From contig JAUYPV010000024.1 in the NCBI GenBank assembly GCA_030697555.1, forward strand, positions 1-33,267: 33,267 bases of DNA. Direction: 5' to 3'. Origin of the DNA: Hyphomonadaceae bacterium. GTDB lineage: Bacteria > Pseudomonadota > Alphaproteobacteria > Caulobacterales > Hyphomonadaceae. Shown here piece by piece: positions 1 to 33,267 of this stretch (positions are counted from its first letter, which is position 1; every line of letters begins with the position of its first letter). Under the pieces are notes generated by a model. It was not told where the DNA came from, searched no databases, and worked only from the letters and a program-made list of their open reading frames with translations. The position numbers and the translations under genes are program-made.

Positions 1-379
1 GGCCATGGGCTGTTCAACCCACGGTCCCGGCAAACTCCCTCGCTTGGCTTGGGATCAAATCCTGCTTTCGCGGGGACTTCTCACGCTCGACACGCATCGC
101 CCCCGCGCCGTTGAACAGCGTGCACGGCTGCCCTCCTGCGGGGACGATGGGCGCGATTATAAATGCGTGGCGACCCAGCAGGATAAGTTGCACGGTTTTC
201 TGGGTGTGTTTTTCCGCCAAAGCCGCGCAAGCCTCTGAGGGACAAGCGAATCTTTTTTCCGAAAAACTTTCGCTGCGCGTCCTTAACCTGCGGATTTCGT
301 CGTTTGACCCCGCAGGTTAAGGGCGTCTCCGGCGCTTGTGAGCCGGCCCGCGTGGTTGGCGAAGTGGAGAGAGTAGCCG
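1..379. other. Intergenic stretch with no convincing gene
   Basis: No convincing gene is seen. A minus-strand frame covering 14-220 stays open for 68 codons, but it begins with TTG and has no clear ribosome binding site. Overlapping plus-strand frames are equally weak. A 10-bp inverted repeat (GCTGTTCAAC at 9-18, GTTGAACAGC at 110-119) could close a structured RNA, but I recognise no RNA family. A tRNA, SRP RNA or RNase P core was looked for and not found. The stretch also contains the long inverted repeat at 281-322, listed separately. Confidence 0.5.
281..322. repeat. Perfect 13-bp inverted repeat, terminator-like
   Basis: CCTTAACCTGCGG (281-293) and its exact reverse complement (310-322) are separated by a 16-nt loop. 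It lies about 60 bases beyond the stop of the minus-strand TetR gene, so it may end that transcript. No T-run follows immediately: on the minus strand the next T-rich stretch begins about 13 bases after the stem. It could equally be a protein-binding site. Confidence 0.5.
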
Positions 380-985
380 CTACTTCTTCACGCCCTTGAG
401 GAAGATCGAGACGGCGCGGCGGGCTCGGGTTTCGATGAGGTGGGGGGGCATGGTGGCGGTGGAGACCATCATGAGGCGGAAGCCGCTATCCTGCATCACC
501 ATGCCCAGCAACATGGCGGCGGCGTCTTCGGGGTCCTCGATCTGGAACTTGGCGCGCACCACGGACGAGCCGAGCCAGTCGGCGAGGATTTCACGCGGGA
601 AGCCCTTGGGCTTGCTGGCGTTGAGCAGTTCCGGATAGCGGCGGACTTCCGAGATCAGCAGCCGGACGAGCGCCATGGAGCGCGGGCTGGTGAAGTGGGT
701 CACCATGCGGACGAGCATGCCGTAGAGTTCGAGCTCGATGTCGGCACTGGACTTGGGCGGCGGGAATTGTCCCATGTCGGCGACGTTCTCGGCGAGAAGC
801 GCACCCAGAAGCTCAAGCTGGCTTTTGAATTCGCGGTAGATTGTCTTCTTGGACATGCCGGCCTGCTGGGCCACGGCGTCCATCGTTGCGTGCTCGGGAG
901 GACCGTCGAGGAAGATCTTGCGCGCCGCCGCCAGGATCCTCTCGCGGGGAGAGGGGGCGTCGGTATGTTCCTGAACGGCCTGCAT
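380..985 (-). CDS. TetR/AcrR-family repressor of the RND efflux operon
   Basis: A 201-residue one-component regulator. Residues about 12-60 form the TetR DNA-binding domain, with the helix-turn-helix around MDAVAQQAGMSKKTIYREF; the rest is the helical ligand/dimer domain. The frame stays open upstream, but I chose the ATG at 985 because AGGGG sits 6 bases before it and the TetR fold starts shortly after. The gene diverges from an RND efflux operon, and a perfect 14-bp palindrome lies just upstream of its start. By analogy with AcrR/TtgR-type systems it should repress itself and the pump, and release on binding a drug or metabolite; that role is inferred. The family call is strong; the ligand is unknown. 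Confidence 0.92.
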   Translation of the reverse strand: MQAVQEHTDAPSPRERILAAARKIFLDGPPEHATMDAVAQQAGMSKKTIYREFKSQLELLGALLAENVADMGQFPPPKSSADIELELYGMLVRMVTHFTSPRSMALVRLLISEVRRYPELLNASKPKGFPREILADWLGSSVVRAKFQIEDPEDAAAMLLGMVMQDSGFRLMMVSTATMPPHLIETRARRAVSIFLKGVKK

Positions 986-1422
986 TTTTGCCCCTGCACA
1001 CGGGAAACTGATCAGTTTAACGCGATTTCCAGCTTTGCAGTCTATAACAGAATGCGATATGGAAACGCCAGAGTTTCCGAGACGGGCTGATGGACCTCCC
1101 CAAAGACACCCCCGCCGGTGGCACGATTGCGTCTGCTTTTGCGGCCGACGGCGAAGCTGCGTCTTGCGCAAACTCGATCAAAAACCCTGTCGAAAACGCG
1201 GAAAACATGGCTGTGACCCCTGTGATCGCGGGATCCGAGGCCACATCTGGGGCCAAAGGGGGCGGCGCGGAAAATATTTCGCGAACGCCAGGTACAACTA
1301 CCGGCAGTTCATTCGTCTTAAGGGCAGAGCCCCGGACGGCGGACGGCGACTCGACGGCAAAAGACTACGGGCGCACGGAAACCGGCGCTCTTTCCTCCTC
1401 GGACGCGCAAGGACGTACAAAG
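986..1422. other. Divergent intergenic region between tetR and the efflux operon
   Basis: A 437-base gap carrying the palindromic operator candidate at 1005-1018 and possibly promoters for both directions. A TATAAC at 1043-1048 could be a plus-strand -10 box, but I see no good -35 at the right spacing. The reading frame of the adaptor gene stays open upstream to 1090. The translated extension has no export signal, and the lipoprotein signal begins only at 1423, so I treat the extension as untranslated leader. Confidence 0.55.
1005..1018. promoter_or_regulatory. Palindromic operator candidate for the TetR regulator
   Basis: AAACTGATCAGTTT is a perfect 14-bp palindrome, 20 bases upstream of the tetR start codon in the divergent gap. 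Short palindromes of this type in tetR/pump intergenic regions are typical TetR-family operators. Its position suggests it overlaps or abuts the tetR promoter. Binding is inferred, not shown. Confidence 0.7.
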
Positions 1423-2562
1423 ATGATAAAGCGCAATCTCCCCTCGATCGGCGCCATTGTCGGTGTCGGCGTATTGTCGCTGGCGCTGCATTCGTGCGGA
1501 CAGAAGCCGGCGCCCGCTGAGACAATCGCGGCCGAGAACCCATCCGACATACAGGCGATGCGCGTGACGCGTGTTGCGGTGCGCGACCTTTCCGAAGCAA
1601 TCGAGGCGACGGGCCGCCTGGTGGTGCGCGAGGAAGCCGCGGTTGGATCGGAACTGCCCGGTTATCGCGTGGCGCAGGTCTACGTCGACGAAGGTGACTG
1701 GGTGAAGCAGGGCCAGCCGCTGGCGCGTCTCGACGACGCGCTGCTGCAGGCGCAGATCGCCCAGGCGGAAGCGACGCTGGCGACCCAGAAAGCCACGGCC
1801 GATTTCAAGAAGAGCCAGCTCGACCGCGCTGAGATGCTGACGACCGAGGGCGCTCTCTCCAAGGAACAGCTCGACATGCGCCGCATGGAGTGGGTGTCGG
1901 CTGACGCCGCGCTCTTGTCGGCGAAAGCCGCTGTCAACGAAATGAAGGTGCGCTCGTCGCGGATGACGCTGCGCGCGCCGGTTGCCGGCGCTGTGCTGCA
2001 GCGGAGCATCCGTCCGGGCGATATCTCGGGCGGCTCGGCGACGCCGTATTTCCGCATTTCGCGCGACGGGCTGATCGAACTGGACGCCGAACTTCCGGCC
2101 TCCAAGCTTTCGCAGGTCAAGGAAGGCGACGTCGTACAGGTTACACTCGCAACCGGTGAAGTTCTGCAGGGCAAGGTGCGGTTTGTCTCGCCCCGCGTCG
2201 ACGAGAACACCAGCCTTGGCCGCGCCCGCATCGAACTGCCGTTCGACAAGGCGCTACGCCCCGGCAGCTACGCGTCGGCGAACTTCAACGGCAACGCCAG
2301 CGGCATCCTGACGGTTCCGGCGAGCGCGATCCGCTATGAGTCGGGTGGCCCGGCGGTGATGCTGGTCGGCGAGAACAACAAGGTGAGCCGCGTGTCGGTG
2401 AAGCTGGGCGAGCGTATGGGCGACTATGTGCAGCTGGTCGAAGGACCGAAGGCCGGCGCGCGCGTGCTGGCGGTGGGCGCTGCGTTCACGCTCGATGGAG
2501 ACACGATCGCACCGGTGGAAGAGGGGGTCGCGCAGATTCCGTCGGCGCCGGGAGGCAAGTAA
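1423..2562 (+). CDS. RND efflux periplasmic adaptor (membrane fusion) lipoprotein
   Basis: 379 residues. It bridges an RND pump to an outer-membrane channel. The N-terminus has a hydrophobic segment ending in LHSC (Cys25), which fits a lipoprotein signal. It is followed by a biotinyl-lipoyl-like half motif (ELPGYRVAQVYVDEGDWVKQG), a long coiled-coil hairpin rich in Ala/Gln/Lys at about residues 100-180, the second lipoyl half (LRAPVAGAVLQRSIRPGD), then beta-barrel and membrane-proximal domains. I chose ATG 1423 because it directly begins the signal peptide and AGGA precedes it. Only one base separates its stop from the pump gene, so the two are co-transcribed. No outer-membrane channel gene is in the window; it must be supplied from elsewhere. 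Likely controlled by the divergent TetR protein. Confidence 0.93.
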   Translation: MIKRNLPSIGAIVGVGVLSLALHSCGQKPAPAETIAAENPSDIQAMRVTRVAVRDLSEAIEATGRLVVREEAAVGSELPGYRVAQVYVDEGDWVKQGQPLARLDDALLQAQIAQAEATLATQKATADFKKSQLDRAEMLTTEGALSKEQLDMRRMEWVSADAALLSAKAAVNEMKVRSSRMTLRAPVAGAVLQRSIRPGDISGGSATPYFRISRDGLIELDAELPASKLSQVKEGDVVQVTLATGEVLQGKVRFVSPRVDENTSLGRARIELPFDKALRPGSYASANFNGNASGILTVPASAIRYESGGPAVMLVGENNKVSRVSVKLGERMGDYVQLVEGPKAGARVLAVGAAFTLDGDTIAPVEEGVAQIPSAPGGK

Positions 2563-2563
2563 C

Positions 2564-5500
2564 ATGAACCTCCCGATTTCAAGCTGGGCGATCCGCAACC
2601 CCATCCCGGTTGTGGTCGCCTTCGTCCTGCTGACGATTGCGGGGCTGTATTCGTACACCCAGCTGCCGATCAAGCAGTTCCCCAACATCTCCTTCCCGGC
2701 GGTGTCGATCGTCGTCGTGCAGGACGGCGCCGCGGCGTCCGAGATGGAGAACCAGGTTACGCGCCTGGTCGAGAACGCAGTGTCCGGCCTGCCAGGCATC
2801 GAGCAGATGTCGTCCGACGTGCAGCTCGGCGTCTCGGCGACGATGGTGCAGTTCGCCATCGGCGCGGACCTGCAGAAGGCCAAGGACGACGTGCGTTCCA
2901 AAGTCGATGCGATACGCATCGACCTGCCGGCCGGCATCGAGCCGCCGCGCGTTGAAGCACTGGATTTCACCGGCGGCACGCTGATGACGTTTGCCGTTTC
3001 GAACCCGAGCCTGTCGGCGACGGACCTTTCGTGGTTCATCGACGACACGATCGCGCGCGAGCTGCAGTCCGTGAAGGGCGTTGGCCAGGTCCAGCGCGTC
3101 GGCGGCGTCAACCGCGAGATCAACGTGACGCTCGATCCCGTCCGCATGGCCGCGCTGGGTGCGACAGCGGCGCAGGTGAACGATGCGCTGCGCAGCTACT
3201 ACCGCAATTATGGCGGCGGCCGGACCGAAGTCGGTGGCTCCGAAGCGACGACCCGGATTCTCGGTGAGACGGCGTCGGTCGAGGACCTGCGTAATCTAAC
3301 CATTCCCCTCTTCACGGGCGGCTATGCCCGGCTTTCCGACCTTGCCGATGTCGGCGACGGTTCGGGCGAAGCGCGTGGTTTTGCGCGCCTGAACGGCCGG
3401 CCGGTGGCGGGCTTCAACGTCGTGAAGGTCGATACGGCCTCGGAAATCGATGTCGAGAACGGTGCGTTCGCGGCGATCACGGAGCTGGAGAAGACCCATC
3501 CGGGGCTGAAGATCACCAAGATCTTCTCGATCTCGGACGATACGCGGGCGAACTTCCATGCGACTGAGGCGGTGCTGATCGAAGGCATGCTGCTGGCGGC
3601 GCTGGTGGTGTTCCTGTTCCTGCGCGACTGGCGTGCGACGCTGATCGCGGCGGCCGCCATGCCGCTGTCGCTTATCCCGACCTTCTTCATCATTTCGTTC
3701 TTCGGCTTCTCCCTGAACGTGGTGACGCTGCTCGCCCTGACGCTCGTTATCGGCATCCTTGTCGACGACGCCATCGTGGAGATCGAGAACATCCAGAAGC
3801 GAACGCTGGCGGGCTATACGCCCTTCCGCGCCGCGATGGAGGGCGCCGACGCTATCGGCCTCGCCGTGCTGGCGACCACGGCGTCGATCGTCGTGGTGTT
3901 CCTGCCGACCTCGTTCATGGGCGGCATTCCTGGGCAGTTCTTCATCGAGTTTGGAATCACCGTGGCCGTGGCCGTGGTGTTTTCGCTGCTGGTGGCGCGG
4001 TTCGTATCGCCGCTGATGGCGGCGTACTTCCTCAAGCCGTCGAAAGAACATCGCGACGTTCGAAAGCTGCCAGCCTTCTACGAGAAGACGCTGGGCTGGG
4101 CGCTGCACCATCGCTTTATCTCGGCCATTTTCGGCGGGGTGACGCTTGTCCTCACGGGCGTGATCGTCATGGCCCTGCCGAGCGGTTTCATCCCGATCGA
4201 GGACCCGGGCTACATCCAGTTCAACCTGGACGGCCCGCCCGGCACCACCATCAGCGACATGGAGCGCGCGGCGGGCCAGCTCAACGAGCTGCTGCACGAG
4301 CAGCCGGACGTGGAGCACGTGTTCATCTCGGTCGGTTCGACCGGCGCCAATGGCGACCTGACATCGGGCTCCGCCACGCTGGTCATGCCGGAAGGACACA
4401 AGCTGAAGACCGAGGAGCTGAAGCAGCTCATTCGTCCGCAGCTGAAGCAGATCCCCGACATCCGCGTGACGGCGCTGCTCTCGGGCGGCGGTCCGTCGGG
4501 CTCGGACGTCGACATCATCCTGTCATCTGAAAACGCCGAAGCGCTCGATAAGGTGCAGCTCGATATGCTGCAGGAAATGCGGCAGATGAAAGAGGTGCGG
4601 AACCCGCGCCTGTTCCCGGCGCCCCCGGGGCCGGAGCTGATCATCCGCCTGCGCACCGAAGAAGCGGCGCGTCTGAACGTCGACACGGCCGCCATCGCCA
4701 GCGTGGCGCGCATTGCCACCACCGGCGACATCGAGGCCAACACGGCGAAGTTCTCGGAAGGCAAGCGGCGGCTTCCTATTCGCGTGCGCCTGCCGGAAGA
4801 GGTTCGCACCGACCTCGCCAAACTCGGCGAGCTTCGCGTGCCGACGCGCGATGGCTCGACCACGACGCTGGGCGCCGTGGCGGACCTGTCGTTCGAGCAG
4901 GGTCCCGGCAAGATCACGCGCCTGTCGCGTGAACGCCGCGCTTCGATCCAGGCCGATCTTGCGCCGGACACCACGTCCGGCCAGGTGAACGTGGCGGTCG
5001 AGAACTCCAACACCATGAAGAACCTGCCGTCCGACGTGCAACGCGCGCGGATCGGCAACGACCAGGCCGAAGCCGAGATGTTCGGCGGCATCGTTATCGC
5101 GCTGCTGGCCGGCGTCGCGCTGATCTATTCGGTGATGGTGCTGCTGTTCAAATCGGTGTTCAAGCCGATCACCATCCTGATGTCGCTGCCGCTCTCATTC
5201 TCGGGTGCGTTCCTCGCACTGCTGATCACGGGGATGGAAATCTCCATGCCGGTGATGATCGGGTGCGTGCTGCTGCTCGGCATCGCGGCCAAGAACGCCA
5301 TCCTGCTCGTCGAGTTCGCGATCGAGTCGGAACAGCGCGGCAAGAACACGTACGACGCGCTGTTCGAAGCGTGCCGCGAGCGGGCAAGGCCGATCGTGAT
5401 GACCACGGTCGCGATGTCGGCGGGCATGATCCCGACGGCGCTGGGCATCGGCGAAGGCGCCGGCTTCCGCCAACCCATGGCGGTGGCGGTGATCGGCGGC

Positions 5501-5680
5501 CTGATCTCCTCAACCGTGCTGTCGCTGGTTCTGGTGCCGGTGATCTACTCGTTCATCGCCGGGTTCGAACGCTGGATCAGCCCGTGGGCTGGCCGGCTCG
5601 CGACCAAGCCGACGACCGAGGACGAGAAGCTGCTGCATCCAAACAAGCACGAGCCCGCATCGCACCCGACTGCGGACTAG
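2564..5680 (+). CDS. RND-family multidrug efflux pump, inner-membrane subunit
   Basis: A 1038-residue proton-driven exporter of the HAE1/AcrB superfamily, at full family length. It has the usual two-fold layout: a helix at about 12-30, a large periplasmic loop, helices around 335-550, a second periplasmic loop, and C-terminal helices. The proton-relay acids are present as Asp401-Asp402 in GILVDDAIVEIEN, and the partner lysine is Lys910 in LLGIAAKNAILL. The start at 2564 follows GGGAGG by 8 bases and is one base after the adaptor stop. The sequence resembles MdtB/MexW-type pumps more than AcrB, but substrate specificity cannot be read from it. The gene ends before a strong hairpin terminator. 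Confidence 0.95.
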   Translation: MNLPISSWAIRNPIPVVVAFVLLTIAGLYSYTQLPIKQFPNISFPAVSIVVVQDGAAASEMENQVTRLVENAVSGLPGIEQMSSDVQLGVSATMVQFAIGADLQKAKDDVRSKVDAIRIDLPAGIEPPRVEALDFTGGTLMTFAVSNPSLSATDLSWFIDDTIARELQSVKGVGQVQRVGGVNREINVTLDPVRMAALGATAAQVNDALRSYYRNYGGGRTEVGGSEATTRILGETASVEDLRNLTIPLFTGGYARLSDLADVGDGSGEARGFARLNGRPVAGFNVVKVDTASEIDVENGAFAAITELEKTHPGLKITKIFSISDDTRANFHATEAVLIEGMLLAALVVFLFLRDWRATLIAAAAMPLSLIPTFFIISFFGFSLNVVTLLALTLVIGILVDDAIVEIENIQKRTLAGYTPFRAAMEGADAIGLAVLATTASIVVVFLPTSFMGGIPGQFFIEFGITVAVAVVFSLLVARFVSPLMAAYFLKPSKEHRDVRKLPAFYEKTLGWALHHRFISAIFGGVTLVLTGVIVMALPSGFIPIEDPGYIQFNLDGPPGTTISDMERAAGQLNELLHEQPDVEHVFISVGSTGANGDLTSGSATLVMPEGHKLKTEELKQLIRPQLKQIPDIRVTALLSGGGPSGSDVDIILSSENAEALDKVQLDMLQEMRQMKEVRNPRLFPAPPGPELIIRLRTEEAARLNVDTAAIASVARIATTGDIEANTAKFSEGKRRLPIRVRLPEEVRTDLAKLGELRVPTRDGSTTTLGAVADLSFEQGPGKITRLSRERRASIQADLAPDTTSGQVNVAVENSNTMKNLPSDVQRARIGNDQAEAEMFGGIVIALLAGVALIYSVMVLLFKSVFKPITILMSLPLSFSGAFLALLITGMEISMPVMIGCVLLLGIAAKNAILLVEFAIESEQRGKNTYDALFEACRERARPIVMTTVAMSAGMIPTALGIGEGAGFRQPMAVAVIGGLISSTVLSLVLVPVIYSFIAGFERWISPWAGRLATKPTTEDEKLLHPNKHEPASHPTAD

Positions 5681-5706
5681 GCCACTTCAATACGGACGTC
5701 ATGAGC

Positions 5707-5735
5707 AAACCCCTCTTCCTTGCGAAGAGGGGTTT
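5707..5735 (+). terminator. Rho-independent terminator after the efflux operon
   Basis: A perfect 12-bp stem (AAACCCCTCTTC / GAAGAGGGGTTT) with a 5-nt loop, followed by GGTCTTTCT. It lies 26 bases after the pump stop, between convergent genes, so it may also stop readthrough from the DUF983 gene on the other strand. Confidence 0.85.
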
Positions 5736-5758
5736 GGTCTTTCTGGGGTTGGTGATCT

Positions 5759-6154
5759 TCACCCCGATCCGGGTTCGCCAGCCTTTGAAGCCCAGATGAG
5801 GCCGACGAAGAGGCCTTTCATTCGGGGCAGGAGGGCGAGGCTCAGGCCGACGACGAGGCCGGCGATGATGAGGAAGGGCAGGAGCGGCGCCGAGTCATTG
5901 CGCTGAGCGAATACGAAGAACGCCGGCGAGACGAGATGGCCGACGATCAGGATCGTCGCCCAGGCGGGGCCGTCATCGGCGCGGATGTCGCCGGTGCGCT
6001 CGCCGCAGTACTTGCAGCCTTCGGCCTGGCGCAGATAGCCCGACAGGAGCCGGCCGCGGCCACAGGCCGGGCAGCACAGGCGCAGGCCGCGTTTTACCGC
6101 CAGCCATGCGTTACGCTTTCCCTCAGGTCCCAAATCGTCCTTTGCATCGTTCAT
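5759..6154 (-). CDS. DUF983 family membrane protein with zinc-ribbon-like cysteines
   Basis: 131 residues. The N-terminal part carries two Cys pairs (CPAC near residue 29, CKYC near residue 48), as expected for a small zinc ribbon. Two hydrophobic helices follow (about 66-84 and 91-108). This arrangement, together with the phrase RGLRLCCPACGRGRLLSGYL, matches the DUF983 family, which is common in Alphaproteobacteria and often lies near cytochrome oxidase genes; that context is absent here. The function is unknown. The start is the only ATG; no good ribosome binding site is visible. It lies 108 bases downstream of the PilZ gene on the same strand. Confidence 0.85.
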   Translation of the reverse strand: MNDAKDDLGPEGKRNAWLAVKRGLRLCCPACGRGRLLSGYLRQAEGCKYCGERTGDIRADDGPAWATILIVGHLVSPAFFVFAQRNDSAPLLPFLIIAGLVVGLSLALLPRMKGLFVGLIWASKAGEPGSG

Positions 6155-6262
6155 GGGGAGAATGTTGGGCGTTAGGGGGTGTTCGTCGATGGTCAGGAAG
6201 GCCGCAGGGGGTGAGGCAGATCGTCCGCAATGGGTGTCAGTAGGGCGGGTCAGCAGGGCGTG

Positions 6263-6613
6263 TCAGGTGTGAACGAATTTTAGGCCCGCGGCCCCGCGCG
6301 ATTGCCACATGACCTCGGTCCAGGTGCGAATCTGCAGCGTGGGCTCGGAAAGGAGGACGTGGTCGCCAAGCTGGACGTCGCGGAAGAATTCGACGCGGAC
6401 GCCGGTCGAGCTGACGTTCTTGAGGACGACCGGAATGCGCTCGCCGCCGCGCGTAGTGAGCGTGCCCTGTTTGAAGGTGGACTGGCGTTCGGCGCGCTTG
6501 TTGGTCTGGTGGACCGAGGAATACGTGACCTCTTCACCGGGCGCGGCTGAGCCGGCGATCTTCCGCATGCGGTCGCCCAGGGGATCGGGGGTATTTCCTG
6601 ACTTCTTGAACAT
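6263..6613 (-). CDS. Small PilZ-domain protein
   Basis: 116 residues, essentially a single PilZ domain. PilZ domains bind cyclic di-GMP through an RxxxR motif and a (D/N)xSxxG motif. Here NVSSTG is intact, but the first motif reads KRAER, so the first arginine is replaced by lysine (KxxxR) or shifted. Binding may therefore be weakened. No output domain is attached, so it probably acts by contacting a partner. The residues before the domain are polar and probably flexible. It is not closely coupled to either neighbour. Role unknown: motility, adhesion or envelope control are the usual possibilities. Confidence 0.85.
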   Translation of the reverse strand: MFKKSGNTPDPLGDRMRKIAGSAAPGEEVTYSSVHQTNKRAERQSTFKQGTLTTRGGERIPVVLKNVSSTGVRVEFFRDVQLGDHVLLSEPTLQIRTWTEVMWQSRGAAGLKFVHT

Positions 6614-6776
6614 TCGCGACGCTTGCTCATCCCCAACTTCGGAGTTTGCCCTGAAACGTTAAGGAAATACTTGAAATGACGTGGGTTCGGAGCGCCTTAA
6701 CCTGCGTTGACCGCCCGCCGGGGGGCCGCAGTGCCTGCCTGTATTTGCTGGGCTTTCGCGGGGGGCCGCTCCGATT

Positions 6777-7598
6777 TCAGCCGATGCGCGTCGACATGCC
6801 GCCGTCCACTGGAAGCGTTACCCCGGTGATAAATTTGGCTTCGTCCGAACAGAGGAAGAGGGCGGCGTAGGCCGTATCCCAGCCCGTACCCATCGCGCCC
6901 ATGGGCACGCGGGCGTTGCGTTCGGCTCTCAGATCGTCTTGCGACTTGCCGCTGGCGGCGGCGATTCCCGTGATCGCCATGGGGGTGTCCATCAGCCCGG
7001 GCATGATGACGTTGCAGCGCACGCCGTACTTCGCATTGCCCTGGGCGACGACGCTGGTGAGCCGGTTCACGGCCGCCTTGGAGACTTCGTAGGTGACCAT
7101 GTGGTGGCCGGCGATGGCGGCGAGTGAGGAGATGTTGAGGATTGCGCCCGCGCCCTGCTGGCGCATCACCGGCAGGATGTGGCGGATGGTAAGCATCATC
7201 GACTTGAGGTTGATGTCCATGATGCGGTCCCACGCCTCTTCCTCGATGGCGTGAGGCGGCGCATCGCCACGGCCGGTGCCGACATTGTTGACCAGGATGT
7301 CGATGCGCTTGAGCCGGACGACGGCTTCGCGGGCGATGGCGGCGCAGTCGGCGGGCTTGGTTATGTCGGCTTCGAAGGCGAACGCTTTGCCTTTACCGGA
7401 GGGTTCGTTGGCCGAAATCATGCCGACGGTTTCTTCGGCGCTGGCGAGGCGCTTGTCGACGCACATCACGGTGGCGCCTTCCTGGGCGAACAGGATCGCC
7501 ATGGCGCGGCCGTTGCCGATGGTCTCGCCTGGCGTCTGGCCGGCGCCGACGATGATGGCGGTCTTGCCTTCGAGCCGTCCTCTGCCGGTTTCCGACAT
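6777..7598 (-). CDS. SDR-family NAD(P)-dependent oxidoreductase
   Basis: 273 residues, classical short-chain dehydrogenase length. It has a glycine-rich cofactor loop with an extended form (VGAGQTPGETIGNG, about 17-30), the structural NNVG motif near 104, catalytic Ser at 157/158 (NISS), and the YxxxK pair Tyr170/Lys174. The C-terminus carries the common GVTLPVDGG signature. It oxidises or reduces an alcohol/ketone substrate that cannot be named from sequence. The start ATG is one base after the stop of the carboxymuconolactone-decarboxylase-family gene, so it is translated as the last gene of the minus-strand operon that begins with TetR at 10678. Confidence 0.93.
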   Translation of the reverse strand: MSETGRGRLEGKTAIIVGAGQTPGETIGNGRAMAILFAQEGATVMCVDKRLASAEETVGMISANEPSGKGKAFAFEADITKPADCAAIAREAVVRLKRIDILVNNVGTGRGDAPPHAIEEEAWDRIMDINLKSMMLTIRHILPVMRQQGAGAILNISSLAAIAGHHMVTYEVSKAAVNRLTSVVAQGNAKYGVRCNVIMPGLMDTPMAITGIAAASGKSQDDLRAERNARVPMGAMGTGWDTAYAALFLCSDEAKFITGVTLPVDGGMSTRIG

Positions 7599-7599
7599 G

Positions 7600-8169
7600 T
7601 CAGAACGCCTTCAGGTCTGGATCTAGCGTCTGGCCCGGATCGAGCTGGATGCCGAACGAGTTGAGGATCATCGAGACCTGCGTGTACTGGCCGGCGGTGA
7701 AGACCACGTCCATGCACTGGCGCTCGGAGTAGTGCTTCGAGAGCTCGGCCCAGGACGGGTTGGAGACGAAGTGATCGCGGTTGAGATCGTCAGTGGCGAT
7801 GATCAGCGCGCGCTCTGCCGAGGTCCAGCCTTCGGCGCCTGCGCCGAGCTTGATACGCTCGATCTCTTCGGCGGTGAGACCGGACGAGAGGCCGATGCGG
7901 TGGTGCTGTGTCCACTCATAGCCCGACTTACAGAGCCAGCCGGTGCGCAGGATGACGATCTCGCGGTCGCGCGGTGACAGTGAGTTGCGCCCCAGCACAT
8001 AGCCGCCCCACCACGAGAAGGCGCGAAACGCATCTGGCGAGCGCACCAGCGTGCGGAAGATGTTGAGGATGCTGCCGTCCTTCTGGCGGGACTTGGCGAG
8101 GCGTTCCTTCTGCTCGTCGGTGAACTCCGAGTCTTTCAGGGGAGCGATGCGGGGCTGGGCGAGTCTCAT
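7600..8169 (-). CDS. Carboxymuconolactone decarboxylase/AhpD-family protein
   Basis: 189 residues. The core helical bundle contains SPRDREIVILRTGWLC followed by a conserved His, the pattern of the CMD/AhpD family (PF02627). The active-site region has Cys80, Glu85 and His89/His90. AhpD-type peroxidase members carry a CxxC pair, whereas this protein has only one Cys here (CKSG), so it is more like the hydrolase/decarboxylase or orphan branch. It lies 13 bases after the VOC lipoprotein gene and one base before the SDR, clearly in the same operon. Such proteins often sit in ring-compound or steroid-like catabolic clusters; that role is inferred. Confidence 0.88.
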   Translation of the reverse strand: MRLAQPRIAPLKDSEFTDEQKERLAKSRQKDGSILNIFRTLVRSPDAFRAFSWWGGYVLGRNSLSPRDREIVILRTGWLCKSGYEWTQHHRIGLSSGLTAEEIERIKLGAGAEGWTSAERALIIATDDLNRDHFVSNPSWAELSKHYSERQCMDVVFTAGQYTQVSMILNSFGIQLDPGQTLDPDLKAF

Positions 8170-8182
8170 CCGGCTATTGCTT

Positions 8183-8746
8183 TCAGTTGGAAGAAGGGGC
8201 GGGCGCGGGAGTCGCGGCCGGATCGGCGGGTGGCGCGAGCTGGCGTAGGGGGAGAAGCTCGAGCACGTAGCCGTCCGGGTCCTTGGCGAAGCCGACGGTT
8301 GCGCCGCCGACCTGGTCTGAGGGCTGCGGCTCGCGCGTCACTTCGAAGCCAGCCGCCTTGATCTTCGCGGCCAGCGCCATCGGATCCTTCACGCGCGTGA
8401 CGAGCTTGATGGGATTGTCCTTGTAGTTGCGCTTCGAGCCGTCGATCCAGTGCATCAGCACAAGATAGCTCTCGCCATCGGGATAGCGGAGGAGAATCTC
8501 GTTCATGTAGTCGAGTTCGTAGGTACGGATTTTCTCCATACCCATGACGTCCATGTAGAAGGCGGCGGACTTCTCGAGATCCGACACGCCGATGCCGACG
8601 GCGGAGAGAAGCGGATCTTTCTGGGGCGGCGCGGCGGCGGCCGGCGCTGCTTCGCTGGCGGCGACCGATGCAGCGGGCTGAGCTGGTTCGCTGTTGCAGG
8701 CGGCAAGCGCAAACGCCAGCAGCGAAGCTGCAATCTTCGATTTCAT
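8183..8746 (-). CDS. Lipoprotein with a glyoxalase/VOC domain
   Basis: 187 residues. The signal peptide ends in the lipobox LAAC (Cys17), so the protein should be lipid-anchored on the periplasmic side. An Ala/Pro-rich linker (about 20-42) leads to one VOC fold (about 45-160), with the DLEKSAAFYMDVMGM opening and KDPDGYVLELL closing motifs. An Ala/Pro tail follows. VOC domains bind a metal and act on glyoxal-like, peroxide or aromatic substrates; the usual first metal-ligand His is not obvious here. GGAG lies 7 bases before the start. Exported VOC lipoproteins are unusual, since most family members are cytoplasmic. It belongs to the same minus-strand operon. Confidence 0.87.
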   Translation of the reverse strand: MKSKIAASLLAFALAACNSEPAQPAASVAASEAAPAAAAPPQKDPLLSAVGIGVSDLEKSAAFYMDVMGMEKIRTYELDYMNEILLRYPDGESYLVLMHWIDGSKRNYKDNPIKLVTRVKDPMALAAKIKAAGFEVTREPQPSDQVGGATVGFAKDPDGYVLELLPLRQLAPPADPAATPAPAPSSN

Positions 8747-8816
8747 GTAGCTCTCCCCAATCGTCTTTTCTATTTTCTACAGCGACGAATTTCCAAAAGC
8801 TATTGGGGCGCGAACG

Positions 8817-10028
8817 CTATCCGGCGGCGCGGACCTCCTGAGCGGACGCGCGGCCGGTGATGTAGAGGAAGCCGTCCTCGTCGAGCCGGCCGAAATCGGC
8901 GGTGGCGACGAAGCCGTCCGCATCGCGGCGGGTATCCGGGCCCATCAGCTCACAGGACAGCGAGCGCGGCGTGCGCGCCCAGATCTCGCCGGTGGCGTGT
9001 GGCGGCAGGCGGCGGCCCCGGCCGTCGCGGATTTCAACCATCACGCCTTTCAGCGGGCGTCCACACGAACCGGGTTTCTCCAGCGGTGCGCGGGCGGGCA
9101 TGAAGGTGATGAGGCCGGCTTCGGTCGAGCCATAGGCTTCGTTGACGATGGGGCCGAGGAGTTCCGTGAGGCGCGACTTGAGCCGGTAGTCGACCGCGTC
9201 CCCGCCGACGGTGAGGTCGCGCATGGAGGAGAGGTCGTGCGCGCGGATGGTGCGCTCGGGCAAGGCGGCGAGTTGGTGCAGCGTGTTGGGAAGCGCGCTC
9301 CAATGAGACACACGGTGGCGCTCGATGGTTTGGAGGGCGAGGTGCGGATCGAACTCGCGCATGAAGGCGATGGCGCGGCCGGCGTCGAGGGCCGCCCAGA
9401 ACTGCACCGGTCCCCAGACGCGGTGGAGTGGCACGGTGATAAGCGAGCAGCCTTGCTCAGGCATGGGTGCGCGGGAGCGCGAGGCGGGCGCGGCGACCCG
9501 GCGCGGCAGACCGACAGGCTGGGCCTTGCCGGTCTCGCCGCGGGTCCACGAGATCAGCGAGGGTTGCGCGCGCGAAAAGCGCTGTGGCGCAGCGGGCGGG
9601 AAGAGGTCGTAGAAATTGTAGAAGCCGGGGCGCAGCACATCGAGCGTCGCCCGCAGGCGCAGCGGCAGGCCTTCGAGGGCGGGGGCGATGGTCGCGGGAT
9701 CGACGTCCCCGACGATGATGGCGGAGACGTGCGCATCGATGATGCGCTGGCGCGCGGCGCGCATCGGAAGATCCGCTTGCAGCGTGAAGAGGCGTGCGTC
9801 GATCTTTGCGGCGGCGAGCGCGATGACGGCCCATTCGATGCGGCTGGAGCAGCGTACGGCGATGACGTCGTCGAAGCCGAGGCCGCGCCCGGTGAAGGCG
9901 TCGGCCAGCATGTCGGCGTATTCATTCCACTCGCGGTAGGTGAGCGAGGTTTCGCCGTCGTGAAGCGCGAGTTCGCGTGCGCGCACGCGCGCCCAGTATT
10001 CGAGGCTGCGGGCGACGGGTTCTTTCAC
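8817..10028 (-). CDS. C-terminally truncated acyl-CoA synthetase-like (AMP-binding) protein
   Basis: 403 residues from a GTG start at 10028, whose GTGA overlaps the stop of the TetR gene. The fold is the ANL adenylate-forming N-domain: the ATP-site motif NEAYGSTEAG is intact, and GFVATADFGRLDEDGFLYITGR shows the A7/A8 region. The protein then stops within the hinge. The C-terminal domain of about 100 residues that carries the catalytic lysine is missing. The Ser/Thr/Gly-rich phosphate loop is also degenerate (ISWTRGETGKAQ). It therefore probably cannot complete adenylation plus thioesterification on its own; it may be a binding protein or a decaying gene. An ATG at 10109 is in frame but lies inside the TetR gene. 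Confidence 0.8.
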   Translation of the reverse strand: MKEPVARSLEYWARVRARELALHDGETSLTYREWNEYADMLADAFTGRGLGFDDVIAVRCSSRIEWAVIALAAAKIDARLFTLQADLPMRAARQRIIDAHVSAIIVGDVDPATIAPALEGLPLRLRATLDVLRPGFYNFYDLFPPAAPQRFSRAQPSLISWTRGETGKAQPVGLPRRVAAPASRSRAPMPEQGCSLITVPLHRVWGPVQFWAALDAGRAIAFMREFDPHLALQTIERHRVSHWSALPNTLHQLAALPERTIRAHDLSSMRDLTVGGDAVDYRLKSRLTELLGPIVNEAYGSTEAGLITFMPARAPLEKPGSCGRPLKGVMVEIRDGRGRRLPPHATGEIWARTPRSLSCELMGPDTRRDADGFVATADFGRLDEDGFLYITGRASAQEVRAAG

Positions 10029-10678
10029 GGCGCGAGCGACCTGCGGATATTCGACACCAGTGTGTCGCGCACTCGCGACAGGCTGACGTAGTTGGAATCG
10101 ATAAGCCACTGGAACATAACTCCGCGCATAGCAGCCAGGATGATGGACGCTTCGGCGCGCGGCCTTGCGTCGGCTCTTACTTCGCCCCTGTCCCGGGCGC
10201 GCTTGATGAGGCCGGCGAGCCCGTCGATGGACTCGGAGTTGAGGCGCGTGACCAGAGCGCCGAATTCCGAGCGCGTGAGACCACTGCCGAGGATGGCCTG
10301 GAAGGCGCGAAGGCTTTTTGGATCGCGGCAGCCATCATCGATGTAGAAGGCGACGCGCTCGCAAAGCCGGTCGAGGCCTTCGGCTGGGCCGATGGCGGCG
10401 CGCACGCGCACGGCGTAGCTGGCGAGGATATGGTCGGCGAGGGCGGCGAGGAGCGCGCTCTTGGTTCCGAAGTAGTGGGCGGGCAGGGCGCGGCTGTAGC
10501 CGGCCAGCTCGCCGGCCTCGTTGAGGGTCAGGGCGTCGAGGCCCCGTTCGGCGACGATGGTCTTGGCGGCTTCGAGGATGGCGCGCTCAGCGGTTTCGCG
10601 GCGTTCGGCCTGGGTTTGCCGGGACGGCTCCAGCGTGTCGACGGACGCCCCTTTTTCCAATGTTTTCCGGCTGGTCAT
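10025..10678 (-). CDS. TetR-family regulator of the acyl-CoA/SDR operon
   Basis: 217 residues. After a polar leader, the TetR helix-turn-helix lies at about 25-70 (TLNEAGELAGYSRALPAHYFGTKSALL, given here as LTLNEAGELAGY and AHYFGTKS). The C-terminal ligand domain resembles the TetR_C type seen in fatty-acid and ring-degradation regulators. I chose ATG 10678; no strong ribosome binding site is visible. It overlaps the synthetase-like gene by 4 bases, so it is the first gene of a five-gene minus-strand operon. It diverges from the 3-hydroxyacyl-CoA dehydrogenase, with an inverted repeat between them. It probably controls both transcription units in response to an acyl-CoA or substrate. Confidence 0.9.
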   Translation of the reverse strand: MTSRKTLEKGASVDTLEPSRQTQAERRETAERAILEAAKTIVAERGLDALTLNEAGELAGYSRALPAHYFGTKSALLAALADHILASYAVRVRAAIGPAEGLDRLCERVAFYIDDGCRDPKSLRAFQAILGSGLTRSEFGALVTRLNSESIDGLAGLIKRARDRGEVRADARPRAEASIILAAMRGVMFQWLIDSNYVSLSRVRDTLVSNIRRSLAP

Positions 10679-10685
10679 GCGCTTA

Positions 10686-10703
10686 TCAAATAAACTAGTT
10701 TGA
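10686..10703. promoter_or_regulatory. Inverted-repeat operator candidate for the second TetR protein
   Basis: The stretch contains the perfect 10-bp palindrome AAACTAGTTT (10692-10701) and an overlapping inverted repeat TCAAA-N8-TTTGA across its whole length. It lies 8 bases upstream of the tetR start, in the gap shared with the divergent dehydrogenase gene. The core resembles the AAACT...AGTTT half-sites of the other TetR palindrome in this window. Confidence 0.6.
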
Positions 10704-10885
10704 CGACAAGCAAGTATGTTGACCCGGCGGCAACTGCTGACGCGATGTCGCAGGCAGCGATAGGGATCGGCGGAAAGGTCTTCTTGCCCACTCTGTTGAC
10801 GTCCGTCTGCCGTCGCGGCACGGACATACCCGATTTTCCAGCAAGACGCGGACTGACCGCGCCGCAAAAATCTTCGAGGGACCCT

Positions 10886-12208
10886 ATGGCACAATCGCTC
10901 ACCGCCCCCGCCGCGCCGGCAGATGAGATCTCGGCCTACATCGCCGCCTCGACCAAGGCAGCGTGGGAGGTGAAGGGCCTGCCGGCCGGCACGCCGATCA
11001 AGCCGATCGCGAAAGTGGGCGTCATCGGCGCGGGCACGATGGGCGGCGGCATCTCGATGAACTTCGCCAATGTCGGCATCCCGGTGAAGATCGTGGAAGT
11101 GCAGCAGGCTGCGCTCGACCGCGGGCTGGGCGTCATCCGCAAGAATTACCAGAACTCGGCGGACAAGGGCCGCTTCCCGCAGGAAGAAGTGGGCGTGCGC
11201 ATGGGCCTGCTGTCAGGTTCCCTCTCTCGCGCGGACCTCGCCGATTGCGACCTCGTGATCGAGGCGGTGTTTGAGGACATGGCCGTCAAGAAAGACATCT
11301 TCACGGACCTCGACAAGATCTGCAAACCCGGCGCGATCCTCGCAACCAACACCTCGGCTCTGGACATCAACGAGATCGCTTCGGTGGTTAAGCGGCCGCA
11401 GGACGTGATCGGCCTTCACTTCTTCTCGCCCGCCAACGTGATGAAGCTGCTGGAGATCGTGCGCGCCAAGCAGACGAGCGACACGGTGGTCGCCAGCGCG
11501 ATGGATCTAGCGAAGAAGATCGGCAAAGTGGCGGCGCTCGCGGGCGTGTGCCCCGGCTTCATCGGCAACCGTATGCTCTACAAGCGCGGACAGCCGGCGG
11601 CCTTCCTGCTGAAGCAGGGCGCGATGCCGTGGGATATCGATGCCGCGTTCAACGCTTTTGGGTTCAAGATGGGTCCCTATCAGATGTCGGACCTCGCTGG
11701 CCTCGACATCGGCTGGAAGCCGGGCGCGAAAACCGCCAACCCGCTGCGCGACATGATCTGCGAGCGCACGCCGCGCCGGGGGCAGAAATCGGGCGCGGGC
11801 TATTACGACTATGACGCCAACCGCGTCAGCAGCCCTTCGCCGGAAGTCGCCGAGATCGTGAAGGAATTCGCGAAACAGTCGGGCGCGCCGCAGCGCACTG
11901 TCGACAAGGAAACGATCCTCGAGGAGTGCATCTTCCCGATGATCAACGAGGGCGCCGCGATCCTGGAAGAAGGCATGGCGCAGAGGGCCGGCGACATCGA
12001 TGTGACCTGGTTGAACGGCTATGGCTGGCCGGCGGACAAGGGCGGGCCGATGTTCCTCGGCGACAGGATCGGCTTGCAGCGCGTGGTCGACGTGGTCGAG
12101 CGCGTGTCGAAGAACGTGCCGGACATCAAGGTCTCGAACCTGCTGCGCTCGATGGCGAAGGACGGCCGCAAGTTCGCCGACCTGCCCGCGCAGCAGCTCA
12201 AGGTCTAG
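10886..12208 (+). CDS. 3-hydroxyacyl-CoA dehydrogenase
   Basis: 440 residues. It oxidises a 3-hydroxyacyl-CoA to 3-ketoacyl-CoA with NAD in beta-oxidation-type pathways. The NAD loop [13 protein letters not shown] starts near residue 48. The catalytic His is in [17 protein letters not shown], which also holds the partner Glu. Two C-terminal 3HCDH domains follow (NRMLYKRG... and the second near [16 protein letters not shown]). It resembles the dehydrogenase half of FadB/FadJ, without the hydratase domain. The ATG at 10886 is supported by GAGGG 5 bases upstream, although the frame is open further back. It diverges from the TetR operon and overlaps the ABC permease stop by a few bases. Confidence 0.92.
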
Positions 12209-13755
12209 GCAGCGGTCGCAACCGGCGGCGGGGGTTTGTAGAGGGCGCCCAGGATCGCGGCGGCGATGATCGCCGGGATCAGCGCGAGCCAGGGCAGGTT
12301 GTAGGCGCCGAGGCCGACCGTGCTCGCAATGCCGAGCGCCACGAAGGTCTGTCCGAAGGCGGTCAACACCGAGCCGCCTTGTCGTCTGCGAACGAAGTCC
12401 TTGCGCGCGCCGGGCTGGCGCCGCCACAGGCCGATCAGCGAGGAAGCCGTCGAGGCGAAGACGATGCCGCCCGCCGCCCATACGCCGGCCTGCCAGTCCC
12501 GGACGAACAGCGCGGCCAGCGGGATGGTCATGACGGTAAGCACCGGCGCGATGGCGGCGATCAGCTTGGCGCGGTCGATGCTGCGGATCGCGACGGGCGC
12601 AGAGGCGATGAGATCGGGCGCGTCTTCGGCGGAGACCGTGATCCAGATCAGGCTGCCTGAAAGCGCGCTGGAGAGTAGCGTCAGCGCCGGTGCAAAGGCG
12701 GCAGGGATAAGCTGGACGCCGTCGCGCGAGAGGAATAGCGGGAAAGCCAGCGGCAGCAGGTAGACCAGCTGCAGGCCGATCTGGGAAAGCAGCAGCGGAT
12801 CGCGCTTGAGCAGGCGCAGCTCCTTGCGGACAACGGAGCGCATGACGCCGCTGCGGACGACGGCGACGCGATCGTCCGGTCCGCGCTTCTTGCGGCCCAT
12901 GGCGGCGGCTGCTGCCGCGTCGGCGACGAAGCTGCGGCTGAAGATGAAGACGCCGAGGGGGAAGAGGATCGCCGCCAGCACGAGCCAGAGGGCGGTGGCG
13001 GGCAAGTCGGCCGTCATGGCGTGCGCGGGGAACAGGAACCAGCTCGTGGGATCGACATCGAACCGCTTGATCAGGTCGGCGATCTGCTCGTCGGTCATGC
13101 CGCCGCGACCGCGGCCGGCGATGTTGAAATACTGGAAGGCGAGGAAGACGGCGGCGCCCGCAAGCGCGGCGACGATCTGGGCGACGACGCGCGTATTGCG
13201 CGGGCCCATCAGGCGGAAGAGGCCGGTGACGACCAGCAGCGCAAACCCTGTTGCGGCGAAGGCGAGCGTCAGCAGGAAGATGATGGCGAACAGCCACATG
13301 GGCGAGGAAAAGACGGATAGCCAAATCAGCGGCGGGCCCAGCAGGCCGGCATAGAGCGGCAGCGCCCCCACCGCGATGGCGGCGGAGCGCACGGCAAGAA
13401 TACGCCAGGGCGACAGGGGCGAGGAGAGCAGAAGATCCAGGTCGTTGCGCGTGTAGATCGCATCCACCGCCGCGAGGATCGACTGGCTCACCATCACGGA
13501 CGCTATGAAAGAAATGACCATGCTGACGCCGACCAGCGCGAGACCGGCGCCGGGGCCGAGGCCGAAGGGCGGAGCGGGAATGAACGGGCCGAGTCGCATG
13601 AACAGGAAGAAGCTGACGATCGACCAGACGGCGAGCATGAAGGCCGCGAGGATGAGACCGCTCTTCGGCTTCATTCGTCCGCGGCGCCAGTAGAGGCGCA
13701 GCTCGTGGCCCATCAGCCAGAGGATGCCGCCCGGCTTGCCGGAGAGAGAGCTCAT
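12205..13755 (-). CDS. ABC-2 type transporter permease
   Basis: 516 residues with about twelve hydrophobic segments in two groups (roughly 30-260 and 320-510), separated by a charged cytoplasmic stretch with GRKKRGPDD near 285. This is the size and shape of a large ABC-2 permease working with one ATPase as an exporter. The first ATG overlaps the ATPase stop (ATGA), so the two genes are translationally coupled. The C-terminus overlaps the convergent dehydrogenase gene by 4 bases. The substrate is unknown. I do not recognise a named subfamily. Confidence 0.85.
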   Translation of the reverse strand: MSSLSGKPGGILWLMGHELRLYWRRGRMKPKSGLILAAFMLAVWSIVSFFLFMRLGPFIPAPPFGLGPGAGLALVGVSMVISFIASVMVSQSILAAVDAIYTRNDLDLLLSSPLSPWRILAVRSAAIAVGALPLYAGLLGPPLIWLSVFSSPMWLFAIIFLLTLAFAATGFALLVVTGLFRLMGPRNTRVVAQIVAALAGAAVFLAFQYFNIAGRGRGGMTDEQIADLIKRFDVDPTSWFLFPAHAMTADLPATALWLVLAAILFPLGVFIFSRSFVADAAAAAAMGRKKRGPDDRVAVVRSGVMRSVVRKELRLLKRDPLLLSQIGLQLVYLLPLAFPLFLSRDGVQLIPAAFAPALTLLSSALSGSLIWITVSAEDAPDLIASAPVAIRSIDRAKLIAAIAPVLTVMTIPLAALFVRDWQAGVWAAGGIVFASTASSLIGLWRRQPGARKDFVRRRQGGSVLTAFGQTFVALGIASTVGLGAYNLPWLALIPAIIAAAILGALYKPPPPVATAA

Positions 13756-14528
13756 GCCGAAGCCTTTTCGGCTGCTTCGGGCGTGGCGGTGAGCTGCAGG
13801 AACACGTCCTCGAGCGATTGGCCGGCCGAACCGGCGCGCGACTGGAGTTCGCCAAGGCTGCCTTCGACCAGCAGGCGGCCATCCTTGATGATGCCGATGC
13901 GGTCGGCCATGCGCTCAGCGACTTCGAGGATGTGGGTGGTGAGGATGACAGCGCAGCCTTCGGAGACCTTGCGGCGGATGAGATCCTTCACGAGGCGGCT
14001 GGCGGCGGCGTCGAGGCCGGTGAGCGGCTCGTCGAGCATCAGCAGCTTCGGATCATGGATCAGCGCACCGGCGAGCACGGCCTTCTGCTTCATGCCGCGC
14101 GAGAAACTTTCGCAGCGGTCGTTGCGGTTGTCCCAGAGGCCGAGAAGCTTGAGCAGGTCTTCGGCCTGCGCGGCGGCGCTCTTGGCGTCGACGCCCCAGA
14201 GGCCGGCTACGAATTCGAGATACTCCCATGCTGTGAGCTTGTCGTAGAGGAGCGGTTCATCCGGCAGCCAGGCGATGAGCTGCTTGGCGGCGATGGGATC
14301 GGCGCGCGCGTCGACGTCGAAGACTCGGATTTCTCCGGCGTCAGCCGCGAGTAATCCTGAGATCATGCGGAGCGTGGTGGTCTTCCCCGCCCCGTTGGGG
14401 CCGAGCAGCGCGTACATTTCACCCCGCCGCACCTCGAAGCCCAGCCGGTCGACGGCCTGCTTGCCGCCATAGCTCTTGGAAAGACCGGCAACGCGCAGGG
14501 CAGCGGACATACTGGGGAATCCCGTCAT
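13752..14528 (-). CDS. ABC transporter ATP-binding protein
   Basis: 258 residues. Walker A is GPNGAGKTT (Lys49), the signature is FSRGMKQK (a variant of LSGGQ as in ABC-2 exporters), Walker B is LLMLDEP, and the switch His is in LTTHILE. It pairs with the permease that overlaps it by 4 bases. ATPases of this kind drive export of drugs, lipids or polysaccharide, or act in gliding/sodium-export-like systems; nothing here decides which. An alternative start at ATG 14510 would remove six residues. No good ribosome binding site is visible for either. Confidence 0.93.
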   Translation of the reverse strand: MTGFPSMSAALRVAGLSKSYGGKQAVDRLGFEVRRGEMYALLGPNGAGKTTTLRMISGLLAADAGEIRVFDVDARADPIAAKQLIAWLPDEPLLYDKLTAWEYLEFVAGLWGVDAKSAAAQAEDLLKLLGLWDNRNDRCESFSRGMKQKAVLAGALIHDPKLLMLDEPLTGLDAAASRLVKDLIRRKVSEGCAVILTTHILEVAERMADRIGIIKDGRLLVEGSLGELQSRAGSAGQSLEDVFLQLTATPEAAEKASA

Positions 14529-14652
14529 TTCGCCGGCAGGGAGGCTGGCCAGGCGATTCTATAGCCGGGGTAGCGGACAATGTGTAACCGCCGGCTGGAA
14601 AATCACGGGCTTTGGCCTGAGCCGGTTCGCAAAGAACGGCGATATGTGGGCC

Positions 14653-14689
14653 GGAAAGCAAAACAGGCGAACCTTTGGGGTTCGCCTGT
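14653..14689 (-). terminator. Rho-independent terminator of the multidomain cytochrome gene
   Basis: On the minus strand an 11-bp perfect stem (ACAGGCGAACC / GGTTCGCCTGT) with a 5-nt loop is followed by TTTGCTTTCC. It lies 26 bases after the stop of the minus-strand gene ending at 14716. Confidence 0.85.
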
Positions 14690-14715
14690 CCTGTTTCAGT
14701 TAGACTGAGCGGGCC

Positions 14716-16716
14716 CTACTGGCCGACGCTTTGCTGAGCCTGCGCGTCCGCAATCCGGCGGTTGATCGTGCCGGTGACGGCTGCCAACTCGGGTTCCGAC
14801 AGGAAGCTGTCCTTATCGGTGTCGAGCTTGTCGAAGTTCGCCGTGATCATCTGGCCCATGCGGCCGCGAACCTCGGTCTTGGCGACCTTGCCGTCGAGGT
14901 TCGTGTCCATGATGCCGATGCTGCGCGAGGCTTCGAGCTTCGTCTGGTACTCGTTCTTGCGGTTGTCGACGGTCTCGTCATCCCAGCGGAAGCGGATCGC
15001 CGTGTACTGCATCTCCTCGTGGCTCTGCTCGCCCCATGTCACCGTGATGTTCGGATCGGGGTTGGCAGGGTTGTTCTTGGAGTTGTCGTACTGATAGCGC
15101 GTGATCAGCTTGGTGCCGGGCGCCAGCTTGATCGGCGTGGCGAAGTCGTAGCCGCGCTGCCAGTTGAAGTCGTACTTCGGCAGGCTGAGGATCAGCTCTT
15201 CCTTCGTCTCGCCCGGACGCAGGAGCGAGATCGCCATGTTGTCGCCCCGGTAGTGGGCGTGCGGGAAGATGGAGTGGAGCGTCGCGTTTTCCGGGAACGT
15301 GATGTAGGCGATCTCCTCGTGACGCGGGGAGTTCGGCTCGATCTCGATGCCGGCGTTGGCGACCACGGCCGAGCGATACATGACCTGTGGCGTCTTGTCC
15401 TTCGGATAGAAATAGAGCCCGATACGGGTCGTCTCTACCGATTCCTTGCCGTACGGCGTGTAGTGCATCTGGAAGCGGAACGTCGTGCCCGGCTCAACCC
15501 ATGTGCCGGCGCCATCCGGATAGACGGTCGTCTCGGCGCCGACGGCGTAGCCGCCAGCACCGTTGGAGAGCAGGTGGTGAACCGCGCGGCGATCACTCGG
15601 CTTCACGGTCGAGGCGCGCAGCCAGCGGCCTTCGGTCAGCGGATTGACGACGGTCGGGTTCTGGTAGTCGACGATGCCCGAGGCCGGAACCTTGAAGGAC
15701 GGCAGGGTGAGGACGAGATCAGGCGTGCCGAGTTCCCACTCCGGGGCCGGCTTGGCGTTGATCTTCAGCGGGTCGGCGCCCGCGCCACGAGGAGCGCCGG
15801 CTTCGATCCAGTGGATCAGCGTCTTCTGGTCCTGGTTCGAGAGGTTCATGCTGCCCGCGAACTTGTTGACGTGCGGGTCGGCATTGTAGGGCGGCATGCG
15901 GTCGGTGCGGATCGCCTCGCGCATCATCGGCGCGAAGCCCTTCACCTTCTCGTAGCTATCCATCGCGAACGGGCCGATGCCGCCTTCGGAGTGGCAGGCG
16001 ACGCAGTTCTTGGCGAGCAGCGGCGCGATCTCTTTTTCATAAGAGATGTTGACGAACTCCTTGGCGCGGTCGCGGTCGGGGAAGGAGAGCGTCGGCGTGT
16101 CGAGCTTGGCGGTAGAGACCTTCACCGGCTGGGCGGCGATCAAGCTCGCGACGGCGTCGGACACGTAGGCGTTCTTCACCTTGGCATTCGGCTTTGCGGT
16201 CTTGCCGGCGAAGCGATCGTCGATCGGGCCGGAGTAGACGACCTTCCAGGTCTTGGGATCGATGACGAAGGCCTGCGCGACGCGCGAGACGCCGAGACCT
16301 TCACCGATGAGCTGCGTGTCGTCGAGCATCACGGGCAGGTCGAGGCCGAGGGACTTCATCTCGGCGGCGATCGTGTCGCGGTTGTCGGACGAGGACGAGT
16401 TGAGCAGGAGGACCGGAACGTCCTTGGCGGCGTACGTCTCGCGGAGGGCCTTGAGAGCCGGGGCAGCGTCGCGAAGGTTCTTCGAACCGTTCTGCTGCGT
16501 GACGATCACGACCGCCGGCGCGTTCTTGAAGTAGTACAGCTCCTGCGCCTTCGAGTTCTGGTCGACGAGGCGGAAATTGTCGGCCCGCTCTGGCACCTTC
16601 GCCTGCGTGACCGTAGCGGCGGCGCTCACGGATTGTCCGTAAGCGGCGACGCCAACGCCGATGAGCGCACCCGCGGCGACAGTCGCCAGCGCGATGCTCA
16701 TGATCTTGTTTTTCAT
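14716..16716 (-). CDS. Exported multidomain protein: redoxin-like, cytochrome c, Cu-monooxygenase-like, EF-hands
   Basis: 666 residues with an N-terminal signal peptide (about 1-33). Domains in order: (1) a redoxin/thioredoxin-like fold (about 45-195), with VYSGPIDDRF near 160 but no CxxC; (2) a class-I cytochrome c with CVACH (Cys238, Cys241, His242) and Met274 or nearby methionines as possible sixth ligand; (3) a region resembling the copper type II ascorbate-dependent monooxygenase C-terminal fold, with His380/381, His418, HAH (486-488) and SHEEM (Met569); (4) two EF-hand loops with Ca ligands at 604-615 and 632-643. GGGAGG lies about 8 bases before the start. It should act in the periplasm. 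The copper-oxygenase function is inferred only. Confidence 0.82.
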   Translation of the reverse strand: MKNKIMSIALATVAAGALIGVGVAAYGQSVSAAATVTQAKVPERADNFRLVDQNSKAQELYYFKNAPAVVIVTQQNGSKNLRDAAPALKALRETYAAKDVPVLLLNSSSSDNRDTIAAEMKSLGLDLPVMLDDTQLIGEGLGVSRVAQAFVIDPKTWKVVYSGPIDDRFAGKTAKPNAKVKNAYVSDAVASLIAAQPVKVSTAKLDTPTLSFPDRDRAKEFVNISYEKEIAPLLAKNCVACHSEGGIGPFAMDSYEKVKGFAPMMREAIRTDRMPPYNADPHVNKFAGSMNLSNQDQKTLIHWIEAGAPRGAGADPLKINAKPAPEWELGTPDLVLTLPSFKVPASGIVDYQNPTVVNPLTEGRWLRASTVKPSDRRAVHHLLSNGAGGYAVGAETTVYPDGAGTWVEPGTTFRFQMHYTPYGKESVETTRIGLYFYPKDKTPQVMYRSAVVANAGIEIEPNSPRHEEIAYITFPENATLHSIFPHAHYRGDNMAISLLRPGETKEELILSLPKYDFNWQRGYDFATPIKLAPGTKLITRYQYDNSKNNPANPDPNITVTWGEQSHEEMQYTAIRFRWDDETVDNRKNEYQTKLEASRSIGIMDTNLDGKVAKTEVRGRMGQMITANFDKLDTDKDSFLSEPELAAVTGTINRRIADAQAQQSVGQ

Positions 16717-17048
16717 TATGCAGCCTCCCGGAGAGCAAAAGCCCATGCGCGGCCGGCCCAAAGGCAGGTCGCAGCTGTATCCGTCATTACAGAAAACCAA
16801 GGTTTTCGCAATGAAGCCGGGGGGCGCCAGGCTTCACCAAGTCGTCACCACGGGGCGGGACTATCGTAGCGACACAGCCGATTTTGCAATGACGCCAAGG
16901 GAAAGCCGGGCCCAAACACCTAATCCGTGATGCAATGCCCAGCACGGCGGCAGCATGCAGCCCGTCAGCGTTCCAGCGGCGCCAAGCGCTTTCCGAGTCG
17001 ACGCTATGCGTGCTTAATTGAAGGTGAAGGCGTGCCTCTGTCCTAAGC
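16717..17048. other. Divergent intergenic region with a short inverted repeat
   Basis: A 332-base gap between the cytochrome fusion gene and the next plus-strand membrane-protein gene. It contains GAAAACC-AA-GGTTTTC at 16792-16807, a compact inverted repeat that could be an operator for the cytochrome gene, about 75 bases upstream of its start. I see no clear promoter boxes and no RNA gene. Confidence 0.5.
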
Positions 17049-17534
17049 ATGGGGCAGCCGGGGCCGTGCGGTGGGATGTCGTACGCACTGATCACCAAGC
17101 TGAGGGCCGCGAAGTCCTCCGGCGCCGATCCGCGACTTTTGGTCGAGGAATGGCTGCATGAGCGCTATCGATCGACCCACTGGATACTCATCGTCCTGCT
17201 CGCCGTCATGTTCGTGATCGCGATGTTCGTCGGTGCGGCGGTCATGGCCCTGGCGCTGAAGTCGGAACTCAACACGGTTCCCCTCCTCGGCAGTCTTGCG
17301 CAGATGGACGAGGACTCCCTGCACTGGGTCATTGGCCTGTCTATCGGGATAATCGTACCGCTGATCACGGTCCTGATGCAGGTGCGGAACGGGCGGCACA
17401 AGAATTTCGCGGCGCTGTTGCTGATGACGGCGGGCTGCGATGTGGTGGAAGTGATCAAGGTGACGTTCGACGGCAAGGAGGGCAAGGCGAGCGTGATGCT
17501 CGAAGTCCTGTCGTCGGTGGTAGGCGCAGGATAG
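17049..17534 (+). CDS. Small two-helix membrane protein of unknown function
   Basis: 161 residues from the first ATG. A second ATG at 17076 (MSYALITKLR) is also possible and has GGTGGG close before it. The protein is polar at the N-terminus, then has two clear transmembrane helices (about 46-70 and 92-111), followed by a short cytoplasmic-looking tail containing a third weakly hydrophobic stretch. I do not recognise a family. The gene after it, 28 bases downstream, encodes a membrane-anchored helical protein, so the two probably form an operon and may act together. Confidence 0.7.
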   Translation: MGQPGPCGGMSYALITKLRAAKSSGADPRLLVEEWLHERYRSTHWILIVLLAVMFVIAMFVGAAVMALALKSELNTVPLLGSLAQMDEDSLHWVIGLSIGIIVPLITVLMQVRNGRHKNFAALLLMTAGCDVVEVIKVTFDGKEGKASVMLEVLSSVVGAG

Positions 17535-17562
17535 CGCCCGACGGAACGGGGAGTTTGGGTTC

Positions 17563-18996
17563 ATGAATCCGCCAGATGCATCATCGCCAGGCTCGATGGA
17601 ATCGGCTGCGCGCATGTTCGTCGTCGAGATGCGGCGCGAGCGCCGCTCCTTCTGGGCGATCCTGCTCGTGTTCTTCCTGCTGCTGGCGATCATGTTCGCG
17701 TACAATCTGGTGGCGCTCAGTTCGCTGTCCGGGGACCAGCGGCGCGAAGAGTTCCGTAGCAAGGGTGAAAACGCCGGCGCGCTGGCGGAGGTGTTGAGCC
17801 AGCAGAATACGGCCGCCTATGCGCAGGCCATCGCCCAACGGGAAACGCAGGAAGCGCAGAAGACGGACAGCATCGCTGCGTTCCGCCGCGCGCTACGAGA
17901 CTCGCCGGACACGCTTGTCAGCGCCGCCGAAAGGTACGCCGTCGGTCATCTCTACGGGCGCTCGCTGAACTCCTCGACGGCCGCCGTCGTGGCCGGGGCG
18001 CTGGAGTCGAAAAAGTTGTCGGCTTCGCAACGGGCCCTGCTCAATGCGGCGCTGTTCGACTGGGGCATGCCGAACACGATGTCTGAGGTGAGCCTTGGCG
18101 AGGCGCAGCAGCAGGTCGAGCGCAACACGAAGGTCCTGCTCGCCGACCCAAAATACGCCGCCTACGGCCACGCAGCGAAAACCGGGTTCTGGTTCCGCAA
18201 AGCGAACAGCGGCGAGATGTACATGGACTGGAACAATGGCTGCAAGGAACTGGTCGACGACGCCCAGCAGGCGCTGAAGGCGGCTCAGGCTGTCGCGACC
18301 AAGGTGGGCAGTGCGCAGGCGTCGGGGCTCAATCTCAACTACTGGCATGGCCAGTGCCGTCGCCGGCACGGCGAACCCGTGGAGGCGCTCAAGGATTTCC
18401 AGGCGATGATGAAGGTGGTCGGCGCGGAAGATTTCCCCGCGACCAACCCTTACAAGTTCCAGGCCTTTCACGGCCTGGCGATGGCGACGATGGCGCTGCC
18501 TGTGGACAGCGGCGTCTCGGGCGAAGAGCGGACGCAGCAAGTGCAGTCGGCGATCGACATGCTGGAACTGGCCGGCGAGTATCGTGGCGCCGCCGGGCAC
18601 ATCGCCAGCGGCCAGACCAGCTCGCTCGGCAATATCGGCATCCTGACCTTGCGTAAGACGACGCCGGACAAGTATGTCGAGGCGCTGGAATACACCGAAA
18701 AGGTGGATGGTGTGACCGCCTCGACCTGGAACCTGGTCGGCCGCCTGGTCGCGATCCGCGCGATGCAAAAACCGGACGCTCCGGCGATCAGCGATCCAGT
18801 GCTGAGCGCGAAGTACTCCAGGAAGGAGCTGAAGAAACTCGCTTTCAACACGCTGGCCAAGCTGGCCTACCTGTCGTCCGATTTCCCCGAGGCGGAGTTC
18901 AAGCGGCTGCTCGACGAGCAGCACTACGACGCCCTGGCCGAGGTCAAGGCCTGCATCAACAAGAAGATCGACTGCTTCCAGACGATGAAGAAGTAG
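17563..18996 (+). CDS. Membrane-anchored helical-repeat protein, unknown function
   Basis: 477 residues. One transmembrane helix (about 30-50, FWAILLVFFLLLAIMFAYNL) follows a charged cytoplasmic N-terminus. The remainder should lie in the periplasm, is strongly helical with many Ala/Leu/Gln, and looks TPR-like around 240-300 and 330-380 (for example YWHGQCRRRHGEPVEALKDF). Two Cys near the end (KACINKKIDCF) may form a disulfide. GGGAG lies upstream of the start. It is probably co-transcribed with the small membrane protein before it. I recognise no family; a scaffold role is a guess. Its stop is 4 bases from the convergent lepA stop. Confidence 0.75.
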   Translation: MNPPDASSPGSMESAARMFVVEMRRERRSFWAILLVFFLLLAIMFAYNLVALSSLSGDQRREEFRSKGENAGALAEVLSQQNTAAYAQAIAQRETQEAQKTDSIAAFRRALRDSPDTLVSAAERYAVGHLYGRSLNSSTAAVVAGALESKKLSASQRALLNAALFDWGMPNTMSEVSLGEAQQQVERNTKVLLADPKYAAYGHAAKTGFWFRKANSGEMYMDWNNGCKELVDDAQQALKAAQAVATKVGSAQASGLNLNYWHGQCRRRHGEPVEALKDFQAMMKVVGAEDFPATNPYKFQAFHGLAMATMALPVDSGVSGEERTQQVQSAIDMLELAGEYRGAAGHIASGQTSSLGNIGILTLRKTTPDKYVEALEYTEKVDGVTASTWNLVGRLVAIRAMQKPDAPAISDPVLSAKYSRKELKKLAFNTLAKLAYLSSDFPEAEFKRLLDEQHYDALAEVKACINKKIDCFQTMKK

Positions 18997-19000
18997 GAAC

Positions 19001-20809
<1,809 letters not shown>

Positions 20810-20936
20810 TCTTTGTTCCTTGGCGCGGCGTCTAGCAGAACCTCGCCCTGTCACAAAGGGCCAGACGCGCCTGCCAGGTTAACCACGTGCAACCCGTTCG
20901 CCTTTCGCGCGTTTTTCGGCGCGGAGGGCCCAGAAG

Positions 20937-21332
20937 ATGTATTCCCAGTCCCGTATTGTCGCGCGTGACCTGACCGCCGCCCGGCGCTTCTACGCCGCCA
21001 CGGCGCGCGCGCTTGGCCTCACCATCATCGAGGCGCAGTCCGATGGGTTCACGCTCGGCCATATCGCCGACATGTCGAGCCCTGTGCTGAAGGTGAAAGC
21101 GGCCGACGCCATTGCCGTTGAGGACGACCAGCCGGAAACCCAGCCCGCCCACGTCGCCTTCGAGGCGCCGGATGATTTTTCCGTCCGTGCTTTCTACCGG
21201 GCGGCGATGGAAGCCGGCGGCCGGCAGCTCGGCTATCCCGCGCCGCAGCCAACCGGCGGGCGGTACTCCTACTACGCCGCCAAGGTCGCGGACCCGGACG
21301 GCAATTGCATCGAGTGCGGCTGGCGTCACTGA
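20937..21332 (+). CDS. Small VOC/glyoxalase-like protein
   Basis: 131 residues, a single VOC domain with two beta-alpha-beta modules: SRIVARDLTAARRFYAAT at the front and ADPDGNCIECG at the end. The second motif supplies the conserved metal-site Glu. Substrate unknown; homologues are often called glyoxalase or bleomycin-resistance-like. GGAGGG lies 8 bases before the start. It stands in a short gap between lepA (opposite strand) and the GH16 gene, and its stop is followed immediately by a weak hairpin. Confidence 0.87.
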   Translation: MYSQSRIVARDLTAARRFYAATARALGLTIIEAQSDGFTLGHIADMSSPVLKVKAADAIAVEDDQPETQPAHVAFEAPDDFSVRAFYRAAMEAGGRQLGYPAPQPTGGRYSYYAAKVADPDGNCIECGWRH

Positions 21333-21350
21333 GCGGTATTAACACCGCTG
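21333..21350 (+). terminator. Weak hairpin immediately after the VOC gene
   Basis: AGCGGT-ATTAAC-ACCGCT starts at the base after the stop codon: 6-bp stem, 6-nt loop, no T-run. It may be a weak terminator or merely local structure between the VOC and GH16 genes. Confidence 0.3.
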
Positions 21351-21375
21351 GCACGGAGGTTGCGGCCAGTCCTTG

Positions 21376-22380
21376 ATGAAGGCGGTCTGGCTCAGACGTA
21401 CAGCGGAAACCATCGCCGCGGATATCAGGCGGATTTCGCCTGAAGGCGCGGGCGTTATTGTTAGCCTGGCCGTGATCATCGTCTTCTGCACGGGCGTGTC
21501 GCTCTATACGGGACACCTCGCGCGGCAGGCGAACATCGCTCGCGCGGTAGCGGCGCAGGAGACGGCCGAGCAACTGGCCGCGCACGAAGCGGTGGAAACC
21601 GCTGCACGCGCCGCGCAGGCGCTTGCGGTAGAAACGCCGCCCGCCAACCCTCCAGGCGTTGCGCCGCCGCCGGCCGCCCGTGCGTATCCGCAGATGGGCA
21701 AGGCGTTTGTCGATCGCTTCGACGGAGCCGAGCTGCACGATCGCTGGTACGTTTCCGACGGCTGGTCGAATGGTGCGTGGATGGAAAATGACTGGCAGTC
21801 GAGCCAGGTGAAGGTCACGCCCGAGGGGCTTCGTATCACGCTGGGCAAGTCGGCGGCAGGATCGGAGACGCCTTTTTCGAGCGGCGAGATCCAGACTCAA
21901 GAGAAATTCCGCTATGGCTATTTCGAGATCCGCATGCGCACGCCGCACGATCCCGGCATGGTCATCGGCGCCTTCACCTACGCGGCGAGGGATGGGAGCG
22001 TCCGTCCCAATGAAATCGACATCGAGATCACCGGCAGGGACACGCGGCGCGCCGAGCTGACCTACCACCAGAACTCGAAAGCAACGCACGAGATTGTGGC
22101 GCTGCCGTTCGATTCCGCGGAGGGATTTCATACCTACGCCTTCGACTGGCGCCCGGATGCGGTGCGTTGGTACGTGGATGGGGCGCTTGTGCACGAAGAA
22201 ACGGGCGACAATGTCGGCAAGCTCAATCGACCGCAGCAATTTCTCGTCAGCCTGTGGTCTAGCCGGCAATTGAAGGATTGGGTCGGCGACCTCGACGCAT
22301 CGAAGGCGCCCTGGTTCCTCGATGTGTCGTGTATCGCCTACGCGCCGGAGTATGCCGGCAAGCGGCTCTGCGCGAACTAG
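21376..22380 (+). CDS. Membrane-anchored GH16-family glucanase-like enzyme
   Basis: 334 residues from ATG 21376 (a TTG three bases upstream is in frame). A cytoplasmic N-terminus leads to one transmembrane anchor (about 26-46), then an Ala/Glu/Gln-rich helical stalk and a proline-rich linker (about 50-105). The GH16 jelly-roll fold follows, with the catalytic ExDxE motif NEIDIE: Glu213, Asp215, Glu217. This motif with YGYFEIRMRTP upstream fits the beta-1,3(4)-glucanase/lichenase branch, as in ExoK-like enzymes that trim exopolysaccharide. A periplasmic or surface glucan-processing role is inferred. The stop overlaps the methyltransferase stop on the other strand. Confidence 0.88.
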   Translation: MKAVWLRRTAETIAADIRRISPEGAGVIVSLAVIIVFCTGVSLYTGHLARQANIARAVAAQETAEQLAAHEAVETAARAAQALAVETPPANPPGVAPPPAARAYPQMGKAFVDRFDGAELHDRWYVSDGWSNGAWMENDWQSSQVKVTPEGLRITLGKSAAGSETPFSSGEIQTQEKFRYGYFEIRMRTPHDPGMVIGAFTYAARDGSVRPNEIDIEITGRDTRRAELTYHQNSKATHEIVALPFDSAEGFHTYAFDWRPDAVRWYVDGALVHEETGDNVGKLNRPQQFLVSLWSSRQLKDWVGDLDASKAPWFLDVSCIAYAPEYAGKRLCAN

Positions 22381-23171
22381 GCGCGGCGGCCAACAAAGGC
22401 GCTGGTCGCAACTTCTCGTACGACTGTTCCCGAAAACTCCCCGGCTGCGATGCGCTGGACTTCCGACAGCAGCCGATCCCGCGTTTCCGCCGGCGCCATG
22501 CGTACGCGCGAGAACGTGCCGTAGAGCGCCGCCAGCCTCTCCGGCGTGAACGATATCGTCGTGCGGAACAGCCTGTGGCGCGCATCCGCGAAGCCTGCCG
22601 CGCGCATTTCCCCCAGGCGTGAATTCACATCCAACGCAAACGCGGGCCGTGAGGCAGTTTTCTCCGGCTCTTCCTCCAGCCCGCCGAACAGGTGGGCGGT
22701 GGCTGCATCGAACGCATCCGGCCGCGCGGGATCGTGGAAGACGTTCCACCACATCGCGAAATGCCCGCCGGGCTTCAGCGCGGCGATGATCTTCGCGAAG
22801 CTCTTCATCCGCGGCAGCCAGTGAAACGCCGTGGCGCAGAAGCCGAAGTCGAAACCGTTGGCGGGAAGCTCGGCATCCTCGAACCGGTGCACGCTGATCT
22901 TGAGGCGCGCATGGCCGGCTCCGCCGAGCCAGTCCGCCAGCACGCTGCCAGGCTCGATCGCCAGCACGGATCGAACGGGGAGGGCGAGCACAGGCAACGT
23001 CGCATGCCCCGTCCCCGCACCGATTTCGAAACAGTCCGATCTCTCGCTGAGGGTGCAGCTTTCGCGCAGCCAGTCGAACAGTTCAGGCGGATAGCCCGGA
23101 CGCGCACGGTCGTAGGCGGCCGGATCGGCGCCGAACTTGTCGCGGCCGGGAGAGGTGTTGATCGAGGCCAA
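22377..23171 (-). CDS. Class I SAM-dependent methyltransferase
   Basis: 264 residues. SAM motif I is FEIGAGTGHAT (about 48-58), preceded by DKFGADPAAYDRARPGYP, a common opening in small-molecule methyltransferases. Motif IV-like DFGFCATAFHWL follows. The start is TTG at 23171: an in-frame TGA lies directly before it and no ATG occurs until deep in the domain. It lies 8 bases after the stop of the lipoprotein gene, so it is probably the third gene of that operon. Substrate unknown. Its stop overlaps the convergent GH16 gene. Confidence 0.9.
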   Translation of the reverse strand: MASINTSPGRDKFGADPAAYDRARPGYPPELFDWLRESCTLSERSDCFEIGAGTGHATLPVLALPVRSVLAIEPGSVLADWLGGAGHARLKISVHRFEDAELPANGFDFGFCATAFHWLPRMKSFAKIIAALKPGGHFAMWWNVFHDPARPDAFDAATAHLFGGLEEEPEKTASRPAFALDVNSRLGEMRAAGFADARHRLFRTTISFTPERLAALYGTFSRVRMAPAETRDRLLSEVQRIAAGEFSGTVVREVATSAFVGRRA

Positions 23172-23179
23172 TCAGAATC

Positions 23180-23641
23180 TCACGGCGCGAACGTCGAACG
23201 GGCTGTGATGCCCCAGAAACCGTCGCGCAGCTCGATGATGTAGAGCCCGTCATAGCGGGCGTATTCCGAACCGTCGGCGTGATAACGCGCGAAGGTCGCG
23301 AGCATGTGGGCTTTGGTCGGGTCGCACTGGACGATGGTCTGGTCGATCCAGGCGCTGCGCGCCCAGCCTTCCGCCGCCAGGATTCCGAACACATCCTCCT
23401 GTTGGCCAGGTCCTGTGAGGACGTGAAGCGGGTAGACGGAGATCCGCATATTCGGAAAGTGGAAGGTCTTTTCGAGCGCCGTCATGTCCTTCGCGTTGAA
23501 GGCGGCCATGAAACTGTCCATGACCTCGGACGCCGGCTTGCTCGCGGCGCAGGACGAGAAACTCTCCTCCTTCGGCGCGCAGGCGGAGGCGCCGAACAGA
23601 AGGATCAGGCCGGCAAGCGTTTGAATGAAACGAACCATCAT
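23180..23641 (-). CDS. Lipoprotein of unknown function (SnoaL/NTF2-like), second of a tandem pair
   Basis: 153 residues. A lipoprotein-type signal ends in ASAC near residue 21. The mature part begins with CAASKPASEVMDSFMAAFNAKD, the helical opening typical of SnoaL/DUF4440-like NTF2 folds, and continues with TFHFPNMRI, TKAHMLATFARYHADGSEY and ends in ITARSTFAP. It is clearly paralogous to the next gene upstream. The start could be ATG 23641, overlapping the upstream stop (ATGA), or ATG 23638. No catalytic residues can be assigned. It should be anchored in the envelope. Confidence 0.82.
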   Translation of the reverse strand: MMVRFIQTLAGLILLFGASACAPKEESFSSCAASKPASEVMDSFMAAFNAKDMTALEKTFHFPNMRISVYPLHVLTGPGQQEDVFGILAAEGWARSAWIDQTIVQCDPTKAHMLATFARYHADGSEYARYDGLYIIELRDGFWGITARSTFAP

Positions 23642-24105
23642 GGCGCGAAGCTCGAGCGGGCGGTCAGCGCCCAGCGGTTGTTCTTGAATTCCACGATATA
23701 GAGCGAGTTGAACTTCGACAGTTCGGACCCGTCGGCGCGATAGCGCACGAACGTCGTCAGCATGTGGGCCTTGGTATCGGCGCACTGGACGACTTTCCGC
23801 GCCGCCCACGCCGAATGGTCCCACCCCTGCGCGCCGAGCGTGGCGAACGAGTTTTCCAGGTCGGCGGCAGAGTTGATGATGCGGACATTGCCGCTAGCAA
23901 TCCGCACGCTCGGGAAATGGAAGGTCGCGCCCCAGGCTTCGGCGTTCTTGGAGTTGAAGCTCGACATGAACCTGTCAGTGACATCGTAGGCTGGTTTGTA
24001 GGCGGCGCAGCCTGCGAACTCGGTGTCGCTGGGCGCCGAGGGCGTAGTCGCGCAGGCGGCGAGGGAAAGGGCCAGCAAGCTTGCGGCAAGAACATTTCGC
24101 ATCAT
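23638..24105 (-). CDS. Lipoprotein of unknown function (SnoaL/NTF2-like), first of a tandem pair
   Basis: 155 residues from ATG 24105 (or 154 from ATG 24102). Lipobox LAAC near residue 18. The mature protein matches its downstream paralogue block by block: AYKPAYDVTDRFMSSFNSKN, FHFPSVRI, TKAHMLTTFVRYRADGSE, and the shared ending TARSSFAP. Both copies keep two cysteines beyond the lipidated one, probably a disulfide. GGAG lies 6 bases before the start. The genes overlap by 4 bases and form an operon with the methyltransferase. Function unknown. Confidence 0.83.
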   Translation of the reverse strand: MMRNVLAASLLALSLAACATTPSAPSDTEFAGCAAYKPAYDVTDRFMSSFNSKNAEAWGATFHFPSVRIASGNVRIINSAADLENSFATLGAQGWDHSAWAARKVVQCADTKAHMLTTFVRYRADGSELSKFNSLYIVEFKNNRWALTARSSFAP

Positions 24106-24222
24106 CGGCAGCTCCGAATCTGGTGGGGCACATTCGTCCTTCTTTGCGGGAGTCGGCAATGTCTCGTTGCCAGTGAGATAGCGAACTACTAGATTCGCGG
24201 CCAGAGAATCCGGGATGAGACC

Positions 24223-24528
24223 ATGATCGATGCAGCGCTTGTGATGTTCTTTCAGGCTGCGGCCGGGCAAGTAGCTGCTCCGCCGGCTGAAATTCCTCAA
24301 ACGACCGTGACGGTCACTGCCGAAGCTCCAAAAGATGTCAAAGAGACCTGCAAATACGAATTCGCGACTGGTTCGAGGGTGAAAAAGGTGAAGGTCTGTC
24401 GTTCGACGGACGAGAAGCCCAGCTACGAGGACACCAAGCTACAGCGTGACCTCGCCAAGAATGGCGACATGCGCCGTCCTGGCGAGATGGGCGGCGGAGT
24501 TTCCTCAGGCGCCGGGATCGGCAACTAG
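24223..24528 (+). CDS. Small secreted protein with paired cysteines, unknown function
   Basis: 101 residues. A short hydrophobic N-terminus (MIDAALVMFFQAAAG) looks like a signal peptide. The mature part has one central block with two Cys (CKYEFATGSRVKKVKVC), likely joined by a disulfide, and a Gly-rich C-terminus. Small proteins with this Cys-basic-Cys block are frequent in sphingomonad and caulobacterial genomes but have no known function. It diverges from the lipoprotein pair; its ribosome binding site is weak. Confidence 0.65.
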   Translation: MIDAALVMFFQAAAGQVAAPPAEIPQTTVTVTAEAPKDVKETCKYEFATGSRVKKVKVCRSTDEKPSYEDTKLQRDLAKNGDMRRPGEMGGGVSSGAGIGN

Positions 24529-24614
24529 CCGCTCGCAACGGGTGTCTGCTGCCGCGCATGCGCGATGACCTGCGTGGCATCCAGAACAGGGGTGGGGCGG
24601 CGTCGGCCCCCAAG

Positions 24615-26429
24615 CTAGAGCGGCTTGCACGCCTCTGCCAGCCAGGCGCGGTCCTCCTCGCTGAGCAGCGGTCCGACTTCCGACAGCACGCGCGCGTGAT
24701 AGCGGTCGAGCCAGATCCATTCCTGTTCGGTGAGCAGGCCGGGCAGGATGAGCCGGCGGTCGAGCGGGGCGAGCGTCAGCGTCTCGAAGCCGAGCATGTC
24801 GCGTTCGCCGCCATTGATCGGCTTGGCTTCGGTGACGACCTGCAAGTTCTCGATGCGGATGCCGTAGTCATTCGCCTTGTAGTAGCCCGGCTCGTTCGAG
24901 ACGATCATGCCCGGCTCGAGCGCGACGGTGTTGCCCACTTTCGAAATGCGGTGCGGACCTTCGTGCACGCCGAGATAGCTGCCGACGCCGTGGCCGGTGC
25001 CGTGGTCGTAGTCGAGGCCGGCTTCCCACAGCGCCATGCGCGCGAGGACGTCGAGCTGCGAACCCGTCGTGCCTTTCGGATAGCGCACCCGCGACAGCGC
25101 GATGTGGCCCTTGAGCACGCGTGTGTTGCGCTCTTTCATCTCCTCGGTGGGATCGCCGACCGCCATGGTGCGCGTGACGTCCGTCGTGCCGTCGAGATAC
25201 TGGCCGCCTGAATCGAGCAGAAAGAGTGTGCCGCGCTCCAGCTTGCGATTGGTCTGGGTGTCGGGACGGTAGTGGTTGATCGCGCCATTGGGCCCTGCGC
25301 TGGATATGGCGTTGAACGACAGGTCCTGAAGCTCGCCGGTCTGCTCGCGGAATTCCTCGACTTTCCGGGCAGCGTCGATTTCGGTGACTTCTCCCGTCTG
25401 GCCGTTCTCCTCGAACCAGCGGAGGAAGCGAGACAACGCTGCGCCATCGCGCCGGTGCGCCTTGCGTGCGCCTTCGACCTCCACGGCGTTCTTCTTCGCA
25501 CGCGGCAGCATGACGGGATCCTGCTGGCGCACGACCTCGGCGCCGGCCTTGTTCAGCGCGGTGAAGAACCAGGACGAAGCCATGCCTGGATCGACGCTGA
25601 CGCGCTTGCCCTGCAGCTTGGCCATGCGCCGCTCGAGCTCGTTGGCCGAGCGCAGCGAGACTTCGTTGCCGAGGTGCGCGCCGAGTTCCGCGCCGACCTT
25701 GCCGGGGGCGAGGAAGATTTCGGCCTGGCCGTCGGCATAGAGGAAGGCGCGGCCCAGCGGCAGCGGCGTGCGCGAGACGTCGCCGCCACGCACGTTGAAC
25801 AGCCAGGCGATGGAGGCAGGTGAAGTGATGACGGCCGCATCGATCTTCGCATCCTGCATCGCCTTGCCGAGGCGCGCCCGCTTGGACGACGAGCTTTCGC
25901 CGGCATAGGCGATGTCATGCGGCACGACATGCGCAGTAGGCTCGGACGGACGGTCGGCCCAGGCAGCGTCGACCGGGCTAGTCTCGGCGGCCACCAGTAC
26001 GGCGCCTGCCTTCTTCGCCGCATCGACCAGCTTGTCGAGCGCATCGGGCGAGATGACTTTCGGATCATAAGCGATCTTCTGGCCGGAGAGATTGGTCTGT
26101 TTCGCGAGCCAGCCGAACGGGCCGAGATCGACGAGATCCGCGACCTCGAACATCTTCGGCGGAATCTGGTTTTTCACCTGCAAGGTATAGCGGCCGTCGA
26201 TGAAGATGATCGCGGTCTTCTGGAAGACGAACGCGGCGCCGGCGGAGCCGGTGAAGCCGGTGGCCCAGGCCAGGCGCTCATAGCAGGCGGGCAGGTATTC
26301 GTTCTGGTACTCGTCGTCGTGCGGGATGTAGACGCCATCCAGCTCCATCGATTTCAGCGTCAGCCGCAACAAAGGCAGACTCGCGCGCCCAACCGCCGGA
26401 CCGCCGATGACTTCATATGTCTGACGCAT
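24615..26429 (-). CDS. Xaa-Pro aminopeptidase, M24B family
   Basis: 604 residues, the long three-domain form. It removes the N-terminal residue before proline from peptides, in the cytoplasm, using two metal ions. Metal ligands appear in the expected order: Asp in LLDSGGQY, Asp in TTDVTRT, His in GTGHGVG, Glu in SNEPGYY and Glu in IRIENL. The two N-terminal creatinase-like domains (about 15-160 and 165-320) and a C-terminal extension are complete. GGTGG lies before the ATG. It is 85 bases downstream of prmA on the same strand, an adjacency I recall from other alphaproteobacteria, so co-transcription is likely. Confidence 0.95.
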   Translation of the reverse strand: MRQTYEVIGGPAVGRASLPLLRLTLKSMELDGVYIPHDDEYQNEYLPACYERLAWATGFTGSAGAAFVFQKTAIIFIDGRYTLQVKNQIPPKMFEVADLVDLGPFGWLAKQTNLSGQKIAYDPKVISPDALDKLVDAAKKAGAVLVAAETSPVDAAWADRPSEPTAHVVPHDIAYAGESSSSKRARLGKAMQDAKIDAAVITSPASIAWLFNVRGGDVSRTPLPLGRAFLYADGQAEIFLAPGKVGAELGAHLGNEVSLRSANELERRMAKLQGKRVSVDPGMASSWFFTALNKAGAEVVRQQDPVMLPRAKKNAVEVEGARKAHRRDGAALSRFLRWFEENGQTGEVTEIDAARKVEEFREQTGELQDLSFNAISSAGPNGAINHYRPDTQTNRKLERGTLFLLDSGGQYLDGTTDVTRTMAVGDPTEEMKERNTRVLKGHIALSRVRYPKGTTGSQLDVLARMALWEAGLDYDHGTGHGVGSYLGVHEGPHRISKVGNTVALEPGMIVSNEPGYYKANDYGIRIENLQVVTEAKPINGGERDMLGFETLTLAPLDRRLILPGLLTEQEWIWLDRYHARVLSEVGPLLSEEDRAWLAEACKPL

Positions 26430-26514
26430 GATTCACCCACCGCTGACACACCGAAATGACACCTGCACACCCATTGCTGCAAGGTCAGCGATTAGGCGCC
26501 CGGCCGTTATTTTC

Positions 26515-27378
26515 TCAAGTAACGCTGCGCTCATAGGTAAGCGTCGACCAGCCATTGAGGCGGCGGCGCGCAACCAGATTGAGCCCCCTGCCGGAATACG
26601 CTGATTTTACCTGCGGTTCCTGATGAGTCAGGAGACCGGACAGGATGACGCGGCCGCCCGTACGCACGAGTTTCGCAATCTCCGGCGCAAGGCCGACCAG
26701 CGGCTTCGCAAGGATGTTGGCGAGCACAAGATCGTAAGGCGCGCCCGCACGGATCACCGAATGACCGGCGCCGCGCGCATAGAGCAGCTTCAGGCGGCGG
26801 CCGGTTGCGTTGTTCTTCGCGTTTTCCTTGGCGATGCGGATCGAGTCGAAATCGAGGTCGGTCCCCAGCGCAAAGTCGGCGCCTGCCTTCACGGCGGCAA
26901 TGGCGAGCACGCCGGAGCCTGTGCCGATGTCGAGCACACGGCGCGGCATCCTGCGTTTCAGTTCGAGCGACAGCGCTTCGAGGCAGCCCTTGGTTGTTCC
27001 GTGATGGCCGGTGCCGAAGGCGGGGCCTGCTTCGATCCACACCGGAATTTTTCCGCCGCGCACGCGCACGAGCTCATGTGCGCCGGCGACAACGAACGGA
27101 CCAGCATGCACGGCGGGCAGGCCGGCGAGCGACATCGCCACCCAGTCCTTGTCGTCGAGCTTGATTACAGCCGCGCGGGCGTTCGGAGATTCGCGCGCAA
27201 TGATGGCGGCGGCTTCGTTGGCCTCGTCCTCGCCGATGCAGAAGGCGTCGAGGCTCCACATAGTCTTGGAGACCTCCTCCACCGAAACGGCGGAGGCAGG
27301 CGAGGGGTCGAGTCCCGCAAGGAGATCGGACAGGCGCTCGGCCTCGGTGCGGTCGAGCTGGCAGTGGACGCGGTACAT
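26515..27378 (-). CDS. prmA: Ribosomal protein L11 methyltransferase
   Basis: 287 residues. It trimethylates lysines and the N-terminus of ribosomal protein L11. The PrmA-specific loop FGTGHHGTT starts at 121, SAM motif I is DIGTGSGVLA (from 150), and the catalytic-site motif NILAKPL is at 221. The N-terminal substrate-recognition domain is present. A TTG precedes the ATG, but ATG 27378 has GAGGGG about 7 bases upstream. It is followed by the Xaa-Pro aminopeptidase gene on the same strand. Confidence 0.95.
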   Translation of the reverse strand: MYRVHCQLDRTEAERLSDLLAGLDPSPASAVSVEEVSKTMWSLDAFCIGEDEANEAAAIIARESPNARAAVIKLDDKDWVAMSLAGLPAVHAGPFVVAGAHELVRVRGGKIPVWIEAGPAFGTGHHGTTKGCLEALSLELKRRMPRRVLDIGTGSGVLAIAAVKAGADFALGTDLDFDSIRIAKENAKNNATGRRLKLLYARGAGHSVIRAGAPYDLVLANILAKPLVGLAPEIAKLVRTGGRVILSGLLTHQEPQVKSAYSGRGLNLVARRRLNGWSTLTYERSVT

Positions 27379-27449
27379 CAAGACCCCTCGGGATTGGCGG
27401 CCTTATAGAGGGGCGAGGCGCCGAGGGCTACCGGCTGCAAGGCCGCACG

Positions 27450-27487
27450 AAAAAAACCCGGCGAGGCCTTGGCCTCGATCGGGGTTT
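27450..27487 (-). terminator. Rho-independent terminator downstream of the microprotein gene
   Basis: On the minus strand AAACCCC...CGAGGCC pairs with GGCCTCG...GGGTTT with a small bulge, followed directly by a run of seven T. It is the strongest terminator in this stretch and separates the small-gene island from prmA. Confidence 0.8.
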
Positions 27488-27505
27488 CCGGTGTCGTTGC
27501 AATTT

Positions 27506-27526
27506 CAGCCGCGTCCAGCGCGGCTG
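27506..27526. repeat. Short GC-rich hairpin beside the terminator
   Basis: CAGCCGCG-TCCAG-CGCGGCTG: a perfect 8-bp stem with a 5-nt loop, between the microprotein stop at 27594 and the T-run terminator. No T-run of its own. It may add to termination or protect the 3' end of the message. Confidence 0.45.
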
Positions 27527-27593
27527 CGGCTCGGGTTTGTCGTTCCAACCGCTTGGTCCAGATGAGGCGCGGCGGAACAAAGATTCCGCGGCA

Positions 27594-27824
27594 TCAGCGG
27601 CGCCGGCGCCCATCGGGCTGGCGGTCGCCCTGATCGGTGTCGCCGAGGCTGCGCAATGGGCCGAAGCCTTCGGGCTGCACGCCGGCGCGCATGATGTTCA
27701 CGCTGTCGTGGTCCGCCCCGGGCGGTGTGTCGTCGACGTGCTCATCCTGATGAAGGCCGAAGACGCCGTCGTGGATCGGATGGTCGTCTGCCGGTTCGCC
27801 CAGCCGGCGCTTGTCAATGGACAT
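27594..27824 (-). CDS. Small hydrophilic protein, twin A
   Basis: 76 residues from ATG 27824, which has AGGAGG 6 bases upstream. It is very rich in Asp, Gly, Arg and Pro and has no hydrophobic core, so it is probably disordered. It ends in DTDQGDRQPDGRRRR. The gene at 27995-28228 encodes a protein sharing the same ending and the blocks PIHD.VFG, DDTP.GAD.DSVNI and GVQPE / AVQPE. The 3' DNA of the two genes is nearly identical (27601-27647 against 28003-28049, 45 of 47 bases). No EcfG site was found upstream. Function unknown. Confidence 0.78.
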   Translation of the reverse strand: MSIDKRRLGEPADDHPIHDGVFGLHQDEHVDDTPPGADHDSVNIMRAGVQPEGFGPLRSLGDTDQGDRQPDGRRRR

Positions 27825-27994
27825 CAAGGTCCTCCTATCGCCACTACCAAAGATGTGGGGAGGACGTTGCGTCGCTGTAAGGCGTCACAAGGCGCGCCAT
27901 AGCGAAATCACGCAGCCTGTTGCCGTCCGCGGAAAGGCGCGAGGCGGCAATCCTAGAGAGAGGTCTTTTCAGATTCCGGCGCCAGCTTTCCGGC

Positions 27995-28228
27995 TTACCT
28001 GCGCCGGCGGCCATCGGGCTGGCGGTCGCCCTGGTCGGTGTCGCCGAGATTGCGGATGGGCTGGTTGCGTTCGGGCTGTACCGCCGCGCCGATGATGTTG
28101 ACGCTGTCGGGATCCGCGCCTGCCGGCGTGTCGTCGGCGAGCTGGTCCTGCTCGTTGAGATGACCGAAGACGCTGTCGTGAATGGGCGCTTCTTGGGGAG
28201 TGGGTTCGAAGTGACGTGGCGTGCCCAT
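27995..28228 (-). CDS. Small hydrophilic protein, twin B, with EcfG-type promoter
   Basis: 77 residues, start ATG 28228 with AAGGAGG 8 bases upstream. It is a paralogue of the 27594-27824 product: APIHDSVFGHLNEQDQ, DDTPAGADPDSVNII, then NLGDTDQGDRQPDGRRRR. Charged, glycine- and aspartate-rich, without a predicted membrane segment; probably disordered. A GGAAC-N17-CGTT element lies about 40 bases upstream, so I infer general-stress control. Both strands are open here, but the ribosome binding site, the promoter and the paralogue all support the minus strand. Confidence 0.8.
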   Translation of the reverse strand: MGTPRHFEPTPQEAPIHDSVFGHLNEQDQLADDTPAGADPDSVNIIGAAVQPERNQPIRNLGDTDQGDRQPDGRRRR

Positions 28229-28269
28229 GACGAGGGCCTCCTTTGCAGGATTGGGGGTTCGTCATGACT

Positions 28270-28295
28270 AACGTGCAATGCAGGTGGAACGTTCC
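28270..28295 (-). promoter_or_regulatory. EcfG-type general-stress promoter (GGAAC-N17-CGTT)
   Basis: On the minus strand GGAAC (28295-28291) and CGTT (28273-28270) are separated by 17 bases. This matches the consensus of the alphaproteobacterial extracytoplasmic-function sigma factor EcfG. The -10 end lies 41 bases before the start of the 77-residue gene at 28228. Two further matches occur upstream of other small genes nearby. Confidence 0.72.
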
Positions 28296-28306
28296 GCCCG
28301 CGGCAG

Positions 28307-28338
28307 GCGCCGGAGGGTCGCAGGCGCGCCTCCGGCGC
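28307..28338 (-). terminator. GC-rich hairpin after the 79-residue gene
   Basis: GCGCCGGAGG and CCTCCGGCGC form a perfect 10-bp stem with a 12-nt loop, starting 8 bases after the minus-strand stop at 28347. No T-run follows. It probably insulates this gene from the EcfG promoter just beyond. Confidence 0.55.
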
Positions 28339-28346
28339 GGCCCGGT

Positions 28347-28586
28347 CTAGTTCGGCTTGGCTTCGGCAGCGGCTTCGGAATCGGTGCCGACATCCGGGGC
28401 TGCGGCGTCGTCCGCGGGCCGGGTGCGATCCGGCGCGTGGCGGCGGGGCTCATACCTGCCGGGCTCGACGATCGGCTTGGGACGCGCATCGAAGTTGCGC
28501 GTGTTGTTCACCTTGTCGCCGGGCTCAGGCGAACCGGGCGGCCGGGTCTTGCTGGGCGTGTAGGGTTTCTTGGGTGGGAAGGCCAT
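28347..28586 (-). CDS. Proline- and charge-rich small protein, unknown function
   Basis: 79 residues from ATG 28586 (GGAG 9 bases upstream). Rich in Pro, Arg, Asp and Ala, no hydrophobic segment: probably disordered. Begins MAFPPKKPYTPSKTRPP and near the end has APDVGTD. The neighbouring 66-residue protein has PPKKPF and APHVGTD, so the two may be distant members of one family. No promoter match was found upstream. Function unknown. Confidence 0.65.
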   Translation of the reverse strand: MAFPPKKPYTPSKTRPPGSPEPGDKVNNTRNFDARPKPIVEPGRYEPRRHAPDRTRPADDAAAPDVGTDSEAAAEAKPN

Positions 28587-28719
28587 GCGGAGGTCTCCAT
28601 GGCGCAAGACCGAAAGGACGATCCTCTCGCCGCACGCAGATTGATATGGCGATTACGGCGCCGCGCTGCAATCGATTATCCCGCCTGCAATGCCGCACCC
28701 CCTGTCGCGTCAGTGTTTT

Positions 28720-28920
28720 TTATTCGCGGGGCGGATCGCCGGGCTTGGGCTCAGGCTCGTGGCTGTGGCCATCCGTGCCGACATGCGGCGCCGGCTCGGT
28801 CATGTTCTTGCCGGGCGTGCGGAACGGCTTCTTCGGCGGCGCGGTCTCGTCCGTCTTGTCGCCTGGCGCACGTGGCTCATGCGGCGTCCCGGTCTTCGTG
28901 GGCGCGGTCTTCGCAGGCAT
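28720..28920 (-). CDS. Small disordered protein with EcfG-type promoter
   Basis: 66 residues, start ATG 28920 with AGGAG 8 bases upstream. Dominated by Pro, Lys, Thr, Glu and Gly (for example TGTPHEPRAPGDKTDETAP), with no hydrophobic core. An EcfG-type promoter ends 28 bases upstream. A shortened paralogue with the same leader DNA lies at 29955-30056. Shares PPKKPF and APHVGTD motifs with the 28347-28586 product. Possibly a desiccation or general-stress protectant, judged only from composition and promoter. Confidence 0.75.
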   Translation of the reverse strand: MPAKTAPTKTGTPHEPRAPGDKTDETAPPKKPFRTPGKNMTEPAPHVGTDGHSHEPEPKPGDPPRE

Positions 28921-28948
28921 GGCGTGACTCCTCGTGGCGAGAGGAGAA

Positions 28949-28973
28949 AACGTGTGGGGGAAGCGAGAGTTCC
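28949..28973 (-). promoter_or_regulatory. EcfG-type general-stress promoter (GGAAC-N16-CGTT)
   Basis: GGAAC (28973-28969) and CGTT (28952-28949) on the minus strand, spacing 16, the consensus spacing. The start of the 66-residue gene lies 28 bases downstream. The paralogous leader at 30057-30111 has lost both boxes (GGAAT and CTCT at the matching positions). Confidence 0.77.
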
Positions 28974-29064
28974 GGGAATCCGGCGCGGCACGGTTAGCGG
29001 CTTTTTACCATCGCCCGTGTGCGCCGCCGTACCGATCCGCGCTGGCGCCTGTGCAAGGTGACGG

Positions 29065-29307
29065 ATGGCTAAAGTCGTAGAGCTAAAACTGCATGAGCGC
29101 CCGCCTGCCCAGGAGCTGTATGCACTGGTCATCTCCAGCTCCGAACATCCCAAGCAAGGCGTGGCGTGCTCCGACCAGAAAATGGGCCGGCACTACTTCG
29201 CCAGCCAGTCCGAACATGACATCGAGATCATGACGCGGCGGGCCAACGTCTGGGCCGACGCCAGATCCATCGGGACAATCTATGTTAGCCGGCTGCCCAA
29301 GGCGTAG
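29065..29307 (+). CDS. Small protein of unknown function, 80 residues
   Basis: AAGG lies about 6 bases before the ATG at 29065. The sequence is of ordinary globular composition with one Cys (GVACSDQKMGRHYFASQSEHD), unlike the disordered proteins around it. It looks like a single mixed alpha/beta domain. I do not recognise a family. It is the only plus-strand gene of normal composition in the island; no promoter match was found. Confidence 0.65.
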   Translation: MAKVVELKLHERPPAQELYALVISSSEHPKQGVACSDQKMGRHYFASQSEHDIEIMTRRANVWADARSIGTIYVSRLPKA

Positions 29308-29404
29308 GCCTGCCCGGCGCGGAAGCGACGCCGTCACAGAATCCGACTCCAACTCGCCGCGTGTTTCTGGTAGACTGCGTCTTCGATAACTGGGTGGTGG
29401 GCCC

Positions 29405-29506
29405 ATGCGACGCATACGAGAACAGATGATCTGGTCGATGATCGTCACCAGCATCGCAATACTAGCCGCTGTGGCCGTGTTCGGCGCGATAGGCTGGAAC
29501 GGCTAG
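29405..29506 (+). CDS. 33-residue single-helix membrane micropeptide (candidate)
   Basis: Encodes MRRIREQMIW, then a hydrophobic helix of about 20 residues (SMIVTSIAILAAVAVFGAIG) and a short tail WNG. The positive N-terminus and single helix suggest an inner-membrane micropeptide. The ribosome binding site is only a loose GGTGGTGGG. The 3' part of the gene is repeated with 89% identity at 29906-29981, where the start is missing. Coding status rests on composition alone. Confidence 0.5.
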   Translation: MRRIREQMIWSMIVTSIAILAAVAVFGAIGWNG

Positions 29507-29546
29507 GTCGGTGGAATGACTATCCGCCCGAGCCTGCACGCCGCGA
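29471..29546. repeat. 76-bp direct repeat, copy 1
   Basis: 68 of 76 bases are identical to 29906-29981, with no gaps. This copy covers the 3' end of the 33-residue membrane micropeptide gene and the sequence after it. No transposase or terminal repeats accompany it; I read it as a local duplication. Confidence 0.85.
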
Positions 29547-29599
29547 CCATCGCGGCGCGAGGGTGAGGACTGTCGGAAGCGGATGGGCGCTTGAGGCGT

Positions 29600-29791
29600 C
29601 TAGTCGAGCAGGTCGCGGCGTCTGGCGCGCTTGAGTTCCGCCTCGATCATCTCTTCGTTGAAGCCACGTTCGCGCAGAACTTCGCGCGCCTTCGCTTCGG
29701 CTTTTTCAAAAGACTTCTTCCGCCCCGGATGGGCGACGACGCCTTCGGATGGATCGGGCCCAGACGTACGACCCTTGCCCGACTTGCTCAT
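29600..29791 (-). CDS. Small RecX-like/helical basic protein with EcfG-type promoter
   Basis: 63 residues. A polar, Gly/Ser-rich start is followed by a strongly helical charged segment: KSFEKAEAKAREVLRERGFNEEMIEAELKRARRRD. The helix pattern RERGFNEEMIEAEL is reminiscent of a RecX-type repeat, but it is too short to be RecX and I do not claim it. An EcfG-type promoter lies 27 bases upstream of the ATG. The ribosome binding site is loose. Function unknown; stress expression inferred. Confidence 0.7.
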   Translation of the reverse strand: MSKSGKGRTSGPDPSEGVVAHPGRKKSFEKAEAKAREVLRERGFNEEMIEAELKRARRRDLLD

Positions 29792-29818
29792 TGTTAAGCC
29801 CCCGTCTCCGGGGTTGCT

Positions 29819-29843
29819 AACGTAGTTCCATCGACCTTGTTCC
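29819..29843 (-). promoter_or_regulatory. EcfG-type general-stress promoter (GGAAC-N16-CGTT)
   Basis: On the minus strand GGAAC (29843-29839) and CGTT (29822-29819), spacing 16. It lies 27 bases upstream of the 63-residue gene. Third match to the same consensus within 1.6 kb, each just upstream of a small minus-strand gene. Confidence 0.75.
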
Positions 29844-29905
29844 GATGGAACCCGGGGTTTCCCCGTGAGGGCGAATCCTAGGCCCGCAACTCAGCTTGCG
29901 CCACC

Positions 29906-29981
29906 GTGGCCGTGTTCGGCGCGACAAGCTGGAACTGTTAGGTCGGTGGAAGAACTATCCACCCGAGCGTGCACGCCGCGA
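29906..29981. repeat. 76-bp direct repeat, copy 2
   Basis: 68 of 76 bases match 29471-29546. Here the sequence has no start codon for the micropeptide frame, so it holds only a remnant. It overlaps the 3' end of the shortened paralogue at 29955-30056. Confidence 0.85.
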
Positions 29982-30056
29982 GCGGCGCGGCGCGACCTCA
30001 TCGGTTTTGTGCCCCGACATCCGCGGCCCATGCGGCGTCTCGTCTTCCCAAGACAT
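29955..30056 (-). pseudogene. Shortened paralogue of the 66-residue stress protein, with decayed promoter
   Basis: 33 codons from ATG 30056: MSWEDETPHGPRMSGHKTDE followed by VAPRR and a basic tail. The block TPHGPRMSGHKTDEVAP matches TPHEPRAPGDKTDETAP of the 28720-28920 product. The leader (AAGGAGTCACGCA before ATG) and 55 bases of upstream DNA align without gaps to the leader at 28921 onward. The promoter boxes are lost (GGAAC to GGAAT; CGTT to CTCT). I read it as a truncated, probably silent copy; it could still be a translated microprotein. Confidence 0.6.
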
Positions 30057-30165
30057 TGCGTGACTCCTTGCGGCGAAAGGAAAGAGAGCATGCGGAACGA
30101 TGGGATTCCGGGTCTCCCCTATTAGCCTTGCGCGGCAGTTCCGGGTGCTATTAAAAATGGCCCCG

Positions 30166-30223
30166 CAGCTCAATTGATATTTTCAGTTGACCTCAGGCTT
30201 TTATTAGGATATCGATTGAGCTG
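30166..30223. promoter_or_regulatory. Imperfect 15-bp inverted repeat upstream of the toxin-antitoxin-ATPase operon
   Basis: CAGCTCAATTGATAT (30166-30180) and ATATCGATTGAGCTG (30209-30223) are inverted repeats matching at 14 of 15 positions, with a 28-nt spacer. The spacer contains TTGACC (30187-30192), a possible -35 box. The repeat ends 38 bases before the first gene of the three-gene operon. A site for the HTH antitoxin-like protein is the simplest reading. A second small hairpin, AGCTG (30219-30223) with CAGCT (30231-30235), overlaps the right arm. Confidence 0.55.
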
Positions 30224-30260
30224 TCCTGGGCAGCTTGGGGGGCAATTTTAGGGGTCGAAG

Positions 30261-30593
30261 GTGGTATCGGATGAATTCCGAAAACGTCTGGCAGATCTGT
30301 GCGAGTCCAGGAGGACAAGAACCGCCAAGTTTTCCCCCGAAGCGCCTTGTGATTGGCGACCGAGATCCGTAACAGACCCTCGGACGAGAGAGGCATTCAC
30401 GGAAGATGGCGCGTGGGAGTTTGTCGCCGAGCTGCTACGAGCGGGGCACACCTTAACTGTCATCGAACTGGACTTGCCCCTTGGCAAGAAGGGCTACGTT
30501 CTTAAGTACTCTTCGCCGTGCGAAACCATAAAAATATACGTAAAACTTCAAATGCTTAGCGACCGGGTGAGGGGGCGTAGCTTTCACTCGTGA
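30261..30593 (+). CDS. Toxin candidate, MqsR-like (BECR-type) small protein
   Basis: 110 residues from a GTG start, with AGGGG 6 bases upstream. The middle reads DPRTREAFTEDGAWEFVAEL (helix) and GKKGYVLKY, and the end is IKIYVKLQMLSDRVRGRSFH. The final strand pair has the same layout as the end of MqsR (YLKI...V...SF), the RelE/MqsR-type BECR RNase fold. Toxin-first order and the zinc-ribbon HTH partner next door also fit mqsRA. I cannot identify catalytic residues with certainty, so RNase activity is inferred. Its stop overlaps the next start (TGATG). Base composition is lower in GC than upstream genes. Confidence 0.6.
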   Translation: MVSDEFRKRLADLCESRRTRTAKFSPEAPCDWRPRSVTDPRTREAFTEDGAWEFVAELLRAGHTLTVIELDLPLGKKGYVLKYSSPCETIKIYVKLQMLSDRVRGRSFHS

Positions 30594-31162
30594 TGTCCAC
30601 GAAGGAGTTGATGGTGAGTGGCGAAATGCATGATCCGAATGGTGAGGTTCGCGGCTGCGAGGATTGCGGCGGACGCAGCACATTAGTCTGGCGCAGTGCT
30701 CCCTTCGCCTATCTGGACGGCGACAAACAGGTCGAGCTCGTTGCTAGTATTCCAGTTTGGAAGTGCGCCAACTGCGGTGATCAGTATACCGACTCACAGG
30801 CTGAAGACATTCGACATGAATCTGTTTGTCACTATCTGGGGCGCCTAACGCCATCAGATATCAAAACCTTCCGGGAAGTATATCAATTGACCCAAGGAAG
30901 GTTGGGTGAGGTGACGGGTTATGGCGTAGCGTCAATTCGGCGATGGGAGACCGGAAATCAGATCCAGAGCCTTTCGGCAGATCGCTCTCTGAGATTGCTT
31001 TTCAGCAGCCCTGAGGTTTTTCGCATAGCGCTGAGGATTGAGGGTCGAAGCGATGGAGGCGTTCGTGGCGATCCCAAGTTCGTTACGCCCTTCTCTCCGC
31101 AGGTTCGTAGAGAGGCAGAGGTCTTTCAACTGCGGGCGCCGGCAGTTCAGAAGGCTGCGTGA
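30593..31162 (+). CDS. Zinc-ribbon plus HTH antitoxin/repressor, MqsA/YgiT-like
   Basis: 189 residues. The N-terminal zinc ribbon has two pairs, CEDC (22-25) and CANC (58-61), flanked by a beta-rich stretch. The C-terminal XRE-type HTH (about 85-125) has the typical LTPSDIKTFREVYQLTQGRLGE and GVASIRRWETG, followed by NQIQSLSADRSLRLL. This is the MqsA/YgiT domain order, in which the protein neutralises its toxin and represses the operon. A longer C-terminal tail (about 140-189) is unlike classical MqsA and might contact the third component. ATG 30593 overlaps the toxin stop by one base; its own stop overlaps the ATPase start in the same TGATG manner. Confidence 0.82.
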   Translation: MSTKELMVSGEMHDPNGEVRGCEDCGGRSTLVWRSAPFAYLDGDKQVELVASIPVWKCANCGDQYTDSQAEDIRHESVCHYLGRLTPSDIKTFREVYQLTQGRLGEVTGYGVASIRRWETGNQIQSLSADRSLRLLFSSPEVFRIALRIEGRSDGGVRGDPKFVTPFSPQVRREAEVFQLRAPAVQKAA

Positions 31163-33027
31163 TGTACGTAGTTACATTCTACTCCTTTAAGGGCGGCGTC
31201 GGCCGAACTTCGGCTTTGATGAACACCGCGACGCTGCTCGCAGCATCCGGCAAACGGGTACTGTTGGTTGACTTTGACTTGGAGGCGCCAGGCCTTTGTT
31301 CATATCGTGGACTTCAGGGCGTTCGCGGAAAGCCGGGCATTGTTGAGTACATTTCCGAGTTCGTTCGCGACAACATCGCACCTCGCGTGGAGTCATTTAT
31401 TAGCGAATGCGAATTGAATTCGCATCCAATCTGGATTTTGCCCGCCGGCAACATTAACGACCCCTCGTACTCGGAGCGGCTCGGCTCGATTAATTGGGAA
31501 ACGCTGTATGCGGAGCGCAGCGGCTACTTGCTCTTTGAAGACTTGAAACAGCAGTGGGAGACGTACAAAGAAATCGGATTCGACTACGTCTTCATCGACA
31601 GCCGAACAGGCCATACCGACATTGGCGGCATTTGCACTCGACAGCTCCCACACGCGGTAGTTGTGATGTTCTTGCCAACTGAGCAGAACATCGACGGGTT
31701 GGTTCCGGTGGTTGAGGCTGTTCGACGGGAAGCGATTAGCGCTCGTCGGCGAAAAATTGAATTACATTTTTGCCCGTCCAACGTTCCCAACCTGGATGAC
31801 GAGAACGATATCCTCGAAGGTATGTTTGAAAAGGCCAAATCAAGACTGGGCTACGACGAAGTCGCGTCGTGCATCCATCACTACAACAGCCTGGATTTGC
31901 TAAGCGAAGCTATCTTTTCTGTCGCTAGAAAAGGCACCAGCCTCGCTAAAGAATATGCGAAGCTCCGAGATGCCGTTGTGGCCTCAAATTACGATGACCG
32001 CGATGGAGCTGTCATCGCGATGAAGCGAGCCCTTGAGGCAGCCACGAGGTCGGAGGCCTTCGGTAAACTTAACAATTTGCCTCTCGATTCAATTCAAGAA
32101 ACACACGCAGACGACGCTGAGGTGGCAAGCTGGCTCGCGCGCGCTTACGGTATCATCGGGGACAATGAGCAGTCCCTGGCATCCTTGAATGTCGCGATCG
32201 AAGGGGGCTACGAGATCATTCGCAACCTGGCTTTGCGGGGCTCGTGTCATCTTTCGCTCGGTAATAGAGATGCTGCCTTGAGCGACTGGTTGAGTGTTCT
32301 GGAATTCAAGGATGCTCCCGCCGATCTTATTGTTCGAGCAGTGAACATGGTCCGAGATTTGGATCAAAGCGGTTGGGCTGCGGCAGTGGAAAAATCGACC
32401 GCATCACTTTCTCTGACGGGCGGCGATCGCCGCCGTTTGGTGCAAGTGCTCATGTCTGCGCCTGAGTCATTGCCGCTTGCGGTGCGATTGAGTGAAAAGG
32501 CGATGGCCGAAGAAGTTCTTTCCGCCGAGGATCGCGAGCACTACAAATACAAGATAGTTCTCGCGTCCATCGCGTTACATAAGTTTCGATACGCGATGCA
32601 CGCACTCGCCATCAATCGCAATGCAGTCCTAGAGAACGAAACGGTCGCAGATGTTTTCAACTACGCCATTGCAGAGTGGGGCCTGACGCGAAAAATTCCT
32701 TGTGACCTCTTCGCGCGGGTGGTCGAGTTAGGCCAGGCTATGTTGGAGAAAAGCAAAGGTGAGCGGTCTTTTGCCGCGAACTTTCTGCAATGTTTGGCGC
32801 TTGCGCATTTCGTTTGCGGCGACCGTCAACGGGCATTGGAACTCGTGAAGAGTTCTAATCGGCAGATTAAGCGCACCGGGCGGGCCTTCAGCTGCTGGAG
32901 CTTCCTGGAATTGCCTCAGGGGCAATTCTTGGAGGACAACACGCAAATGGAGGAGATGATGAAAGTCGATACCGAAGGGTTTGCGCCGAGGTTTTTCAAC
33001 CACTCCCAGAATACTCGATTGAATTGA
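31162..33027 (+). CDS. KGGVGR-motif ParA/MinD-like ATPase with helical-repeat C-terminus
   Basis: 621 residues. The N-terminal 260 residues are a SIMIBI-class ParA/MinD fold. The deviant Walker A is KGGVGRT (10-16), with Arg15 where ParA has the P-loop Lys; the signature Lys10 is kept. Walker A' is VDFDLEAPG (Asp37, Asp39) and Walker B is VFIDSRTG (Asp146). The rest (about 290-600) is alpha-helical and TPR-like, for example EVASWLARAYGIIGDNEQSL and ALRGSCHLSLGNRDAAL. KGGVGR ATPases of this type are frequent in bacterial conflict and signalling loci. Third gene of a coupled operon with the toxin/antitoxin-like pair; lower GC. Partner and substrate unknown. No clear terminator follows. Confidence 0.85.
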   Translation: MYVVTFYSFKGGVGRTSALMNTATLLAASGKRVLLVDFDLEAPGLCSYRGLQGVRGKPGIVEYISEFVRDNIAPRVESFISECELNSHPIWILPAGNINDPSYSERLGSINWETLYAERSGYLLFEDLKQQWETYKEIGFDYVFIDSRTGHTDIGGICTRQLPHAVVVMFLPTEQNIDGLVPVVEAVRREAISARRRKIELHFCPSNVPNLDDENDILEGMFEKAKSRLGYDEVASCIHHYNSLDLLSEAIFSVARKGTSLAKEYAKLRDAVVASNYDDRDGAVIAMKRALEAATRSEAFGKLNNLPLDSIQETHADDAEVASWLARAYGIIGDNEQSLASLNVAIEGGYEIIRNLALRGSCHLSLGNRDAALSDWLSVLEFKDAPADLIVRAVNMVRDLDQSGWAAAVEKSTASLSLTGGDRRRLVQVLMSAPESLPLAVRLSEKAMAEEVLSAEDREHYKYKIVLASIALHKFRYAMHALAINRNAVLENETVADVFNYAIAEWGLTRKIPCDLFARVVELGQAMLEKSKGERSFAANFLQCLALAHFVCGDRQRALELVKSSNRQIKRTGRAFSCWSFLELPQGQFLEDNTQMEEMMKVDTEGFAPRFFNHSQNTRLN

Positions 33028-33089
33028 ACGCACCCGGCAAGCTCGCCAGATCAGTCTTGGTATCGACGATGATCGAGAAAGCAGCCTGT

Positions 33090-33267
33090 CTAGTCCTCTT
33101 CCCGCAGCAGCTTCTTCTCGGGGAGGAGGAGCGGGCGGCGCTGGGCCATGCGCTGTTGCAGGGTCAACTGCGCAGGGGCTTCCTTGACGGCGTTGGCGCG
33201 GTCGCGGGCGGCCTTGGCCGGATCGAAGGGTCTGCGGTGATCGGGGATCTTGGCCACGGGTACGCCT
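33090..33267 (-). CDS. C-terminus of an unidentified gene, cut by the window edge
   Basis: Reading leftward, an open frame runs from the window edge to a TAG at 33092-33090. The visible end is AKIPDHRRPFDPAKAARDRA and, at the C-terminus, RRPLLLPEKKLLREED. It is polar, Arg/Lys/Pro-rich and GC-rich, like the ordinary chromosome and unlike the ATPase gene next to it. It may instead be a complete 55-residue protein starting at GTG 33257; its true start lies beyond what is visible. No family recognised. Confidence 0.55.
   Translation of the reverse strand, partial: GVPVAKIPDHRRPFDPAKAARDRANAVKEAPAQLTLQQRMAQRRPLLLPEKKLLREED

Follow-up and report, generated by a model that had tools for sequence, protein, structure and literature searches.

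Three adjacent genes in the window, as we call the whole 33,267-nucleotide stretch of Hyphomonadaceae DNA analyzed here, form a conserved cassette: genes for a candidate toxin (P1) and an MqsA-like antitoxin (P2) are followed by one for a ParA/MinD-like ATPase (P3), and the antitoxins that precede this ATPase share a short C-terminal motif. We consider it probable that the trio is a tripartite toxin-antitoxin-ATPase system, in which P3 binds the tail of P2, masks a degron there, and keeps the antitoxin stable until P3 is displaced. The release of toxins from toxin-antitoxin systems is a long-standing question, and an ATPase that reads a portable antitoxin tail would amount to a sensor equipped with a nucleotide switch. 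The features of the region are these.

30166..30223, strand not applicable: inverted repeat, arms 30166-30180 and 30209-30223, 15 nt, 93% complementary, 28 nt apart
30261..30593, plus strand: gene 1 (P1), GTG 30261 to TGA 30593, 110 amino acids; candidate MqsR-fold toxin
30593..31162, plus strand: gene 2 (P2), ATG 30593 to TGA 31162, 189 amino acids from that ATG; MqsA-like antitoxin
31124..31159, plus strand: C-terminal tail of P2, with a docking-like F-Q-L-R motif whose F and R codons lie at 31124-31126 and 31133-31135, then APAVQKAA
31162..33027, plus strand: gene 3 (P3), ATG 31162 to TGA 33027, 621 amino acids; KGGVGR-type ParA/MinD-like ATPase with C-terminal TPR-like repeats
31189..31206, plus strand: KGGVGR of P3, a deviant Walker A motif with arginine replacing the usual P-loop lysine
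31582..31611, plus strand: DYVFIDSRTG of P3, a Walker-B-like segment used as search pattern

Gene order and coupling

The initial annotation described three plus-strand genes joined by TGATG overlaps, and the sequence places TGATG exactly at 30591-30595 and 31160-31164; an ATG at 30271, near the start of gene 1, is in another frame than that gene. From the overlaps it was proposed that the trio is probably translated in fixed proportion. Across 80 genome loci the ATPase start is overlapped by the preceding gene in 21, while the preceding stop lies at most 20 nt from the ATPase in 74 and the largest gap is 51 nt (stops were sought only between 60 nt upstream and 15 nt downstream of that start, and all 80 loci had one). 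Close coupling is therefore the rule, and overlap is not.

The same annotation had taken the ATPase to be a sensor or effector-control module tied to the toxin-antitoxin pair, and had named homologues rarely found together as the refuting case. The survey supports this interpretation: relatives of genes 1 and 2 lie upstream of a gene-3 relative in 74 of the 80 genome loci, in many phyla. These 80 are the loci listed of 547 relatives, and host names may be wrong for the many that come from metagenome-assembled genomes. With all collections taken together, P1 relatives are present in 83 of 90 loci. An ordinary MqsRA pair standing beside an unrelated ATPase gene by accident would agree with how common MqsA-family and other HTH matches are (TIGR03830 at 1e-3 in 177 of 200 genomes, 21 over the cut-off), but the recurrence over many phyla, with short gaps, refutes it, and we assign it a negligible probability; chance adjacency of the ATPase was rejected on the same counts. 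A fourth cassette gene was also rejected, as no neighbor family occurs in more than 5 of the 90 loci.

GC content is 0.61-0.68 over 24.0-29.7 kb and drops to 0.52-0.55 over the trio, which matches expectation for an acquired cassette. The inverted repeat ahead of gene 1 may be an operator of the HTH antitoxin; among 79 loci, 10 have such a repeat 5' of gene 1, where shuffling predicts 2.0. Neither an Rfam search at gathering scores nor a tRNA scan gave a match in the window, a consensus promoter scan found none, and terminator-like sites numbered 3 against 4.0 in shuffles.

Families of the three products and their surroundings

Gene 1 had been called MqsR-like, with a BECR-type fold to be checked. 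The fold stands: the predicted structure of P1 is an MqsR fold, the BECR-type fold expected of an MqsRA toxin. Family membership by sequence does not, as Pfam at E 1 returns no family, MqsR (PF15723) included, and the comparison with MqsR relatives by hhalign is weak (probability 1.8%, E 0.027). P1 matches no family in any of the four libraries searched, although many phyla carry the cassette. The catalytic residues of MqsR are K56, Q68, Y81, and K96. Conserved residues of P1 are Y93, K95, R106, S107, F108, and H109; Y93 (67 of 68) and H109 (66 of 68) would stand where Y81 and K96 are expected, a placing that follows motif order.

The description of gene 2 as an MqsA-type zinc-ribbon HTH antitoxin holds. 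P2 scores over the cut-offs of Pfam PF15731 (32.8 against 30 bits) and NCBIfam TIGR03830 (62.4 against 61.8 bits), and profile match and alignment give its layout as a zinc ribbon with both CxxC motifs (C22, C25, C58, C61), an HTH, a variable linker, and the C-terminal tail.

P3 belongs to NF047398 (4.5e-49, 167.4 bits against a cut-off of 90). All 90 loci have KGGxGR, as KGGVGR (87), KGGTGR (2), or KGGAGR (1). Farther along the protein, N500 and N540 are invariant, followed by a segment F576-S577-x-W579. PDB profile matches are to Soj, ParA, and MinD over columns 1-49 and to TPR proteins over about 280-550; in PHROGs the match is phrog_164, a ParA-like partition protein. Such resemblance of the N-terminal half raises an improbable reading, in which P3 segregates or positions DNA, the tail links it to the antitoxin, which would sit on DNA like a ParB-type adaptor, and the cassette stabilizes its replicon by addiction and partition together. 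The DNA-binding domain of the antitoxin would suit this, as would the occurrence of P1 on four plasmid records, one only 23 kb (P1 is missing from the PLSDB gene table, itself incomplete, of these records). Against it, all 90 loci have arginine in place of the P-loop lysine, positions 29900-33267 hold no repeat array but just four two-copy families of direct repeats of 14-18 nt, and the Pfam families listed for the nearest genes (54 loci) are mainly metabolic and not replicon functions. A TPR half is also not known as a feature of ParA.

In viral collections P1 occurs in one contig and P3 in four, one being common to both; a phage collection searched at 1e-10 gave no match. For a defense-island check, the nearest ORF of at least 150 amino acids on either side of 54 loci (108 ORFs) was compared with PADLOC at 1e-20, the control being 99 ORFs taken from 12 host genomes, in 20 stretches of 7 kb chosen by their place on long contigs. 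The test ORFs matched 72 PADLOC families and the control ORFs 23. These are counts of families and not of proteins, since one protein can match many, and they speak neither for nor against enrichment; each family listed (25 of the 72 in the test set) was matched by one protein. Among the 25 listed of 101 Pfam families in flanking ORFs, most are metabolic, with ResIII (2), Uma2 (2), phage integrase (2), and RhuM (1) also present. The trio fits no complete anti-phage system catalogued in PADLOC-DB 2.0.0 of 2023: P1 has no match, the best for P2 is 0.0016 (RmrA), and P3 matches two PDC-M28B models only, in part (1.1e-30 over residues 5-235).

A C-terminal motif kept through partner exchange

A pattern [FW]xL lies within the last 25 residues of 80 of 88 ATPase-linked upstream proteins and is lacking in 8; it was first noticed in these same data and then counted, and the 88 tails (90 loci minus L119 and L120, with identical ends) come mostly from homologous MqsA-type antitoxins. 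Collapsed at 60% identity, 51 of 57 cluster representatives have it. The comparison sets give 9 of 88 for the preceding 25 residues, 61 of 723 for neighbor ORFs, a shuffle mean of 13.3, and 2 of 25 for MqsA-family controls, a set without the copy in the window, 13 of whose members show both CxxC motifs. The two matching controls are among those 13, and each owes its match to an LFKLL stretch ahead of the end, not to a tail. Codon use at the F, L, and R positions is free (the two Phe codons 42 and 35 times, all six Leu and all six Arg codons), so the peptide is kept, not an RNA signal. A role for the tail as ribosome-binding site of the next gene was rejected for this reason and because the distance from L codon to ATPase start varies from 5 to 52 nt.

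The tail of P2 ends in Ala-Ala, resembling a ClpX degron, and from its sequence may serve both in docking and as a degron. Ala-Ala ends occur in 24 of the 88 tails against 17 of 723 neighbors and 1 of 25 controls. A terminal Ala, however, is found in 41 of 88 tails and also in 12 of 25 control MqsA proteins, and the specificity of the degron-like end is thus only partial.

In pairs 2-4 the first gene is of another family but the tail stays, and in a tree of 79 of the 90 loci (filtered to 560-700 amino acids, four near-copies dropped) the ATPases with swapped pairs branch from among those with MqsR-type pairs. Evidence for gain of the tail by other antitoxin bodies comes from one ATPase clade of four loci, with FxLR in L034 and L053 (80% alike to each other) and in L087, but just FVVR in L057. 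The names HicA-like, RelE-like, and DUF4258-like for the first genes of these pairs were assigned by eye and are unconfirmed by Pfam and NCBIfam, the first two likewise by PDB sequence search; pair 2 matches phrog_5923, a family of unknown function, and phrog_2620, annotated as excisionase and transcriptional regulator. The motif is missing from six homologues beside which the sequence examined shows no ATPase: L177, L178, and L182, which are related records of pair 2; L235, of pair 3; L035; and L181. L235 has another third gene and a long antitoxin C-terminus without the motif. Its third protein might be a SecB, to go by a weak PDB hit to 5mtw_C (best of three E 0.19; sole match of a two-sequence profile, E 0.25), though Pfam reports no SecB in it. 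At a more distant locus, L213, a KGGTGR ATPase follows an MqsA-like gene with no clear FxLR tail.

These data bear on a further reading, very improbable in our judgment, that tail and ATPase are unconnected and the tail is a host-protease degron or second toxin contact, the ATPase acting on the toxin or as a separate sensor. The Ala-rich ends fit it, and disordered antitoxin C-termini often bear degrons, as stated in the available portion of PMC8165232. It is opposed by retention of the tail across the change of first-gene family and by its absence from homologous antitoxins without the ATPase.

Proposed mechanism and comparison with known systems

The short common tail suggests, at the sequence level, that the ATPase holds the antitoxin until something disturbs it. 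In the tripartite reading P1 would be an MqsR-fold RNase-type toxin, neutralized by the zinc-ribbon/HTH antitoxin P2, which would also repress the operon. P3, as a nucleotide-switch ATPase, would bind F-x-L-R in the otherwise variable tail through its TPR half and so cover the Ala-Ala end. Titration of P3 by another ligand, such as a phage or stress-made protein, or a change of its nucleotide state, would bare the tail; P2 would then be degraded and P1 would act. Antitoxin body and toxin would be exchangeable provided the tail stays, and the tail offers a short, easily mutated motif for testing the mechanism.

P3 could instead act with the opposite sign, as an adaptor that, when triggered, hands the antitoxin to a protease or pulls it off the toxin, thereby activating the toxin. 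The tail and co-occurrence data fit equally, TPRs coupled to a nucleotide switch would be apt for such a role, and so would the Ala-Ala ends in 24 of 88 tails. We nonetheless think it unlikely. The tail is missing where the ATPase is missing, in all six homologues, so a need for protection fits better than a need for destruction, delivery still being compatible; an analogy also speaks for protection, since chaperone-type systems have a protective third protein in the portions available of PMC5105189, PMC11618068, and PMC8165232.

Compared with the type II pair MqsR/MqsA (YgiU/YgiT), the trio differs by a gene 1 without a Pfam MqsR match, by the antitoxin tail, and by the third gene. ptuXYZ is described in the available portion of PMC11980606 as a PtuA-like ATPase, a DUF262 nuclease, and a RelE-superfamily (BECR-fold) toxin; it thus shares with the trio a P-loop ATPase and a RelE-superfamily toxin in one operon, but that portion names no MqsA-type antitoxin. 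Other KGGVGR-variant ATPases have the N-terminal domain in common with P3. One, in Rhizobium beringeri pRlX4 (L036), has KGGTGR and lies next to a protein judged TIR-like by eye; it differs in partner and C-terminal half; the PADLOC family PDC-M28B has its first 130 positions outside the P3 match.

Close in layout are the toxin-antitoxin-chaperone (TAC) systems (HigBA1-SecBTA, HigBAC, MqsRA-type and HicAB-type TAC, CmdTAC), which like the trio have a third gene beside a toxin-antitoxin pair and an antitoxin C-terminal extension absent from two-gene homologues; the trio's extension with its motif is absent from L177, L178, L182, and L035. The third protein is SecB-like in TAC and an NF047398 KGGVGR ATPase with TPRs here. 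We put at about even the chance that the trio represents a new tripartite class, in which a TPR-bearing ParA/MinD-type ATPase and not a chaperone guards the antitoxin through one short code at the C-terminus, F-x-L-R and then a degron end of small residues, added to unrelated antitoxin families, ATPase and SecB-like chaperones being interchangeable in the slot and the nucleotide cycle setting the threshold for toxin release. If so, an unrelated protein can occupy the chaperone slot of TAC. In the available text of PMC5105189, one type of third gene serves several antitoxin families, HigA, MqsA, and less often HicB; in that of PMC8165232, HigA1 of M. tuberculosis combines a hydrophobic ClpX degron, Val-Ala, and a SecB site in one C-terminal extension. 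The ChAD regions compared in PMC5105189 have, so far as its available text goes, no significant similarity among them, whereas 80 of the 88 ATPase-linked tails share one short motif.

Arrangement and distribution of the trio

Direct reading of the sequence gives exactly the three-gene arrangement of the initial annotation, with TGATG joining the genes at 30591-30595 and 31160-31164.

30166-30180 / 30209-30223: inverted repeat with 15-nt arms, just upstream of P1
30261-30593, plus strand: P1, candidate MqsR-fold toxin
30593-31162, plus strand: P2, MqsA-like antitoxin
31162-33027, plus strand: P3, KGGVGR-type ParA/MinD-like ATPase

The 15-nt inverted repeat is a candidate operator. GC content is 0.52-0.55 in the trio, compared with 0.61-0.68 across 24.0-29.7 kb of the window, and those genes to the left that were tested are unremarkable (an M24 peptidase and PrmA among them). 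Two similar minus-strand short ORFs of 77 aa each, with near-identical ends, lie in tandem at 27594-28228 (27594-27827 and 27995-28228).

A search for P3 in 200 genomes, comprising the window's own genome and its relatives, gave a full-length match in the window's own alone; the best match elsewhere in that set (E 9.6e-8, residues 3-79) is what general ParA/MinD proteins would be expected to give. A tblastn search of 72,556 plasmid records found P1 in four, and in all four, by match positions, P2 and P3 relatives adjoin it (three of the four were read out). A scan of a genome collection of 84,980 species found 547 ATPase relatives, the best 80 of which provide the genome-locus counts. The survey for the same gene order that the initial annotation had proposed found the order widely kept: P1 and P2 relatives lie in the 1.5 kb examined upstream in 74 of these best 80 of 547, P2 without a P1 relative in three (L092, L094, L111), and neither in three (L053, L057, L087). 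For all collections together, P1 relatives occur in 83 and P2 relatives in 86 of 90 loci, two of which repeat another row, and no further neighbour family is common to more than five of the 90. Named hosts, many of them metagenome bins, include Pseudomonadota, Acidobacteriota, Planctomycetota, Myxococcota, Bacteroidota, Spirochaetota, Nitrospirota, Chloroflexota, and Omnitrophota.

Per genome, the trio is rare. The ATPase was found at 1e-40 in 3 of 385 alphaproteobacterial genomes (a figure that includes a partial match and the window's own genome), and P1 in 3 of 398 Pseudomonadota genomes (window's own included). Starting from P1, the ATPase is present in two of these three; in the third (genome G286, locus L181), P1 is followed by a shortened P2, then another gene and no such ATPase, and the locus looks like a cassette after loss of the third gene and the tail. 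By eye, the gene after the shortened P2 is heavy-metal-ATPase-like.

The C-terminal tail of the protein before the ATPase

In 80 of 88 loci, the last 25 residues of the protein encoded just before the ATPase contain [FW]-x-L, usually with Arg next; among the 80 genome loci (best 80 of 547) the count is 72. Because the motif was first noticed in these same data, its counts are descriptive and test no prior guess; their informative part is the controls. The motif occurs in the preceding 25 residues in 9 of 88 cases, in 2 of 25 MqsA-family controls that lack the ATPase, in 61 of 723 neighbour ORFs, and in 13.3 shuffled tails on average. Followed by Lys or Arg, it occurs in 53/88 tails versus 0/25 controls and 3/723 neighbour ORFs. 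It persists in 51 of 57 representatives after clustering at 60% identity, codon choice is free at its Phe, Leu, and Arg, and it is absent from all six homologues found without the ATPase. Of the eight tails that lack it, seven carry a near variant (FVVR, FRV, FRI twice, FRF, FEF, and WSP), and the eighth, L061, has nothing similar. Four upstream proteins escape the MqsA profile: one has FVVR, and the other three carry FxLR, including two that are 80% alike.

An Ala-Ala end is found in 24/88 tails versus 17/723 neighbour ORFs and 1/25 controls; a final Ala alone is equally common in tails (41/88) and controls (12/25). In Mycobacterium tuberculosis HigA1, the ClpX degron is a terminal Val-Ala, and the extension that bears it also holds the chaperone site (PMC8165232).

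One more distant locus bears on the reach of the motif.

L213:933-3817: KGGTGR ATPase, more distantly related, downstream of an MqsA-like gene, in genome G960, also home of Pirellulales locus L084

The MqsA-like protein of L213 has no clear FxLR tail, and the tail code may therefore be confined to the branch of P3 and its closer relatives. By eye, the first gene of L213 resembles that of L092 and L094.

Exchange of partner genes

Other gene pairs stand before the ATPase at several loci. In L034, L053, and L087 the pair consists of a protein of 76-84 aa plus one of DNA-binding type that the MqsA profile misses. L057 has an Xre-type protein together with one of 135 aa, and L092 and L094 combine an MqsA-like antitoxin with a different first gene. 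In an ATPase tree of 79 rows, made by a quick method, L034, L053, L087, and L057 form a group (99% SH-aLRT) nested within a 19-row group (100%) whose remaining 15 rows have MqsR-type pairs. This nesting indicates that the ATPase was retained as the pair beside it was replaced.

Homologues of the L053 pair occur on Pantoea and Enterobacter plasmid records (92-107 kb, phage-plasmid-like by eye), with no KGGxGR ATPase beside them in the 5.6-6.6 kb read.

L177:2781-3663, L178:2718-3585, L182:2179-3064: conserved two-gene pair on phage-plasmid-like records, kin of phrog_5923 and phrog_2620
L235:2435-3859: three tandem genes (toxin-like, HTH, and one for a 168 aa protein), Sphingobium baderi plasmid NZ_CP128179.1

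Kinship with the ATPase-linked pair makes the former a candidate toxin-antitoxin pair. The first two genes of L235 are homologous to the L057 pair, at 33% and 32% identity. For its 168 aa protein, the best of three PDB matches is 5mtw_C (Rv1957, the M. tuberculosis TAC chaperone), a weak match at E 0.19, and as a two-sequence profile its sole PDB match, again weak, is 5mtw_C at E 0.25. This is suggestive, although not proof, that the ATPase and a SecB-like chaperone occupy one slot. The first and last genes of L235 are annotated only as hypothetical.

Defence context and a possible role for the ATPase

Trio neighbourhoods gave no clear sign of the enrichment in defence islands for which the initial annotation had proposed a check; what the check did yield is one possible DISARM-flanked locus.

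L094:47-11216 (Pirellula MAG): ATPase cassette with a very large gene on either side
L036:4709-8250 (Rhizobium beringeri plasmid pRlX4): TIR-like protein (by eye), then a KGGTGR ATPase

In the neighbour test set, DISARM was represented by single DrmMI and DrmA matches, which by size and order are probably the large genes on the two sides of the L094 cassette. The L036 ATPase has a different C-terminal half, with a formylglycine-generating-enzyme-like domain by eye.

A search of openly available full-text papers found no description of the trio; in it PDC-M28 had no mention and KGGVGR occurred in a single unrelated paper. KGGVGR, MqsA, and BECR are all absent from the text of PMC7159879, and the available parts of PMC2701414, PMC11980606, and the TAC papers PMC5105189, PMC6377645, PMC11618068, and PMC8165232 do not describe the trio.

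Across loci, the ATPase and the tail are constant while toxin and antitoxin bodies vary, which makes the ATPase the protein most likely to recognize the tail. By analogy with toxin-antitoxin-chaperone (TAC) systems, P3 would hold the P2 tail and conceal its end. It may thereby protect the antitoxin, or instead deliver it, and release by some ligand may serve phage defence, stress arrest, or plasmid addiction. In TAC systems, the antitoxin's C-terminal extension confers dependence on SecB (PMC5105189; PMC6377645). In the CmdTAC case, freshly synthesized phage capsid protein draws the chaperone off, and the antitoxin is then degraded by ClpP (PMC11618068).
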